DNA of 64,000 nt from Gammaproteobacteria bacterium (GTDB taxonomy: Bacteria; Pseudomonadota; Gammaproteobacteria; UBA6429; Thiohalophilaceae). How positions within the stretch are numbered: position 1 is the first letter of the stretch; each line of letters starts with the position of its first letter. Positions 1 to 64,000 of the stretch are shown here, one piece after another. The stretch is from NCBI GenBank assembly GCA_029881995.1, contig JAOULO010000003.1, forward strand, positions 1 to 64,000. Direction: 5' to 3'. The position numbers and the translations under genes are program-made. The notes beneath the pieces are model-generated. The model saw only the letters and a program-made list of their open reading frames with translations. It did no database searches and was not told the origin of the DNA.

Positions 1-79
1 GACTCCTCGATAACATAATAGCTACGACGTTGTATACTTCCGTCCTTGCAACAGGACGCATTATCAAAGGATTTTGGGA

Positions 80-694
80 TTGAAAGCCAGTTTTAGTACA
101 GTTAGCTCACTTTTAGTATTACTCCTTGTCAGCCAGACCAGTCATGCCAAGTACATCATGTGCTGGCAGAATAAACAGAACATTCGTGAATGCGGGGGCA
201 ACGTACCACCAGAATATGCTCAACAGCGTATCGAAGTCCTCAATGAGCGAGGTATTGTGGTTAAGATTATCCAGGCAAGAAAGACCAAGGCCCAACTGGC
301 AGAAGAGGCCCGCGAAACCAAACATCGCAAGGCCAAAGAAGAACGCCGTCGCCAGGACATGATCCTACTGAAAACCTTTACCCGCGAAGAAGACCTGCTG
401 GCAAGCCGTGACAAGCAACTGGCAGCCATCGACAGCATTATTACCATTGCTAATGGCAACTTGAAGGTTCTGAACAGCAGCCTGGCACAATTACAAAAGC
501 AGGCGGCAGACCATGAGCGCAGTGGTACTAATATTCCAAATATCCTGTTAAAAGACATCAGCACAGTAAAATCACAGATTAATGAAAATGATAAATACCT
601 GAAAGACAAGCAGCAGAGAAAAAAAGAGATCAACCAGAAGTTTGCTAACGATTTAAAACGTTATAGAAAGTTAAAAGAAATCAAGCCTCGCTAA
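80..694 (+). CDS. Secreted coiled-coil protein, unknown function
   Basis: A 204-residue protein with an N-terminal signal peptide (hydrophobic stretch about residues 6-20, cleavage after SHA). Next comes a short segment with two cysteines (CWQNK and ECGG), followed by a long charged coiled coil from about residue 60 to the end. Similar proteins of unknown function are common in gammaproteobacteria, from memory. The start is probably the TTG at 80, because AAGGA at 67-71 is correctly spaced for it; an in-frame TTG at 74 is the alternative. The last 14 bases overlap the 3' end of the convergent slmA gene. No enzymatic motif is visible, so a structural or cell-envelope role is only a guess. Confidence 0.7.
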   Translation: MKASFSTVSSLLVLLLVSQTSHAKYIMCWQNKQNIRECGGNVPPEYAQQRIEVLNERGIVVKIIQARKTKAQLAEEARETKHRKAKEERRRQDMILLKTFTREEDLLASRDKQLAAIDSIITIANGNLKVLNSSLAQLQKQAADHERSGTNIPNILLKDISTVKSQINENDKYLKDKQQRKKEINQKFANDLKRYRKLKEIKPR

Positions 695-1301
695 GTTGAA
701 GTTGTATTGTTTCCGTTAAGAGCTGCCATTGAACTTGCCACATATCCAATGGTGACCTTTCAAAACCCGTACGAACAAACTGCTGCATCTTACCGTCGGT
801 ATAGGCAATCAACATATTGGCCATCGCCGCCACTCTATCCCCACAGACCAGTTCACCATTCAACTCACCTTCACGTAAAACCTGTTTTAACTGGGTTTCC
901 AGACGCTCATAGAACTGTCCAATGCGTTGACGCAAACGCTCGGTCTCACCAGTCAACACATCACCGGTTAACAGGCGAGTGATACCAGGGTTACGCTCCG
1001 CAAAACCCAATACCAGCACAATTATCCTTTCGGTCCGCCCTAACGCCGATGGCTCATCCTGCAAAATACGATTGGTCAAACCAAACACGGTCTCTTCGAT
1101 AAACTCAATCAAGCCCTCAAACATTTTGGCCTTGCTTGGAAAATGCCGATAAAGTGCCGCCTCGGAAACCCCCACAGCCCGTGCCAGTCCCGCCGTTGTG
1201 ATGCGTTCACCAGGACTTTCTTCCAGTTGACGGGCCAGCGCCTCAAGGATTTGTTGGCGCCGTGAAACCTTGATTTTGATTTCTGCTTCATCAATAGTCA
1301 T
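681..1301 (-). CDS. slmA: SlmA, TetR-family nucleoid occlusion protein
   Basis: A 206-residue TetR-fold protein. The N-terminal helix-turn-helix lies at about residues 32-66 (TTAGLARAVGVSEAALYRHF), followed by an all-helical dimerisation domain. In characterised bacteria SlmA binds chromosomal SBS sites and blocks FtsZ ring assembly over the nucleoid. Length and full-length pattern fit SlmA rather than a generic TetR repressor. It is the last gene of a minus-strand run coaBC-dut-algC-argB-slmA and starts 3 bp after argB, so co-transcription is likely. Its 3' end overlaps the convergent upstream gene by 14 bp. Confidence 0.93.
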   Translation of the reverse strand: MTIDEAEIKIKVSRRQQILEALARQLEESPGERITTAGLARAVGVSEAALYRHFPSKAKMFEGLIEFIEETVFGLTNRILQDEPSALGRTERIIVLVLGFAERNPGITRLLTGDVLTGETERLRQRIGQFYERLETQLKQVLREGELNGELVCGDRVAAMANMLIAYTDGKMQQFVRTGFERSPLDMWQVQWQLLTETIQLQLSEA

Positions 1302-1304
1302 GAC

Positions 1305-2207
<903 letters not shown>

Positions 2208-2278
2208 TTACACTGAATAAAAGCGGAGAATCTACCCCCTCATAAATGCAGAAGTAAAATTTCCAGGATGCTTAATCT

Positions 2279-4900
2279 CTAAAAAGGTAAATTTAAATTT
2301 GGATTGAGATCCAGAATCTGCCGGCGGAATTCATTCTGTACCCGCTGCATGGCCTCCTGGCTGTTTCCTTCAAAACGTAATACCAGCACCGGCGTGGTAT
2401 TGGAGGCACGAATCAGTCCCCAGGCATCATCATAGTCAACACGAATACCATCGATCATGGTGACATTGGCATCACCAAAGTCTGCCTGGCCCATAAAGCT
2501 ATCGATAAAGCGGTGGTGCTCACCTTCTTCCATTTTGACATTCAGTTCCGGGGTATTGAATGCATCGGGTAGGCTGTCAAACACCTGCTGGGGGGTTCGC
2601 GTATCTTTGGAAAGTATCTCCAGCAAACGGGCTCCGGAGTACAGGCCATCATCAAAACCGTACCAGCGCTCTTTGAAAAAGATATGACCACTCATTTCAC
2701 CGGCCAGCAGGGCGCCTGATTGTTTCATCTTGGCCTTGATCAGGGAATGGCCGGTTTTCCACATCAGGGGCTCACCACCTTTTTCCCAGATGACCCTGGT
2801 CAGGTTGCTGCTGCACTTGATGTCATAAATGATCTGGGCACCGTTATTCCGTGAAATGACATCTTCAGCAAACAACATCATCAGTCGATCAGGCCAAATA
2901 ATAGAACCATTCGGGCTCACTACCCCCAGCCGATCACCGTCACCATCAAAGGCAAAACCCACATCAAAACGCTTGCTGGTGACCATTTGAATGAGGTCTT
3001 TCATATTCTCTGGCTTACTGGGATCTGGGTGGTGGTTAGGGAAATTTCCATCCACATCACAGTACAGCTCCGTTACATCACAGCCCATTGCCCGATACAG
3101 TGCTGGGGCGATTTTGCCCGCAACACCGTTGCCACAGTCGATCACTATGCGTAATTTTCGTTTGAGTTTTACATCCCCGATGATGCGTTTAACATACTTT
3201 TCGGGGATCCTGGTTTTTTCATAACTTCCTTTACCACGAGCAAAATCTGAATTCTCAATACGTCTGCGTAAATCCTGTATTGCTTCACTGGCCAGTGTCT
3301 CACCGCCCAATACCATTTTAAAACCATTGTACTCCGGAGGATTGTGGCTACCAGTCAGCATCACACCGGTACCATTGGTTAATTCAGCAGCCGCAAAATA
3401 CAACAGGGGGGTTGGCACCATACCCACATCCACCACACTCACTCCTGTCCTGACAATCCCCTGCACAAGGGCCTGTCCCAGTTCCGGGCCAGACAGACGC
3501 CCATCCCGTGCGAAAACAATTTTATCCAGACCACGCTTAATGGCCTCTGTTCCCAATGCTTGCCCGATAAGTTGTGCATGTTTGGCAGTCAGGGTCTTAC
3601 CGACAATGCCGCGGATGTCATAGGCCTTAAAAATTTCAGCTGGTGGCAAATCAGGTGCATCTGGCTTGTTGTCAATAGGTAAAACGAGTTTCTGCTGTGA
3701 TTCACTCTCTACCGGATTAGCTATTGAAGTGTCATTTCGGCTAAATTGAGATGTGGCATACTCATTCCCGCTGACCTCCTCAACAGTCATATCTTCAACG
3801 GCAGGAATCGCATCAGGCGTAATCTTGTCATACTGAATGCTGACCGAGCTGGGATCATCATCTCGCTCCCTGTCAGATGTTTGATTCAAAATATCTTCGA
3901 CCCGTAGAGCGGCCTTTCTGAATTCACTCATTCGAAGGGCAAAGGCCCGATCCCGTTGACCACTTACTGTAGCAATAGTATGGCCAACAAGATTATCGAT
4001 ATCATGTACCAGGGCATTGCTAACAGAACGTCGCATGAACCAGATAATACTCCCAGTCAGAATCAAGGCAATCGCCAGAACGGCAAACAGGCCCGCATTA
4101 AAGCCAAAGAAAGACACCCCTTGGGGTTGCCAGGTCAAAATAAACCAGCTGGTACCCGGTACAGACATATCTTCAGAGACGTAATTTTTTTCCTTGGTTG
4201 TTTCATCACCGGCATTTCGGATAATCACATGCCGTTTTTTACCAATACGTTGATAGACTTCCACATAGTCATTGCTAGTCAGGCCCTTGACCCACTGAGT
4301 CAGAATGCCAGGGTCGAGTACCAGTTGAAAATAACCGATGATGTTACCGTTAGGGCCCTTAACCGCTTGCACAACATCAAGATGCTGGTGTCGGCTATTC
4401 GTGGCATGGATCTCCATGGGGGAAGTGCCATCTTTCTCGGCTGAGTTAAACAGGTCAATACAGGCATAGCTGACCTTTGGCGTTAACGAACTGTCCAGAG
4501 AGGTTTTTTTGTCTCGATATAGTCGCAAATCCAGTACACCAGTAAAAGCCGGTTTGAACCGTTCAACAGTTTGATCCATTTTTGTAGAACTGCCAGATTG
4601 CAGGGCTTTAATAACGTCAGGATGCTGGCTGTAGACCTTGAGCGAGGTCAGGTTTGGAGCAATATAATTGGCCAGTTTGTTGGCGACATGTTCCGCATGG
4701 GCATTGGTCTGAATAAAGCGCAGGCCCCGTAGTTGCATCTGGGTATCGATCTGGGCCAAAAATACGGCCAGTACCAGGATAATACTGACGCCAACCATGG
4801 TAAAAAACGTGGCTGTACCCAGTGGCAGTCCCAGTCCACCAGAAGAAGACTTACTGAAACTACGCCGCCTGCGTTTTAATAAAGAGGAATTCCTTGCCAT
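2279..4900 (-). CDS. algC: Phosphomannomutase/phosphoglucomutase, long membrane-anchored form
   Basis: An 873-residue protein in two parts. Residues 1 to about 290 form a membrane-anchored sensor-like region: transmembrane segments at about 33-50 and 268-288 enclose a 210-residue periplasmic domain. A linker (290-415) leads to a complete alpha-D-phosphohexomutase domain from about 420. That domain carries the phosphoserine loop TGSHNPP (Ser518) and the metal-binding DGDGDR motif. The enzyme interconverts hexose 6- and 1-phosphates for LPS and exopolysaccharide precursors. The long form is known in several gammaproteobacteria; the short Pseudomonas AlgC lacks the anchor. It lies 22 bp after dut. 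Confidence 0.93.
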   Translation of the reverse strand: MARNSSLLKRRRRSFSKSSSGGLGLPLGTATFFTMVGVSIILVLAVFLAQIDTQMQLRGLRFIQTNAHAEHVANKLANYIAPNLTSLKVYSQHPDVIKALQSGSSTKMDQTVERFKPAFTGVLDLRLYRDKKTSLDSSLTPKVSYACIDLFNSAEKDGTSPMEIHATNSRHQHLDVVQAVKGPNGNIIGYFQLVLDPGILTQWVKGLTSNDYVEVYQRIGKKRHVIIRNAGDETTKEKNYVSEDMSVPGTSWFILTWQPQGVSFFGFNAGLFAVLAIALILTGSIIWFMRRSVSNALVHDIDNLVGHTIATVSGQRDRAFALRMSEFRKAALRVEDILNQTSDRERDDDPSSVSIQYDKITPDAIPAVEDMTVEEVSGNEYATSQFSRNDTSIANPVESESQQKLVLPIDNKPDAPDLPPAEIFKAYDIRGIVGKTLTAKHAQLIGQALGTEAIKRGLDKIVFARDGRLSGPELGQALVQGIVRTGVSVVDVGMVPTPLLYFAAAELTNGTGVMLTGSHNPPEYNGFKMVLGGETLASEAIQDLRRRIENSDFARGKGSYEKTRIPEKYVKRIIGDVKLKRKLRIVIDCGNGVAGKIAPALYRAMGCDVTELYCDVDGNFPNHHPDPSKPENMKDLIQMVTSKRFDVGFAFDGDGDRLGVVSPNGSIIWPDRLMMLFAEDVISRNNGAQIIYDIKCSSNLTRVIWEKGGEPLMWKTGHSLIKAKMKQSGALLAGEMSGHIFFKERWYGFDDGLYSGARLLEILSKDTRTPQQVFDSLPDAFNTPELNVKMEEGEHHRFIDSFMGQADFGDANVTMIDGIRVDYDDAWGLIRASNTTPVLVLRFEGNSQEAMQRVQNEFRRQILDLNPNLNLPF

Positions 4901-4922
4901 GCAGTTCTGTCTTTATGATAAA

Positions 4923-5378
4923 TCAGGCGTGGCCGGTATGTCCAAAACCACCTTCGGCCCGTACACTGGAGTTAAAATCCGCAACCAACTCAAAATCGGC
5001 CTGCACCACAGGTACAAACACCAACTGGGCAATACGATCACCCGTATTAATAGTGAACGAATCCTTTCCCCGGTTCCAGCAGGAGACAAACAACTGGCCC
5101 TGATAATCCGAATCAATCAGTCCCACCAGGTTCCCCAGCACAATCCCATGCTTATGACCCAGGCCTGAGCGCGGCAAAATCACGGCCGCCATACCGGGGT
5201 CATCCAGGTGAATGGCCATACCGGTTGGAATCAGGTGGGTTTCGCCGGGATGAATAGTGAGGCTGTCTTCTTCAAGACAGGCCCTGAGGTCCATCCCCGC
5301 CGAACCATCAGTGGCATAATCGGGCAACGCAATGCTTTTACCCAGACGTTCATCCAGTAGTTTCAGTTTTACTTTCAT
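4923..5378 (-). CDS. dut: dUTP diphosphatase
   Basis: Dut (151 residues) hydrolyses dUTP to dUMP and pyrophosphate, limiting uracil in DNA and feeding dTMP synthesis. Trimeric dUTPase motifs are visible: [20 protein letters not shown], the uracil-binding [12 protein letters not shown] segment, and a glycine-rich C-terminal [10 protein letters not shown] that closes on the nucleotide. It is flanked by coaBC upstream and algC downstream on the same strand, the order found in Pseudomonas and relatives. Confidence 0.97.
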
Positions 5379-5438
5379 GGAATCCCCGGTTAAAAAAATT
5401 CAGATTGGTTTTCGTATTGCTTAATTATTATACAAGTC

Positions 5439-6713
5439 TCAGGCAATGGGCTTGCCTGGATCTTTCAAGTTAACCACATTATTGGCCTTAGGCAAACCTT
5501 TAGCCTGATAATCTTCAAAGTGGGGCACAATATGGGCCAGCAGTGAACGGGCCAGCTTGGATTTACTGGCCATGGGTAATTCAATCTCTCCATCCTGCCA
5601 GAATAGTTGCAAGGCATTGTTATCACTGCCAAAGGTACCGTCATTTTCTCCAGCGGCACTGCCCACCCAGTTGGCTGCGATCATCTCGACACCCTTATTC
5701 ATAAGCTTATTACGGGCATAGGTTTCCAGATCATTGGTCTCAGCGGCAAAGCCGATGGTGAACACACCGGGAAACTGGGCCTTGGTCTCGGCCAGAATAT
5801 CCGGATTCTTTTCCAGCGCCAGGGCCATGATGTTGTCCTGTTTTTTGATCTTGTTTTCGGACACCTGTACGGGCCGGTAATCCGCCACAGCCGCCGTGGC
5901 AATAAACAGGTCCACTGGCATATGGGACTGTACGGCATCGAGCATCTGGTTCGCCGTTTCAACATTGACCAGCTCAACCCTGTCAGGAACAGGCAATGCC
6001 GTCGGGCCACTCACCAGGATTACTCTGGCCCCTGCCTCAACAGCCGCCTCCGCAATGGCATAACCCATTTTGCCGGAGCTGTGATTGCTGATGAATCGCA
6101 CCGGGTCAATGGGTTCACGGGTGGGACCGGCGGTAATCAGCACGGTCTTACCGGCCAGACTACCTACATCGAACATATCCACCAGATCATTGACCAGTAA
6201 ATCGACCTCGCGCATCCGACCGGGGCCAGTCTCACCACAGGCCTGATCGCCACTGTCCGGACCAAACAACAGAATGCCTCGACCGACCAGCTTCTTTGCA
6301 TTGTCCTGTGTGGCCCGATCTCGCCACATACGATTGTTCATGGCAGGGGCCAGGGCCAGGGGCACATCCCCCGCCAGACACACAGCCGTAAGCAAATCAT
6401 CCGCCCGCCCCTGGGCCAGTCGTGCCATAAAGTCAGCACTGGTCGGTGCAATCAGAATGGCATCGGCCCAGCGGGCCAGTTCGATATGGCCCATACCAGC
6501 TTCGGCCTCAGTATCCATAAGATGCAGATGGACCGGGTGACCCGATACCGCCTGTAGCGTCAATGCGGTGATAAAGGCCTCGGCCCCACGGGTCATAATG
6601 ACCTGTACCTCGGCCCCTTCATCACGCAGGCGTCGGATCAGCTCAGCAGATTTATAGGCCGCAATGCTGCCGGTGACGCCCAATAGAATTCGTTTGTTAG
6701 TTAGTCTTTGCAT
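5439..6713 (-). CDS. coaBC: Bifunctional phosphopantothenoylcysteine decarboxylase/synthetase CoaBC
   Basis: A 424-residue two-domain enzyme for coenzyme A synthesis. The N-terminal CoaC flavoprotein domain has GVTGSIAAYKS, the GHIELARWAD catalytic region, PAMNNRMW, and the CGETGPGRM flap. The C-terminal CoaB domain has ITAGPTREPIDPVR, SGKMG and AAVADYRP. It joins cysteine to 4'-phosphopantothenate and then decarboxylates the product. I chose the ATG at 6713 (MQRLTNKR) because homology begins there. An in-frame GTG at 6746 would add 11 residues, and neither has a strong ribosome site. It is divergent from radC. Confidence 0.95.
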   Translation of the reverse strand: MQRLTNKRILLGVTGSIAAYKSAELIRRLRDEGAEVQVIMTRGAEAFITALTLQAVSGHPVHLHLMDTEAEAGMGHIELARWADAILIAPTSADFMARLAQGRADDLLTAVCLAGDVPLALAPAMNNRMWRDRATQDNAKKLVGRGILLFGPDSGDQACGETGPGRMREVDLLVNDLVDMFDVGSLAGKTVLITAGPTREPIDPVRFISNHSSGKMGYAIAEAAVEAGARVILVSGPTALPVPDRVELVNVETANQMLDAVQSHMPVDLFIATAAVADYRPVQVSENKIKKQDNIMALALEKNPDILAETKAQFPGVFTIGFAAETNDLETYARNKLMNKGVEMIAANWVGSAAGENDGTFGSDNNALQLFWQDGEIELPMASKSKLARSLLAHIVPHFEDYQAKGLPKANNVVNLKDPGKPIA

Positions 6714-6868
6714 ATAAAATAGTGTAACAGAGTTTAACCCACTCACTTGTGACGTGATATGTTATCTATCTGTTAGATATTCACATTCTCACCCAAGAGT
6801 GGTTAGAATAAACATGCCGACAGGGTTGTTGGCTGAAAAAATAAACTGATTACATGGAGGTTTCACAC

Positions 6869-7543
6869 ATGCCCATTACCGACTGGCCACTAGCCGAACG
6901 TCCCCGCGAAAAACTCCTGGCCCAGGGTGCCGCTGCCCTTTCTGATGCCGAATTGCTCGCCATTTTCCTTCGCACCGGCGTGCGAGGCAAAACCGCCGTT
7001 GATCTGGCGCGGGATTTATTAAGTGAATTCGGAGGCCTGCGCCAGATGCTCAATGCCGGCCAAAAGGCCTTTTGTAAACACACCGGCCTTGGCCCCGCCA
7101 AGTACACCCTGCTACAGGCCGTGCTAGAAATGGGCCGCCGCCATTTATACGAAACCCTGCAACGGGGTGACTCCCTCACCAACCCAACCGCCACTCGCGA
7201 CTATTTAAGTGCCCGCCTGCGAGACATTCCCCACGAGGTCTTTGCCTGCCTGTTTCTCGACAACCGCCATCGGGTGATCTGTTTTGAAGAGCTGTTCCGC
7301 GGCACCATCAATGGAGCCAGTGTTCACCCCCGTGAAGTGGTCAAAAAAGCCCTGCACCACAACGCCGCCGCCCTCATCCTCGCCCACAACCACCCATCCG
7401 GCATCGCCGAACCCAGCGAATCCGACCGCCAGCTCACCAAAAAGCTACAACAGGCCCTGGGGCTGGTAGATATCCGGGTGCTGGATCATGTGGTGATTGG
7501 GGATGGGGAATCTGTGGCGTTTGCGGAACGAGGCTGGATATAA
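6869..7543 (+). CDS. radC: RadC family JAMM-fold protein
   Basis: A 224-residue RadC/UPF0758 protein with an N-terminal helix-hairpin-helix-like region (residues 1-90) and a C-terminal MPN/JAMM domain. The metal motif HNHPSG is preceded by the conserved [15 protein letters not shown]. Its role is unclear in the literature: a DNA-repair function was proposed and then questioned for E. coli RadC. The start at ATG 6869 gives the family's usual [15 protein letters not shown] opening and has GGAGG 8 bp upstream. The upstream ATG at 6854 overlaps that ribosome site and is rejected. Confidence 0.94.
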
Positions 7544-7571
7544 AAAGTCTTCCAAACTGGTAGATTCCGGC

Positions 7572-7600
7572 TTGTCAGGGGGTTCGGTTTTCCGTAGAAT
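7572..7600 (+). promoter_or_regulatory. Sigma-70 promoter for rpmB-rpmG
   Basis: TTGTCA (7572-7577) and TAGAAT (7595-7600) are separated by 17 bp, 44 bp before the rpmB start. Both hexamers are close to consensus and the spacing is optimal. Confidence 0.65.
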
Positions 7601-7643
7601 TGCCGGCTCTTTGCAGCACACGAATTTTGACTGGAGAAATACC

Positions 7644-7880
7644 ATGGCAAGAGTATGCCAAGTAACAGGAAAACGGCCGATGACTGGGAACAATGTGTCC
7701 CATGCTAATAACAAGACGCGTCGCCGTTTTTTGCCGAATCTGCATACCCACCGTTTCTGGGTTGAGTCTGAAAACCGCTGGGTTCGCCTGCGTCTCAGCT
7801 CTAAGGGCATGCGTATCATTGACAAAAAAGGCATCGATGAAGTCCTGTCGGACATGCGTCGTCGCGGTGAGAAGGTTTAA
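7644..7880 (+). CDS. rpmB: 50S ribosomal protein L28
   Basis: L28 (78 residues, the standard bacterial length) starts [20 protein letters not shown], the conserved L28 N-terminus. The start at 7644 has GGAG 8 bp upstream. A longer in-frame reading from 7497 overlaps radC and is not supported. It forms an operon with rpmG, 11 bp downstream, as in most gammaproteobacteria. Confidence 0.98.
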
Positions 7881-7891
7881 GGAGTACAGCC

Positions 7892-8059
7892 ATGGCCAAG
7901 AGTGCACGTGAAAAAATTCGTCTGGTCTCCAGCGCTGGAACCGGTCATTTCTATACGACTACCAAGAACAAGCGCAATATGCCTGAAAAAATGGAGATCA
8001 AGAAATTTGATCCCGTAGTTCGTCAGCATGTCGCCTATAAAGAAGCTAAAATCAAATAG
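7892..8059 (+). CDS. rpmG: 50S ribosomal protein L33
   Basis: A 55-residue L33, too short for many gene finders. It begins [20 protein letters not shown], has the typical [20 protein letters not shown] core, and ends in lysines. The GGAG ribosome site is at 7881-7884, and the gene follows rpmB directly. It lacks the zinc-binding CxxC pairs of the other L33 type. It is followed by a strong intrinsic terminator. Confidence 0.97.
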
Positions 8060-8082
8060 TTAGCTTTTCAAGGCTCCAAGAA

Positions 8083-8110
8083 AACCCGCACACTATGCGG
8101 GTTTTTTTTT
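8083..8110 (+). terminator. Intrinsic terminator after rpmBG
   Basis: An 8-bp perfect stem (AACCCGCA with TGCGGGTT, loop CACTA) is followed by a run of T, 24 bp after the rpmG stop codon. Confidence 0.9.
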
Positions 8111-8171
8111 AACTTTTCCCCTGACCAACCGATGAATACTAAAATAATAAACGTCAGGGAACCTCACTGCC

Positions 8172-9416
8172 ATGCACAACATTGCGATTGGCCGACAGCC
8201 GGTATACGACAGACAACTACAGGTAGTTGGTTATGAGTTGCTATACCGGCAGTTTGGTGGCCAGAACCAGGCCAATTTCAACGATGGTAATAAGGCCACT
8301 TCCGAGGTCATTCTCAACGCCCTGACCGAGATCGGTATCAAAACCCTGGTGGGGGATGTTGCCCCCTTCATAAATATCACCACTGCCTTTCTGACCGGAG
8401 AGGTCCCCATGCCGGAGCTGCCCCGCGATGTGGTCATCGAGATTCTCGAGGATATACCTGTCACAGAAAACACGCTTTCTGGTATGCGCCGCTTTCTCAG
8501 CATGGGTTACCGCATTGCCCTGGATGATTTTACCGACAAACCTGAGATGGACCCCTTTATCGAGATGGCCAATATCATCAAGATCGATATCATGCAGCTT
8601 GATCAAAAGACGGTTAAACAACTGGCCTCCCGATTTAAGGAACAGCGCAAAAAAATCCTGGCCGAGAAAGTGGAGACCTATGAGGATTTTGAGTTCTGTA
8701 AATCTCTGGGCTTTGATTACTATCAGGGTTATTTCTTTTGTAAGCCCGAGATCATTAATTCTCATACCCTGCCAGTCAACAAGCTGAAGGTGCTGCAGAT
8801 TCTAGCCAGCCTGCATGACCCCACGACCAATGCCAGTCGACTCGAGAATGAAATCAGTACCGATGTGACCCTGAGTTATCGGCTGTTGCGGTATATCAAC
8901 TCTGTTCAGTATTACCTGCAAAAAGACATCGATTCTATTAAGCAGGCCGTTTTGTTACTGGGCTGGGACAATATCCGTAGTATCTCCACCCTGTTGCTGA
9001 TTGCCCAGATCACAGACAAACCCTTTGAACTCTTCAAAACCGGTATGGTACGCGCCAAGATGTGTGAAATCCTCGGTACCTATCTGCAACCCAAGGCCAA
9101 GGAAATCTTTTTTACTGCCGGATTACTGTCGGTCATCGATGCCCTGATGGACATGAGGATGGAAAATGTAATGGAACAGCTACCTCTGTCAGATGAACTA
9201 TCCACCGCCCTGATCAAACAGGAAGGTATTATTGGGGAGGTGCTGAACCTGGTCATCGACTATGTGCATGATACCCGCATCAGTCAGCCGGATTTATTCT
9301 CCAACCCAGACACTATCTCCGAGGCCTATATGATGGCCATCCAGTGGGCAGACAGCACCCTCGCCAAACTGGATCGAATGGATACCGACGGTAGTTCTAA
9401 ATCTGCATCAGCCTAA
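8172..9416 (+). CDS. EAL-HDOD domain signalling protein
   Basis: A 414-residue protein with an N-terminal EAL-like domain (about 1-200) and a C-terminal HDOD domain (about 205-390), the YuxH/CdgJ architecture. EAL landmarks are partly kept: YELLYR, IEILED, IALDDF, KIDI, AEKVET (usually AEGVET) and QGYFFCKP. The domain is degenerate, so c-di-GMP hydrolysis is doubtful and a binding or scaffold role is more likely. HDOD proteins generally act in signalling. It stands alone between the rpmBG terminator and the convergent hyuA-like gene, which it overlaps by 9 bp. Confidence 0.9.
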   Translation: MHNIAIGRQPVYDRQLQVVGYELLYRQFGGQNQANFNDGNKATSEVILNALTEIGIKTLVGDVAPFINITTAFLTGEVPMPELPRDVVIEILEDIPVTENTLSGMRRFLSMGYRIALDDFTDKPEMDPFIEMANIIKIDIMQLDQKTVKQLASRFKEQRKKILAEKVETYEDFEFCKSLGFDYYQGYFFCKPEIINSHTLPVNKLKVLQILASLHDPTTNASRLENEISTDVTLSYRLLRYINSVQYYLQKDIDSIKQAVLLLGWDNIRSISTLLLIAQITDKPFELFKTGMVRAKMCEILGTYLQPKAKEIFFTAGLLSVIDALMDMRMENVMEQLPLSDELSTALIKQEGIIGEVLNLVIDYVHDTRISQPDLFSNPDTISEAYMMAIQWADSTLAKLDRMDTDGSSKSASA

Positions 9417-11387
9417 CTCCAACACCAAATGCCCTTCTGGCAATAACTTACACTGCCATCGGTCTGCGATATAGGTCGTGGCGACAGTCTCGGCGATAAG
9501 GGCCGGACCCTGGATTTGTTGCCCCACTTTGAGGCTGGCCCGCTGATACATGGTTACCGGTTTGTCATTGCCAGCCATAAGTATCTCTTCAATATCACTC
9601 GACTCGCCTCTGACATGGGCCAGCTGGATGCTGTCCACCGGGCTCTGCAGGGCTACGCGAACATTGACCAGCTCCACCGGTAAGTCGAGGTCATGACCGT
9701 AGCGCGCATGATGCAGGACATGGAAGGCCTGGCTGGCGCTTTGTATATCCTGCCATTCGACATTGAGGGTGTAGGACTGACCGTCGTAACGCAGATCCAG
9801 GCTGGGCTGGACCTCCATACTTTCCTCAGCCACACCTTCGGCCAGCAGGACCGACATGCCCTGTTCGGCCAGTTCACTGATCACAGCCTCAATCTCACTG
9901 TCAGTCATGTCCCGGCACAAGCGGTTAATGGTTCGAGACAATTGCCTGGCCCGTGGTGCGACCAGCATCCCCAGGGCCGACAGTACCCCGGCGTGAATAG
10001 GTACCAGGGCCTGCGTCATGCCCAGGGCCTCGGCCAGGGCACAGACATGCAGCCCACCAGCCCCACCAAAAGAGACCAGGCTCAGCTCACGGGGATCGAT
10101 ACCCCGTTGGATGGACATGACCCGCAGGGCCTGGGCCATGTGCTCGTTGGCGATGCGAATAATGCCTTCTGCTGTTTGGTCGGTAGAAAGTCCCAGGGAC
10201 CGACCCACGCTGTCCACAGCGGTTCGTGCTGCGGCCACATCCAGTTGCATCCCCCCGCCAAGAAAGGCCCCGGCCTGCAGACGACCCAGTACCAGGTTGG
10301 CATCGGTCACTGTCGGCTGAGTCCCACCCTGACCATAACAGGCTGGGCCGGGGTCGGCCCCGGCAGACTGGGGACCAACCTGCAGCAGACCACCGCTGTC
10401 GATCCAGGCAATGGAGCCTCCACCCGCGCCGATGGTGTGCATGTCCACCATGGGCACCGCGACGGGATAACGGCCGATATGACCTTCACTCGTGAGAGTG
10501 ATGCCCCCATCAATGAGGGCCACATCGGTCGAGGTGCCCCCCATGTCAAAGGTCAGTAAGCGCTCACGCCCAATGGACTGGCCGATGGCATGGGCAGCGG
10601 CCAGGCCCCCGGCAGGGCCCGACAGGAGCATATGCACGGCCTCATGCCCGGCCTGCTCTGCGGCAATAGTACCCCCTGAGCTTTGCATGACAGAAACCGT
10701 GGCTTCCGGCACCCCAGCACAAAGCCTGGCAAGATAGCCTTCTACCAGTGGCCCCACGTAACTATTTAGCCAGGTGGTCATGCCCCGTTCATATTCTTTA
10801 TATTCCGGCAGAACCTTAGAAGAACGGGACACAAAGCAGCCCTCAGGCATGACAGCTGCGATTTGCTTTTCAAAGCTGTCATCCAGATAGGAAAATAACA
10901 GATTAATGGCCACCGCCTGTGGGGCCAGCTCGGCCACCTGTTTGCCGAGTGTGGATAAATCCTCTTCGGTAAACCCCTCAACTACCTCTCCCTTGGCTGA
11001 CAGGCGGCCTCCAGTTTCCAGACATAGTTCATCTGGTACGGGAGGAGGAACCGGTTCTGGCTGCAAGTTATACAGTTCGGCCCTGGCCTGACGGCCAATA
11101 GTCAGCATGTCTTTCAAACCCCGGTTGGTGATGAAAACGGTTTTGACCCCCTTACCCTCCAGCACGGCATTGGTGGCCACGGTAGAACCATGCACAATAT
11201 AAAAATCGATACCCGTCCTGCCTTCCAGATTCAGCTCACGAATGCCCTGCAGGATGGCCTGTTCGGGTTTGGTGGGGGTGGAAAGAACTTTGTGGATGCG
11301 CAGTTGTCCATCGACCTGTAAGACAAAATCGGTAAAGGTGCCACCGGTATCGATACCGAGTAAAACGCGTTGCTCAGTCTGTGCCAT
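9408..11387 (-). CDS. Hydantoinase A/5-oxoprolinase family protein
   Basis: A 659-residue HyuA-type protein. The actin-like ATPase signature GIDTGGTFTDFVL sits at the N-terminus, a second phosphate loop (DMGGTSTDVAL) lies in the middle, and the C-terminal hydantoinase A region is complete. Family members perform ATP-dependent opening of hydantoin, 5-oxoproline or N-methylhydantoin rings, and related acetone carboxylases share the fold. The usual partner HyuB is absent next door, so the substrate cannot be named. The start at ATG 11387 (MAQTEQRVLLG) matches the family; the longer reading from 11537 runs into the divergent ABC gene. Confidence 0.85.
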   Translation of the reverse strand: MAQTEQRVLLGIDTGGTFTDFVLQVDGQLRIHKVLSTPTKPEQAILQGIRELNLEGRTGIDFYIVHGSTVATNAVLEGKGVKTVFITNRGLKDMLTIGRQARAELYNLQPEPVPPPVPDELCLETGGRLSAKGEVVEGFTEEDLSTLGKQVAELAPQAVAINLLFSYLDDSFEKQIAAVMPEGCFVSRSSKVLPEYKEYERGMTTWLNSYVGPLVEGYLARLCAGVPEATVSVMQSSGGTIAAEQAGHEAVHMLLSGPAGGLAAAHAIGQSIGRERLLTFDMGGTSTDVALIDGGITLTSEGHIGRYPVAVPMVDMHTIGAGGGSIAWIDSGGLLQVGPQSAGADPGPACYGQGGTQPTVTDANLVLGRLQAGAFLGGGMQLDVAAARTAVDSVGRSLGLSTDQTAEGIIRIANEHMAQALRVMSIQRGIDPRELSLVSFGGAGGLHVCALAEALGMTQALVPIHAGVLSALGMLVAPRARQLSRTINRLCRDMTDSEIEAVISELAEQGMSVLLAEGVAEESMEVQPSLDLRYDGQSYTLNVEWQDIQSASQAFHVLHHARYGHDLDLPVELVNVRVALQSPVDSIQLAHVRGESSDIEEILMAGNDKPVTMYQRASLKVGQQIQGPALIAETVATTYIADRWQCKLLPEGHLVLELG

Positions 11388-11518
11388 ATGATTTTTGTTT
11401 AATGATCTGTCGGTACTTGTCAAAGCCGCTATGATAAATATAATTTGAATGCATCCTAACACAGGATGGAATGAAGACTTGCAGACGACAAACAAGTCAT
11501 TCAGTATGGCGCCCGACG

Positions 11519-12481
11519 ATGACAAATAACAATACACTGATTACAGTTGAACACCTTTCCCGACACTATGGCCCCATCCAGGCGGTCAGTAGTGTGGACT
11601 TTGAGCTCAAGCGCGGTGAAGTGCTGGGCTTTCTGGGCCCAAACGGGGCGGGTAAATCCACCACCATGCAAATGATCACCGGTAACCTGGCCCCCTCGGC
11701 AGGCAGGATTTCCATTTGCGGAGTAGACCTGCTGGATGATCCCAAAACCGCCAAGGCCAGGATCGGCTATCTGCCAGAACAACCCCCGGTATATCGCGAT
11801 TTTACTGTGGATGAATATCTGGATTTCTGTGCCCGAATCAATCGCATCAGCAAGGACAAAATCGCCAGCGCTGTCGACAATGCCAAACAACGTTGTGGTC
11901 TGACCGAAGTCAGCCGGCGACTGATTGGAAACCTTTCCAAAGGCTTCCAGCAACGGGTGGGAATTGCCCAGGCAATTATCCATTCCCCGGCCATAGTGGT
12001 GCTGGATGAACCGACGGTTGGTCTCGACCCCATCCAGATCCGTGAAATTCGCAGCCTGATCCGTGAGCTGGCCAGTGAGCATGGCGTGATCCTTTCCACC
12101 CACATCCTGCCGGAAGTGCAAATGACCTGCGACCGGGTGCAGATTATTAATAAGGGCCAACTGGTCTACTCCGATGACATCGGCAACCTCGATCAACGTA
12201 TGCGGGCCACGACCCTGATGCTGGAACTCAGGAATCCACCCGCGGAAGAGACATTAAATTCCCTGGCTGGCGTCACAAGCTGTGAGGCCATGGGCGGCAA
12301 TCGCTTCCGCCTCTCCCACAACCAGGACCAGAGCCCGGCCGAACAGATCGCCGAACAGGCCGTCAAAGAAGGTTGGGGACTGCTGGAACTGCACCCGGAG
12401 CGTAAGACCCTGGAGCAAGTCTTTGTGGAGATCACCAGTTCGGATAAATCACACAGCAGCGAAGAGGAAGCGGCCGCATGA
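11519..12481 (+). CDS. ABC transporter ATP-binding protein, GldA-like
   Basis: A 320-residue ABC ATPase with Walker A GPNGAGKST, signature LSKGFQQRVG, Walker B VVLDEPTVGLDP and the switch histidine in STHILPE. It powers the permease encoded next, whose start overlaps its stop by 4 bp. The set ATPase, permease, GldG-like protein and DUF4340-like protein is a conserved unit in many gammaproteobacteria and resembles the Bacteroidetes GldA-GldF-GldG exporter. The substrate is unknown. Start choice: ATG 11519 matches the family, but ATG 11471, with a GGATGGA just upstream, would add 16 residues. Confidence 0.9.
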   Translation: MTNNNTLITVEHLSRHYGPIQAVSSVDFELKRGEVLGFLGPNGAGKSTTMQMITGNLAPSAGRISICGVDLLDDPKTAKARIGYLPEQPPVYRDFTVDEYLDFCARINRISKDKIASAVDNAKQRCGLTEVSRRLIGNLSKGFQQRVGIAQAIIHSPAIVVLDEPTVGLDPIQIREIRSLIRELASEHGVILSTHILPEVQMTCDRVQIINKGQLVYSDDIGNLDQRMRATTLMLELRNPPAEETLNSLAGVTSCEAMGGNRFRLSHNQDQSPAEQIAEQAVKEGWGLLELHPERKTLEQVFVEITSSDKSHSSEEEAAA

Positions 12482-13239
12482 TGATCCTGACCCTGGCACA
12501 GCGAGAGCTGCGCAGCCTGTTTTATTCCCCCCTGGCCTGGGCCATCCTGGGTGTAACCCAACTGATCCTGGCCTACCTGTTTCTGTCCCAGTTACAGGAA
12601 TACATTCGCCTGCAACCCCAGTTAAAAATGATGGCCACCGCCCCCGGTATTACCGATGTGGTAATTCTACCAATATATTCCAGTGCTGCCTTTATCATGA
12701 TGATGGTGGTGCCTATGCTAACCATGCGACTGGTGAGTGATGAGCGCCGCAATAAAACACTGAGCCTGTTGTTCTCGGCCCCCATTAGCATGACCGAGAT
12801 CATCCTTGGTAAGTTTGTTGGCATCGTGGCCTTCATTCTGCTCATGATCATTATGATGACCCTGATGCCCCTGTCCCTGGCCACGGCCGCGACCCTCGAT
12901 TTTGGTTTACTGATGTCGGTCATCCTTGGGCTGGTCTTGATGATCGCTGCGTTTATTTCCGTTGGCCTGTACATGTCGACCCTGACCATCCAGCCCTCAG
13001 TGGCGGCGGTCAGCACCTTCGGTATCTTGTTATTGCTGTGGATTATCGACTGGGCCGGCAGCAAGGTTGTGGATGAAAACGCCAGTGGTGCCCTGACCTA
13101 TCTGTCCATGCTGCGTCACTTCGAACCCATGGGCAAAGGTATATTCAACACCAGTGATGTCTTTTATTACCTATTATTCATTGCCACCTTCCTGATTTTG
13201 AGTATTCGCCGCCTAGATGCGGATCGTTTGCAAGGTTAA
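12478..13239 (+). CDS. ABC-2 type permease, GldF-like
   Basis: A 253-residue membrane protein with about six transmembrane segments, including strongly hydrophobic stretches around residues 18-36, 60-82, 107-130, 143-165 and 175-195, and a final one near 230-247. The conserved RLVSDERRNKTLSLLFSAPIS segment after the second helix is characteristic of ABC-2 family permeases in Gld-like systems. It is translationally coupled to the ATPase (ATGA overlap) and followed 7 bp later by the GldG-like gene. Confidence 0.9.
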   Translation: MMILTLAQRELRSLFYSPLAWAILGVTQLILAYLFLSQLQEYIRLQPQLKMMATAPGITDVVILPIYSSAAFIMMMVVPMLTMRLVSDERRNKTLSLLFSAPISMTEIILGKFVGIVAFILLMIIMMTLMPLSLATAATLDFGLLMSVILGLVLMIAAFISVGLYMSTLTIQPSVAAVSTFGILLLLWIIDWAGSKVVDENASGALTYLSMLRHFEPMGKGIFNTSDVFYYLLFIATFLILSIRRLDADRLQG

Positions 13240-13246
13240 TTACAAA

Positions 13247-14623
13247 ATGGAAGTCACCAAAAAATCCCGTCAGCATATTCGCATCCAGAACCTGATCTTC
13301 ATGCTATTGTTCATCGGCAGTGTCATCCTGCTGGCCTGGTTGACCAATAAATACAATGCCCAGTTTGACTGGACGGCCAGTAATCGTAATACCCTGTCCG
13401 ATGCCAGTATCGAACTGGTGAAAAAAATGGACGGCCCCATCACTATCACCGCCTTTGCCACTGAAAGTGATCTGATACCGGTCAGAAAAACCATCCGCGA
13501 AATCCTGGGCCGTTACCAACGACATAAGCAAGACATTAATCTCACTCTTATCGACCCCAATACTGCACCGGATCAAACCCGAGAACTCGGCATTAGTGTC
13601 GATGGTGAACTGGTGGTTGCTTATCAGGGCCGTACTGAACATATCCAGCAGCTCAGTGAAGAGACCATTACCAATACCTTTCAACGATTACTTCGCAGTG
13701 GTGAGCGCTCTCTGGTTTTCATCAGTGGCCATGGTGAACGTAAACCCGATGGCCGTGCCAATCATGACTATGGTGCCTTCTTCAATGAACTGGGTAAGCT
13801 GGGAATCAAGACCAATACTCAGACCCTGACCAGCGATCCCCAAATTCCAGCCAATACCGCTGCGCTGGTCATTGCCAGTCCTCGTGTGAAATTACTGGAT
13901 GGAGAGATCAAACTCATTCGTGATCATGTTAAAAACGGTGGTAACTTATTATGGATACGCGAACCCAGTGACAAGTCTGGCTTAAACAAACTTGCCAATG
14001 ATATTGGTATTGAGTTTCAGAAAGGAACCATTGTCGACCCCACCACCCAGTTACTGGGCATTCCCGATCCCTCCTATGCCATCGTGGCTGAATATCCTGA
14101 GCACAAGATTATTCGCAGCCTCAGTTACCTGACCATCTTCCCTCGCGCCTGTGGTGTCAAACAAAAAGACAAGGACAACAAAGACTGGGATGTAGCCCGA
14201 TTCCTCACCAGTGCACCACGTAGCTGGCTGGAGACTGGCTCCTTAACTGGCGGTGTTCAATATGACAAGGGTAAGGATGTCATGGGACCACTGGCACTTG
14301 GTCTTGCCATGAGTCGCGAAAACAAGGGCCAAGATGAATCAAAGGACAATAAAGAACAACGTATTGTTATCGTTTGTGATGGTGACTTTCTGTCTAATGC
14401 CTTTCTTGGTAACCAGGGCAATCAGAAACTTGGAGAAAACATCATTAACTGGATCAGTAATGATGATAGCTTCATTGATATTCCCGCCAAAACCAATCCC
14501 GATAAGGAAATTACGCTCAGCCAGAGCAACGGTATTGTGATTGCACTAATGTTCCTGGTTCTATTGCCCCTGGGCCTGCTGGCCAGTGGCATCTGGATAT
14601 GGTTAAAGCGACGTAAACAATAA
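13247..14623 (+). CDS. GldG-like ABC transporter auxiliary protein
   Basis: A 458-residue protein with an N-terminal transmembrane helix (about 18-38) and a C-terminal one (about 428-450). Between them lies a large extracytoplasmic domain of the ABC-type auxiliary family (GldG/PF09822-like) containing VFISGHGERKP. It belongs with the preceding ATPase and permease and probably forms the periplasmic part of the complex. The start at 13247 (MEVTKKSRQ) avoids overlap with the permease gene and has AAGG upstream; an in-frame ATG at 13217 is the alternative. Confidence 0.85.
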   Translation: MEVTKKSRQHIRIQNLIFMLLFIGSVILLAWLTNKYNAQFDWTASNRNTLSDASIELVKKMDGPITITAFATESDLIPVRKTIREILGRYQRHKQDINLTLIDPNTAPDQTRELGISVDGELVVAYQGRTEHIQQLSEETITNTFQRLLRSGERSLVFISGHGERKPDGRANHDYGAFFNELGKLGIKTNTQTLTSDPQIPANTAALVIASPRVKLLDGEIKLIRDHVKNGGNLLWIREPSDKSGLNKLANDIGIEFQKGTIVDPTTQLLGIPDPSYAIVAEYPEHKIIRSLSYLTIFPRACGVKQKDKDNKDWDVARFLTSAPRSWLETGSLTGGVQYDKGKDVMGPLALGLAMSRENKGQDESKDNKEQRIVIVCDGDFLSNAFLGNQGNQKLGENIINWISNDDSFIDIPAKTNPDKEITLSQSNGIVIALMFLVLLPLGLLASGIWIWLKRRKQ

Positions 14624-14628
14624 TTATC

Positions 14629-15576
14629 ATGCAAGACTACAAAACCAAGATAAAAAGTATTATTCAACAACTTGATTCCCGCAGTTGGCTGAACATCGGG
14701 ATGTTGCTTTTTATCCTCCTGTTAATTTTACTTGCCTTCATTGAACCAGGGGAAAAAGATACCAAGCAGATAGTAACCCTGACAAACCTGAAGCAGGCAG
14801 ATATTAAGCAGATAGAAATCAGACGTAGCAATGATGAAGATATCACTTTACGACATAAAAATGATATTTGGTACATGTCTTCCCCATACCAGCTACCGGC
14901 AAATGACTTTCGGGCACAATCAGCAAGTGCTTTGGCCGAGATAAAAAGCCATCTGCAATACAATGTCAGCAATATTAACCTGAAAGAATTTAAACTGGAT
15001 AAACCGGAAATCACTATTATCTTAAACGATATGGTTACTTTAGAAATTGGAGGCGTGGACCCTATCAACAATCGCCGCTATGTAAAAAATGGTGATACTC
15101 TGCACCTGGTCAGTAATACTTTTTATTATCAGCTCAAGGGCCAGATCACTACCTATATTAGCTATCAGATCATCCCACCTGAAACAGAGATTACCAAACT
15201 TATTTTACCCAAACTTACTCTTACACTGGAGTCAGGGAACTGGAAGCTTCACCCGGCACAGGAAGATATTTCAGCTGACCGTATTAATGAGTTTCTTGAT
15301 GAATGGCAACATGCCCAGTCACTGGAGATCAGTAAATACACTGGTAGAAAACGTAAAAATGATATTCAGATTTATTATAAAGACCAGCTGCAGCCCATTG
15401 GCTTTAGTCTCATGAAAAAACAGGACAGTATATTCCTGGTAAGAAATGACCTGGGAATAAGTTACAAACTGTCTGATGAGATAGCAGAAAAGTTACAGAA
15501 ATTGCCAGATCCACCGGAACCACCTGAATCCAGCACAACTCCATCTACTGATGGTAACACTGCCGCTCCGGACTAG
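14629..15576 (+). CDS. DUF4340-like membrane-anchored protein
   Basis: A 315-residue protein with one N-terminal transmembrane helix (about 22-38, MLLFILLLILLAFIEP) and an extracytoplasmic beta-rich domain resembling the DUF4340 family. The C-terminus is proline-rich (PDPPEPPESS). It lies 5 bp after the GldG-like gene and is the usual fourth member of this exporter operon. Function is unknown. mutM follows 11 bp later and is probably in the same transcript. Confidence 0.8.
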   Translation: MQDYKTKIKSIIQQLDSRSWLNIGMLLFILLLILLAFIEPGEKDTKQIVTLTNLKQADIKQIEIRRSNDEDITLRHKNDIWYMSSPYQLPANDFRAQSASALAEIKSHLQYNVSNINLKEFKLDKPEITIILNDMVTLEIGGVDPINNRRYVKNGDTLHLVSNTFYYQLKGQITTYISYQIIPPETEITKLILPKLTLTLESGNWKLHPAQEDISADRINEFLDEWQHAQSLEISKYTGRKRKNDIQIYYKDQLQPIGFSLMKKQDSIFLVRNDLGISYKLSDEIAEKLQKLPDPPEPPESSTTPSTDGNTAAPD

Positions 15577-15587
15577 GCGCTTTCGCC

Positions 15588-16403
15588 ATGCCCGAACTAC
15601 CGGAAGTTGAAACCACTCGTCGCGGTATCGAGCCGCACCTGCTCAATAAAACCGTAACAGGTGTCATCGTCCGACAATCCCAACTACGATGGCCCGTACC
15701 ACGAGCGCTGGATAAAAAAATCAGTGGCCAGACCATTCATGCCATTGAACGGCGAGGTAAATATATCCTGTTAAAACTGGATACTGGTAGTATTATGCTG
15801 CACCTTGGCATGTCCGGCAGCTTGCGTGTGCTGAATTCCGATACCCCTCCCGAAAAACATGATCATGTCGATCTACAGTTTGGCTCTCATCAGTGTTTAA
15901 GACTGCGCGATCCTCGTCGTTTTGGCTCTCTTCACTGGTTAACCCAAGATCCCTATCAGCACAAGCTGTTAAAAGACCTGGGCCCAGAACCCCTTTCAAA
16001 CATCTTTGACAAAGAGTACCTGTTTAACCGATCACGTAAACGTAAACTGGCCATCAAACTTTTTATCATGGACAGTAAAATTGTTGTCGGTGTGGGAAAC
16101 ATCTATGCCAGTGAGGCCCTGTTTCGTGCCGGGATACGTCCTTCTCGACCAGCAGGCCGTGTGACCCAAAAAGAATATGACAAGCTTGTCACTGCTATAA
16201 AGCAGGTACTAAAGGACGCTATACAGTCAGGGGGCACCACCTTACAGGACTTTACTAATAGTGATGGCAAGCCCGGTTACTTCAAACAGGCACTGCATGT
16301 CTATGGACGTGAAGGTGAGGCCTGCCATTTCTGTAAGTCCTTAATTAAGCACCGTGTGATGGGACAACGGGCCACTTACTATTGCCCTAACTGCCAGAGT
16401 TAG
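15588..16403 (+). CDS. mutM: Formamidopyrimidine-DNA glycosylase
   Basis: MutM/Fpg (271 residues) removes 8-oxoguanine and formamidopyrimidines and nicks the abasic site. It begins MPELPEVETTRRG, with the catalytic Pro2 and Glu3, has the conserved lysine in RRGKYILL, and a helix-two-turn-helix GVGNIYASEALF. It ends in a zinc finger (CHFC then CPNC) that grips the DNA. All key residues are present. Confidence 0.97.
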   Translation: MPELPEVETTRRGIEPHLLNKTVTGVIVRQSQLRWPVPRALDKKISGQTIHAIERRGKYILLKLDTGSIMLHLGMSGSLRVLNSDTPPEKHDHVDLQFGSHQCLRLRDPRRFGSLHWLTQDPYQHKLLKDLGPEPLSNIFDKEYLFNRSRKRKLAIKLFIMDSKIVVGVGNIYASEALFRAGIRPSRPAGRVTQKEYDKLVTAIKQVLKDAIQSGGTTLQDFTNSDGKPGYFKQALHVYGREGEACHFCKSLIKHRVMGQRATYYCPNCQS

Positions 16404-16521
16404 CCGTCCACTTGTGAACTACACCGTAAAAATACTGTCGATTATTAAACAATATGATAATCAAATCGGCCAATTTGCCGACTATACTTTTGTTGAATAA
16501 ATTAGATTAAGTTGTTTTGCT

Positions 16522-17202
16522 ATGGTAAAAAAACTCAAGAGCCTGATTCGTGAATGGCGTGGATTTATTACCTTCCTGGCCCTGTTATTAATTTTTCGTG
16601 GGGCCATTGCTGACTGGTATGCTGTTCCTACCGGTTCAATGAAGCCAACCATCATCGAGGGAGATCGCGTTTTCGTCAACAAACTGGCCTTTGGTCTACG
16701 CCTCCCCTTTTCAGATGTTGTTCTGGGTCAATGGGGTGAACCGCAGCGTGGAGAAATTGTTGTATTCTACTCACCCACTGACGGCACACGACTCATTAAG
16801 CGTGTTGTTGGTCTACCAGGTGATACCATCTCCATTCAAGGCAATAAACTCCAAATAAATGGTCATACCGTTAAATACAGCCCAAGTGAGAAATCTTATT
16901 CTCTTACCATCTGGCAAAACGGTGTATCACGAGATGTCCTGGAAGAAGAGCTTGGCGAACATCGACACCCCATTGCATTGATACCGCAAGATATTCTGGT
17001 TGAAGACTTTGGGCCTGTTACTGTACCTGATGGGCACTACTTCATGATGGGTGATAACCGACACAATAGTGCCGATTCGCGAGTAATCGGATTTGTACCA
17101 CGACAGCAGTTGCTTGGTCGTGCCAGTCATGTCGTAATGTCACTGGATTATGATAATTTCTATTTACCCCGTAGCGATCGGGTTTTAAGTAAACTGCCCT
17201 GA
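16522..17202 (+). CDS. lepB: Signal peptidase I
   Basis: A 226-residue type I signal peptidase with one N-terminal membrane anchor (about 16-30) and a periplasmic catalytic domain. Box B has the nucleophile Ser39 in PTGSMKPT, box D has the general base Lys93 in LIKRVVGLPGD, and box E is MMGDNRHNSADSR. It removes signal peptides from exported proteins. It is shorter than E. coli LepB, which has two anchors, and could be a second paralogue rather than the lep-operon copy, since lepA and rnc are not adjacent. Confidence 0.92.
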   Translation: MVKKLKSLIREWRGFITFLALLLIFRGAIADWYAVPTGSMKPTIIEGDRVFVNKLAFGLRLPFSDVVLGQWGEPQRGEIVVFYSPTDGTRLIKRVVGLPGDTISIQGNKLQINGHTVKYSPSEKSYSLTIWQNGVSRDVLEEELGEHRHPIALIPQDILVEDFGPVTVPDGHYFMMGDNRHNSADSRVIGFVPRQQLLGRASHVVMSLDYDNFYLPRSDRVLSKLP

Positions 17203-17214
17203 AGGATTTATAAA

Positions 17215-17373
17215 ATGTATATGATCATTTTCATTGGTCTGATTATTTGCATGCTAGCCTGTCATTTCATGGCCAAACGCAAGGGATATAATCCTGTGGC
17301 ATGGGGTGTAACTGGGGCCGTACTGGGGCCTATCGCCCTGATCGTGATATTACTCCTTCCCGCCAGAAATTAA
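17215..17373 (+). CDS. Small two-helix membrane protein
   Basis: A 52-residue protein with two hydrophobic segments (about 3-18 and 30-47) joined by a basic loop (AKRKGYNPVAWG). AAGGA lies upstream at 17202-17206, and the gene begins 12 bp after lepB, with a strong terminator downstream. That context supports a real gene. I do not recognise a family; the pattern resembles small phospholipase-D-nuclease-N-terminal-like membrane proteins, but this is weak. Confidence 0.7.
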   Translation: MYMIIFIGLIICMLACHFMAKRKGYNPVAWGVTGAVLGPIALIVILLLPARN

Positions 17374-17394
17374 TTTCTGACTAACTAACATAGA

Positions 17395-17426
17395 AAAAGC
17401 CCGTCTGACTCCGCAGACGGGCTTTT
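17395..17426. terminator. Bidirectional intrinsic terminator
   Basis: A 13-bp perfect stem (AAAAGCCCGTCTG with its complement, loop ACTCCG) is flanked by A on the left and T on the right. It serves lepB and the small gene from the left and the minus-strand gene ending at 17474 from the right. Confidence 0.9.
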
Positions 17427-17473
17427 AGTTTCGAAGCGGTCAAAAACCAGCTTTTGTTATTTATAACTCTAAA

Positions 17474-17761
17474 CTACTTTTTATTATTTCTTTGTGCGTA
17501 GGCCCCGGTATTACCCAGAGTAGTATTACGCGAATTCAAATCATCCGCTACAGATTCAGCATGCTGCTTTACCAGTTTCAGTGAGCCGGGCTTTTTACCC
17601 TCAATTTGTGACTTGCCATAATCAATCACGTAACGATACCAGTTGTCACCATTCATTCCTTCTGGGGTTTCTATCTTTTCTACCTGGATGACCTTATAAG
17701 GTTTTTTCTTTTTAAGATTATTAACATGATCGTTACTACTCACATTTCTAGCTGTTTGCAT
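17474..17761 (-). CDS. Conserved small protein, unknown function
   Basis: A 95-residue soluble, basic protein without signal peptide or membrane segment. The core GDNWYRYVIDYGKSQIEGKKPGSLK looks like a compact conserved domain with flexible polar tails. AGGAG is well placed upstream on the minus strand, and a terminator follows. I do not recognise a named family. It is monocistronic. Confidence 0.65.
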   Translation of the reverse strand: MQTARNVSSNDHVNNLKKKKPYKVIQVEKIETPEGMNGDNWYRYVIDYGKSQIEGKKPGSLKLVKQHAESVADDLNSRNTTLGNTGAYAQRNNKK

Positions 17762-18243
17762 ATAGTCTAACTCCTGGTTTCTCTACCAAAATTTATTACA
17801 GGTGTGTTTACAAAATCTTACTAAATGGAATAAAAGAACTCATTCCCCAATCCACTTCTCCGGGTGGGATAAAAAAATTCAGTTTATTAGGTTTAATAGA
17901 AAAAATTGGCTGCAACTTGACAGTCTTTATTTAAATTCATTACCAAAAGTGTAGCAGCTATTTTTAATATTTCAGCTAATGATCCTTTAAGCACATCCTG
18001 GTCTGAATTGTTCTGGGCAAGTAAACGCCAACTCCATCACATATTTAGGACAAAACCCTGCCATTTATCCTTACTTTATATAATTTTAATATCCAGATTT
18101 ACATTCCACCAACTGATATAAATTTTAACTTATTGATTTACAAATCTATTAAACCTTAAAGCCCGTAGCTGCTATGCCGAAATAAATTCATGCGTGAAAT
18201 CTGATACACGCTTGTTGTAAATACCTACATTTAAGGATGGATT
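17762..18243. other. AT-rich intergenic region
   Basis: There are 480 bases without a convincing gene. The region holds the promoters of the divergent small gene (left) and the large lipoprotein gene (right). I see no repeat, RNA structure or known operator in it. Confidence 0.5.
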
Positions 18244-20673
18244 ATGAATAAGAAATTTCTAAGCAAAGCAGTCTGGCTGGGTCTGGCCAGCACTACACTG
18301 ATTGCGTGTAGTAATAGCAGCGGTGGTGGTGGAAGCTCCAGCTCTGATAAAGCTGTCGCATTACCATTTGCCATGAGTCTTGTTACTGCCAATAGCACGG
18401 GTGATTCGGCCTCTCTGCTGAACAACCATGTTTTTGGGGCAGTGACTAGTACTACGTTTGACTCGGGCTCAAATTATGCCACGGATAAAACCAACACCTA
18501 CGTGTATGACGAGTCCATGGAGTCTTTGAGTACTGCAAACATGATCCTGTGCCTGATGTCACAAACTGGTGCAGATCAAATGTTGAATCAGGGCGCTTAC
18601 TATGCACTGGTCGATGAAGACAAGTGTGAGCAGGGCTCTAACAATAGTGGTGCCGGATCGACTGGCCAATCCAGTGGTGCCAAGGCCACTGAATACAATC
18701 GCTGGACAATTCAGGCCAGCCGCGCAAGTGATACCTCTCCCATGATTGTTAAAGCATGGATTCCAGGTGATGATGCATCTGCTGCGAAGCGTCCTGAGGA
18801 TCAGGAGAGTGTCTTAGTTGAAGTCACCGCAACGTCAGGCGTAAGCGATGCCGATCCCTTTGGTAATTTTTCTATCAGGTTTAGAGGTGTCACTGAATAT
18901 TCCGGTTACGGTGGTAGCGCAGGCAACTATGTGGACACCATGAAAGGTGAGCTGAAAACTGTCTCCAACAGCAGTGGTAAACCCCAGTTTACGCTTGCGA
19001 TGTTAGGTGGTACAGCGGTAAACAGTAATGCGGATTACCGCTTTGAAATGTTCACTAATGCATTGCTGGAAGATACCAATGGTACGGGTGGTGCGGCAAA
19101 TACCAAGACCCATTTTTCTGGTAGTGGCTATTCTAAAACAAGTAAGCATGCTGTTAAGTTCAATAGCACCCACATGAACCGTGGTACAGACGCCAATGAT
19201 GATAATATTTCAGATGGTGACGTCTGTCTGTCGCGTAACAGTTTCAACACCAATAACTGGCAATATAATGTCTATCATCGTGATGCTGGCACTTATAATG
19301 GCAAGACTGTCACCGCAGGTCAGCGTGTTGCCCTAAACTCAGGTTTCCCCTTTGTCTATAACAACAGTGGTACCAAAGTACAGGGTCACATTGGCTACTG
19401 GGGTATCTGGGCTGAGAACGAAACGGCCATCCCCGATAATTCGACTATCTCCAAAGTAGATTACAGTAATGGTACAACCACGGATTACACTGTAAAAATC
19501 TCCAAGGGTAAGCTCATTCGACGTACGAAAAATACCTTGAACATTACCAAGCTGGTTGGGCAACAGCTCTACTACTGGGGCCAGAATCCCGATACCAGCG
19601 AATGGAATCAATATGTTGTAACGGTGGATGGCTCTTATAGGTTTGTCATTACACACAAGGTTGCCTGGGGTGAGTCTGGACCGACCCAGACAGACATTGC
19701 TGATGCAATCCTCACTGGTAGTACCTTACTGGATGCCAATGGAGAGACACTGTGGTTATGGGCCGATGGTCTGGGTGGTAACGTGGTTTATACACATAAC
19801 ACTGTAACTGCTGCTGCTGACAGAACCGTCAAGTTCTACGCAGAAGAAGTGGTTAACCCCGGTGATAATACCATTGCCAGTGGCCTTAACCTGAAATGTT
19901 ATGACCGCTGCCTAAAAGGTGGTGTTAGCACCATCAACGGTCTGCCAAATGACTCAACTCTCTTTTATCCTAGTGATGGTACCGCCCGCTCATACACACT
20001 CAGTGTTAGCGGTGGAGTCATGACCATGACGGATAATACGGCCTCTGCCGTGGTTGATTTCAGTGGCTTTTCTGATACTGATATGAAAGCCATTCAGCAT
20101 GGTTGGGGTATCAACACTGGTAGTATGGTGACCACTGATGTTGTGATCGACCCAGGTTCCTGGTGGAATATCTATGATGCAAATGTAACCTATCGCTGGG
20201 AAACGGGTCATCAGAACTGGAACAAACTGGTTGCTGTCCTTGATGGTAGCAATACTGTCCAGACTTTTGACAAACCTATTCAGTTTGTTTATCAACTGGC
20301 CACGGCTGATGAGTCCAACGGCGTTGCAACACATGATGGTAAAACCTTCATGCTGCAGTACGGTGGTCAGGGTCAGCTGTGGGGCTTCCCATGGTCACAG
20401 ACCGGCGAACGCTGGTATCCATCTGTTAACCTCAAAAACGGGGTTGAGCTGACAGACGGCACAAATACCTTTGTTGTTAAAGCCACTGAACGTGAACAGA
20501 GCTTCAAGACCGATGCTGGACAGTGTGGCACTCTAGGTACAAGCGCTGTATTCAGTGACACTGGTTTGGCTCTGCCAGTTGCAAGCGGTGTTGGTACTGT
20601 TAGCTTCAACTGGTCTGACAAACCTACACCTACCAAAGAGGCTCCTGCCTTCATCGGTGGTGAAAAACAATAA
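18244..20673 (+). CDS. Large surface or periplasmic lipoprotein, unknown function
   Basis: An 809-residue protein with a lipoprotein signal peptide (lipobox LIAC, cysteine at residue 22). A low-complexity SNSSGGGGSSSS linker follows, and then a long region rich in Thr, Ser, Asn, Gly and Tyr with beta-strand character. This composition is typical of secreted or surface-exposed proteins. AAGGA lies about 7 bp upstream, and the gene is monocistronic with its own terminator. Few cysteines are present after the lipobox, and I recognise no catalytic motif or named domain. Confidence 0.8.
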   Translation: MNKKFLSKAVWLGLASTTLIACSNSSGGGGSSSSDKAVALPFAMSLVTANSTGDSASLLNNHVFGAVTSTTFDSGSNYATDKTNTYVYDESMESLSTANMILCLMSQTGADQMLNQGAYYALVDEDKCEQGSNNSGAGSTGQSSGAKATEYNRWTIQASRASDTSPMIVKAWIPGDDASAAKRPEDQESVLVEVTATSGVSDADPFGNFSIRFRGVTEYSGYGGSAGNYVDTMKGELKTVSNSSGKPQFTLAMLGGTAVNSNADYRFEMFTNALLEDTNGTGGAANTKTHFSGSGYSKTSKHAVKFNSTHMNRGTDANDDNISDGDVCLSRNSFNTNNWQYNVYHRDAGTYNGKTVTAGQRVALNSGFPFVYNNSGTKVQGHIGYWGIWAENETAIPDNSTISKVDYSNGTTTDYTVKISKGKLIRRTKNTLNITKLVGQQLYYWGQNPDTSEWNQYVVTVDGSYRFVITHKVAWGESGPTQTDIADAILTGSTLLDANGETLWLWADGLGGNVVYTHNTVTAAADRTVKFYAEEVVNPGDNTIASGLNLKCYDRCLKGGVSTINGLPNDSTLFYPSDGTARSYTLSVSGGVMTMTDNTASAVVDFSGFSDTDMKAIQHGWGINTGSMVTTDVVIDPGSWWNIYDANVTYRWETGHQNWNKLVAVLDGSNTVQTFDKPIQFVYQLATADESNGVATHDGKTFMLQYGGQGQLWGFPWSQTGERWYPSVNLKNGVELTDGTNTFVVKATEREQSFKTDAGQCGTLGTSAVFSDTGLALPVASGVGTVSFNWSDKPTPTKEAPAFIGGEKQ

Positions 20674-20696
20674 GCTGATTTACTACTCAGTTTATG

Positions 20697-20729
20697 AAAA
20701 AGCCCCATCGACTCGATGGGGCTTTTTTT
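20697..20729. terminator. Bidirectional intrinsic terminator
   Basis: A stem of about 14 bp (AAAAAGCCCCATCG paired across an ACT loop) with a T run on the right and A run on the left. It separates the lipoprotein gene from the convergent ggt. Confidence 0.92.
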
Positions 20730-20737
20730 ATTTCCGA

Positions 20738-22414
20738 TTATCTAACCAGTGCCATTCCCTCGCCCCTGGGGTCACTGGCGGCACTTATTCTATTTTTCTG
20801 TTTATCCCAGATCACCACATGCATATTCCCATAGGTATCTTTAAGCTCCTTTAATTGGTGGCCCATGCGCTTCAAGCGCCAGCGTTGATACCAGGACAGG
20901 GCACCCGGCTCATATTGAATGTGATCAGGCAAATACTGATGATGATAACGAGGCTGAGTGACAATGGCTTTCGCATCCTTGCCATCAATAAATCCGAGGA
21001 TGCCGTGTAATACCATGGTAATAATCCGGCTGCCACCTGGCGTACCGATAATGGCCAGTTGTTTGTCATTCTCTACAAAGCTGGGACTCATGCTGGAGAG
21101 CATACGCTTGCCAGGTACGATGGCATTGGCCTCTGCACCGACCAGACCATAAACATTGGGTATCCCTGGCTTGGCAGAAAAGTCGTCCATCTCATCGTTC
21201 AATAACACCCCGGTACCGGGTGGGACAAAACATGAGCCAAAGGGATAGTTAATGGTGAGCGTTGCACTGACCCGGTTGCCTTGTTTATCCAACACAGAAA
21301 AGTGTGAGGTATGAAAACCGCTATCCTTACTGACCACCGGTTTAAGTGCACTACTCGGGGTAGCCTGTTTCATATCCAGGTTGGTAATCAAGCCTTTTGC
21401 ATATTCCAGATCGGTTAATTTATCCAGTGGCACTTTGACAAAATCACTGTCCCCCAAAAACTCTGCCCGATCCCGATAGGCTCGGCGCATCGCTTCTACA
21501 ATGACATGCTTTCTTTTTACCGAAGAAAGTTTATCCAGCTCAAACTGATTCAACATATTAAAAATCTGGATCAGGGCGGTGCCACCCGATGATGGAGGTG
21601 CAACCGAGGTAATGCGATAACCTTTATAATTGGTTACCAGCGGTTTGCGTTCTACGATGCGGTACTGCGCCAGATCTTTCTCACTCCAGATCCCGCCGGC
21701 TTCTTGAGTACCTTTGACCAGTTGTTTAGCTATCACCCCTTTATAAAACCCATCATTCCCCTGTTTAGCAATGGCCCGTAAGGTATTGGCCAGATCCTGC
21801 TGGATAATCAGGTGACCTACGGGTGGAACTTCATTGTCTTTCAGAAACAGGGCAGCAGCAGCGGATGACTTTTGAAGGGGTTCAAGCCTGAACCTGGCCA
21901 TCTTCTGGTAATACGGTGTCACCTTAAAACCCTGCTCTGCCGCCCGAATGGCCGGTGCCAGACTTTTTGCCAGGGGCAACTGGCCATACTTTTTAGCCAT
22001 GTGAACCAGGGCCGCTGGTTGACCGGGGATCCCTGCCGATAGTGGCCCATTGACCGATAGGCCGGGCACCACATTTCCGTCCTTATCCAGATACATATCG
22101 CGATGGGATTTTAAAGGCGCCTTTTCCCGACCATCGATCATGATCTGTTTTTTGTCACTGGCTCGATGCAACAACCAAAAACCCCCACCTCCCATGCCTG
22201 AGCTGTAGGGCTCGACCACCGCCAGTGTGGAACTCACGGCAATAGCCGCATCAAAGGCATTGCCACCGGCTTGGAGAATCTCAAAACCCGCGGAAGTTGC
22301 CATGGGATGAGCACTGGCAATGGCAGATTTGGCTGGCTGGGAATAGGCACAGTTAATGGCTGATAAGAAGACTAACAGCACGCCACATAAATATTTTTGG
22401 ATAGGAATCATCAT
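20738..22414 (-). CDS. ggt: Gamma-glutamyltransferase
   Basis: An N-terminal-nucleophile hydrolase of about 558 residues, exported by a signal peptide (hydrophobic KYLCGVLLVFLSAINC, cleavage near AYSQ). It cleaves or transfers the gamma-glutamyl group of glutathione in the periplasm. Visible family features are GGNAFDAAIAV and SGMGGGGFWL, the autoprocessing site with catalytic Thr in GFHTSHFSVLD, and the GTPGGSRI loop. The ATG at 22414 (MMIPIQK) gives a good signal peptide, and the next codon, 22411, is equally possible. The longer reading from 22528 contains no family sequence. Confidence 0.93.
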   Translation of the reverse strand: MMIPIQKYLCGVLLVFLSAINCAYSQPAKSAIASAHPMATSAGFEILQAGGNAFDAAIAVSSTLAVVEPYSSGMGGGGFWLLHRASDKKQIMIDGREKAPLKSHRDMYLDKDGNVVPGLSVNGPLSAGIPGQPAALVHMAKKYGQLPLAKSLAPAIRAAEQGFKVTPYYQKMARFRLEPLQKSSAAAALFLKDNEVPPVGHLIIQQDLANTLRAIAKQGNDGFYKGVIAKQLVKGTQEAGGIWSEKDLAQYRIVERKPLVTNYKGYRITSVAPPSSGGTALIQIFNMLNQFELDKLSSVKRKHVIVEAMRRAYRDRAEFLGDSDFVKVPLDKLTDLEYAKGLITNLDMKQATPSSALKPVVSKDSGFHTSHFSVLDKQGNRVSATLTINYPFGSCFVPPGTGVLLNDEMDDFSAKPGIPNVYGLVGAEANAIVPGKRMLSSMSPSFVENDKQLAIIGTPGGSRIITMVLHGILGFIDGKDAKAIVTQPRYHHQYLPDHIQYEPGALSWYQRWRLKRMGHQLKELKDTYGNMHVVIWDKQKNRISAASDPRGEGMALVR

Positions 22415-22497
22415 GATATTTAAAAGGTTTAGTTTCGAAAAACACGCTTGGCCACACATATGGTAGCAAGTCAGGAAATAAATTTGATAATAATATC

Positions 22498-22522
22498 CCT
22501 CCTCCAAGGGCAGGGGGAAAAA
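22498..22522. repeat. Possible remnant of the inverted-repeat element seen near 52.5 kb
   Basis: The G/C-rich stretch CCCTCCTCCAAGGGCAGGGG followed by GAAAA resembles one arm of the palindromic element at 52448-52558. It is short and imperfect, so it may be coincidence. Confidence 0.25.
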
Positions 22523-22624
22523 ATTCAAACCTGAGATTCAAGCAAAATACACACATATTTAATAATGTAACTATCTGATTATCATTAAAATTATTGCTTA
22601 TTAGTTTGTAATAATTTACTTAAT

Positions 22625-22638
22625 TTGATCTATATCAA
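22625..22638. promoter_or_regulatory. FNR/Anr box of the nap promoter
   Basis: TTGAT-CTAT-ATCAA is an exact match to the FNR consensus TTGATNNNNATCAA, 124 bp before napF. If centred at -41.5 it predicts transcription start near 22673, with TATTGT (22662-22667) as -10: a class II FNR-activated layout. A single NarL/NarP-type heptamer TACCTCT (22651-22657) lies just downstream, but one half-site is weak evidence. Confidence 0.85.
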
Positions 22639-22762
22639 AACCGCACTATTTACCTCTAAAGTATTGTTATCACTGTGACGACAAACGTCTTTAAGCACCA
22701 AAACCGCCTGATCAATCGCAAGGCTGATCATACAAATAGACGATAACCAAACACGACTGGAA

Positions 22763-23263
22763 ATGGAAAAAGCGATCAGCAGGGCCCAATTCTTACGCGG
22801 CGATTTCACTGGCAAACGGCGACACATTAGACCCCCCTGGTCCGGTAGTGAGCGTGAATTTACAGGCACCTGCCGCCGCTGTGATGCCTGTATCAAGTCC
22901 TGTCCTGAAAACATCCTTAGCAAAGACAACAAGGGATTCCCCCGCGTTGATTTCAACCAGGGTGAATGCACCTTTTGTGGAGAATGTGTCACAGCCTGCC
23001 AGGATGGTGTACTTAAACAATCCGACCAGCAGGCACCGTGGAGCCTTTTCGCCAGCATCAATGAAAAATGCCTGCCATTACAGGGTGTCGTCTGTGGCCG
23101 CTGTGCCGAAGAGTGCGAAACCACCGCCATCAGAATGAAACTGGTGGCCGGTGGCATATCAATCCCACAACTCGAAACCGCTGCCTGCACAGGCTGCGGT
23201 GCCTGCTACCGAACCTGTCCCACACAGGCCATCGAACTTTCCTATCACGGAGCCAATACATGA
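22763..23263 (+). CDS. napF: NapF, ferredoxin-type accessory protein
   Basis: A 166-residue cytoplasmic iron-sulfur protein of the usual NapF length with cysteine clusters for several [4Fe-4S] centres: CRRCDACIKSCP, CTFCGECVTAC, CGRCAEEC and CTGCGACYRTCP. NapF interacts with NapA and is thought to help its cofactor assembly. It is the first gene of napFDAGHBC and overlaps napD by 4 bp (ATGA). Expression is probably FNR-dependent through the box at 22625. Confidence 0.95.
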   Translation: MEKAISRAQFLRGDFTGKRRHIRPPWSGSEREFTGTCRRCDACIKSCPENILSKDNKGFPRVDFNQGECTFCGECVTACQDGVLKQSDQQAPWSLFASINEKCLPLQGVVCGRCAEECETTAIRMKLVAGGISIPQLETAACTGCGACYRTCPTQAIELSYHGANT

Positions 23264-23514
23264 GCGAAGCAGCCAACAATGAATCCATCAATATCTGTGG
23301 TGTGCTGGTGCATGCCCGCCCGGACATCATCAGCAATGTCAAAACAGACCTGCAGGCCTTTGAAGGACTTGAAGTCCATGATGTGACGAATGATGGCCGA
23401 CTGGTCATCACCATCGATTTACCCGATCGGTCTCAGATGATCGAGACCATCAATCAACTTAATTCAGTAACGGGCGTCATCTCGGCGGCCATGGTTTATC
23501 AACATACCGAATAA
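23260..23514 (+). CDS. napD: NapD, NapA-specific Tat chaperone
   Basis: An 84-residue protein starting MSEAANNESINICGVLVHAR. NapD binds the twin-arginine signal of NapA and prevents premature export. The ICGVLVHARP and VTNDGRLVITID stretches match the family. The start at 23260 overlaps the napF stop; a longer reading from 23068 lies wholly inside napF and is rejected. Confidence 0.95.
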   Translation: MSEAANNESINICGVLVHARPDIISNVKTDLQAFEGLEVHDVTNDGRLVITIDLPDRSQMIETINQLNSVTGVISAAMVYQHTE

Positions 23515-23543
23515 TCTTTTGAAACTAACAGGAGGCCTTACGC

Positions 23544-26048
23544 ATGAAACTGACAAGGCGTGAATTTATTAAGAACAATGCCATCGCAGCCACCGCCACG
23601 GCGGCTGGTGTTACTCTACCTGGTATCAAAATTGCCGAAGCCAAAACTGGCAATGAGATTCGTTGGGACAAGGCTCCCTGTCGTTTCTGCGGCACGGGTT
23701 GTAGTGTGCTGGTCGGTACCAAAGATGACAAGGTCGTCGCCACCCAGGGTGACCCAGATGCCCCAGTCAACAAGGGCCTGAACTGTATCAAGGGCTACTT
23801 CCTGTCAAAGATCATGTACGGCCAGGACCGTCTGACCAAGCCCCTGCTGCGAATGAAAGGCGGCAAGTATCACAAGGAAGGAAAGTTCACCGAAGTCAGC
23901 TGGGACAAGGCCTTTGATGTCATGGCCGAACAATGGAAAAAGGCACTGAAGAAAAAGGGCCCAACTTCCGTTGGTATGTTTGGTTCTGGTCAGTGGACGG
24001 TATGGGAAGGTTATGCTGCCTCCAAACTGTTCAAGGCCGGTTTCCGTTCCAACAACATTGACCCCAATGCCCGCCACTGTATGGCCTCGGCAGTGGGAGC
24101 CTTCATGCGCGGCTTTGGTTCGGACGAGCCCATGGGTTGTTACGATGACCTGGAACACGCCGATGCCTTCGTACTGTGGGGCGCCAACATGGCCGAGATG
24201 CACCCCATCCTCTGGTCGCGTCTGTCTGACACTCGCCTGACCAAGAAGGGCAGTGAAGTACACGTACTGTCAACCTTTACCCACCGTAGTTTCGACCTGG
24301 CGGACAACGGCATGATCTTCAAGCCACAGACTGACCTGGCGATCCTCAACTACATCGCCAACTACATCATCGAGAACAAGGCCTATAACAAGAAGTTCCT
24401 CGACAAGCATGTCAACTTCACCAAGACCCCGACGGATATTGGTTATGGTCTGCGCCCTGAACACCCGCTGGAAAAGAAAGCGACGGGCAAGGGCGGTAAG
24501 CTGTCCAAGATCAGCTTTGAGGAATATGCCAAGTCAGTGTCAAAGTACACGCTTGATTACACCTCAGAACTGAGTGGTGTACCTAAGGATCAGCTAGTGC
24601 GCCTGGCCAAACTCTATGCCAATCCGAAGACAAAAATCTCTTCTTTCTGGACCATGGGCTTTAATCAGCACACCCGTGGTGTCTGGGTAAACGGCCTGTT
24701 GTATAACGTGCATCTGTTGATGGGTAAGATATCTGAGCCAGGTAACAGCCCATTCTCACTGACTGGTCAGCCTTCGGCCTGTGGTACCGCCCGTGAAGTG
24801 GGTACCTTCGCCCATCGTCTGCCTGCTGACCTGGTGGTAAAAAATGCTGACCATCGCAAGTTTGCGGAGAAGATCTGGAAACTGCCTGACGGTACCATCC
24901 CTGGTAAGCCCGGCTTCCATGCTGTGTTACAGAACCGCATGCTGAAAGACGGCAAACTGAATGCCTACTGGGTCATGTGTAATAACAACATGCAGGCCGC
25001 GCCTAACATGAATGAGGAAGGCTATCCCGGTTATCGTAACCCGGAAAACTTCATCGTAGTCTCTGACCCCTACCCAACCGTCACTGCCATGGCCGCTGAC
25101 CTGATTCTACCGACTGCCATGTGGGTGGAAAAAGAAGGGGCCTATGGTAATGCCGAGCGTCGTACCCAGTTCTGGCGTCAGCAGGTATCGGCACCGGGCG
25201 AGGCCAAATCTGACCTCTGGCAGCTGATGGAATTCTCCAAACGCTTCAAGGTGGAAGAAGTCTGGCCGGCAGATCTGATTGCCAAGATGCCTCAGTACAA
25301 GGGCAAGACCCTCTACGACGTGCTGTACCGTAACGGTCAGGTGGACAAGTACAAGAAAACAACAGTTAAAGACTCGAAAGGAAATCGTTATCAGAATGAT
25401 GAGATGAAAGACTTTGGCTTCTATGTACAGAAAGGTCTCTATGAAGAATACCGTATATTCGGCCTGAAGGGTCCGAAGAAGGGCCATGAACTGGCTAGCT
25501 TCGATCAATACCACAAAACGCGTGGCCTGCGCTGGCCGGTCATCAATGGCAAGGAGACCCTGTGGCGTTATCGTGAAGGTTATGACCCACTGGTGAAAAA
25601 AGGTGCTGGCGTCGAGTTCTACGGCAAAAAAGACGGCAAGGCCAACATCATCTTTGCCCCGTATGAGCCAGCTGCGGAGTCACCAGATAAAGAATACGAT
25701 CTGTGGCTCTCCACTGGTCGTGTACTGGAACACTGGCACTCCGGTTCCATGACCCGTCGTGTTCCGGAGCTGTACAAGGCCTATCCCGATGCACTGGTCT
25801 ATATACATCCGAAAGACGCCAAGAAACGTGGCCTGCGCCGTGGCCAGACCGCGAAGATCATGAGCCGTCGAGGTGAGATCACCTGCACCGTAGAGACCAA
25901 GGGTCGTAACCGTGTCCCTGAAGGGCTGGTTTACATCCCCTGGTTCGATGCCGGCCGCCTGGTCAACAAACTGACCCTGGATGCCACCGACCCATTGTCA
26001 AAAGAAACGGACTTCAAGAAATGTGCGGTGAAGGTCAAAAAAGCCTAA
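23544..26048 (+). CDS. napA: NapA, periplasmic nitrate reductase catalytic subunit
   Basis: An 834-residue molybdoenzyme that reduces nitrate to nitrite in the periplasm using a Mo-bis-MGD cofactor. It has a Tat signal (TRREFIK), a [4Fe-4S] site (CRFCGTGC with a later cysteine in KGLNCIKG), and the probable Mo-ligand cysteine in [11 protein letters not shown]-terminal molydopterin dinucleotide-binding domain includes [10 protein letters not shown]. Length is standard. AGGAGG precedes the ATG. Confidence 0.98.
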
Positions 26049-26060
26049 GCATGATTGAGC

Positions 26061-26918
26061 ATGGCCCGTATCAAGCTCAAGGTCGATCCCAGCCGGCGGC
26101 GCTTTTTGTTGCGCACCGCCGGTCAGGCCTGTGGTGCGGCCCTGTTGGGCATGGGCCTGCTGACCTTGTCACGGCAAAGCCACTCGCTGCCCGCCGAGGC
26201 AATACGACCACCAGGTGCACTGGCAGAGAAAGACTTTCTCTCGGCCTGTGTACGTTGTGGTCTATGCGTACGGGACTGCCCGTACGACACGCTCAAACTG
26301 GCCGAGCTAGGTGATAATGTGCTGACCGGGACGCCCTATTTCACTGCGAGAAACATCCCCTGCGAGATGTGTGAGGATATCCCCTGCGTTGTCGCCTGTC
26401 CGACCGGTGCACTGGATAAGTCGCTGACGGATATTAATGAGTCTCGTATGGGACTGGCAGCCCTGGTGGATCAGGAAAACTGTCTGAACTTCCATGGCCT
26501 GCGCTGCGATGTCTGTTATCGAGTCTGCCCCCTGATCAACAAGGCCATCTCCCTGCAGGCCCAACATAATCCCCGTACGGGCAAACACACCCTGTTTATC
26601 CCCGTGGTGCACTCGGATGCCTGTACCGGTTGTGGCAAGTGCGAATATGCCTGTGTACTACCTGAAGCCGCCATCAAGGTGCTGCCTACCCGTCTGGCAA
26701 AAGGAGCGGCGGCGGAGCATTACCGACTCGGCTGGGAAGAAAAGCAGAAGGCTGGTAAGCCTCTGGTCACGCCTGATACAGAACATCAATACAACCTGCC
26801 TGAGGGTTATCGCTACGAACATGGTGGTGAAGGTTTAATCAAAGAAAAGGATGAAACCACACCCTTTGGCAGTAACCCCCTGGATACACTCAACAAGCAC
26901 CAGGAGCAGAGCAAATGA
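26061..26918 (+). CDS. napG: NapG, ferredoxin-type quinol dehydrogenase subunit
   Basis: A 285-residue protein with a Tat-type signal ([11 protein letters not shown]) and four [4Fe-4S] cysteine groups, including [35 protein letters not shown] and [11 protein letters not shown]. With NapH it passes electrons from quinol towards NapC/NapB. It is longer than E. coli NapG because of about 50 extra charged C-terminal residues. The ATG at 26061 is preferred over an in-frame TTG at 26055. No good ribosome site is visible, so coupling to napA translation is likely. Confidence 0.94.
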
Positions 26919-27811
26919 CCGTAGCGCTTCGCCCAGGTTATGAGGCAATTCAGCTAAAAGGCTGGTTGAAGGCGCACCAGTGGTTGCTATTACGTCGCTT
27001 AACTCAGGTGAGTGTGCTGGCCCTGTTTCTATCTGGCCCCCTGTTTGGTTTCTGGATCATCAAGGGCAACATCGCCTCCTCATTGACTCTGGAAGTGCTG
27101 CCACTCAGTGACCCCTACCTGCTGACCCAAAGCCTGTTTGCCGGTCACTGGCCGGAAACCAGCCTCGTCATTGGCGCCTTGATCATCACCGCCTTTTATT
27201 TTCTTGTGGGTGGTCGAGTCTATTGTGGCTGGATTTGCCCGGTGAACATGATCACTGATTTCAGTGCCTGGCTACGTACCCGTTTTAATATCAAAGGTGG
27301 CGCCCAATTCGGTCGTGAAAGCCGTTACTGGTTACTGGCCATGACCTTCATCACTGCCACCATCAGCGGCGCCATGGTCTGGGAAATGGTCAATCCCGTG
27401 ACCGTAATTTACCGCGGGCTCATCTTCGGCATGGGCCTGGCCTGGCTGGTGATGCTAGCCCTGTTCCTATTTGATCTGTTCATTGCACCACGGGGCTGGT
27501 GCAGTCATCTTTGCCCCATGGGTGCCTTCTACAGTCTACTGGCCCGTTATACGCCCGTGCGTATCAGCGCCGTTAAACGCGAAGCCTGTAATGATTGCAT
27601 GGACTGTTACGCCATTTGCCCAGAACCCCAGGTCATTCCACCGGCCCTGAAAGGCACTGATAAAAGCAGTCATGTCATTACCGGTATTAACTGCAGCAAC
27701 TGTGGTCGCTGCATCGATGTCTGCTCAAAAGACGTCTTTAAATTTACCACACGATTTTATAAACCAACCGATTCTTCAAACACATTTAAGCAAAGTGAGG
27801 TCCTGTCATGA
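26915..27811 (+). CDS. napH: NapH, membrane quinol dehydrogenase subunit
   Basis: A 298-residue membrane protein with four to five transmembrane helices, the cytoplasmic [12 protein letters not shown] and [12 protein letters not shown] motifs, and two C-terminal [4Fe-4S] sites ([12 protein letters not shown] and [11 protein letters not shown]). It forms the NapGH quinol-oxidising module. Its start overlaps the napG stop (ATGA), and its stop overlaps napB in the same way. Confidence 0.96.
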
Positions 27812-28248
27812 AACATCTCATTAAATACCTAGTTATCCCACTTGGCCTGGCCTTTACTGCCCAGAGCCTGTACGCCATTGAGTCTTTAAGAGGTGGTCGT
27901 GCCCTGGACAAAGATCCCGAAAAGCCAGTCGCTAAAAAATGGCAGCGCGATCAGCCTCCTATCGAACGAGACTATGTGCAACAGCCCCCACTCGTTCCAC
28001 ATTCTATTGAGGGTTATGTGATCAATACCCGTTCCAATAAGTGCATGAGCTGCCATAGCTGGTCTAACTACAAAGACAAAGGCGCCACCAAAGTGAGTCT
28101 GACCCACTTTAAGGATCGCAAAGGTAATGAGCACGCCAACATCTCACCACGACGTTACTTCTGTACCCAGTGTCACGTACCTCAGGTCGATGCCAAACCC
28201 TTGGTCAAAAATACCTTTAAACCGGTCAAGACCATTAAATCGAAATAA
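27808..28248 (+). CDS. napB: NapB, diheme cytochrome c subunit
   Basis: A 146-residue periplasmic cytochrome with a Sec signal peptide (cleavage near LYA) and two heme-binding motifs, CMSCH and CTQCH. NapB passes electrons to NapA. Conserved context such as PPLVPHSIEGY before the first heme fits the family. It lies between napH (4-bp overlap) and napC. Confidence 0.97.
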   Translation: MKHLIKYLVIPLGLAFTAQSLYAIESLRGGRALDKDPEKPVAKKWQRDQPPIERDYVQQPPLVPHSIEGYVINTRSNKCMSCHSWSNYKDKGATKVSLTHFKDRKGNEHANISPRRYFCTQCHVPQVDAKPLVKNTFKPVKTIKSK

Positions 28249-28283
28249 ATAAATTACACAATGTAACCGACAGGATTAGACCG

Positions 28284-28910
28284 ATGTCCATGATAAACAA
28301 CTTAAAACAGAAAGCAGCCACATTCTGGGAGATGCTGAAGAAACCTACGGCCAAATACTCACTCGGTACACTTCTTGGTGTTGGCATGGTAGCCGGTGTT
28401 ATCTTCTGGGGTGGTTTCAATACCGCCATGGAACTGAGTAATACCGAGACCTTCTGTATCTCATGCCATGAGATGCGCGTGAATGTGTATGAAGAATATA
28501 AAACAACCATCCACTACAACAATCGAAGCGGTGTCCGTGCCACCTGCCCTGACTGCCATGTACCCAAAGAATGGCACTGGAAGGTCATCAGAAAGATCAA
28601 GGCAACCAATGAGCTGTTCCACAAGGCACTTGGGTCGATCGACACACCAGAAAAGTTTGAGGCCAAGCGACTCAAACTGGCTCGCAATGTATGGCGAGAA
28701 ATGAAAGGCAATGACTCACGGGAATGCCGTAACTGCCATGACTTCGAGTCCATGGACTATGCCAGACAGGGGCGTCGTGCTGTAAACAACCACACCAAAG
28801 GCTTTGACTCAGGTCGCACCTGTATCGATTGTCATAAAGGTGTGGCCCACTCATTGCCAGCCATGCATAAAGAAGATCCGAGTATGGCATTTCCTGATAA
28901 TAAAAAATAA
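28284..28910 (+). CDS. napC: NapC, membrane-anchored tetraheme cytochrome c
   Basis: A 208-residue NapC/NirT-family cytochrome with one N-terminal membrane anchor (about 29-50) and four CxxCH sites: CISCH, CPDCH, CRNCH and CIDCH. The family motif HKGVAHSLP follows the last. It oxidises quinol and reduces NapB. It is the last gene of the nap operon and is followed by a strong hairpin terminator. Confidence 0.97.
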   Translation: MSMINNLKQKAATFWEMLKKPTAKYSLGTLLGVGMVAGVIFWGGFNTAMELSNTETFCISCHEMRVNVYEEYKTTIHYNNRSGVRATCPDCHVPKEWHWKVIRKIKATNELFHKALGSIDTPEKFEAKRLKLARNVWREMKGNDSRECRNCHDFESMDYARQGRRAVNNHTKGFDSGRTCIDCHKGVAHSLPAMHKEDPSMAFPDNKK

Positions 28911-28931
28911 GTATTGTTCTTTAAATGAAAG

Positions 28932-28957
28932 AAAGGCGGGTTTAACCCGCCTTTTTT
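28932..28957. terminator. Terminator shared by nap operon and the convergent luxR-type gene
   Basis: The perfect palindrome AAAGGCGGGTT/AACCCGCCTTT is followed by extra T on the plus strand. It lies 21 bp after napC and 16 bp from the end of the convergent regulator gene. Confidence 0.9.
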
Positions 28958-28973
28958 CTAAGTTTGAGAACCG

Positions 28974-30131
28974 TCAAAGTTCCTCATCCCTTATCAACGC
29001 AGCTGGACCACTAATAATTAGTTTTACTAGCTCAGACTGCCTTTTTGTATCTGTCTTTCTAAAACACGACTTAAGCTGACTTCGTAGCGTCTGCAGACTA
29101 AGATTAAAACTCTCTGCAATTTTTTCCAGCGTTTGGCCACTGGTAAGTGAAGCTGCAAGCCTGGCTTCAGCATGAGTTAGCTTATAAATATCCATCAGTA
29201 CTTTTTCAGATAATTTTGTATCTGAAGTCCCGTCCGTTTCAATAAATAGTGCGGCTGTAACACTAGTCATATTTATATCCAGCCCCAAACTCCTTGCCTC
29301 ACTCATTGGCAATACAATAATTTTTATTGTCTCTTGAGTTACAGGGTTTGTTATAAATAAGATATCCCCCCTGGCACCGTCTGTACTACTTACTCTTCTA
29401 ATTAATGACTGTAATGCATGCGTATCTGAAACCTTAGGTAATTGAATACCAGGCTGACTGTATTTAATACAAGGATATTTAGATAACACTGATTCGGCCT
29501 GACTGTTTATATACTGAGGTCGACCTAACTGGTCGACCAGAACGACCCCCATCATCATCCTGTCTAAGATATTCCCAGCTGCAGTTGCTTGATTTCTGGA
29601 CTCCATAAGATGCTTATTAATATTAAATGCACGATTCATATGGGGCATAACATTCTTTAACAGCTTATATTCCTGCACTTCGAAGATACCTTGTTTTGCA
29701 CAACGATGTATTCCAATGACTCCTATATTTGATCCGCTTCTTACAATCATGCCACCCATCACATGCTCATTCCCCTGAGGAACTATATAGTCATTATAAA
29801 ATTCTGATTTCCGGTAAGTGACAGAAGTGTCAACCCCTGTTTGTAAAATATATCCCGGTTTATCAAAGACAGCAGATACCAGTGGATCGATCTGGGCATA
29901 ATATTCACTATAAAGCCGTTTATATTCCGGATCTATCCCATAGGTAAAACATGCTCCTACATCGTGTGTATTATAGTTCTGCATCCTCATCAAAGCAGAC
30001 TTTGAATCTGTCAACCTTGCAATATCTTCAGTCACATTAATCCATAATGACTCATCTATCGCAGCATCATAGATACTGGCTACTAGACTATTGTATGTTT
30101 CTAATGAGACTGTTTGTGATCTCAGCGGCAT
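28974..30131 (-). CDS. LuxR-type HTH regulator, copy 1 of a tandem pair
   Basis: A 385-residue protein with a C-terminal LuxR/GerE helix-turn-helix (about 318-372: LTHAEARLAASLTSGQTLEK then the recognition helix SLQTLRSQLKSC). A region of about 300 residues precedes it, with a PAS-like stretch around 175-290 (GVVLVDQLGRPQYINSQAE). No receiver domain or AHL-binding domain is recognised, so the signal is unknown. It is collinear over its whole length with the gene at 30237-31394 and clearly a tandem duplicate. It is probably transcribed with the upstream hydrolase. Confidence 0.88.
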   Translation of the reverse strand: MPLRSQTVSLETYNSLVASIYDAAIDESLWINVTEDIARLTDSKSALMRMQNYNTHDVGACFTYGIDPEYKRLYSEYYAQIDPLVSAVFDKPGYILQTGVDTSVTYRKSEFYNDYIVPQGNEHVMGGMIVRSGSNIGVIGIHRCAKQGIFEVQEYKLLKNVMPHMNRAFNINKHLMESRNQATAAGNILDRMMMGVVLVDQLGRPQYINSQAESVLSKYPCIKYSQPGIQLPKVSDTHALQSLIRRVSSTDGARGDILFITNPVTQETIKIIVLPMSEARSLGLDINMTSVTAALFIETDGTSDTKLSEKVLMDIYKLTHAEARLAASLTSGQTLEKIAESFNLSLQTLRSQLKSCFRKTDTKRQSELVKLIISGPAALIRDEEL

Positions 30132-30194
30132 GATTCTTTCCCCTCTATCATGTTTCCCTCATTAGTAGCTCGAACCGTTGTTTTACATCTAAAA

Positions 30195-30220
30195 TAAAAA
30201 ATGGGATTAACCTGCTTTTT
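30195..30220 (-). terminator. Decayed duplicate of the nap/luxR terminator
   Basis: AAAAATGGGATTAACCTGC followed by TTTTT aligns with the intact hairpin at 28932-28957, and both continue into the same sequence leading to the luxR stop (CAAAGTTCCTC then TCCCTTAT). Mismatches shorten the stem, so termination here is probably weak and read-through into copy 1 is likely. Confidence 0.6.
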
Positions 30221-30236
30221 ATATAATTCAGAACCT

Positions 30237-31394
30237 TCAAAGTTCCTCGTCCCTTATTAAAGAAGATGGTCCACTCAACAGTAGTTTTACCAACTCTGCC
30301 TGCCTTTTTGTATCTGTCTTTTTAAAACACGACTTAAGCTGACTTCGTAGCGTCTGCTGGCTCAGATTGAAATTCTCTGCAATTTTTTCCAATGTTTTCC
30401 CGCCTGCAAGTGCGGCACTAAGCCTGGCTTCAGCACGAGTTAGCTTATAAATATCCATCAGCACTTTTTCAGATATTTTGGTATCAGAGTTCTCACCTGT
30501 ATCAATAAATAGCACGGCAGTGATACTGGACATATTTATATCCAGTCCCAAATTCCTTACCTCACTTACAGGCAACACAATTATATTTATTGCCTCATGG
30601 TATGCAGGATTTACAACAGTTAATGTATCTCCTCCTATACTGTTGACACGGCTGACTTTTTTAATCGATGCCTGTAATGCATTAGTATCTGACAGCCTGG
30701 GGAACTGAATACCTGAGGGACCAAATTTTATTCCGGAAAAATTAGATAATGTATATTCAGCCTGACTATTAATGTATTGAGGTTGCCCTGACTGGTTGAC
30801 TAGAATCACGCCTGTCGTCAACCTGTCCAGAATATTTCTAGCTGAAGTAGCATGACTTCTGAATTGAGTCAGGTACTGGTTAATATTAAAAGCACGATTT
30901 AGATGGGGCATAAGAAGCTTTAACAAGTCATATTCCTGCTTTTCAAATATTCCTTCTTTTTCACGTCGTTGAATACCCACTAGACCAATATTTTCCCCAG
31001 CTTTAATTATCAGACCACCCAGCATATTCTCACTCTCCTGAGGACGGGCATAATCATGATAAAATTCTGATTTTTTAAATCCTGGAGGTGTATCAACAGC
31101 CAGTTGCATCATATAACCAGGCTTTTCAAACACAGTAGGTATCAATGGATCCATTTGAGCATAATATTCACTATATAAGCGTTTATATTCCAGATCTATC
31201 CCATAGGTATATGATGCTTTAACCTGACGTGTATTTATGTTCTGTATTCTCATTAAAGCTGACTTGGAATAGGTCGACCTTGCAAGCTTTTCAGTCACAT
31301 TAATCCATAATGACTCATCGAGTGCTGCATCATAGATACTGGCTACAAGGCTATTGAATGTTTCTAAGGTGATTGCCTGTGTTCTCGAAGACAT
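30237..31394 (-). CDS. LuxR-type HTH regulator, copy 2 of a tandem pair
   Basis: A 385-residue paralogue of the neighbouring regulator, alignable without evident gaps. The C-terminal HTH is nearly the same (LTRAEARLSAALAGGKTLEK then SQQTLRSQLKSC), and the PAS-like centre is also kept (GVILVNQSGQPQYINSQAE). Divergence is greatest in the N-terminal two thirds, suggesting different signals but similar DNA targets. It starts 22 bp after the hydrolase stop on the same strand, so it is probably the original operon partner. Confidence 0.88.
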   Translation of the reverse strand: MSSRTQAITLETFNSLVASIYDAALDESLWINVTEKLARSTYSKSALMRIQNINTRQVKASYTYGIDLEYKRLYSEYYAQMDPLIPTVFEKPGYMMQLAVDTPPGFKKSEFYHDYARPQESENMLGGLIIKAGENIGLVGIQRREKEGIFEKQEYDLLKLLMPHLNRAFNINQYLTQFRSHATSARNILDRLTTGVILVNQSGQPQYINSQAEYTLSNFSGIKFGPSGIQFPRLSDTNALQASIKKVSRVNSIGGDTLTVVNPAYHEAINIIVLPVSEVRNLGLDINMSSITAVLFIDTGENSDTKISEKVLMDIYKLTRAEARLSAALAGGKTLEKIAENFNLSQQTLRSQLKSCFKKTDTKRQAELVKLLLSGPSSLIRDEEL

Positions 31395-31416
31395 AATAAG
31401 TTCCCTTTTATTAAGT

Positions 31417-32265
31417 TTACCCTTTTAGTACCTCGGCCCACTGTTCAAACATCAGAAAGTGCCCTTTGCCAGGAATCAACCTGGCATGACAATTCGGAAT
31501 CGATTCAGCCAGATAGTTCGCCATAGCGACAGGCACAGTGGCATCATCAAGCCCATGCCATAACTCGATATCCATGTCGATATCAGCGACATCAAAACCC
31601 CATGGACTGGCAGCAATAGACATATCGTAGGTCACACCCGTCATTTCCTGTCTGCATGCCTCACTAATGTTCTTTAAATACATCGCGCGAAATTTTTGAT
31701 TCTGCAAAACCTGCTTATCTGAATTTGAAGCAACAGCTTCGAACATACCAAGAATAGCTTCTGGTTGATCAACCAACCCAGCTACTTGCTCCGCCGCCAG
31801 TTGGTAATCCTGTGCAGCCAACTCAAACAGGGCTCTGTTATCTGCTGGAATGTTTTCGGTTAGACCTGGAATTTCAAATGGTGCAGTGGAACTAAGTAGA
31901 ACAACTCGGTTTAGCCTATGCGGAATCTTATAAGCGCAGGCCGCAGCATACGAACCGCCACCAGAAAAACCCATGACAGTAAATTTATCAATCGACAGTG
32001 AATCGGCTAACTGGGAAACATCGTCTGGCCAGTCGAGTAACTGCCGGTCCTCCATGAAATCAGACTGCCCATGGCCAGGGCGATCCATTGTAATAAGACG
32101 GGTTGGGATTTGCTCCAGAACACTTAGATCGGCATGTTCAAGCCTTGAACCTGGGATTCCATGAAATATAAATACTGGCTTTCCATGAGCTGGTCCATAG
32201 CTTGAATATGACAAACTTCGACCATCCTGAAGAGTGATAAACTGAGGCTGTGTTCGCTTATCCAT
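31417..32265 (-). CDS. Alpha/beta hydrolase
   Basis: A 282-residue alpha/beta-hydrolase-fold enzyme. The oxyanion loop is HGIPGSR (35-41), the nucleophile elbow is GFSGGGS with Ser101, the acid is likely the Asp in LWHGLDDATVP, and the catalytic His is in PGKGHFLMFE. There is no signal peptide, so it is cytoplasmic. The substrate cannot be inferred. It is the first gene of a hydrolase-luxR-luxR unit, with a CRP-type palindrome upstream. Confidence 0.85.
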   Translation of the reverse strand: MDKRTQPQFITLQDGRSLSYSSYGPAHGKPVFIFHGIPGSRLEHADLSVLEQIPTRLITMDRPGHGQSDFMEDRQLLDWPDDVSQLADSLSIDKFTVMGFSGGGSYAAACAYKIPHRLNRVVLLSSTAPFEIPGLTENIPADNRALFELAAQDYQLAAEQVAGLVDQPEAILGMFEAVASNSDKQVLQNQKFRAMYLKNISEACRQEMTGVTYDMSIAASPWGFDVADIDMDIELWHGLDDATVPVAMANYLAESIPNCHARLIPGKGHFLMFEQWAEVLKG

Positions 32266-32321
32266 TTATGCTGAACATATAGAGATATCCTGAATCGTCT
32301 GTGCCCCAATAGGATACAAAA

Positions 32322-32337
32322 TGTGAACCACATCACA
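32322..32337. promoter_or_regulatory. CRP/Vfr-type binding site
   Basis: TGTGA-ACCACA-TCACA is a perfect match to the CRP core TGTGA-N6-TCACA, with A/T flanks (AAA and AAAAT) as in strong sites. The centre is 64.5 bp upstream of the hydrolase start codon, a plausible activating position. An FNR site would instead need TTGAT half-sites. Confidence 0.7.
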
Positions 32338-32605
32338 AAATGTTTTTTCAAAAAACACTTAGGGATTGTGATGAATACGACTAAATATGACTATATTTTG
32401 ACCATGCTAATGCTACTATTGGTTAAGCGATTCATTAGGGAATGACACCACATCAAAATTACAGGTAAGACATATACTCAACAACCATTAGGCAGGATAA
32501 TTAAATAACAATGATTCTGCCGCAACTACCTTCAATATTCCGTACATACTCTGATTAAGATCCACAAACCTTGCTGTATCACTCAACACCCCATCCTCAC
32601 TCTAC

Positions 32606-32808
32606 CTGCCCAAGCTAGGGATACTCCTCGCTATCATGTATCCCCATGGGATCACCCTTGATGATCAATAGATTAAAATCTTTTACAGGAGGTAAAGTAT
32701 TACTGTTATCAAGGTGACTTGCGATTAATGGACGACCTCTAGATTGCGCAAAATACCCATGCTGCCCAGACCTTCAAAGGCAACATGTTGCAGGTGATGG
32801 ATTCGCAT
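32606..32808 (-). pseudogene. Decayed type-1 glutamine amidotransferase (5' part)
   Basis: On the minus strand an ATG at 32808 opens MRIHHLQHVAFEGLGSM, the typical start of small class I glutamine amidotransferases. After LRNL the frame shifts, and the next frame reads SRGRPLIASHLDNSNT, LPPVKDFNLLIIKGDPMGIH and DSEEYP, matching the family. It then meets TAG at 32615-32617 where Trp is expected. Further downstream (32470-32605) no family sequence is recognisable, including the GICLGAQ nucleophile region. It lies 19 bp after the DsrE-family gene, so it was probably its operon partner. Confidence 0.75.
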
Positions 32809-32827
32809 ACTGGTTTTTATAACTTCC

Positions 32828-33316
32828 TTATTCTATTTTAATATAGGCAAAGCCCTTGCTCTGTAGTTCAGCCAATCTAACCACACCCGAGCGTACAAAA
32901 TTCACATTGGGCATGATCTTTTTCTTATCAAGACGAATGGCAGCTCGTGTGATATCACACAATTCCAGTTTCACATCATGCACATTCTGCAAACTGGCCA
33001 GTCGCTGCATAATATTGTCTCGGCGCTCGGCCAGTGCCTTGTCTTCCGCAAAGGGGGTCTTGGCCAGTTTGTCTTTAGTTAAAAACCGAATCCCGTGTGA
33101 GATAAAGACAATGCGCACATCGTAGTCCACCAGGTCACTTTTATAGGTGGTGACCATGTTGTTGATACTGGTGATCATGGCACTCAGACGACGTGGGTCG
33201 GAAAAATCAGCATGGTAGACCACCTTGGGATCACCCTCTTCTGCCAGAGCAGAATTGACAGGTGCCAGCAGTATCAAGCCGCTAAGCAAAACACAAAAAA
33301 ATGACATAGTTCTCAT
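32828..33316 (-). CDS. Periplasmic DsrE/DsrF-like family protein
   Basis: A 162-residue protein with a Sec signal peptide (cleavage near ALAEE). The DsrE-like alpha/beta domain contains KVVYHADFSDPRR, DYDVRIVFISHGIRFL and a single mature-region cysteine in KLELCDI, at the position where DsrE-like proteins often carry one. The DsrE fold is linked to sulfur relay, but periplasmic one-cysteine members are uncharacterised. The adjacent downstream gene is a decayed glutamine amidotransferase. Confidence 0.8.
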   Translation of the reverse strand: MRTMSFFCVLLSGLILLAPVNSALAEEGDPKVVYHADFSDPRRLSAMITSINNMVTTYKSDLVDYDVRIVFISHGIRFLTKDKLAKTPFAEDKALAERRDNIMQRLASLQNVHDVKLELCDITRAAIRLDKKKIMPNVNFVRSGVVRLAELQSKGFAYIKIE

Positions 33317-33430
33317 GATGCTCCTCCTTCAAGATTTTCCGCAGCCTGTCTATATCAGGCATGATTTTATTCGATATATCTTCTTTATTAACATTATTTC
33401 GGGGGGAGGGTCTAGACTTGTCATCAAGAA

Positions 33431-33456
33431 AAAAGGCGAACCGAGGTTCGCCTTTT
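33431..33456 (-). terminator. Intrinsic terminator after the ferredoxin gene
   Basis: A 12-bp arm AAAAGGCGAACC pairs with GGTTCGCCTTTT around a minimal centre. With A and T runs on both sides it is bidirectional in form. It lies 24 bp beyond the stop of the minus-strand ferredoxin gene. Confidence 0.85.
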
Positions 33457-33480
33457 AACTAACTAAATTTTAAGAGTTCA

Positions 33481-33738
<258 letters not shown>

Positions 33739-33792
33739 TTACTCCTGGAAACAGACTGATTGATTCATGTATCGGTTAAAACGGGGCGGATT

Positions 33793-34287
<495 letters not shown>

Positions 34288-34323
34288 TTAACTATTCATG
34301 TTGTCAGGCAAAAGGTCAAGCCG

Positions 34324-34884
34324 TTATGCGCCCACAATAGCAAGGTGATATGCCACCTGGCCTGATTTTTTGCTGCGGGTCAGCTCCCAGTTGTCAGGTA
34401 AAGTAGGAAGTTCTGCCTCACTTTCTATTTCGAGATAAACCCTGGCCCCTTCACTCAACCAGTTTTGCTTTGCCAACAGCTCAATACAGGCCCTGATCAG
34501 ATCTTTTCGGTATGGAGGGTCAAGAAAGACGATATCAAATGGCTGCTCAGGAGGCTGTTTTAAATAATTTACTGCATCCTGCTGTAATACACTGGCCCTG
34601 TCACACCCCAGAAGCTGCAGGTTCTCTTTGAGTTGTTTCACCACCTTTGGCGACAGGTCCAGCATCATCACCTCGCCCGCCCCTCGCGACAGGGCCTCCA
34701 GCCCCAGGGCACCACTACCGGCAAAAGGGTCCAGGCAACGCGCCCCCGCCATCACCGGAGCCAGCCAGTTAAACAGGGTTTCTCGTACTCGATCCGGTGT
34801 GGGCCGCAGGCCTTCGACATCAGCAAATGACAGTTTCCGGCTACGCCATTCACCTGCAATGATGCGTAACTGGTTACGAGCCAT
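34324..34884 (-). CDS. rsmD: 16S rRNA (guanine(966)-N2)-methyltransferase
   Basis: A 186-residue SAM-dependent methyltransferase with RIIAGEWRSRKL, the PTPDRVRETLFNWL segment, SAM-binding LDPFAGSGALGLEALSRGA and catalytic DIVFLDPPY. It methylates G966 of 16S rRNA. It starts 2 bp after the M16 peptidase gene on the same strand and precedes coaD. Confidence 0.96.
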   Translation of the reverse strand: MARNQLRIIAGEWRSRKLSFADVEGLRPTPDRVRETLFNWLAPVMAGARCLDPFAGSGALGLEALSRGAGEVMMLDLSPKVVKQLKENLQLLGCDRASVLQQDAVNYLKQPPEQPFDIVFLDPPYRKDLIRACIELLAKQNWLSEGARVYLEIESEAELPTLPDNWELTRSKKSGQVAYHLAIVGA

Positions 34885-34886
34885 GT

Positions 34887-36263
34887 TCAGGGCTGTTTTT
34901 TGTTGGTATCGAGCTTACCCACCATGACAGTCAGCATACGATCCGGCTGAATACGCGACTTAAACGCCTGCTTAATACGTTCACGAGTGACCTGTTGAAT
35001 ATTGTCATTAAAGGTCTGCAGGTAATCCAGCGGCAGATCATAAAACCCCAGCATACCCAGGTAACCAACAATATCCCGGTTGCTGTCGATTCGCAGGGGA
35101 AAACCACCGGTAATATTTTTAATGGAATGATCCAGCTCAGCCGCTGTTGGACCCTCATCAATAAAACGCGTTAAAGTTTCACGCAGTACTTTGAGTGCCT
35201 CATCGGCCTGAGTGTTTTGGGTTTGCAGGCCCATTAGAAACGGACCTTTGTCACGCATGGGGATGAAGTAACTGTAACTGCTATAGGCCAACCCACGTTT
35301 TTCACGCACTTCATCGACAATGCGGGAACCAAAGCCACTGCCACCAAGTATATGATTACCGACATAAAGGGCGAAGTAATCGACATCCCCACGCATCATC
35401 CCCGGCTGGCCAACCATGATATGGGTCTGTGTAGAAGGATGTTGATGGGTGATGGTGCTGGCTTTACTGAGCCCCTTAACCATCGATACGCGCTTGGCCT
35501 TACTGCCCTTTTCGAGTCCCCCGGTCAACTGCTCAGCAATCTGTCGGGCACGTTCTTCACTAACATCTCCAACAATCGCCACGACGGCATTACTGGCAAC
35601 ATAGTACTGTTGATAAAACTTTAACATGGCCTCGCGGCTTAGTTGTTTGGCACTTTGCATATCCCCGCTAACAGGTGTGCCGTAGGGATGCTTGCCATAG
35701 AGATTTTTATAAAAAAGTTTACTGACAATCTCGCTGGGTGACTGCTGTTCATTCTTCAGGCCAATTAAGAGCTGCTTACGCTCTCGCTCGATCTCCTTTT
35801 CAGGAAAATGTGGTGACTGTAAAACGGCCTGCAGCGTTGCCAGTGCCTTTTTCTGAATCTTCTCATCAGTAAGACAACGCAGGCTAACAACCGCCATATC
35901 ACGTTCGGAACTGCCACCGATGCTGGCACCGATACTATCATTGCGCTCAGCAATCTGATCTGTTGTCCACTCACCCGCCCCGTTATCCAGCATGGTATGG
36001 GTAAATGAGGCAAGACCTGACAACTGACCATCTCGGGCACTGCCCGCATCAAAAACCACCTGCACATCCAGCATGGGAAGTTCCTTGGCCTCGACAAAAA
36101 CGACTTTACTACCCTTACTGGTTTGCCAGGATTTGATTTGCACCTTGTGTTCGGTACGGGGCTGCATGGTGACATGATCTTCTGAGAACCATACCAACAG
36201 ACCACCGGCCAGTATCAGGACCAGCAAAAAGGTAAAGGGGGAATTTACATTGGCTTTAAACAT
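34887..36263 (-). CDS. M16 family peptidase-like subunit, likely non-catalytic
   Basis: A 458-residue M16 (insulinase) family protein with an N-terminal membrane anchor or signal (about 10-27). The zinc motif HxxEH is missing: the equivalent region reads FTHTMLDNG. The C-terminal M16 part has an RKLL-like region and GSGFGSRIVDEVREKRGLAY, which binds the substrate tail in homologues. It is therefore probably the structural partner of the catalytic subunit encoded 3 bp upstream, as in two-subunit bacterial M16 peptidases. Confidence 0.9.
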   Translation of the reverse strand: MFKANVNSPFTFLLVLILAGGLLVWFSEDHVTMQPRTEHKVQIKSWQTSKGSKVVFVEAKELPMLDVQVVFDAGSARDGQLSGLASFTHTMLDNGAGEWTTDQIAERNDSIGASIGGSSERDMAVVSLRCLTDEKIQKKALATLQAVLQSPHFPEKEIERERKQLLIGLKNEQQSPSEIVSKLFYKNLYGKHPYGTPVSGDMQSAKQLSREAMLKFYQQYYVASNAVVAIVGDVSEERARQIAEQLTGGLEKGSKAKRVSMVKGLSKASTITHQHPSTQTHIMVGQPGMMRGDVDYFALYVGNHILGGSGFGSRIVDEVREKRGLAYSSYSYFIPMRDKGPFLMGLQTQNTQADEALKVLRETLTRFIDEGPTAAELDHSIKNITGGFPLRIDSNRDIVGYLGMLGFYDLPLDYLQTFNDNIQQVTRERIKQAFKSRIQPDRMLTVMVGKLDTNKKQP

Positions 36264-36266
36264 AGA

Positions 36267-37619
36267 TTAATGATTCTTCTTGGCTTGTTGCATTGATACC
36301 GGCACCAGCTCGGCCACGGTCAGACTGTTTTCAATAAAGTACTTTTTGGCCACCTGCATGACCTGTTCCGCAGTCACGGCTCTAACCTTATCGGCATATT
36401 CATCCATGCGTTGCCAACCCAGTCCAACGGTTTCCAGTGTGCCTAATTGCATGGCCTGATAAAACAGCGAGTCCTTTTCATATACCTTGCTGGCCACGAC
36501 CTGTGCCTTGATGCGATCCAGTTCCTGCTGGCTGACTGATGTGGTCTTTAATAATTCCAGTTCATCTTTGATTGCATCTATGACCTGCTGAACTGTTTTA
36601 CCTGCGGCTGGTGTGGCATCCAGCACAAACAGTTCAGATTGACGTGCATACAGGCTGTAACCTGAAGAGGCCTGAGCCACGATCTGTTTTTCTCGCAGGA
36701 GTTTTTTATCAAACCGGGAACTGGCGCCACTGCTTAATACACCAGACAGGACTTCAAGGGCATAAGGCTCCCACTCCTGTTCAGCGGTTTTAATCACTGG
36801 AACCTTGTAGCCCATCAGGACATAGGGCAGACGAGCAGGCGCTTTGACCTTCACATAGCGTGGTCCATTTTGTTTCGGTTCCTGGCGAGGCTTAAGGGGC
36901 TTGATGTTATAGGAGGGTTTCAGATTGCCATAATGACGTTGTGCCAGTTTGTAAACTTCCTTTGGATTAACATCACCGACTACGACAAGGGTAGCGTTAT
37001 TGGGAGCATACCATTTTTCATACCAGTTCTGCAGATCATCCACCTGCATGTTTTTCAGGTCATTCATCCAGCCAACGATGGGCTGACCATAGGGGTTACT
37101 GGTAAAGGCCGCGGCATAAAACTGTTCATAGGTTTTGGAACGGGGTTTGTCTTCGGTGCGCATACGGCGCTCTTCCATCACCACTTCCACTTCCTTTTTA
37201 AATTCCTCAAGCGGCAGAGTGAGATTGCGCATGCGATCGGCTTCCATCTCAAAACTAATCGCCAGGCGACTGGCCTCCAGTTGCTGGAAATAGGCCGTGT
37301 AGTCCTTGGCAGTGAAGGCATTATCGCGTCCACCGTTGGCCGCAATAATTTTTGAAAATTCACCGGGTTCGAATTTTTCCGAGCCCTTGAACATCATGTG
37401 TTCCAGGACATGGGAGACGCCGGTTATACCATTGTGCTCGTAACTGGAGCCCACCTTGTACCAGATCTGTGCCACCACCACGGGTGCGCGGTGATCCTCT
37501 TTGATCAGCAGTTTGAGTCCATTGCGTAATTTGTATTCATGGACCTGGGCAGAGGCCTGTCCGTTGAGTAACAGACTGAACAACAGTGAAAAAACTACTC
37601 CAAAACGTCTTAAAGTCAT
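36267..37619 (-). CDS. M16 family zinc metallopeptidase, catalytic subunit
   Basis: A 450-residue periplasmic peptidase with a signal peptide (cleavage near ASAQ). The inverted zinc motif HVLEH is followed by MMFKGSEKF, and a downstream Glu in the LPLEEFKKEVEVVMEERR helix completes the metal site. The pair with the next gene suggests a heterodimer. The start at 37619 gives MTLRRFGVVFSLLFS, a good signal peptide. The longer reading from 37709 overlaps ftsY's upstream region. It is divergent from ftsY. Confidence 0.93.
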   Translation of the reverse strand: MTLRRFGVVFSLLFSLLLNGQASAQVHEYKLRNGLKLLIKEDHRAPVVVAQIWYKVGSSYEHNGITGVSHVLEHMMFKGSEKFEPGEFSKIIAANGGRDNAFTAKDYTAYFQQLEASRLAISFEMEADRMRNLTLPLEEFKKEVEVVMEERRMRTEDKPRSKTYEQFYAAAFTSNPYGQPIVGWMNDLKNMQVDDLQNWYEKWYAPNNATLVVVGDVNPKEVYKLAQRHYGNLKPSYNIKPLKPRQEPKQNGPRYVKVKAPARLPYVLMGYKVPVIKTAEQEWEPYALEVLSGVLSSGASSRFDKKLLREKQIVAQASSGYSLYARQSELFVLDATPAAGKTVQQVIDAIKDELELLKTTSVSQQELDRIKAQVVASKVYEKDSLFYQAMQLGTLETVGLGWQRMDEYADKVRAVTAEQVMQVAKKYFIENSLTVAELVPVSMQQAKKNH

Positions 37620-37754
37620 AAATCGCAAATCCCGAGATTCCCCTTGGTGAGTGCTTACCCCCGACCGGTGGCGATGGTAGGATAGCCTACCGGGCCGATG
37701 GGCCTGCAAGAAAATAATCTAGTTACTATAGCGGACTTTACGACAATTAATACG

Positions 37755-38720
37755 ATGTTTGGTTTCAAGAAAAAAACACCCAAAACAAATGATTCCCCTT
37801 CACTCTTTGGCCGACTCAGCAAGGGGCTGGCCAAAACCCGCCACGGCATTACCGATTCGCTGGGTAGTCTGCTCCAGGGTGGCCAGAAGGTCGATGCTGA
37901 TTTGCTGGAAGAACTGGAGACCCTGTTATTGACAGCCGATGTGGGCGTGGAAACCACCCTACGCATCATCGATGATCTCTCTGAACGGATCCGAAAAAAT
38001 AAGATTACCGACAGTACGTCCCTGTTCACCTCACTACGTGAAGATATGTCGGCCATTCTGAACAAGAGCGACCATGAATTGGCGATAGATGCCACAAAAT
38101 CTCCCTTTGTGATTCTCATGGTCGGTGTCAATGGAGTCGGCAAGACCACCACCATCGGCAAACTGGCCCGGCAGTTCAAGGATCAGGGGAAATCGGTCAT
38201 GCTGGCCGCCGGGGACACCTTTCGCGCCGCCGCCGTAGAACAACTACAGACCTGGGGTGAGCGCAATGACATCCCGGTCATCGCCCAGGGTAGTGGAGCC
38301 GACAGCGCCAGTGTGGTGTTTGATGCCCTGCAGTCGGCCCGCTCAAAGAATATCGACATCCTGATTGCCGATACCGCCGGGCGCCTGCACACCCAGAGCA
38401 ACCTCATGGATGAGCTGAAAAAGGTCAAACGGGTACTGGGCAAGCTGGACGACAGCGCCCCCCATGAAGTAATGCTGGTACTGGACGCCGGTACCGGTCA
38501 GAACGCACTGACCCAGGCAAAGGAATTTCACCAGGCCGTAGGAGTGACCGGTATCACTCTGACCAAGCTGGATGGCACCGCCAAGGGTGGGATCATTTTC
38601 GCCATTGCCGACAAACTGGGCATCCCGGTGCGATTTATCGGTGTGGGTGAGGCCATTGAGGATCTACAGCCCTTCCATGCTGACGTGTTTGTGGATGCGC
38701 TGTTTGAACATAATGAGTAA
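37755..38720 (+). CDS. ftsY: FtsY, signal recognition particle receptor
   Basis: FtsY (321 residues) is the SRP receptor GTPase that delivers ribosomes to the membrane translocon. It has the N domain ([19 protein letters not shown] onward) and the G domain with [21 protein letters not shown] and TKLDG. The acidic A domain of E. coli FtsY is almost absent, leaving a short basic N-terminus [10 protein letters not shown]. The start at 37755 removes a non-homologous 19-residue extension. The ftsY-ftsE-ftsX order is canonical. Confidence 0.96.
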
Positions 38721-38758
38721 ATAAACCTCATTGCGCCTGCCTGGAAAAAAATAACCCG

Positions 38759-39436
38759 ATGATCCATTTCAGCAATGCCAGCAAACGTTACGAAAGTGGC
38801 CAGGATGCCCTGAAAAATATTTCTTTTGAAATTCAACAAGGGGAAATGGCCTTTGTCACCGGTCACTCCGGTGCGGGAAAAAGCACCCTGCTAAAGCTCA
38901 TCGCCCTGCTGGAGCGCCCCTCCCGGGGGCAGGTCATCGTCAATGGCCAGAACCTGGCCCGGATCAAACGTCGGCAGATCCCCTATTTTCGACGCAACAT
39001 CGGCATTATTTTTCAGGACCACCAACTCTTGTTTGACCGTACCGTGTTTGACAATGTAGCCCTGCCCCTGATTATTGCCGGTCATGCCCATGGGGATATC
39101 GGGCGACGGGTGCGGGCGGCGCTGGACAAGGTGGGCCTGTTAAAAAAGGAAAAGCACTATCCCATTACCCTGTCTGGCGGTGAGCAACAACGGGTCGGTA
39201 TCGCCCGGGCCGTCGTACACCGCCCTCCCCTGCTGCTGGCCGATGAGCCCACCGGGAATCTCGACCCGGCCCTGTCCTGGGACATCATGCAGATCTTTCA
39301 GGAATTCGCCCAGGTAGGTGTCACGGTACTGGTTGCCAGTCATGACCTGGATTTGATCAGCCGGCTCAAGCAGCGACAACTCATCCTCAAGAGTGGTCAG
39401 CTGTTTGAGGATAATGAGGCCATGGCGACGGTATGA
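38759..39436 (+). CDS. ftsE: FtsE, cell-division ABC ATPase
   Basis: A 225-residue ABC ATPase with Walker [10 protein letters not shown], signature [10 protein letters not shown] and Walker [14 protein letters not shown]. FtsEX regulates peptidoglycan hydrolases at the septum through periplasmic partners. The gene overlaps ftsX by 4 bp (ATGA) and follows ftsY. Confidence 0.97.
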
Positions 39437-40410
39437 AAAAGGCAAGCACCGCCAAAGAGTCCAAGCGCCAGCGTAAACCCGGTGTCAGCACACTATTGGG
39501 CAGTTATCTGTTACGCCATGCCCAGACTCTTATATATAGTCTGGGCCAGCTATTGCGTACCCCCTTTTCACTACTCATGACCACGGCGGTAATTGGCATC
39601 GCCCTGGCCCTGCCAACTGGCCTGCAAGTAGTCCTGAAAAACGCCGAACTGCTTTCAGGCAAAATCGACAGTGCGGCCCAGATTTCCCTGTTCCTGAAAA
39701 AGGGGGCCAGTGAAGCCCAGGCTAAACAACTGGCAGAACGACTGGAAGCCATGCCTGAAATCAGCAAGGTACACTTCATTAATAAGCAAGCCGCCCTTAA
39801 GGAATTTAAACAAAACGCCGGTTTTGCCGAGGCCATGCAGGCCCTGAAGGAAAACCCCCTGCCCCATGTCATCGTGATTCAACCCTCGATCAGCCACACC
39901 GGTGAGACGACCATGCAGAAACTCCTCGGGCGTCTGCAAAATATGTTACATGTGGATGTTGCCCAGCTGGATGAGGAGTGGATCAAACGCCTGTATACCA
40001 TCATGGACTTCATCAAACGTGGGGTCTGGCTACTGGGCTCCATGCTGGGTCTGGCGGTATTGTTGGTGGTGGGGAATACCATACGCCTGGCCATCCAGAA
40101 CCGACGCGATGAAATAGTGATCGTCAAACTCATTGGCGGTACCGATGCCTTTATCCGACGCCCCTTTCTCTATACCGGCTTCTGGTATGGCCTGTTCGGT
40201 GCCCTGATTGCCTTTATCCTGATCAGTATCGCCCTGCTGCTGCTTAATGACCCTATCGAACGTCTGGCCCAGCTTTACTACAGTGATGTTCTGCTCTCTT
40301 CCCTCGATTTCCAGACTACCCTGGCCCTGTTTGGCAGTGGTATTGTGTTGGGCCTGGCCGGATCATGGCTTGCAGTTAGTCGACATTTACGCGATATTGA
40401 ACCTAAATAA
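39433..40410 (+). CDS. ftsX: FtsX, cell-division ABC transmembrane subunit
   Basis: A 325-residue protein with a basic cytoplasmic N-terminus and four transmembrane helices (about 52-70, 200-220, 247-270 and 300-318). A periplasmic loop of roughly 120 residues after the first helix (SLFLKKGASEAQAKQLAERL onward) contacts murein hydrolase activators in known systems. It is coupled to ftsE. Confidence 0.96.
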   Translation: MKKASTAKESKRQRKPGVSTLLGSYLLRHAQTLIYSLGQLLRTPFSLLMTTAVIGIALALPTGLQVVLKNAELLSGKIDSAAQISLFLKKGASEAQAKQLAERLEAMPEISKVHFINKQAALKEFKQNAGFAEAMQALKENPLPHVIVIQPSISHTGETTMQKLLGRLQNMLHVDVAQLDEEWIKRLYTIMDFIKRGVWLLGSMLGLAVLLVVGNTIRLAIQNRRDEIVIVKLIGGTDAFIRRPFLYTGFWYGLFGALIAFILISIALLLLNDPIERLAQLYYSDVLLSSLDFQTTLALFGSGIVLGLAGSWLAVSRHLRDIEPK

Positions 40411-40458
40411 AAACTAGACATTAAATACCGTTTTATTCCCTAACCAGGCAGGCAGTAC

Positions 40459-41817
40459 ATGGGTAAAAAAACCACTCGAATCCTGTTAGTTGACGGCTCT
40501 TCTGTTACCCGGGCCCTGCTGACCAAAACCCTGCTGGAAGAACTTGCCGATGTGGACATCACGGCAGTGGAAACCGGTAAAGAGGCCATGGAAAAAGTCC
40601 AGCAGTCCCGGTTTGATCTGCTGTCCACTGCCCTGATGTTACCCGATATGGATGGCCTGGCCCTGTGCCGTACCATACGTCAGTCCAACGAACTCAGTTA
40701 TTTGCCCGTCATTGTTGTCTCTGGCGATGCCGATACCCGACTCTTACGTGAAGGCTTCGCCTCTGGCGTCACTGACTATTTTGACAAATCCAATGGCTAC
40801 AAGGCCTTTGGCCGTTTTGTACAGGGTTTTATCCAGCGAAATTCAGGTATGGTGGGTCAGGTCCTGTTTGTCGAAGACAGCGCCACCGCAGCTGCCGTCA
40901 CCTGTAATATCCTGAAACAACAAGGCCTGGGTGTGTTGCACGTCAATACCGCCGAAGAGGCCATGTCTTACATCGCAGGCAGCAGCGGTGACAATACCAC
41001 CACCCCCATCGACCTGGTGATTACTGACTTTTACCTTGAAGGCAAGATGACCGGCGGTGACCTGCTGTACGCCATCCGGGCCACCTTGCAGATGTCCCAG
41101 CAGGAATTGCCCGTACTGGTGCTAACCAGCAATGATGACCAGAAGACCCAGGTTGAGGTCTTCCACGCCGGTGCCAACGATTTTGTCACCAAGCCCATTA
41201 TTGAAGAGATTCTCATCGCCAGGGTACGCGCCCTGTTACTCATCAAACACCAGTACGACGCCCTCAAACAGCAGGCCGAGACCATGCGCTGGATCGCCGC
41301 CACCGATAGCCTGACCGGGGTGCGAAGTAAGCGCTATCTCATTGATAACGGTGAAGACTACCTGCGAGATCCTGACAAGCAACCTGTCTGGGCTATGTTG
41401 CTGGATATCGACAATTTCAAACAGCTGAATGACAACAAGGGGCATATCGCCGGTGACCATGTGCTGGCCGATGTAGGGGACAAACTGAGTGAAAGCTTCC
41501 CGGATGCCATGGTGGTCCGCTTTGGTGGAGAAGAGTTCTGTATCCTCATGGCCAATATTGAGCCGGAACCGGCCATAAAACGAGCCGAAAAACTACGTCA
41601 AGACATCATGCAACTGAAACCAGCCGGTATGGATATCACCATTAGCATCGGCCTGGTCTGTAGCCTGGACTTCCCCAAAGAACACCTCACCCAGTTTCTG
41701 GCCCTGGCCGACAAGGCCCTCTATGCCGCCAAGGATCGTGGCCGAAACAGGGTCTGTCTGCACACCGATGATGGGATTGTCGACTCCCCCTGGCACGATG
41801 AAGAACCCATACCTTAA
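40459..41817 (+). CDS. Dual-receiver diguanylate cyclase (REC-REC-GGDEF)
   Basis: A 452-residue response regulator. REC1 (about 6-125) lacks the phosphoryl Asp: position 58 is Ala (DLLSTALMLPDMDG), and the acidic pocket is VDG instead of VDD. REC2 (about 133-258) is intact with Asp190 (VITDFYL) and VED. The C-terminal GGDEF domain (about 280-440) has the active RFGGEEF (356-360) but no RxxD inhibitory site five residues before it. It likely makes c-di-GMP under control of REC2. It is inserted between ftsX and rpoH, and no kinase gene is adjacent. Confidence 0.93.
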   Translation: MGKKTTRILLVDGSSVTRALLTKTLLEELADVDITAVETGKEAMEKVQQSRFDLLSTALMLPDMDGLALCRTIRQSNELSYLPVIVVSGDADTRLLREGFASGVTDYFDKSNGYKAFGRFVQGFIQRNSGMVGQVLFVEDSATAAAVTCNILKQQGLGVLHVNTAEEAMSYIAGSSGDNTTTPIDLVITDFYLEGKMTGGDLLYAIRATLQMSQQELPVLVLTSNDDQKTQVEVFHAGANDFVTKPIIEEILIARVRALLLIKHQYDALKQQAETMRWIAATDSLTGVRSKRYLIDNGEDYLRDPDKQPVWAMLLDIDNFKQLNDNKGHIAGDHVLADVGDKLSESFPDAMVVRFGGEEFCILMANIEPEPAIKRAEKLRQDIMQLKPAGMDITISIGLVCSLDFPKEHLTQFLALADKALYAAKDRGRNRVCLHTDDGIVDSPWHDEEPIP

Positions 41818-41874
41818 TAACCCATTGTTTTTATTATATTTATAAATTGTTCACAGACTGAACCTTTAGGTCTA

Positions 41875-41901
41875 TTGGCACTCAAAAGGGCAGAGTGCTA
41901 A
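41875..41901. promoter_or_regulatory. CIRCE element (HrcA operator) at the rpoH promoter
   Basis: TTGGCACTC, a 9-base spacer (AAAAGGGCA) and GAGTGCTAA match the CIRCE consensus TTAGCACTC-N9-GAGTGCTAA in 17 of 18 arm positions. The element overlaps a sigma-70-like promoter: -35 TTGGCA (41875-41880) and -10 TAATAT (41899-41904), spacer 18 bp. It lies 32 bp before the rpoH ATG. HrcA binding here would block rpoH transcription. Confidence 0.85.
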
Positions 41902-41933
41902 TATTAGGTAAAATTTAATGGGAGACAATCAAG

Positions 41934-42779
41934 ATGAGTAAAGCCCTGGACCTACAACTAGCTGTCCCGACCGGTAGTCTGGATGCCTACATGCAGGCTG
42001 TCAGTCAGGTACCCATCCTCAGTGCCGAACGTGAAATCGAGCTGGCCACTCGCCTGCATGACAAAGGCGATCTGGATGCCGCTCGAGAACTGGTGCTGTC
42101 ACACCTGCGTTTCGTGGCCCATATTGCCCGCAGTTACAGCGGTTATGGACTACCCGTGGCCGACCTGATTCAGGAAGGCAATATCGGCCTGATGAAGGCC
42201 GTCAAACGCTTTGACCCCAGCAAGGGTGTCCGCCTGGTCTCCTTTGCGGTCTACTGGATTCGTGCTGAAATCCATGAATTCGTACTTCGTAACTGGCGTA
42301 TCGTCAAAGTCGCCACCACCAAGGCCCAGCGCAAACTGTTCTTCAACCTGCGCAGTGCCAAAAAACAGCTGGGCTGGTTCACTCAGGACGAAGTCGAAGG
42401 CGTGGCCACCGACCTCGGTGTTTCGACAAAAGAAGTACGTGAAATGGAGTCCCGCCTTAGCGGTCAGGATATTGCCTTTGACCTGCGTGATGACGATGAT
42501 GACGACCACAGTTATTCACCGGCCACCTATCTGCAGGACAATTCGCAGGAACCTTCGCAACTGATCGAAGCCAGTGACTGGGAAGCCGATTCCAATGCCC
42601 GTCTGGCCAACGCCATTCAGACCCTGGATGAGCGCAGTCGAGACATCGTCCAGCGCCGCTGGCTGACCGAAGACAAGGCCACGCTGCAGGAACTGGCTGA
42701 TAAGTACAGTGTCTCTGCTGAGCGAATTCGTCAATTAGAGAACAATGCGATTAAGAAACTGAAATCAAGTTTGATGTAA
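41934..42779 (+). CDS. rpoH: RNA polymerase sigma-32 (heat shock) factor
   Basis: RpoH (281 residues) directs RNA polymerase to heat-shock promoters. Region 2 contains [20 protein letters not shown] and [17 protein letters not shown]. The RpoH box [13 protein letters not shown], which separates sigma-32 from other sigma factors, is present, and region 4 has the [17 protein letters not shown] recognition helix. GGGAGA precedes the ATG. The promoter is overlaid by a CIRCE palindrome, suggesting HrcA repression. Confidence 0.97.
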
Positions 42780-42800
42780 AGTACTATGTCTACTTGAACT

Positions 42801-42827
42801 AAAAAGGCCTCTATTGAGGCCTTTTTT
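42801..42827. terminator. Intrinsic terminator after rpoH
   Basis: The 11-bp stem AAAAAGGCCTC/GAGGCCTTTTT has a TATT loop and further T residues. It lies 21 bp after the rpoH stop and also faces the convergent glycosyltransferase gene. Confidence 0.92.
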
Positions 42828-42855
42828 ATTGGATGCTCGATGACTTAATATCCTC

Positions 42856-43821
42856 TCAAAAAGTCATTGGTATATACTGATAAAACTTCCGCCCAAAACA
42901 TTCTTCCATCATCAGTTTCATTTTTCCTTTACAGCTAATTGCAAAATAATCATCTTTACTACGATTCAATATAGAAAATATCTGCTTATTAAAAAAATAC
43001 TCATCAAAACGTGACAACTCCTCAATCAAAACATCCAGTTCAGAATCTGGCTTGGCAATTTTTTGATTAAATGCCTGAAAAGTACGGAGCTTTGTAATTT
43101 TATTCTGGTTACGCTCGAATTGACGATCAGCTTTTGCCTTTAGATAAGAAAATAAATTTCCTGTAAAACGTTTCTTTTTAGTTGTAGTTGTAACGCTGCT
43201 GCCGTGTCGTCGATATAACACCAGCTCATCATCCAGAGCCTTAATACTACCTAGTCGGCTTGCCACATATGCCAGCCAGTGATCATGGAAGACAGTCTCT
43301 GGCAAAGTATCGATATATTGCAATAAATCCCGATGGAACATCATTGTATGGGCAGCAACACAGTTAGCATAATAAAAAGCACGGTGATTATTTCCACTAA
43401 TAAAATTCACTTTGAGTGATTCTTTTAGTGATTTGCCAAGCGGTTGCTCTTGTTCATCAATTAAACGTGAATTTGAATAGATCAACAGGTGATCATTGAT
43501 ACTATCGATCAAGATCTGCAGCTTGTGGGGTAACCAGACATCATCCTGATCACAGGGGACAATATATTTGCCTTCTGCCCTTTTGGCTGCCTGACAAAAA
43601 TTCTGTATAAAGCCAATATTTTTTTGATTGATAGAATATCGAAAGTTTTTACGATTTTTCCATGTATTAATTATTTCAGTTGTACTGTCCGAAGAACCAT
43701 CATCAGAAACAATTATCTCAAAATCCTTAAAACTCTGCTCAAAAATAGAATCCAGTTGGTTTTCCAGAAAGGCTTCACCATTATAGGTCGGCAATATAAT
43801 GGAGACCAATGGTGTACTCAT
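42856..43821 (-). CDS. Family 2 glycosyltransferase
   Basis: A 321-residue GT-A fold glycosyltransferase. The N-terminal VSIILPTYNGEAFLENQLDS, the VSDDGSSDST nucleotide-sugar site and the DQDDVW metal-binding motif resemble rhamnosyltransferase-like GT2 enzymes. There is no membrane segment. The acceptor is unknown. It is AT-rich compared with the housekeeping genes nearby and no polysaccharide cluster surrounds it, which is compatible with transfer. Its start overlaps the stop of the upstream lipoprotein gene by 4 bp. Confidence 0.88.
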   Translation of the reverse strand: MSTPLVSIILPTYNGEAFLENQLDSIFEQSFKDFEIIVSDDGSSDSTTEIINTWKNRKNFRYSINQKNIGFIQNFCQAAKRAEGKYIVPCDQDDVWLPHKLQILIDSINDHLLIYSNSRLIDEQEQPLGKSLKESLKVNFISGNNHRAFYYANCVAAHTMMFHRDLLQYIDTLPETVFHDHWLAYVASRLGSIKALDDELVLYRRHGSSVTTTTKKKRFTGNLFSYLKAKADRQFERNQNKITKLRTFQAFNQKIAKPDSELDVLIEELSRFDEYFFNKQIFSILNRSKDDYFAISCKGKMKLMMEECFGRKFYQYIPMTF

Positions 43822-44174
43822 TGGCTCAGGCTGGCCCTATAGCTAATCAGTTCCCTTTTATAATATTTTTCCTGCTGCACCTTAAAGCATTTATCAGAAT
43901 CTTCAATCCTTGAAAATTTTGATCGACATAATCGGTAGTTGTGCTCATCTGCCTTATATACTCGGAAACTTTTCTCTGCATTCGCAATAAACTGACCGGC
44001 ATGTTCTGCACACTTTGCCTCCCTGGATGACTTGCTGAATTTCTTACTTTTCAAACAAACTTCAACTGCCTGATGTTTATAACTATCAGTTGCAATATAT
44101 TTTTCTTCCTTGACAAGCTTCAGGCCACAGGACGCAACCAAAAGACATATTGGTAGAATTACGAATTTATTCAC
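43818..44174 (-). CDS. Small lipoprotein, unknown function
   Basis: A 118-residue lipoprotein with signal sequence MNKFVILPICLLVASC (lipobox VASC) and a basic, cysteine-containing mature region (four further Cys, e.g. VCLKSKKFS and KCAEHAG). It is translationally coupled to the downstream glycosyltransferase. I do not recognise a family, and the base composition is AT-rich like its partner. Confidence 0.7.
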   Translation of the reverse strand: MNKFVILPICLLVASCGLKLVKEEKYIATDSYKHQAVEVCLKSKKFSKSSREAKCAEHAGQFIANAEKSFRVYKADEHNYRLCRSKFSRIEDSDKCFKVQQEKYYKRELISYRASLSQ

Positions 44175-44288
44175 CTTAACTTCCTCCAGAAAAGAACACC
44201 TAGTAAATATTGCTTTATATGATTTTATAAAAACGCTGGTAAATATATGAAAATATTATAATAGAATAGGTATAGAAAATATCAAAAT

Positions 44289-45182
44289 TTATTTTTTATC
44301 GCTTTCATCACTATCAAGCCCTGTTTGCTCCCTTAATTCCTTAATTTCATCACTTCTCTCGACATCAATATCTGGTACATCATCCTCATCATCAAGGTGC
44401 ACGCCTATTTTGGCACGTAATTTAGATAATTCTTCTTCAATATGTTCTGTTCCTTCCTTGCTGGGCGCATCAGAATATATTCTTGAATATTCCTTACTGA
44501 TACTATCAATGGACTTGATGCTGGCCTCTAGTTCATCCTGCAGCTGTTGTTTTTCCTTACGTAACTTCGCCACAATCGATTTAAGTTCAGTAATCTTATC
44601 ATCTTTGGCGCTATCAACGGATGAAGCACTACCACCACCTCCTCCGCCACCACTACTAGCGCCGCCACCATCCACCATGCCTTCGCCGAGATGAGTCACA
44701 ATTCGCTGATAACCATCACCCAGGCGCTCGACATCATTGTGTATTCCCATGGCACCATCCATGTCCTTGCGTAAGATAATTTTCAGGACGCGACTGTACA
44801 GGCTCTTTTCATAACCCGCTGCCTCCATTGCACTCTTGGCAGCCCATTCTTCATCCTGTGGAACCATGTCTCCAATAATGGCCTTCAGTTTTTCCTCTCT
44901 TCCAGGTAGATATTCTTTTATTTTTGCTTTTAACTCTTTGGCAAGGACAACATCTTTTCGATGTCGGCGCGCATTTGCAAAACGCATATACAGAATAACA
45001 ACAAGTAGGAAAAATGATATTTCAGCAGAAAATAGCAACAAACCCGTCAGAAAGTCTTCTTTACTCAGGCCGATCTTACCGACCATAATCAGTACCTGCT
45101 GCATTACCCCATCAAACAGGTTCCATACCAACTCCTGAACTGGAGTAATAAATTCAAATATTTTTTCCAGTATATCGTTCAT
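44289..45182 (-). CDS. Membrane-anchored coiled-coil protein, partner of the VWA protein
   Basis: A 297-residue protein with one clear transmembrane helix at about 47-67 (TGLLLFSAEISFFLLVVILY) and perhaps an amphipathic N-terminal helix. A helical cytoplasmic-type region, a poly-glycine linker (ASSGGGGGGGSAS, about 173-185), a coiled coil (about 192-232, TELKSIVAKLRKEKQQLQDE) and a very acidic tail follow. It overlaps the VWA gene by 4 bp. No known family is recognised. Confidence 0.75.
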   Translation of the reverse strand: MNDILEKIFEFITPVQELVWNLFDGVMQQVLIMVGKIGLSKEDFLTGLLLFSAEISFFLLVVILYMRFANARRHRKDVVLAKELKAKIKEYLPGREEKLKAIIGDMVPQDEEWAAKSAMEAAGYEKSLYSRVLKIILRKDMDGAMGIHNDVERLGDGYQRIVTHLGEGMVDGGGASSGGGGGGGSASSVDSAKDDKITELKSIVAKLRKEKQQLQDELEASIKSIDSISKEYSRIYSDAPSKEGTEHIEEELSKLRAKIGVHLDDEDDVPDIDVERSDEIKELREQTGLDSDESDKK

Positions 45183-46999
45183 AACTCTGTATCGATCTCT
45201 TCTTCCTGTTTAGTAATTCCTTTTTTCGCCCGTCTTTTCTTTATCCAGATAATTAAAAAGACGATCGAGCCAATAACCAGTACATTCACCCCGATAAACA
45301 CACCACCCACATTAAACCAGTCAAGTCCTTCTTTAGGTTCGTCAGATGTGTCCTCTTTGTCGCCTCCCATACCAAGGAAACCATCACCCTTTTCATCGCC
45401 TGTGGCAGAGTTATCCATTACCTCTTTTGGTAATTTCACTGCCAATTCGGCTTTGTCTGACTGACCTAGTTTATGGGTTAGATCCATGCGCATATCCTTG
45501 CCACTGAATCTGGAACCAACCAGAGTCGCTGTAATGGTCTGGTTTTCATATTTACCAGGAATTGCTAACTGCCATTCCAGCTCTCCAGACTGGGGGATAA
45601 CCTTTGCTTCGCCATCAGGTAGTTTTAACTGAATCGAAACTGTTTCCGTTCTTAACATGGAAGGGTCAACACGTATGGTAGCAATAAAACCTTCACCTTT
45701 TTTCTCTACCTTGATTCGTGCCGGACTACCACGTACTTCCAGACGATGTTTGATTTCACGATTAAATGTGTCACCAATGACCTTTAAGGTCATTTCATAA
45801 TGACCTGGCTTGGTAAAATGTCCAGCAGTCCCACTAAACACACCGTCACCCGCAAAAGAGTCCTTGCCCTGACCATTGTCAAATAGATCGACGACTGGCA
45901 GGCTAGCCCTACCAAGCCTGCGGTGAACAGTAAAACGCATTAGAGAGAGAAGTTTTTTATTGGTAATCGTCTTTCTGTCCTGCAGAATTCGACTACGAAT
46001 AACAAGTTCATCTCCCATCATTAAGTTGTTTGGCAGGGTATCAACCTTCAGATTCAGGTTTGTCACTACCATGACACGGTTATCTGGATCCTCTGCTGAA
46101 TCCAGTTGCCACTCACCCGGTTCTGGGTTCGATATAGTCACCAGGTCATAGTTTTTCTCCTGCTGCCAGACAATATTTTTTGGCCGCTTTTTAAAGGTAT
46201 GACGCTTTTTGGATGGTGAAATAACAGCAGTAGCATCTTTTTTACTATAAGGCCTGAAAATCAGCAGTGTAAAATCTCGGATACTCTTGTCAATCTTGAA
46301 CTTGTTTTCCTGTAAAGGCACGGTATCCACATCGGCCGTTTTTTCAAACAGGCGTAAAAACACTCGCTCCAGTTCATCCGCTGAATCTACCTGAGCGAAA
46401 CCACCATCGGTTGCCATTGACAATGTACGCAACAACTCTTCATCAGTATTTTTTGACAGGGCAATGGTATGAATCTTGACCCCAGCCTTTTTCAGTTTAG
46501 GTAAAATCTGTTTTAAGATACGTTCACGTGAGCTTTTATTTTTGCGTGGATCTTTTGAGACATCCACTACCCCATCCGTTAGCAGGATAAGATTGCGTTT
46601 TGTTCTGTAATTAGGTTTCTTCCAGTCAGCTGTAGAGGCCTTAAGGGCTGCTTCGATATTGGTATATAACCCCCGGGAATGAATACGTGCTGCTCGAATG
46701 CGCGCCTGTTTACGCCAGCTTTCCGTGACCCTGGCAGGCTTGACCTGCATGGTGGCACTCTGGGCGAAGTTCCAGACACCTGCATGAGAATCTTTTGGAA
46801 GTACCCCAACCAATAATCTCAATGCTGGCTGACGCAGGTTCTTTGGATCTGTTTTTTTCATACTGCCCGAGACATCAATCAACACCCGCACCTCTGGTGT
46901 CGGTCCTGCTGCAAAGGCAGGCAACTGCACCACAAACATCAGAATGATGATTAATATAACGCCTATGAGCGTGAGCATTAACTTACTAATGTCGGGCAT
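45179..46999 (-). CDS. VWA-domain membrane protein, TIGR03503-like
   Basis: A 606-residue protein with an N-terminal signal (about 8-30), a von Willebrand A domain (about 37-215) and a long beta-rich periplasmic region including DLFDNGQGKDSFAGDGVFSG. A C-terminal transmembrane helix (about 565-588) and a basic cytoplasmic tail end the protein. The MIDAS motif is complete in DVSGSMK, with a later TDGVVD. It resembles the TIGR03503 family of uncharacterised proteins, from memory. The next gene overlaps by 4 bp and encodes a membrane coiled-coil protein, so the two probably form a complex. Confidence 0.82.
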   Translation of the reverse strand: MPDISKLMLTLIGVILIIILMFVVQLPAFAAGPTPEVRVLIDVSGSMKKTDPKNLRQPALRLLVGVLPKDSHAGVWNFAQSATMQVKPARVTESWRKQARIRAARIHSRGLYTNIEAALKASTADWKKPNYRTKRNLILLTDGVVDVSKDPRKNKSSRERILKQILPKLKKAGVKIHTIALSKNTDEELLRTLSMATDGGFAQVDSADELERVFLRLFEKTADVDTVPLQENKFKIDKSIRDFTLLIFRPYSKKDATAVISPSKKRHTFKKRPKNIVWQQEKNYDLVTISNPEPGEWQLDSAEDPDNRVMVVTNLNLKVDTLPNNLMMGDELVIRSRILQDRKTITNKKLLSLMRFTVHRRLGRASLPVVDLFDNGQGKDSFAGDGVFSGTAGHFTKPGHYEMTLKVIGDTFNREIKHRLEVRGSPARIKVEKKGEGFIATIRVDPSMLRTETVSIQLKLPDGEAKVIPQSGELEWQLAIPGKYENQTITATLVGSRFSGKDMRMDLTHKLGQSDKAELAVKLPKEVMDNSATGDEKGDGFLGMGGDKEDTSDEPKEGLDWFNVGGVFIGVNVLVIGSIVFLIIWIKKRRAKKGITKQEEEIDTEL

Positions 47000-47126
47000 T
47001 CAGCCGGTCCTTATTTTTTCTTAAACTTGTTTTTATTACGTGAATCAAAAACTTAATTACCTGTTTAGGTATTAACGGCTGTTTCGGTAGGAGTTTTAGC
47101 CAATGGCGTGATTTTCAGACGGGCAT

Positions 47127-47149
47127 AAAAAAACGGCCTGTTGGCCGTT
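47127..47149 (-). terminator. Intrinsic terminator of the cco assembly gene cluster
   Basis: Read on the minus strand, AACGGCC, loop AACA and GGCCGTT run into a stretch of seven T. It lies 25 bp after the stop of the 33-residue ORF at 47174-47275 and before the VWA gene. Confidence 0.85.
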
Positions 47150-47173
47150 CTTCAGGAACATATCGTAAGTTGA

Positions 47174-47275
47174 TTATCCTGCAAATATAACTGACAGGAA
47201 AATAAGCCAGGAAAAGACAACCAAACCTACAACAATGGCCATGGGAAAATTCTGGAAGGTAAACATCTCTTTCAT
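47174..47275 (-). CDS. 33-residue single-helix membrane protein at the end of the cco cluster
   Basis: The ORF reads MKEMFTFQNFPMAIVVGLVV, followed by a continuing hydrophobic helix ending SVIFAG. It has one membrane span with a short N-terminal polar segment. AGGA is 7 bp before the ATG, the gene sits 55 bp after ccoS, and a terminator follows directly. That combination makes expression likely although it is far below usual length cut-offs. Small single-helix subunits of cbb3 oxidases are known (CcoM in Pseudomonas stutzeri), but I cannot align this one to CcoM. Confidence 0.6.
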   Translation of the reverse strand: MKEMFTFQNFPMAIVVGLVVFSWLIFLSVIFAG

Positions 47276-47330
47276 TGCGACATCCTATTTTTACTGTGTA
47301 ATAACCTAAACTATATAAGTGAATTCTAAT

Positions 47331-47525
47331 TTAACCGTCGCGATCCTTCAAGCCTGGATCGGTCTTTTTACCGGGAATTCGAGGATCATCGTCATCCATC
47401 AGGATACGATGGGCCGGCCCTTCCATATCGTCAAACTGCCCGGATTTGACCGCCCAGACAAAGGCCCAGATGGCGATAGCAAAAATCACCAACCCAAGAG
47501 GAATCAATAAATAAAGGATTTCCAC
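47331..47525 (-). CDS. ccoS: CcoS, cbb3 oxidase maturation protein
   Basis: A 64-residue protein with one N-terminal transmembrane helix (about 4-26) followed by the family's FVWAVKSGQFDDMEGPAHRI, then an acidic tail. CcoS is required for cofactor insertion into cbb3 oxidase. It follows ccoI by 14 bp. Confidence 0.95.
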   Translation of the reverse strand: MEILYLLIPLGLVIFAIAIWAFVWAVKSGQFDDMEGPAHRILMDDDDPRIPGKKTDPGLKDRDG

Positions 47526-47539
47526 TAAATAAACTCCAA

Positions 47540-49966
47540 CTATTTCTTTTCATTACGCCCGTATTGATTGAGCCGTAGAGCATTCAAAACCACCAAAAGC
47601 GAACTGGCTGACATGCCAATGGCAGCCATCCAGGGGGCAATATAGCCTGCCGCAGCCAGGGGCAGGGCCACCAGATTATAGCCGATGGCCCAGCCAAGAT
47701 TCTGCCGAACGATTAATCTGGCCTTTGTCGCTACTTTTAAGGCCTCGGAGAGATGAGTAAGCTGGCCTGATAATAACACCATATCCGCACTGGCCTGGGC
47801 CAGCTGGGTGCCACTGCCCATGGCAACAGAGACCTCGGCCCCGGCCAGTACCGGGGCATCGTTGACTCCATCACCGACCATGCTGACCACTGCCCCCTGA
47901 GACTGAAGGGCCTTAATCGCGGCCAATTTCCCCTCTGGAGACAAGCCTGATTGATAGGTATCGATACCCAGCTCAACTGCGACCCGCTTAACCACTGCCG
48001 GTTGGTCTCCACTCAGGATGGCGAGCTTTAGCCCCGCCTGTTTAAGCTGTCGAACTGCTTCTACCGCATCTGGACGCAGGGCATCGGATAACTGAAATTC
48101 AGCCAGGGGCTTACCCTCGGCCGTGGCCAGCACAGCATGGCTGTGGGCATGATCCAATTCATGGGTATATTCACTTCCCTGCAGGGCATAGGCAGTGCGG
48201 CCAATTCGGTAGGCCACGCCATTTACCGTTCCGCTGATACCCTGCCCAGGGGTAGCAACAATATCACTGACCGGCTGTGGTTTCTCAACCTGTGCTGCCA
48301 GTAGGCGACCCACCGGGTGCTCGGAGACCTGTTCCAGGGCCGCAGCAATCATCAGGCACTGTTGTTCATCCAGCTCAGTAAAGGTTTCCACTTTGGCCAG
48401 TGTCAATTGGCCGGTCGTCAGGGTACCAGTCTTATCAAATAGCATATGGCTGGTCTGTGCCAGGGTCTCCATGGCATGGCCACGGGTCGTAAGTACCCCG
48501 AGCCGGGTCAAACTTCCCGTGGCTGCGGTCATGGCGGCCGGGGTGGCGAGAGAGAGGGCACAGGGACAGGTGACCACCAGCACCGACAGGACAATCCAGA
48601 AGGCCTGATCAGGGTTGTATAGATACCAGTAACTGCCTACCCCAAGGGCAACCAGTAATAAGGCCCCCACAAAATATCCCGCTACCTTGTCAGCCAGCAG
48701 AGCAATAGCCGGTTTTTCTGATTGAGCGCGATCTAGCAGGCGCCGAATAGCAGCCAGCACGGTTTCCTCACCAATCTTCTCGACACTAATTTCCAGCGGG
48801 CTCTCCACATTAACAGTGCCGGCTGTTACCCCTGCCCCCACAAGCTTGGCCACAGGCAGACTTTCCCCTGTCAGTAAAGACTCATCCACACTGCTCTGAC
48901 CGCTCAACACGCGACCATCGGCCGGGATGCTATCACCGGGGCGAACACGAATACGATCCCCATGCTGAAGATCCGTTACCGGAATCACTTCTTCACCATC
49001 CGCTGTTAAACGGGTGGCCATGGCGGGTAATAATTTAACCAGTTCTTCCGCTGCCTGTCCGGCTCGTTGCCTTGCACCCATTTCCAGGAACCTGCCACTT
49101 AGCAGGAAAAAGGTAAACATGGTGACTGAATCAAAATAGACCTCACCACTGTTAGTCACCGTGGCATAAATACTGGCCAGAAAGGCTCCGCCAATAGCCA
49201 ATGAGACAGGCACATCCATACCCAGGCGCTTACGTTTTAAATCACCCAGCGCGGAAGTAAAAAAGGGTCTGGCCGAATACAGGATGACAGGTAGTGCGAT
49301 AAGCAGGCTAATCCAGCGAAAGAACTGCTTCATGCTCTCTTTCATGCCTTCGGCTTCACCGGCGTATAGAGCCACCGCCAACATCATCACCTGCATAGCA
49401 CCAAAACCGGCCACGGCAAGCCGCTTTAAGGCCTGGCCACGTTCTTTCTTATAGATTTGTTCCTGACGACCGGGATCAAAGGGATGGGCCACATAACCAA
49501 TGGCGGTGATCTCTTTTAAAATATCACTCAAATGGATCTGACTGTTATCCCATTTAAGCTGGGCACGATGAGTTGCATAGTTCACCGAAAAGTCGATGAC
49601 CCCAGGCAGGCCACCCACATGTCGTTCATTCAACCAGACACAGGCCGCACAGACAATACCTTCAAGAATGAGTGCCGCCTGTTTGATTTCACTGTCATCC
49701 CCGGTAACAAAACTGCGTTGCAGTTCAGGGCGATCGTAGAGTGTCAGTTCATCAAGAATTTCGGGGACTGTCGTTGTGGGTGTGGTTGAATTCTGGGTAC
49801 GGTGTTTATAAAAATCGGTCAGGCCACCTTCAACAATGGCGCTTGCAACTGCCTCACAACCAGGGCAACACATCTCACGATCTTCACCCAGGATCTCCAC
49901 ATGGTAGTGACTGCCCTTTGGCACCGGCAGGCCACAGTGAAAACAGCTGTGATTGGTTTCAGTCAT
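47540..49966 (-). CDS. ccoI: CcoI, copper-transporting P1B-type ATPase for cbb3 oxidase
   Basis: An 808-residue P-type ATPase. An N-terminal cysteine-rich segment (CFHCGLPV and CPGCEAVA) and a metal-binding domain (CAACVWL) precede eight membrane helices. The ion-path motif is CPCALSLA, the phosphorylation site DKTGTLT and the hinge [11 protein letters not shown]. It supplies copper for the CuB site of cbb3 oxidase (FixI/CcoI group) rather than general resistance, as the flanking ccoGHS genes indicate. Confidence 0.95.
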
Positions 49967-50096
49967 CTAAATAATATTAATTTATTTAACCACGAGGTAC
50001 ACGGGGAATAACCAGATATAAAAGAAACAAGTCGAAAAAGATTGTTAGATATCTTCCTTAAATTAAAGATACCTCGAATTCCCCATGGCCAATCTT

Positions 50097-50903
50097 TCAC
50101 TTGCCAATATTTGTTCTGGCACGAATCTCATGTAGAGACTCTCCCTGTTTGATATTTAGAATCAGCTCCCACTGTCCAGGGACCGTCATGGTTAATGCTA
50201 CCTGATAATATCCGGGCCTGCCCTCCTGCATCGTAAAGTCCTGATCCAGTTTACTATCAGCCGGGCGCATAAACTGGCCAGTAACATTTGCCTTACTGAT
50301 GGCTTTACCATCTTTGTCTGTCACATGGATCTGAAACTGGGTCTCCTTATCCACAAGCGGGTCGACAGCCCAACCCAGACGTACCTGCCAGTTACGTTCT
50401 TTTTGTTCGCGACGTTGTTCTATGTAGCGATTAAACAGTTCTTCCTTTTCGCGAAAATCGTGACTGACCGTACCAGGGAAAAATGAACTGACCTTGCCAC
50501 CGCTTCTTGGCGCAGGTAAAAACTTTAAGGCCACCTCTTTATGTAAGCCCTTCTGTGCTACCACAATAAGGATCGCATCAACGGCAACAATAAACATAAA
50601 GAAACCGATGATAGCTGCCGGTCCCCAGTGAAACCAGTGACCACTGCTGGCATCATGGGTAGCCCGTTGGGAAAAGATAATTCCCAACGCATAAACTGTG
50701 ATCATATAAATGGCCAGGTGCACTGCAAACACATCGGCACCTGGCCAAAATACGATTGCAACAGGCACAAAAATACCCAGCACCAATAATGCCATTAGGC
50801 CTGCCAGAGCCTTGGGCTCAACTCTCAGAACCTTCAGGGCCAGCAGGAAAACGATGACGATGCTCAGAGCCCCTCCCAACAATGTATAAACCAGTGATGC
50901 CAT
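50097..50903 (-). CDS. ccoH: CcoH/FixH-type assembly protein with extra N-terminal membrane domain
   Basis: A 268-residue protein. The C-terminal half is FixH-like: a membrane helix near 97-118, then WQVRLGWAVDPLVDKETQF and a beta domain ending GQWELILNI. The N-terminal 90 residues add about three further transmembrane helices (6-26, 34-54, 58-78) not found in standard FixH, which is about 150-170 residues. It lies between ccoG and ccoI, its canonical place. Confidence 0.85.
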   Translation of the reverse strand: MASLVYTLLGGALSIVIVFLLALKVLRVEPKALAGLMALLVLGIFVPVAIVFWPGADVFAVHLAIYMITVYALGIIFSQRATHDASSGHWFHWGPAAIIGFFMFIVAVDAILIVVAQKGLHKEVALKFLPAPRSGGKVSSFFPGTVSHDFREKEELFNRYIEQRREQKERNWQVRLGWAVDPLVDKETQFQIHVTDKDGKAISKANVTGQFMRPADSKLDQDFTMQEGRPGYYQVALTMTVPGQWELILNIKQGESLHEIRARTNIGK

Positions 50904-50924
50904 AACTATTTACCTACTAATAAA

Positions 50925-52322
50925 TCAGGGCTGACTAAAGACAGCCGTATGTTTGATTGTGGGGATATCAGTAGAGTTTAGACTCTCTACGACAAAGTTA
51001 AATTTAAACTGTTTATCCTCATCGCTTATCTTTGTGTGTTTGACAGCGGCCTGCAAGTTGACACTTTCACCGGGTTTTAGAGTGAATTTAGTAAAATGAC
51101 CCACATCCAGTTCTGCGTGACGAATCTTTTCCATGCTTAATTTATATGACTGGCCATGTGCACTTTTGTTGACAATTTTTAATTCATACCGATTCTGTAT
51201 ACTTCCATCCGACAACCTCACATATAAAGGCTGGCGTATCTTATTCACAGTAAGTTCTGTCACGGTTCGAGAAACAATACTCCATGCCAGTAATCCTGTC
51301 ACAAGGGTAATTGATATGGCATAACCCAGGTTCTTGGGCTTGTACCAGCGACGTTTTGAACCATGCAGCTCGTGCTCTGATGAATAGCGGATAAGGCCCC
51401 GAGGATATTTTATCGAATCCATGATCGTGTCACAGGCGTCGATACACAGGGCACAGGAAATACACTGGTACTGCATACCATTACGAATATCGATACCTAC
51501 AGGGCAAACCTGGACACAATAACCACAGTCGATACAATCACCGTGCTTTTTATTTTGACGTTCTTCCTGTTTCAATAAACCTTTAGCCGGTTTAATACGA
51601 CCATTGTCTCGTTCACCACGTGCCTCATCATAGGCTACGATCAGGGTATCTTGATCAAACATCACCCCCTGAAAACGAGAATAAGGGCACATATACGTGC
51701 ATACCTGCTCACGTGCCAGTCCCGCCATCACAAAAGTGGTCGTCATTAAAAAGAAGGTTGTGGCATAAGCCGGAAAAGGGGCATTGCCGGTAAAAAAATC
51801 TTTTGTTAACTGAAGAGAATCACCCCAATAGGCAGTAAAGGCAAGACCAGTAAAAAAGGCCACCATCAACCAGAGTAGTTTGGTTAAAGTGAGTTTAATA
51901 ATCTTCTCTGCTGTATTTGGACTATTGAGGAGTTTGATACGGGCATTGCGTTCACCCTGTACCAGGTGTTCGATCATTACATAGACATCTGTCCATAGAG
52001 TCTGAAAACAGAAATAGCCACAGAACACCCTACCGGCAACCCCTGTCACAAAGAACAGCAGAAAGGCGGCAATGATCAAAAAACCCGCCAGCCAGAAAAT
52101 ATCCTGCGGATAAACAGTCAGATCAAATAAATAAAATTTGCGACCAACGATGTCGAACAGCACAGCCTGCTCTGGCCCATTGTCCCGTTCCCAACGAAGC
52201 CAGGGCAACATGAAATAGACCGCATAAGCAAAAAACAGAATGCCATGCTTAAGCGTACGAAACTGACCCTCCACCGAACGGGGTATAACTGGAATACGTT
52301 TCTGGATCAGATTATCAGTCAT
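50925..52322 (-). CDS. ccoG: CcoG, cbb3 oxidase accessory iron-sulfur protein
   Basis: A 465-residue polytopic protein with about five transmembrane helices, CGYFCFQTLWTD, CTYMCPYSRFQ and two [4Fe-4S] sites CIDCGYCVQVCP and CISCALCIDAC. A C-terminal immunoglobulin-like periplasmic domain completes it. CcoG (FixG/RdxA) is implicated in copper reduction for oxidase maturation. It starts after a hairpin and a palindromic repeat that separate it from ccoP. Confidence 0.95.
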   Translation of the reverse strand: MTDNLIQKRIPVIPRSVEGQFRTLKHGILFFAYAVYFMLPWLRWERDNGPEQAVLFDIVGRKFYLFDLTVYPQDIFWLAGFLIIAAFLLFFVTGVAGRVFCGYFCFQTLWTDVYVMIEHLVQGERNARIKLLNSPNTAEKIIKLTLTKLLWLMVAFFTGLAFTAYWGDSLQLTKDFFTGNAPFPAYATTFFLMTTTFVMAGLAREQVCTYMCPYSRFQGVMFDQDTLIVAYDEARGERDNGRIKPAKGLLKQEERQNKKHGDCIDCGYCVQVCPVGIDIRNGMQYQCISCALCIDACDTIMDSIKYPRGLIRYSSEHELHGSKRRWYKPKNLGYAISITLVTGLLAWSIVSRTVTELTVNKIRQPLYVRLSDGSIQNRYELKIVNKSAHGQSYKLSMEKIRHAELDVGHFTKFTLKPGESVNLQAAVKHTKISDEDKQFKFNFVVESLNSTDIPTIKHTAVFSQP

Positions 52323-52356
52323 GTCTGTGTGTAAATTTCATACTCTTAAATACGGC

Positions 52357-52387
52357 AAAAGGGTATACCTTCTATTAAGGTATACCC
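52357..52387 (-). terminator. Hairpin between ccoP and ccoG
   Basis: On the minus strand GGGTATACCTT, loop AATAG and AAGGTATACCC form an 11-bp perfect stem followed by only TTTT. It may act as a weak terminator or attenuator after ccoNOQP, 34 bp before the ccoG start. Confidence 0.55.
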
Positions 52388-52447
52388 CTGCCAGTAACAA
52401 TGCGTTTGATCAGCGGTTCGGTAATTAACAACCAGACCAGAATAACG

Positions 52448-52558
52448 CCTTCCCCCTTAAAGGGGAGGGTTGGGGTGGGGTGATAAAAATAATTTTCCAG
52501 CTAATTTTATCACCACCCCCTAGCCCCCTCCTGCAAGGAGGGGGAAGGTTAACAAACC
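52448..52558. repeat. Palindromic intergenic element (MITE-like), about 110 bp
   Basis: Left arm CCTTCCCCCTTAAAGGGG, then a GGGTTGGGGTGGGGTGATAA segment. The right arm is the imperfect inverse: TTATCACCACCCCCTAGCC then CCTCCTGCAAGGAGGGGGAA. The ends themselves are small hairpins. It resembles palindromic G/C-rich repeats dispersed in many gammaproteobacterial genomes. It carries no ORF and sits in the ccoP-ccoG gap. Confidence 0.75.
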
Positions 52559-52570
52559 TTAAATCCTGAT

Positions 52571-53488
52571 CTACTTACCACCACCCAATTGATGAACATA
52601 GTAAGTCAGCATCTTAATATCAGCATCTGACAAACGTCCCTGCCAGGCTGGCATGTCACGACCGGCTACACCGTTAGTAACAACTGCCTTAACAGCGGCC
52701 TTTTTCTCAGCCAGGGTCTTAGCAGCATTCACATTAGCAATGGTCCAGACTTTATCTGTCAGGTTGGCTGCACCCATGGCGATCTGGCCCGTACCTTCTT
52801 TGGTGTGACAGGCAAAACAACCACCACTACCTTCAAAGATTGCCTTGCCTTTTGCAGCCTTGGCGGCATTGACCTTGGTTCCCGAAAAACTCAGTACGTA
52901 TTCGGCAACATTATCGATTTGTGCTGCACTCAGGCTAGCTTTAAAGCCAGGCATAGATCCTTTACGACCACTGCGGATGGTCTCTTCGATCTTGGCGTAA
53001 GAACCACCCCACAGCCATGCATCATCTGCCAGATTGGGATACATACCCATTACCCCGGCACCACCAGATTGATGACAACCTGCACAATTATCGGCAAACA
53101 ACACTTTTGCAGTTGAGTAGGCAAAGGCACTTTGATCTTTATCTTTGGCGATCTGGCTATAGCTGGCCTTTACAATTTTATCGACGTAAGGCTTTTGCAT
53201 TTCACGCGCTTCCTGCATTTCTTTCATCAGCAGGGAACGGGTGTTCCAATGGGTAGTATGTTCTTTGCCATCGGCTGTTTTATAAGTGATGTCATTCATT
53301 ACACCCTTGGTATAACTTTTGCCTATCGGAAAAGTTGGGAACAATACCCAGTAGATCACAGCAAAAACTACCGTGGCATAAAAACCCCATAGCCACCAGT
53401 TAGGCAATGGGTTGTTAAATTCCTGCAGGTCACCATCCCAGGCGTGACCGGTGGTCTGTACAGTCTGTTGTTTCTTTTCAGTACTCAT
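52571..53488 (-). CDS. ccoP: CcoP, diheme cytochrome c subunit of cbb3 oxidase
   Basis: A 305-residue subunit with the N-terminal GHAWDGDLQEFNNPLPNWW motif, one membrane helix (about 33-52) and two cytochrome c domains with CAGCH and CFACH. It accepts electrons from soluble cytochromes and passes them to CcoO. Its start overlaps the ccoQ stop by 4 bp. Confidence 0.97.
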   Translation of the reverse strand: MSTEKKQQTVQTTGHAWDGDLQEFNNPLPNWWLWGFYATVVFAVIYWVLFPTFPIGKSYTKGVMNDITYKTADGKEHTTHWNTRSLLMKEMQEAREMQKPYVDKIVKASYSQIAKDKDQSAFAYSTAKVLFADNCAGCHQSGGAGVMGMYPNLADDAWLWGGSYAKIEETIRSGRKGSMPGFKASLSAAQIDNVAEYVLSFSGTKVNAAKAAKGKAIFEGSGGCFACHTKEGTGQIAMGAANLTDKVWTIANVNAAKTLAEKKAAVKAVVTNGVAGRDMPAWQGRLSDADIKMLTYYVHQLGGGK

Positions 53489-53685
53489 TTGCTTGCTTCC
53501 TCAGGATGAGTGGACTGCTCGTCCTCATCGGTTAATGGAATATTTTTATACGATTCCAGACGTTCACTTCGGTTTTTGCCGGTATAGACATAAAGAATAA
53601 TGCCGACAAAAGTGATGAAGAACAGCACCAGCACAAAGGGCTTGGTGTTTTCCATACTGGTAAACCATGTGAGCCATTCAATCAT
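53485..53685 (-). CDS. ccoQ: CcoQ, small cbb3 oxidase subunit
   Basis: A 66-residue protein with one transmembrane helix (about 17-35, LVLFFITFVGIILYVYTG) and a polar C-terminal tail. CcoQ stabilises CcoP in the complex. It overlaps ccoP by 4 bp and follows ccoO. Confidence 0.93.
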   Translation of the reverse strand: MIEWLTWFTSMENTKPFVLVLFFITFVGIILYVYTGKNRSERLESYKNIPLTDEDEQSTHPEEASK

Positions 53686-53724
53686 AGGTGCTGTCTTCCT
53701 TCGTTTCGCTATTAACGGCCCAGC

Positions 53725-54474
53725 TTATCTAAAGCGGGTGAAGTGACCGTCTTCAAATTTCTTGAAGTCAACCATTGTGCCTAACACTTGCAAGTAGGCC
53801 ACCATGGCATCCATTTCGGTAATGTCATCTTTATTTCCGTCATAGTTACCACTTTGTGCCTGGGCCAGCAGGTTTTTCTCAGCCTGGTTGATGTCCAGTT
53901 TGTCAGCTACGTCTTTGCCATATCGCTTAACATTAGCCTTGTACTCATCTTCAGTGATGCTGTAAGGCACACCAACCATTTTCAGTGCCTTCAAACGACC
54001 AGCAATATCCTTGTACTCCAGTTTGTTTTTCATCAACCAGGGGTAGTTAGGCATGATGGACTCAGGTACAACCGAACGTGGTGCAATAAGGTGCTGTACG
54101 TGCCACTGGTTAGAATACTTCTTACCAACACGGGCCAGGTCAGGACCGGTACGCTTGGAACCCCACTGGAAGGGATGGTCGAACTGAGATTCGGCCGCCA
54201 GTGAGTAGTGCCCATAACGCAGGGCTTCATCACGGAAGGGGCGGATCATCTGTGAGTGACAGGTATAACAACCTTCACGCTGGTAGAGATCACGACCACG
54301 CAGTTCCAGTGGTGTATAAGGGCGAACAGTGTCCTTGCCTTCCACTTTCACAGTTTCAATAGTGTCATCGATAAAGTACAGCGGTACGATTTCCACCAGA
54401 CCACCGATACTGATGACGATTAATGTCAGAAAGATAAGCCAACCGGCATTCGTTTCTATCGTTTCATGTTTCAT
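53725..54474 (-). CDS. ccoO: CcoO, monoheme cytochrome c subunit of cbb3 oxidase
   Basis: A 249-residue subunit with an N-terminal membrane helix (about 10-32) and one heme site CYTCHSQM. The family stretch [20 protein letters not shown] follows. Heme transfers electrons to the CcoN active site. It lies 19 bp after ccoN. Confidence 0.97.
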
Positions 54475-54493
54475 TGCTTAGTACTCCAAAAAC

Positions 54494-55945
54494 TTATGCG
54501 TTGGCCAGTTTGGCTGCCAGTTTCGCTTCCAGCACTGCCGCTTCTTTACGGCCCTTGAAGATGGTCATGAAGACGTTGTACGCCATAATGATCATGCCAG
54601 AGAGGAAGAAGACACCACCGAGGGTACGCACCACATAAGGTGTGTGCAGGAAGCTCACGGATTCAATAAAGGTGTAAGCCAGGTTGCCGTACTCATCAAA
54701 GGCACGCAGCATCAGGCCCTGACCGATACCGGCCACCCACATGGAGCTGATGTACAGCACGATACCGATAGTGGCTAACCAGAAATGGGTGAAGATCAGC
54801 TTTTCGCTGTACATCTTGGTTTCCCACAGGCGGGGAATAAGGTGATAGAGCGAACCCATAGAGATCATGGCCACCCAACCTAAAGCACCGGAGTGTACGT
54901 GACCGATAGTCCAGTCAGTGTAGTGCGACAGGGCATTCACACTCTTCAGGGACATCATCGGACCTTCGAAAGTCGACATACCATAGAAAGAGAGTGACAC
55001 AATCATAAAGCGCACAACCGGGTCATTACGCAGGCGGTCCCAGGCACCGGACAGAGTCATAATACCGTTGATCATGCCACCCCATGAAGGTAACAGCAGC
55101 AGGATTGAGAAGGTCGCCGCCAGGGTCGAAGTCCAGTCTGGCAATGCAGTCCAGTGCAGGTGATGCGCACCAACCCACATATATAAGAAGATCAGCGCCC
55201 AGAAGTGGATAATGGACAGACGGTAGGAGTAAACCGGACGACCCGCCTGTTTTGGAATGAAGTAATACATCATCCCCAGGAAGGCAGCAGTCAGGAAGAA
55301 GCCCACGGCGTTATGACCGTACCACCACTGGGTCATGGCATCCTGTACGCCGGCGTGCAGGCTGTAGGATGACAGACTGAACATGCTGACAGGCACAGCC
55401 ATGTTATTAAAGATATGCAGAATGGCCGTTGCCAGGATAAAGGCGATAAAGAACCAGTTAGCCACATAGATGTGTGGCTGGCTACGGTTGACCATGGTCA
55501 TTACATACACAATCAGGTAAATCACCCAGGTAACGGCGATCAGCAGATCAATTGGCCAGACCATTTCCGCGTATTCACGGGCCTGGGTATATCCCAGCAG
55601 GTAACTAATGGCGGCAATACCAACAGACAGTTGCCAGCCCCAGAAAGTGTAATTGGCCAGCTTGCCGCCCCACAGGCGCACCTGACAGGTACGCTGCACC
55701 ACATAATAAGATGTGGCGAACAGGGCGCTACCACCGAATCCGAAGATTACCAGGGTGGTATGGACCGGGCGCAGTCGCCCAAAGGTCAGTGCTGGATTGT
55801 CGAAGTTCAGGAAGGGCCATGCTAATTCTGCGGCGATATATACACCGGCTAGCATGCCCAGTACACCCCAAACGACGGTCATGATCGTAAACTTACGCAC
55901 GATGTCGTAATTGTACTGTTCGTTTGCTACTGCTACGTTGGCCAT
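54494..55945 (-). CDS. ccoN: CcoN, catalytic subunit of cbb3-type cytochrome c oxidase
   Basis: A 483-residue heme-copper oxidase subunit I with about twelve transmembrane helices. Conserved segments include [20 protein letters not shown] (heme ligand His), [20 protein letters not shown] and the [17 protein letters not shown] region with metal-ligand histidines. It reduces oxygen at high affinity. The start at 55945 ([10 protein letters not shown]) has AGAGG at proper spacing; the reading from 55972 is 9 residues longer. No FNR box was found in the 230 bp upstream. Confidence 0.97.
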
Positions 55946-56229
55946 TTGCTGCCTCTTTTCGTAATTCTTCAAGCCAAAAAAAACCCCGGCGAATCCTGAG
56001 GGAATCGGTCAGGTATATTAATAAACTCTAATATTATAATTTTTTGGCCCATGCCATGGCAAGGAAAGCTTGCCTCCATATTGGTGTTATTACATCGACC
56101 CAGGACAGAAATTATTTAGACGACGATAGAAATGGCTAATCCGGAGAGCTAATCATAACCAAGTGATTTTCTCAGGAAAATCAAATATATTTATCCCTTT
56201 CATACAATTTGATAATCATACAAGGGCAG

Positions 56230-57111
56230 ATGAGAAAACAGCCGAACACAGGCCAGCTTGGTGGAATCCTGGCCGTAATCACTGCCATGGCCCTGTATGC
56301 CACCAACTTCATCGCCTCCAGATACTCCATCCAGGCAGGACTCAGCGCATATGACCTGACGGCTCTGCGCTATCTTTCAGCAGGTCTGCTCCTGCTGCCT
56401 GTATTAATAAGGTATGGATTAAGGGATCTGGCCGGGATTGGCTGGCAGCGGGGCTTCATACTTGCCGTTCTGGCCGGTGCTCCCTATATGACGGAGATAT
56501 TTGTCGGACTGGAATTTTCTCCTGCGGCCCATGGGGCTGTGCTCAACCCTGGCTTTGTCCCTGTTGTGGCTGCCATAGGAATGTGGCTGGTAGATGGAAT
56601 TGCAATTCGTCCAGTCAAACAATTTGCCCTGCTGCTAATCATCATCGGACTGGGTCTGGTAACTTCCTTTTCTTTCAGCAATCAGGCCAGTGTGTTGTTT
56701 GGAGATTTTCTATTTTTACTTTCAGGATTAAGTTGGGGAGTCTTCACTGTACTGATCCGTCACTGGCGACTTGACCCATGGCGGGTAGCCATTGTGGTTT
56801 CAGTGCTCTCCATGTTGTATTTGCCTGTTTATTCTCTTTTTATGGAACCACAACTATCGGCGGTTTCATTTTCTCATATCCTTGCACAGGCTACATTTCA
56901 GGGATTAGGCCTTTCCATTCTCGCCCTGTTTCTTTTCGGTTATGGTGTTAAAACCCTCGGACCACACCACGCTGCGGTCTATTCACCACTGGTTCCCATT
57001 ATAGCCAGTCTAGTCAGCCTTTCATTGTTGGGTGAAAATCTACTTTTGTCTCAATGGTTTGGAATCTTACTGGTTGTTTGTGGAATGTACCTGGCAGCAA
57101 AATTCTCCTAA
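56230..57111 (+). CDS. DMT superfamily (EamA) permease
   Basis: A 293-residue inner-membrane protein with ten predicted transmembrane helices arranged as two EamA repeats. Cues include ALRYLSAGLLLLPVL in the first repeat and HHAAVYSPLVPIIASL in the second. These are drug/metabolite exporters; the substrate is unknown. The ATG at 56230 follows AAGGG closely, and an in-frame TTG at 56209 would add seven residues. It is divergent from ccoN. Confidence 0.9.
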   Translation: MRKQPNTGQLGGILAVITAMALYATNFIASRYSIQAGLSAYDLTALRYLSAGLLLLPVLIRYGLRDLAGIGWQRGFILAVLAGAPYMTEIFVGLEFSPAAHGAVLNPGFVPVVAAIGMWLVDGIAIRPVKQFALLLIIIGLGLVTSFSFSNQASVLFGDFLFLLSGLSWGVFTVLIRHWRLDPWRVAIVVSVLSMLYLPVYSLFMEPQLSAVSFSHILAQATFQGLGLSILALFLFGYGVKTLGPHHAAVYSPLVPIIASLVSLSLLGENLLLSQWFGILLVVCGMYLAAKFS

Positions 57112-57259
57112 ATATATACCTACTATAACAAGCATTAAAATCATCTCTTCACTAAATCACTAGTTAATTGTGCCGATATGTAAATAGTGGTTTGTGACTC
57201 CTTGTACAGCCATATATTGCTAAACCATCTTAATATTTAGATAAATTAAGGATAATACT

Positions 57260-57400
57260 ATGCAAATTATTAAAACAAAAATCACCTCAATCGTATTCAT
57301 GATTACATTTGCAGTCTTAAGTGTCGCATGTTCGAGTGATGATGCTGCCAAACCCGGGACAACAACTGGAACTGGAACTGTATCTATGAAAAATGTGTAA
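57260..57400 (+). CDS. Small lipoprotein (46 residues)
   Basis: The ORF begins MQIIKTKITSIVFMITFAVL and has lipobox SVAC with the acylated Cys near residue 23. A short mature part rich in Asp, Thr and Gly (SSDDAAKPGTTTGTGTV) follows. GGA lies before the ATG at suitable spacing, and the next gene begins 18 bp later with its own AAGGAG. This supports a two-gene unit. Function is unknown; it could be a lipid-anchored tag or immunity-like partner, but nothing shows that. Confidence 0.6.
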   Translation: MQIIKTKITSIVFMITFAVLSVACSSDDAAKPGTTTGTGTVSMKNV

Positions 57401-57418
57401 CCCAAAAGGAGAAATCAG

Positions 57419-58414
57419 ATGTTAAAGGAATCAAGTTTGTTTAAAAAAATCTTGTTATTTGTCGGCCTGAGTTTGGTTTTAGAAAACTCAGCGCAAGCTG
57501 CTACTAATGAAAACAGTTTTACACCGACGTTGTTGAAAAAACCTATAAAGGAAATTTCACTTGGCAGCTCAACAGATTCAACTGCTTATGCTTCACTCTA
57601 TTCATGCTCGGGGACTTTAGCTGACTGTATGGTAAACATAGCGGATAATACTGCTCTTGCCAGCCTTCTATCAGCTTCAGTAAGCATCTCAGCAGGAACC
57701 TATGATCAAATTAAAATTTCCAGCTGTACGACTGAGGGAGGTTATACCGCTCAAGTACAAGGCCAGGTAACATTAGGAAGTACAACGTACTACACTGCCT
57801 CTGGTGCAGACCCGCTTACCACCAGCGTGGGAAGTCTTGGACCAGTCACCCTGTCATACTCTGGTTGTGTGAGCACATATAAATTACCAACTCCAGTTGT
57901 TGTTACTGCTGGTAGCACTGTTCATGTCAGCCTATACATCAACCTGGTAAATATAACCTGGGCAAAGCTTGGCACAAAAACCATCCCTAGTGGCTGTACA
58001 GAAAATACAGGTAAAACTATGTCAGTCTGCTCTGCATATCCTGACGTTGTTCCTTATGTTGGGACAACCACACCAACAGTCGAAATCTATCACCTTAAAG
58101 CCAATGGGGGTGGTGCTGGAACTGAGGGCGGCCAAATTCTGTTACTGTTTGATGCTAGCGATAATATCCTTGGTGGATTTAGTCGTAGGCTATTCAGTCA
58201 AAACTCTGTTGCGCTTAGCCAGTTTGATACACCACTCAAGACATTTACAAAAAATGGTGATGGTATCACCTATACTATTGAAAACTATGGAAGCAGCACG
58301 ACAACTTACTATTGGCGCACTACAGATTTTCAACGCACCACAGGAACAACCAGTAACATAACCTTTACACTAGGTAGTGGTGGGACTGTCAGTTACGACA
58401 GCACTAAACAATAA
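57419..58414 (+). CDS. Secreted protein, unknown function
   Basis: A 331-residue protein with a Sec signal peptide (KILLFVGLSLVLENSAQAA) and a Thr/Ser/Gly-rich, beta-type mature region. It contains six or more cysteines in pairs (SCSGTLADC, SSCTTEGG, SGCVST, SGCTENTGK), likely disulfides in the periplasm or outside the cell. AAGGAG precedes the ATG. I recognise no domain. Composition is similar in style to the 809-residue lipoprotein at 18.2 kb but I see no alignable segment. Confidence 0.75.
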   Translation: MLKESSLFKKILLFVGLSLVLENSAQAATNENSFTPTLLKKPIKEISLGSSTDSTAYASLYSCSGTLADCMVNIADNTALASLLSASVSISAGTYDQIKISSCTTEGGYTAQVQGQVTLGSTTYYTASGADPLTTSVGSLGPVTLSYSGCVSTYKLPTPVVVTAGSTVHVSLYINLVNITWAKLGTKTIPSGCTENTGKTMSVCSAYPDVVPYVGTTTPTVEIYHLKANGGGAGTEGGQILLLFDASDNILGGFSRRLFSQNSVALSQFDTPLKTFTKNGDGITYTIENYGSSTTTYYWRTTDFQRTTGTTSNITFTLGSGGTVSYDSTKQ

Positions 58415-58433
58415 TCAAACAACGAAACCAAAA

Positions 58434-58470
58434 GGAGAAAACAGGCGTAATAGTCTGTTTTCTCCCTTAA
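58434..58470 (+). terminator. Probable terminator after the secreted-protein gene
   Basis: GGAGAAAACAG pairs perfectly over 11 bp with CTGTTTTCTCC (loop of 10), followed by CTTAATT. The T tract is short, so efficiency is uncertain. Confidence 0.55.
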
Positions 58471-58749
58471 TTCATCCCAGCAAGTTGTAAAATACTATCA
58501 CTAACCCTTCATTGGCTCTTAAAACACGATTTAGGTGGTGCAGGATAAGCAACAGTTTCAACAATTAATTAATAAGACTGCGAATATTGCCTCATGCCAT
58601 ATTCGCACCCCTCCGCAAAAATAGCTCATATTTTTCTTGACCTGGAGTCAACTCCAGATAATACAATTCCTGCCGATATATCCACACATGAATTGAACCA
58701 AACACCTGTCTGAGGTTCAAACCCGTAGTCATTAAAGCAGGATAACTAC
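58471..58749. other. Regulatory gap before the metal operon
   Basis: No gene is visible. Besides the MerR-type promoter (58637-58667) it contains an 8-bp inverted repeat GCGAATAT/ATATTCGC at 58580-58606 with an 11-base loop, of unknown meaning. Confidence 0.5.
58637..58667 (+). promoter_or_regulatory. MerR-family regulated promoter of the metal operon
   Basis: -35 TTGACC (58637-58642) and -10 TACAAT (58662-58667) are separated by 19 bp, longer than the optimal 17. The spacer holds a perfect dyad CTGGAGT-CA-ACTCCAG (58642-58657). This overlong spacer with central dyad is the signature of promoters distorted and activated by MerR-family metal sensors. The dyad resembles CueR/PbrR-type operators. 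Confidence 0.85.
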
Positions 58750-59040
58750 ATGAAAAAATTGATATTTATATTTCTTCTGGCCCTGGGTGGCCCACTAAGT
58801 GCTGTTGCTGACTCCAGTTATGTCATCAAAATTGATGGTATGACCTGTAAATTCTGTGCCCATAACGTCAAGAAACACCTCAAAAAACTCGATGGTGTGG
58901 AAGAGGTCAAGGTCGACCAGGACAAGGGACTGGCTTCCCTGACGGTCATTCCAGGAACTCAGCTCACAGATGCAAAACTCAAGGCTGTAATAGCCAAGGC
59001 CGGTTATAACTATCGTGGTATCCAGACACGGCCGGAATAA
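58750..59040 (+). CDS. Periplasmic MerP-like heavy-metal-associated protein
   Basis: A 96-residue protein with a signal peptide (cleavage near AVADS) and one HMA domain carrying the metal-binding GMTCKFC motif. Fold and length resemble MerP, which captures Hg(II) in the periplasm, but other thiophilic metals are possible. It is the first gene of the operon, 82 bp after the predicted -10. Confidence 0.88.
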   Translation: MKKLIFIFLLALGGPLSAVADSSYVIKIDGMTCKFCAHNVKKHLKKLDGVEEVKVDQDKGLASLTVIPGTQLTDAKLKAVIAKAGYNYRGIQTRPE

Positions 59041-59044
59041 AGAC

Positions 59045-59440
59045 ATGCCTCTACAGGAAACACAGAAACGTAACAACCTCGCCTGGCTGGCTCTGTTTAC
59101 TTCCATGACTACCCTGGTCTGTTGCGCCCTTCCCATTCTGCTAGTCAGCCTGGGTCTGGGTGCCACCTATGCGGCCATGACGGACAGTGCACCCTGGTTG
59201 ATCACCCTAGGTAAATACAAGGCAGTCACCTTTTTTGTTGCAGGTATTTTAATCTCAGGGGCGGCATGGTTTACCTGGCGACCCGGTCGTGCCTGTCCAA
59301 CAGACCCGATTCTGGCAGCTCAATGCCAGCGAGTTGATAAATGGAACAAGCGAGCACTGGTACTGGCAATTTCTGCCTGGCTTATCGGCTTCTTTGCCGC
59401 TTATCTCGCCTTTCCGCTTCAGGTATGGCTGGAAAATTAG
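59045..59440 (+). CDS. MerT-like inner-membrane metal transporter
   Basis: A 131-residue protein with three transmembrane helices. The first contains a vicinal Cys pair (TLVCCALPILLV), as in MerT, and the loop after the second holds further cysteines (GRACPTDP and AAQCQR), also as in MerT. It would take the metal from the MerP-like protein across the membrane. The start at 59045 is 4 bp after the previous stop. The longer reading from 59015 overlaps the upstream gene. Confidence 0.8.
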   Translation: MPLQETQKRNNLAWLALFTSMTTLVCCALPILLVSLGLGATYAAMTDSAPWLITLGKYKAVTFFVAGILISGAAWFTWRPGRACPTDPILAAQCQRVDKWNKRALVLAISAWLIGFFAAYLAFPLQVWLEN

Positions 59441-59450
59441 GAGTATTCAA

Positions 59451-59708
59451 ATGGTAAAAGTAGAAGTTTTTTCTTCTCCCGGCTGTGGTAAATGTGGCCA
59501 TGCTAAGGCCGTATTACAAAAGATTGCAGAAGAAATGGGGACCGATCGCATTCAGTGGCGAGAAGTCAATGTTCTGGATGATCTAGATTATGCCGTCAGT
59601 ATCGGCGTGTTATCCACACCTGCCATTGCCATCGATGGTGAACTGACCTTTGCCAGTCTGCCATCGGCAAAAAAACTGCGCCAGGAACTGGAAACAAGGC
59701 TGGGTTAA
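59451..59708 (+). CDS. Small thioredoxin/glutaredoxin-like protein with CGKC site
   Basis: An 85-residue thioredoxin-fold protein: VEVFSSPGCGKCGHAKAVLQ holds the redox CxxC, and the cis-Pro loop is VLSTPAIAID. There is no signal peptide, so it is cytoplasmic. It resembles the 'small disulfide-redox' proteins found beside CcdA-like permeases. AGGAG lies just upstream, and the next gene starts 3 bp later. It probably reduces or carries metal-bound thiols. Confidence 0.88.
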   Translation: MVKVEVFSSPGCGKCGHAKAVLQKIAEEMGTDRIQWREVNVLDDLDYAVSIGVLSTPAIAIDGELTFASLPSAKKLRQELETRLG

Positions 59709-59711
59709 ATA

Positions 59712-61016
59712 ATGGAAAGCACTCTTTATCTTATTATCTTCGTACTTGGGCTACTGGCCTTTTTTGAACCCTGTACGATTGCAACCCACACCCTGTTTAT
59801 TGCCCGTACCCATAAGCAAACTAACAATCAGATATTCTCCAGATTACTGGTAGTCTGGCTGGCAAGGAGTCTGTTATTTTGCAGCATTCTTGCCCTTGCT
59901 GTAATTTTCATACCGACACCAGTGTGGCCGACGAGTACTTTCAGCGTGATACTCGTTATGATGGCCTTATTGTATCTGGTATCTCGCTTTACCTATATAC
60001 CAGTTCCTCACCTGAATTTTTATCGGCTACTACCGTTTACCGATGCCTTACCAGATCCAGTCAAGCTTGGTCTTTCATTACCGGCCTGTACCATCCCTTT
60101 GTTTGTTGTCATTACTGGTCTAAACCTGCAGTACGATAATTTAATCATTGCCCTAATCAGCGGTTTAACATTTGCGACAGGCTTTTCTGCACCGCTAGTA
60201 ATTGTCACCCTAAAAGGTATTAATGAAAATGTGCAGGATTTCCTGCAACATGCTGCGAAAGGAAGCCCCTACTTAACTGCGATATTATTAATTGGTGGCG
60301 CTCTTTATATACTACTACCCGGAATTGATCTCAGTAGTAAAGCACTTAAAATCAGTCTGGAACATGCAAGCTGGACAGGGATTGGTCTTTCCTTTCTGGC
60401 CGGCTTTGTTTTCAGCTTTAATCCTGTTTCATTCGCCTCTATTCCAGTGATGCTGGCTTATGTAACCAAGGCCCACGAAGAACGCCGCGCCATTTTGATG
60501 GGAAGCGCCTTTGTGCTTGGAATGATTACCACCCATGTTGTGCTAGGAGTTGCTGCGGCAATAAGTGGGGATGGAATCAAATCTGTCCTGGGGCGTGAGT
60601 GGAGTCTGTTATTGGGGCCTGTATTAATTATTCTTGGCCTCATCTGGACAGGTTGGTTGAAGATTCGTCTACCCTGGTTTGGTATGCGCGCCAGAAAGGT
60701 CAGTGGAATCGGTGGGGCCTTTTTACTGGCGATCCCTTTTTCAGTAGCGGTGTGCCCCTTCTGCACCCCCGCCCTGCTGGTCACACTCACCGCCAGTGCC
60801 GCAATAGGATCTATTTCATTTGGTTTTGCATTGCTACTGGCCTTTGCATTAGGCCGCAGCATCCCCATTATCCTGGGTGCCTGGAGCATGGGCTGGCTGG
60901 AATCACTTAAGATTTTATCCCGCTACCAGAAAATTTTTGAAATCATTGCCGGTATTGTTTTGATACTGGTAGGGCTATATTTACTAAACGAATATTTCTT
61001 TATCATCGAAATATAA
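59712..61016 (+). CDS. Double-length CcdA/DsbD-like membrane protein
   Basis: A 434-residue membrane protein with about twelve transmembrane helices in two CcdA-like halves. Half 1 (about 1-210) has FFEPCTIATHTL and LPACTIPLFVVI, each with a Pro-linked cysteine, as in CcdA. Half 2 (about 230-430) has FSFNPVSFASIP, where the expected Cys is Asn, and VAVCPFCTPALLVTL with a CPFC site. CcdA-family proteins move reducing equivalents across the membrane. Context suggests supplying thiols for metal handling or transporting a thiol-metal adduct. Confidence 0.8.
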   Translation: MESTLYLIIFVLGLLAFFEPCTIATHTLFIARTHKQTNNQIFSRLLVVWLARSLLFCSILALAVIFIPTPVWPTSTFSVILVMMALLYLVSRFTYIPVPHLNFYRLLPFTDALPDPVKLGLSLPACTIPLFVVITGLNLQYDNLIIALISGLTFATGFSAPLVIVTLKGINENVQDFLQHAAKGSPYLTAILLIGGALYILLPGIDLSSKALKISLEHASWTGIGLSFLAGFVFSFNPVSFASIPVMLAYVTKAHEERRAILMGSAFVLGMITTHVVLGVAAAISGDGIKSVLGREWSLLLGPVLIILGLIWTGWLKIRLPWFGMRARKVSGIGGAFLLAIPFSVAVCPFCTPALLVTLTASAAIGSISFGFALLLAFALGRSIPIILGAWSMGWLESLKILSRYQKIFEIIAGIVLILVGLYLLNEYFFIIEI

Positions 61017-61028
61017 AAGGAGTTAAGT

Positions 61029-61457
61029 ATGGGCGCATGTTGTAATACCCAAACCTCTCAGGGCACAGCACCAAAGGCAGTTTGCCCTGCAAACGGCAAA
61101 ACATACAAACGGGTCTCCAGAGAAACCATTCTCCATCACCTCAATAAACCCTGGCAGGTCGATTTACCTGAGCAGGAATATTATTTTTGCGATAGTAAGG
61201 ATTGTGATGTTGTTTACTATGGTGAAGACCAGCGTATGTTCACTCAGCTCGATTTAAGAACCACGGTCGGTCAAAAATCAGAAAATCTGTTGCGTCCCGT
61301 TTGCTATTGTTTTGATGTAACACAGATTGACCTGGAAACACGGGACACAGCAAAAGACTTTATTATTCAACAAACCATGAATGGAACCTGCCACTGCCAG
61401 ATACGCAATCCATCTGGCCGCTGTTGTCTAAAGGACATTCCTAAAGAAACACCATGA
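61029..61457 (+). CDS. CopZ/BFD-type iron-sulfur metallochaperone-like protein
   Basis: A 142-residue cytoplasmic protein with 13 cysteines. The N-terminus MGACCNTQ is followed by VCPANGKTYKRVSRETI, a zinc-finger-like part (YYFCDSKDCDVVYYGEDQ) and a BFD-like [2Fe-2S] part with VCYCFDVT and CHCQIRNPSGRCC. The arrangement resembles the N-terminal domain of Archaeoglobus CopZ. It lacks the HMA domain of full CopZ. AGGAG is upstream, and the stop overlaps the merR-like start. Confidence 0.8.
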   Translation: MGACCNTQTSQGTAPKAVCPANGKTYKRVSRETILHHLNKPWQVDLPEQEYYFCDSKDCDVVYYGEDQRMFTQLDLRTTVGQKSENLLRPVCYCFDVTQIDLETRDTAKDFIIQQTMNGTCHCQIRNPSGRCCLKDIPKETP

Positions 61458-61867
61458 AGACCCAGCCTATTTATAAGATTGGGGATGTCGCGAATCTAAG
61501 CGGTCTGAGTGTTGATACTCTTCGTTATTATGAAAAGATTGGACTGTTAAAAAATATCTTTCGTAATGAGAGTGGCATCAGGCTCTATAGTGATAAAGAT
61601 ATTTCCCAGCTAAATTTTATCAAACGTGCCCAACGCATGAATTTTAGCCTGGAAGAGATTCGTGATCTATTAGAAATGCGCACCAATCCACAAAAGGCCT
61701 GTGTTGAGGTACGTGAACTAACAGCGAATAAACTGCAGGAAGTTGAAGCCAGTCTGGATGAACTCAATACCTTGCGTAATGAACTGCAATTACTACTCAA
61801 TCTCTGTCAGGCATCAGAGAACGGTTGTCCAATTATCGAAAACCTGGATGATATTAAACATGATTAA
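61454..61867 (+). CDS. MerR-family heavy-metal-responsive regulator
   Basis: A 137-residue MerR-family protein with N-terminal winged HTH (YKIGDVANLSGLSVDTLRYY) and a dimerisation helix. Three cysteines, C83, C118 and C125, are candidate metal ligands. The spacing 35 then 7 fits, from memory, the Cd(II)-responsive CadR pattern (77-112-119). MerR has 82-117-126 and ZntR a wider last gap. The target is probably the 19-bp-spacer promoter at 58637. The gene is last in the operon, giving autoregulation. It overlaps the previous gene by 4 bp. Confidence 0.92.
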   Translation: MKTQPIYKIGDVANLSGLSVDTLRYYEKIGLLKNIFRNESGIRLYSDKDISQLNFIKRAQRMNFSLEEIRDLLEMRTNPQKACVEVRELTANKLQEVEASLDELNTLRNELQLLLNLCQASENGCPIIENLDDIKHD

Positions 61868-61875
61868 CATGTACC

Positions 61876-62775
61876 CTAGATATAGTGGTCAATCAACAAT
61901 ACACTGAACAGCAACATCAAATAAATAATAGAATAACCAAAGGTCTTAATTGCAATCTTTTCATCTTTCCCAGACTGCAATCGAATTGCATAACTTAGAA
62001 AAACTCCACCCAGGATCATGGCACCAATAAAATAAAACATACCACTCATCCCAGTCACAAAAGGTAGTGCGGTAATTGCCACAAGAATTATCGTATATAA
62101 AAGTGTATGTAGACGTGTGTACTCGATTCCATGAGTCACCGGTAACATGGGAATATCCACCTTGGCATATTCATCACGCCTGTGAATAGCCAGCGCCCAA
62201 AAATGGGGAGGTGTCCATGCAAAAATAATCAGGAACAGTAACAGGCTATTCGGATCAACAGTACCAGTCACCGCTGTCCAACCCAATACCGGTGGTGCCG
62301 CGCCGGCAGCACCACCAATCACGATATTTTGTGGTGTCGCCCGTTTAAGATACAGAGTATATATAAAGGCATATCCAACCAGTGAGGCAAACGTCAACAC
62401 AGCCGTCAGGGTATTCACAAAATAAACCAGGATACCCATCCCAAGTGCGCCAATCACAAATGCAAAGATAATGGCCTGTTTATTGGTTAAATTTCCAGTT
62501 GGTATTGGTCTTTTGCTAGTCCGACGCATATCTGCATCAATTTTCTGATCAACCACCTGGTTGATCGCGGCTGCTGAGGCAGAAGCCAGGGCAATACCCA
62601 GTGAACCGAAGATGAGTGGCTTGAGTGGAACCATACCGGGCACCGCCAGGAACATCCCGATGATGGCAGTAAACACCAATAGTGCAACAACACGTGGTTT
62701 GGTCAACTCATAGTAATCACGCCAGTGTATCCCGATACTCTGAATAAAGGGTGTATGTTTAATTGTTTCAGGCAT
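61876..62775 (-). CDS. ctaB: Protoheme IX farnesyltransferase (heme O synthase)
   Basis: A 299-residue UbiA-family prenyltransferase (CtaB/CyoE) with about eight membrane helices. It has the Asp-rich site [19 protein letters not shown] and a second motif around [18 protein letters not shown]. It attaches a farnesyl group to heme B to make heme O, which CtaA converts to heme A for aa3 oxidase. It starts 2 bp after ctaA on the minus strand. Confidence 0.97.
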
Positions 62776-62777
62776 TT

Positions 62778-63797
62778 TTAAAGGGCCTCCCCTTTTGGTC
62801 GGATAGCATGATTAATGGCTACCATAACGAGTAATAACAAGGCACCCACCGCATTATGTGCAACAGCAATGGCCATTGGTAAAGAGAAAATTATATTTGA
62901 TACCCCAAGCATGATTTGAATGACCAGCACGACAAGTAATGCTGTACCCAACTTACCCAGGCACTTACTGTCAGGAAAATCAATCAGCTTGAAAGCAAGG
63001 AACACAAGAATCAAAGTAGTTATGACTGCACCAATACGATGGGCCATTTGTATCGCAATACGTGCATCATTTTGTAATACACCAAATTCAAAATTCATTT
63101 CGGTGCCACGCCACATGACAAAACCTTCCTTGAAGTCCATTACTGGCCACCATTTTGCCTGACACATTGGGAAGTCATCACCACAGGCAAGGGCAGCATA
63201 ATTGGCACTGGTCCAACCGCCTAACATAATTTGCAGAATAACAACCACAAGGGCCAACAGGGCAAGTAAATGCAATCTATTTAAGCGGGTTAAATCAAGC
63301 CTTTTCTCGGATAATGCACCTGTTCCCCTTAAACTGATCCAGAAAAGTAATGAAAGTGTTGTTAAGCCACCCATCAAATGGGCCATTACAATAGTCGGGT
63401 TGAGTTTTATCGTTACAGTCCACATCCCCAACAATGCCTGGAATATGATTATAAATGTAAGTGCGATGGGTACGGCAAGCTGTTGATTCGGATCCCGGCG
63501 GTTGCGAATGGCAATAATAGCAAGAGCAAAAACCAGTAAACCCAGGGTACCCGCAAAATAGCGGTGTATCATTTCTTTCCAGGCCTTGGCAGGTTCAACA
63601 GGACGGTCTGGATAGGCCTGATTTGCTCTGGTAATCTCATGATGCTCTTCAGGTACATCTATATGACCATAACAACCTGGCCAATCAGGACAACCGAGCC
63701 CGGCATCACCCAACCGGGTATATGCTCCCAGAATCACCACTACAACGGCTAGCAATACCGAGATGACTGCCAGTCTGTTAAATAATTTATTATTCAT
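62778..63797 (-). CDS. ctaA: Heme A synthase
   Basis: A 339-residue protein of the COX15/CtaA family with eight predicted helices in two homologous four-helix halves. Heme-ligand histidines lie in [14 protein letters not shown] and [11 protein letters not shown] in the first half and [12 protein letters not shown] and [11 protein letters not shown] in the second. It oxidises heme O to heme A. It belongs to an aa3 oxidase assembly cluster that continues beyond the right edge. Confidence 0.95.
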
Positions 63798-63801
63798 TAC
63801 A

Positions 63802-64000
63802 TCACCCGATTCGTGAGACCTTCAACAAATGCTCAAGATCCTTGATGATGCCAATCAGTCGAACATCTTTCTTATAACGCATCATCAGGTTCCCCAAAGG
63901 ATCAATTATAAAAATCAAATGGTCATCCCTGATCATGGTGTTAGCGTCGGATTGAAAAAGTTTTATTGTTTTATTCTGGTCCTGCCCTTTAGCTGATAGA
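63802..64000 (-). CDS. Cytochrome oxidase assembly-associated protein, 3' part only
   Basis: The last 65 codons of a gene that begins outside the window. The readable end contains IRDDHLIFIIDPLGNLMMRY and KDLEHLLKVSRIG. This C-terminus matches, from memory, SCO/thioredoxin-like proteins encoded just before ctaA in gammaproteobacterial cox loci. It stops 4 bp before the ctaA start. The absent 5' part prevents a firm call. Confidence 0.65.
   Translation of the reverse strand, partial: LSAKGQDQNKTIKLFQSDANTMIRDDHLIFIIDPLGNLMMRYKKDVRLIGIIKDLEHLLKVSRIG

What the first reader, a model, noticed from the sequence alone, without database searches (positions are those of the whole stretch)
58637..61867. 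Mer-like thiophilic-metal operon without a reductase, coupled to a redox membrane module
Six tightly spaced genes encode a MerP-like HMA protein, a MerT-like transporter, a CGKC thioredoxin, a double CcdA-like membrane protein, a CopZ/BFD-like Fe-S metallochaperone and a MerR-family sensor. They share one MerR-type promoter. No MerA, ATPase or efflux pump is present, so the logic must differ from classic mercury resistance. Inferred model: metal enters or is trapped by MerP/MerT, is passed to CopZ-like cysteines, and the thioredoxin/CcdA pair either supplies reducing power or exports a thiol-metal species. I do not know a characterised system with this gene set.
Basis: partly seen in the sequence, partly recalled or inferred. 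Interest (0 to 1): 0.75.

Follow-up and report, generated by a model that had tools for sequence, protein, structure and literature searches.

The report
MerA-less mercury-type operon with redox relay
A bacterial six-gene operon carries mercury-uptake-like genes, a metal sensor, an iron-sulfur metal-binding protein and a membrane thiol-redox pair but no mercury reductase; relatives show that its parts recur in or beside mercury-resistance operons, which suggests a testable way for cells to handle mercury or similar metals without the usual enzyme.

Summary
The six genes, their order and the MerR-type promoter are real. The operon is mercury-type but built from two separable modules. (1) Thioredoxin, a 434-aa membrane protein and a MerR regulator form a unit conserved in relatives. 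Genomes with the membrane protein are enriched for mercuric reductase MerA (20/27 versus 52/342); an arsenic-pump control is not enriched. In 9 of 34 relative loci merA lies within about 4 kb. (2) The CopZ-like Zn/[2Fe-2S] protein recurs beside Mer-type genes: directly behind MerA in four genomes, in MerA-less operons in others (0 of 15 such genomes, all of one family, have MerA over cut-off), and fused to MerB or to MerT-HMA. The window's genome has no MerA over cut-off. The operator core is that of E. coli zntA, not of mer, so the inducing metal (Hg, Cd, Zn or Pb) is open. Best reading: metal-inducible uptake and sequestration with dedicated thiol-reducing power. Whether the CopZ-like protein binds or also reduces Hg(II), and what the membrane protein carries, is unproven. 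New variant of a known kind.

The parts
58637..58667 (+). MerR-type promoter: -35 TTGACC, 19-bp spacer, -10 TACAAT, with operator dyad CTGGAGT-CA-ACTCCAG (58642-58657)
   Evidence: scan; shuffle control; only perfect copy of the dyad in the genome. Same core as the E. coli zntA operator.
58750..59040 (+). HMA protein, MerP-like, with an apparent signal peptide and GMTCKFC metal site (96 aa)
   Evidence: PF00403 46.6 bits, cut-off 24.8. Below the NCBIfam MerP cut-off (35.5 vs 92.55). Signal peptide judged by eye.
59045..59440 (+). Divergent MerT-type membrane protein (131 aa), CC in the first hydrophobic segment and a C-x9-C loop
   Evidence: PF02411 16.6 bits, below cut-off 32.9. hhalign to a MerT alignment: probability 92%, E 5e-7, CC aligned to CC.
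59451..59708 (+). Small thioredoxin, CGKC (85 aa), no signal peptide visible
   Evidence: PF13192 43.1 bits, cut-off 24.8. C12, K14 and C15 invariant in 31 sequences.
59712..61016 (+). 434-aa membrane protein: N-half with FEPCTIATHTLF (C21) and LPACT (C126); C-half CcdA/DsbD-like with CPFC (C348, C351) and FNPV where CcdA has its first cysteine
   Evidence: PF02683 53.3 bits on residues 223-426; match to CcdA 5vkv E 1.9e-4. The four cysteines are invariant in 31 sequences and in alignment A1.
61029..61457 (+). CopZ-type Zn/[2Fe-2S] protein with N-terminal CC (142 aa)
   Evidence: NF047645 161.8 bits, cut-off 100; zf_CopZ 58.5 bits; aligned to A. fulgidus CopZ 2hu9, E 3.2e-14, CYC and NPSGRCC conserved. 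Cofactors inferred.
61454..61867 (+). MerR-family metal regulator, C83/C118/C125 (137 aa)
   Evidence: Best NCBIfam matches are ZntR-type PRK09514 (123.9 bits), CueR (116.8), ZntR (109.4) and MerR (106.3), all below cut-off. C83 lies at the CueR Ser77 position (alignment; residue number recalled).

Best explanation
A metal-inducible, mer-type operon for a soft divalent metal, most likely Hg(II) and possibly Cd(II), Pb(II) or Zn(II), that works without MerA. The MerR protein sits on the promoter and turns it on when its three cysteines bind the metal. The HMA protein captures the metal in the periplasm and hands it to the MerT-type protein, which carries it inward. The CopZ-type Zn/[2Fe-2S] protein, with its extra CC pair, is the cytoplasmic acceptor in place of MerA. 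The dedicated thioredoxin and the CcdA-like membrane protein form a thiol-reducing relay that keeps the cysteine pairs of the metal carriers reduced, so that they can bind metal in an oxidising periplasm. Shown here: gene content, operator, family assignments, invariant cysteines, statistical and physical linkage to mer genes, and fusions of CopZ-type domains to MerB and to MerT-HMA. Inferred: the inducing metal, the direction of metal and electron flow, the CopZ-type protein as acceptor, and the HMA protein as client of the relay.
For: Linkage of the relay to mercury resistance: 20 of 27 genomes with a membrane-protein match (half-length forms and fragments included) have MerA versus 52 of 342 without (Fisher p 1.8e-10; 14/19 versus 58/350 for near-full-length copies; 16/22 versus 44/250 by genus, hand count, p 1.4e-7). 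The acr3 arsenic pump shows 11/27 versus 20/53. A MerA stretch of 180 aa or more at 46% identity or more lies on 9 of 34 relative loci. Linkage of the CopZ-type protein: 33 of 59 CopZ loci (the window's own included) carry a Mer-type gene within about 1.5 kb, three of them only a MerR-family regulator, against 0 of 15 control loci of the window's genome (MerA-like proteins by which 8 controls were picked not counted). It is fused to MerB in both orders and to MerT-HMA. It follows MerA within about 30 bp of the model matches in G575, G605, G373 and G477. Where a MerR-(MerT)-MerF-CopZ operon has no MerA within the 1.5-kb flank, 0 of 15 genomes, all of one family, have MerA over the cut-off. Module-type promoters in 26 of 35 sources, none in shuffles. 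Thioredoxin and membrane-protein cysteines are invariant.
Against: The operator core is that of E. coli zntA, and the window's regulator scores best with a ZntR-type model, so Zn/Cd/Pb is at least as well supported as Hg for induction. In 28 of 29 homologous module regulators the first sensor cysteine is Arg or Lys, so the module's signal may not be the classical MerR one. Genome-wide, CopZ-type genes do not co-occur with MerA (4/29 versus 68/340) and only weakly with MerB (6/29 versus 29/340, p 0.04). 26 of 59 CopZ loci have no mer-type neighbour, and two plasmid copies follow an ArsR-regulated heavy-metal ATPase. In G512 a broken MerA match lies beside the CopZ-type gene (L136). The HMA gene was detected on the module strand in only 16 of 34 relatives, so the HMA protein cannot be the only client of the relay. 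Many loci are MAG contigs with short ends, and kinship was controlled only by genus.
Confidence: 0.5

Rival explanations
1. Thiol-metal exporter: thioredoxin loads a thiol-bound metal or metalloid onto the membrane protein, which exports it, in the manner proposed for ArsE/ArsG with aromatic arsenicals.
For: NCBIfam's closest named model for the C-half is the efflux permease ArsG (67 bits), and for the thioredoxin the MTH895/ArsE family comes second (39.5 bits). The C-half lacks the first CcdA cysteine in the relatives and in the stand-alone forms aligned, but keeps CPxC. Stand-alone C-half plus thioredoxin plus MerR lies near metal ATPases, MFS genes or MerT/MerP on the four plasmids opened.
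Against: Both matches are far below the curated cut-offs (200 and 62). No arsenic linkage: acr3 11/27 versus 20/53. The only solved-structure match by sequence is the electron carrier CcdA. The N-half keeps two invariant cysteines as expected of a redox carrier.
Confidence: 0.2
2. A zinc/cadmium/lead tolerance operon: the ZntR-like regulator responds to Cd, Zn or Pb, and the mer-like genes handle these metals rather than mercury.
For: Operator core identical to E. coli zntA. A ZntR-type model gives the regulator's highest score. A thioredoxin/CcdA-like gene pair is induced by Cd, not Zn, in Mesorhizobium metallidurans, and another CcdA gene downstream of CadA is induced by both (PMC3668242, passages read). 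CDF genes, and RND genes that read as Czc-type by eye, flank several relatives.
Against: MerT-type carriers and MerA linkage point to mercury. Whether the Mesorhizobium pair is homologous to this one was not tested. ZntR also responds to Hg in the literature (recalled).
Confidence: 0.2
3. A copper-handling operon for cytochrome oxidase assembly: CopZ-type chaperone, thioredoxin and CcdA-like protein serve the neighbouring haem-a synthesis and cbb3 oxidase genes.
For: ORFs that read as ctaA and ctaB (by eye) lie immediately downstream on the other strand, and ccoO/ccoP about 4-6 kb upstream. A. fulgidus CopZ binds copper (recalled).
Against: The regulator has Cys at the CueR Ser77 position, typical of divalent sensors (recalled). 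The operator is not of the CueR type (recalled). Recurrent neighbours of the relatives include Mer and CDF genes; oxidase genes were not searched for specifically.
Confidence: 0.08

Closest known systems
mer operon (merR-merT-merP-merA type)
   Same: MerR regulator, MerP-like HMA protein and MerT-type carrier in one operon; relatives carry the module beside classical mer genes.
   Different: No MerA in operon or, over cut-off, in genome; MerT and MerP below curated cut-offs; different operator; extra thioredoxin, membrane protein and CopZ-type protein.
Archaeoglobus fulgidus CopZ N-terminal Zn/[2Fe-2S] domain (PDB 2hu9)
   Same: Same domain by sequence (E 3.2e-14); cysteine motifs CYC and NPSGRCC conserved.
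   Different: N-terminal CC lies outside the aligned part; no copper-binding HMA domain fused here; sits in mer-type operons.
CcdA/DsbD membrane electron carriers
   Same: C-half belongs to PF02683 and matches CcdA 5vkv.
   Different: C-half lacks the first CcdA cysteine and has CPxC; fused to an N-half of unassigned family; encoded with metal genes.
ArsEFG (Chen, Zhang and Rosen 2019; seen only as cited in passages of PMC9144182)
   Same: Pairs a small thioredoxin-like protein with a DsbD_TM-type membrane protein (protein types from NCBIfam names and recall).
   Different: Both proteins here are far below the ArsE/ArsG cut-offs; no ArsF noticed; no arsenic-pump linkage.
Cd-induced thioredoxin/CcdA gene pair of Mesorhizobium metallidurans (PMC3668242, passages)
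   Same: Thioredoxin and CcdA-like genes with consecutive locus numbers under metal control.
   Different: Sequence relationship not tested; the authors offer only metal binding or reducing power as speculation, for another CcdA copy.
NCBIfam NF045683 MerT/CopZ fusion-like selenoprotein and the SAO/Tso selenoprotein systems (PMC13188914, passages)
   Same: Join MerT-, CopZ- or DsbD-like parts in putative metal chemistry.
   Different: Selenocysteine systems; the window's proteins match those models far below cut-off.

Membership tests
Classical mer operon | MerA mercuric reductase | tested here: not met
   No match over 454.45 bits in the own genome (97.3% complete); best 333.4.
Classical mer operon | MerT and MerP above curated cut-offs | tested here: not met
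   PF02411 16.6 vs 32.9; TIGR02052 35.5 vs 92.55. Homology to MerT by profile comparison.
Classical mer operon | mer operator with CCGTAC/GTACGG-type arms | tested here: not met
   Operator arms are CTGGAGT/ACTCCAG.
Classical mer operon | MerR regulator over cut-off | tested here: not met
   TIGR02051 106.3 vs 150.85, though three sensor-type cysteines are present.
ZntR-type regulation | zntA-type operator core | tested here: met
ZntR-type regulation | Regulator over the ZntR cut-off | tested here: not met
   TIGR02043 109.4 vs 167.95; PRK09514 123.9 vs 143.
CopZ_Nterm_CC (NF047645) | Score over cut-off, CC, Zn- and Fe-S-type cysteine motifs | tested here: met
   161.8 vs 100; motifs.
CopZ_Nterm_CC (NF047645) | Binds Zn and a [2Fe-2S] cluster | not testable with these tools
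   Inferred from 2hu9.
CcdA/DsbD transmembrane domain | PF02683 match | tested here: met
   C-half 53.3 vs 27.1; N-half no match.
CcdA/DsbD transmembrane domain | Redox cysteine in each of the two CcdA motifs | tested here: not met
   C-half has FNPV in the first motif.
CcdA/DsbD transmembrane domain | N-half has the CcdA fold | tested here: inconclusive
   hhalign N-half to C-half probability 41%; structure comparison of the N-half gives only tied, unspecific rows under Z 8.
ArsG permease | NF040495 over cut-off | tested here: not met
   67 vs 200.

The most novel reading that the evidence does not exclude
The CopZ-type Zn/[2Fe-2S] protein is a mer-operon component that can replace MerA: it receives Hg(II) from MerT/MerF carriers or from MerB, and either holds it or reduces it to Hg(0) with electrons from its [2Fe-2S] cluster. 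This would explain mer-type operons, and some MerB-bearing genomes, that have no MerA. In the window a thioredoxin and a membrane relay supply the reducing power.
Probability: 0.25. Interest if true: 0.85.

Novelty: new variant of a known kind. Interest (0 to 1): 0.6.

Why it matters
Christakis et al. 2021 (PMC8261052, passages read) report 906 genomes with MerB but no MerA and ask how they deal with the Hg(II) that MerB releases. A CopZ-type Zn/[2Fe-2S] protein that sits behind MerA in some genomes, stands in MerA-less operons in others, and is fused to MerB with the catalytic-type residues kept is a concrete candidate for that role. The thioredoxin/membrane-protein pair is a second candidate component of metal resistance, tied to MerA by co-occurrence and not to the one other metal gene tested (acr3). 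Both can be tested in laboratory E. coli.

Tried and rejected
Conserved six-gene order: rejected; 1 of 34 relative loci has all six (L002).

Statistical link of CopZ-type genes to MerA across genomes: not found (4/29 versus 68/340). The link rests on adjacency and fusions.

A second operator copy in the genome (C44:41899, 1 mismatch): inside a coding ORF and without TTGAC at the right place, rejected.

MerA on relative loci: I first counted 11 of 34; on rechecking lengths two were dropped because they are short (L028, 66 aa at a contig end; L034, 74 aa in a broken frame), and L022 because it is 33% identical. L033 supplied the MerA query itself.

RNA families: none at gathering score in the window. 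The first search with PF11604 served only to identify the own genome.

Structure of the 434-aa protein: low confidence (mean pLDDT 67). The C-half aligns to CcdA 5vkv (Z 7.1, rmsd 4.5, 193 aligned) but tied with unrelated rows. The N-half alone (pLDDT 76.5) gave NorA, an Nqr subunit and others under Z 8; CcdA was not among the 50 rows shown. Not used as evidence.

A CC pair at membrane-protein columns 41-42 (C in 27 and 25 of 31 sequences) is missing in the window. I considered that the CopZ-type protein had taken over its role; rejected, since L002 has both.

Literature: no paper on this gene set was noticed in the listings of ten searches of the held library. Of the papers listed I looked into PMC9144182, PMC13188914, PMC8261052, PMC10433974, PMC3668242, PMC9604106, PMC9449456 and PMC9312934, passages only (plus the outline of PMC3668242). 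Most subscription journals are not held. Haft and Tolstoy 2025 is not held.


Full report
What is there. Six ORFs on the + strand, 58750-61867, with gaps of 3-12 bp and one 4-bp overlap, follow a MerR-type promoter at 58637 (TTGACC, 19-bp spacer, TACAAT) that holds the dyad CTGGAGT-CA-ACTCCAG. The proteins are an HMA protein, a divergent MerT-type protein, a CGKC thioredoxin, a 434-aa membrane protein, a CopZ-type protein and a MerR regulator.

Two modules, not one. A scan of genome contigs with the membrane protein gave 34 loci, by record title mostly Gammaproteobacteria, with Burkholderiales, Hydrogenophilales and Thiobacillus, and one bin called Phycisphaerales. By tblastn the thioredoxin gene lies just upstream in 32 of 34 (the other two contigs begin inside the membrane-protein gene), a module-type MerR gene follows in 29 of 34, the MerT-type gene is found in 12, an HMA gene on the module strand in 16, and the CopZ-type gene in one, L002. 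Several contigs are short, so these are lower bounds. Relatives add a metallo-beta-lactamase-fold protein and outer-membrane proteins. The conserved unit is therefore thioredoxin - membrane protein - MerR. A shorter form, MerR - thioredoxin - C-half alone, occurs on plasmids; in the four of 12 hit records that I opened (Cupriavidus twice, Afipia, Variovorax) metal ATPases, MFS genes, a GDCCVxC protein or MerT/MerP lie near it.

Cysteines. In 31 sequences C21 (FEPCT), C126 (LPACT), C348 and C351 (CPFC) never vary; the C-half has FNPV where CcdA has its first cysteine. The thioredoxin C12, K14 and C15 never vary in 31 sequences.

Link to mercury. In the same 369 genomes of the class, the membrane protein was found in 27 (half-length forms and fragments included) and MerA over cut-off in 72; both in 20. 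Fisher p is 1.8e-10, and 1.4e-7 when counted by genus, 16/22 versus 44/250, the 16 counted by hand. Restricted to 19 near-full-length copies it is 14 of 19 against 58 of 350. The ACR3 arsenic pump, searched in the 27 and in 53 others, shows 11 and 20 at E 1e-40, no enrichment. In two genomes of the window's own family (G239, G335) MerA lies 0.9 and 2.2 kb from the membrane-protein match; in G001 and G205 5.8 and 3.1 kb. Of the 34 contig loci, nine (L007, L012, L018, L025, L026, L027, L030, L033, L035) carry a MerA stretch of 180 aa or more at 46% identity or more, all within about 4 kb of the module; L033 supplied the query, and two shorter matches and one of 33% identity were dropped. The window's genome has no MerA over cut-off, and neither has that of L002, whose completeness is not told.

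Regulation. By an automated rule, 26 of 35 sources (window region and the 34 loci) hold a module-type promoter, 27 sites in all, while 20 dinucleotide shuffles of the same sequences gave none; the rule does not test position. In the earlier scan most such sites lay shortly upstream of the first module gene, except in L026 and L033 (more than 500 bp upstream of the thioredoxin gene); classical mer operons on several of the same contigs have another operator (CCGTAC- or CTGTAC-type arms, 20-bp spacer). The module operator core equals that of E. coli zntA, read from the K-12 record. The window's regulator has cysteines at 83, 118 and 125. Among 29 homologous module regulators only that of L002 keeps the first, 28 having Arg or Lys there, while all 29 keep the other two; ten classical-type MerR proteins detected on the same loci all have a cysteine at or next to the first position. 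Two further partial module-type matches (L021, L028) also lack it. So the window/L002 pair may sense a metal differently from the rest. The spacing of 35 and 7 resembles CadR (recalled).

The CopZ-type protein. NF047645 matches at E 1e-10 were found in 29 of 369 class genomes (25 over cut-off) and 43 of 398 phylum genomes (39 over cut-off), the latter dominated by one family, f207. Of 59 loci inspected (30 class, 29 phylum, the window included; not all hits were given loci) 33 have a Mer-type gene within about 1.5 kb: 14 of 30 and 19 of 29; in L087, L104 and L106 it is only a MerR-family regulator. Fifteen control loci of the window's genome gave none, apart from the MerA-like proteins by which eight of them were chosen; as they are from one genome this control is modest. 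Arrangements include MerR-MerT-HMA-CopZ (L107, L116), MerT-HMA-CopZ (L091, L094), MerA-MerC-CopZ (L092), MerF-CopZ (L110) and, in f207, MerR-(MerT)-MerF-CopZ. Among the four class genomes with MerT-HMA-CopZ none has MerA over cut-off. Among 15 f207 genomes with such an operon and no MerA in the flank, none has MerA over cut-off, though six have a lower-scoring relative elsewhere and completeness runs from 73 to 99%. In the five of 32 genomes searched that do have MerA over cut-off, it lies just before the CopZ-type gene on the same contig: 20-26 bp between model matches in four, 0.7 kb in G385, where a MerB-like match lies between. Two genes fuse MerB and CopZ-type domains in opposite orders (L103, genome G089 without MerA over cut-off; L105, G337 with MerA); both MerB parts keep the residues aligned with Cys96, Asp99 and Cys159 of MerB (residue numbers recalled). 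A planctomycete plasmid gene called 'Mercuric reductase' is a CopZ-MerT-HMA fusion. Eight of 25 plasmid records with a CopZ-type match were opened: four have a MerR-CopZ pair (Peribacillus, Cytobacillus, Stenotrophomonas, Deinococcus), Methylomonas has MerR - MerT - 'cation transporter' - CopZ-type beside a recombinase and a Tn3 transposase, two follow an ArsR-regulated heavy-metal ATPase, and one is the fusion. An N-terminal CC pair is present in 54 of 66 rows, fragments included and the window counted twice.

Mechanism. Best reading: capture by the HMA protein, entry through the MerT-type carrier, delivery to the CopZ-type protein, with thioredoxin and the membrane protein supplying thiol reducing power. 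Each step of flow is inference. The exporter reading (ArsG-like) remains open because the C-half lacks the first CcdA cysteine. The inducing metal is open because the operator is zntA-like, and published Cd induction of a thioredoxin/CcdA pair in Mesorhizobium (PMC3668242, passages read) fits a wider metal range; sequence relationship to that pair was not tested.

Against the bold reading: CopZ-type genes do not co-occur with MerA and only weakly with MerB, MerB-positive genomes without MerA have them no more often than those with it (3 of 16 versus 3 of 19, hand count), the 15 MerA-less operons are from one family, and 26 of 59 loci have no Mer-type neighbour.

Prior knowledge. In the listings of ten searches of the held library I noticed no description of this gene set or of a CopZ-type protein as a mer component; the passages that I read are named under Tried and rejected. 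Christakis et al. 2021 (PMC8261052, passages read) discuss genomes with MerB but no MerA, suggest low-potential ferredoxins as Hg(II) reductants, and have no occurrence of 'CopZ' in the main text.

Noticed in passing
L103:859-1923 and L105:805-1938: Single genes that join an organomercurial lyase (MerB) domain and a CopZ-type Zn/[2Fe-2S] domain, in opposite orders, in two genomes of different families.
   Followed up: partly
L149:3995-5230 (CP036351.1): Plasmid gene annotated 'Mercuric reductase' has no reductase match in Pfam; it is a CopZ-MerT-HMA fusion.
   Followed up: yes
L010:7076-8005, L010:2982-3812, L010:4559-5464 and like genes: Relatives' operons include a metallo-beta-lactamase-fold protein, apparently secreted, and one or two PF13557 outer-membrane-type proteins of unknown role.
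   Followed up: partly
window 59712-61016, residues 41-42: A CC pair present in most relatives of the membrane protein is missing in the window's copy (I-F).
   Followed up: partly
L084 (NC_015685.1): Afipia carboxidovorans pOC167 carries HMA - metal ATPase - MFS - MerR - thioredoxin - CcdA - MerT - MerP with no merA among the genes listed within about 5 kb (the gene table is incomplete).
   Followed up: no
window 57419-58414: 331-aa apparently secreted protein just upstream of the operon with no Pfam match at E 0.1 or NCBIfam match at E 1e-10.
   Followed up: no
window 47540-54474: cbb3 oxidase genes (ccoO, ccoP) with a heavy-metal P1B ATPase nearby; napA at 23544-26048.
   Followed up: no
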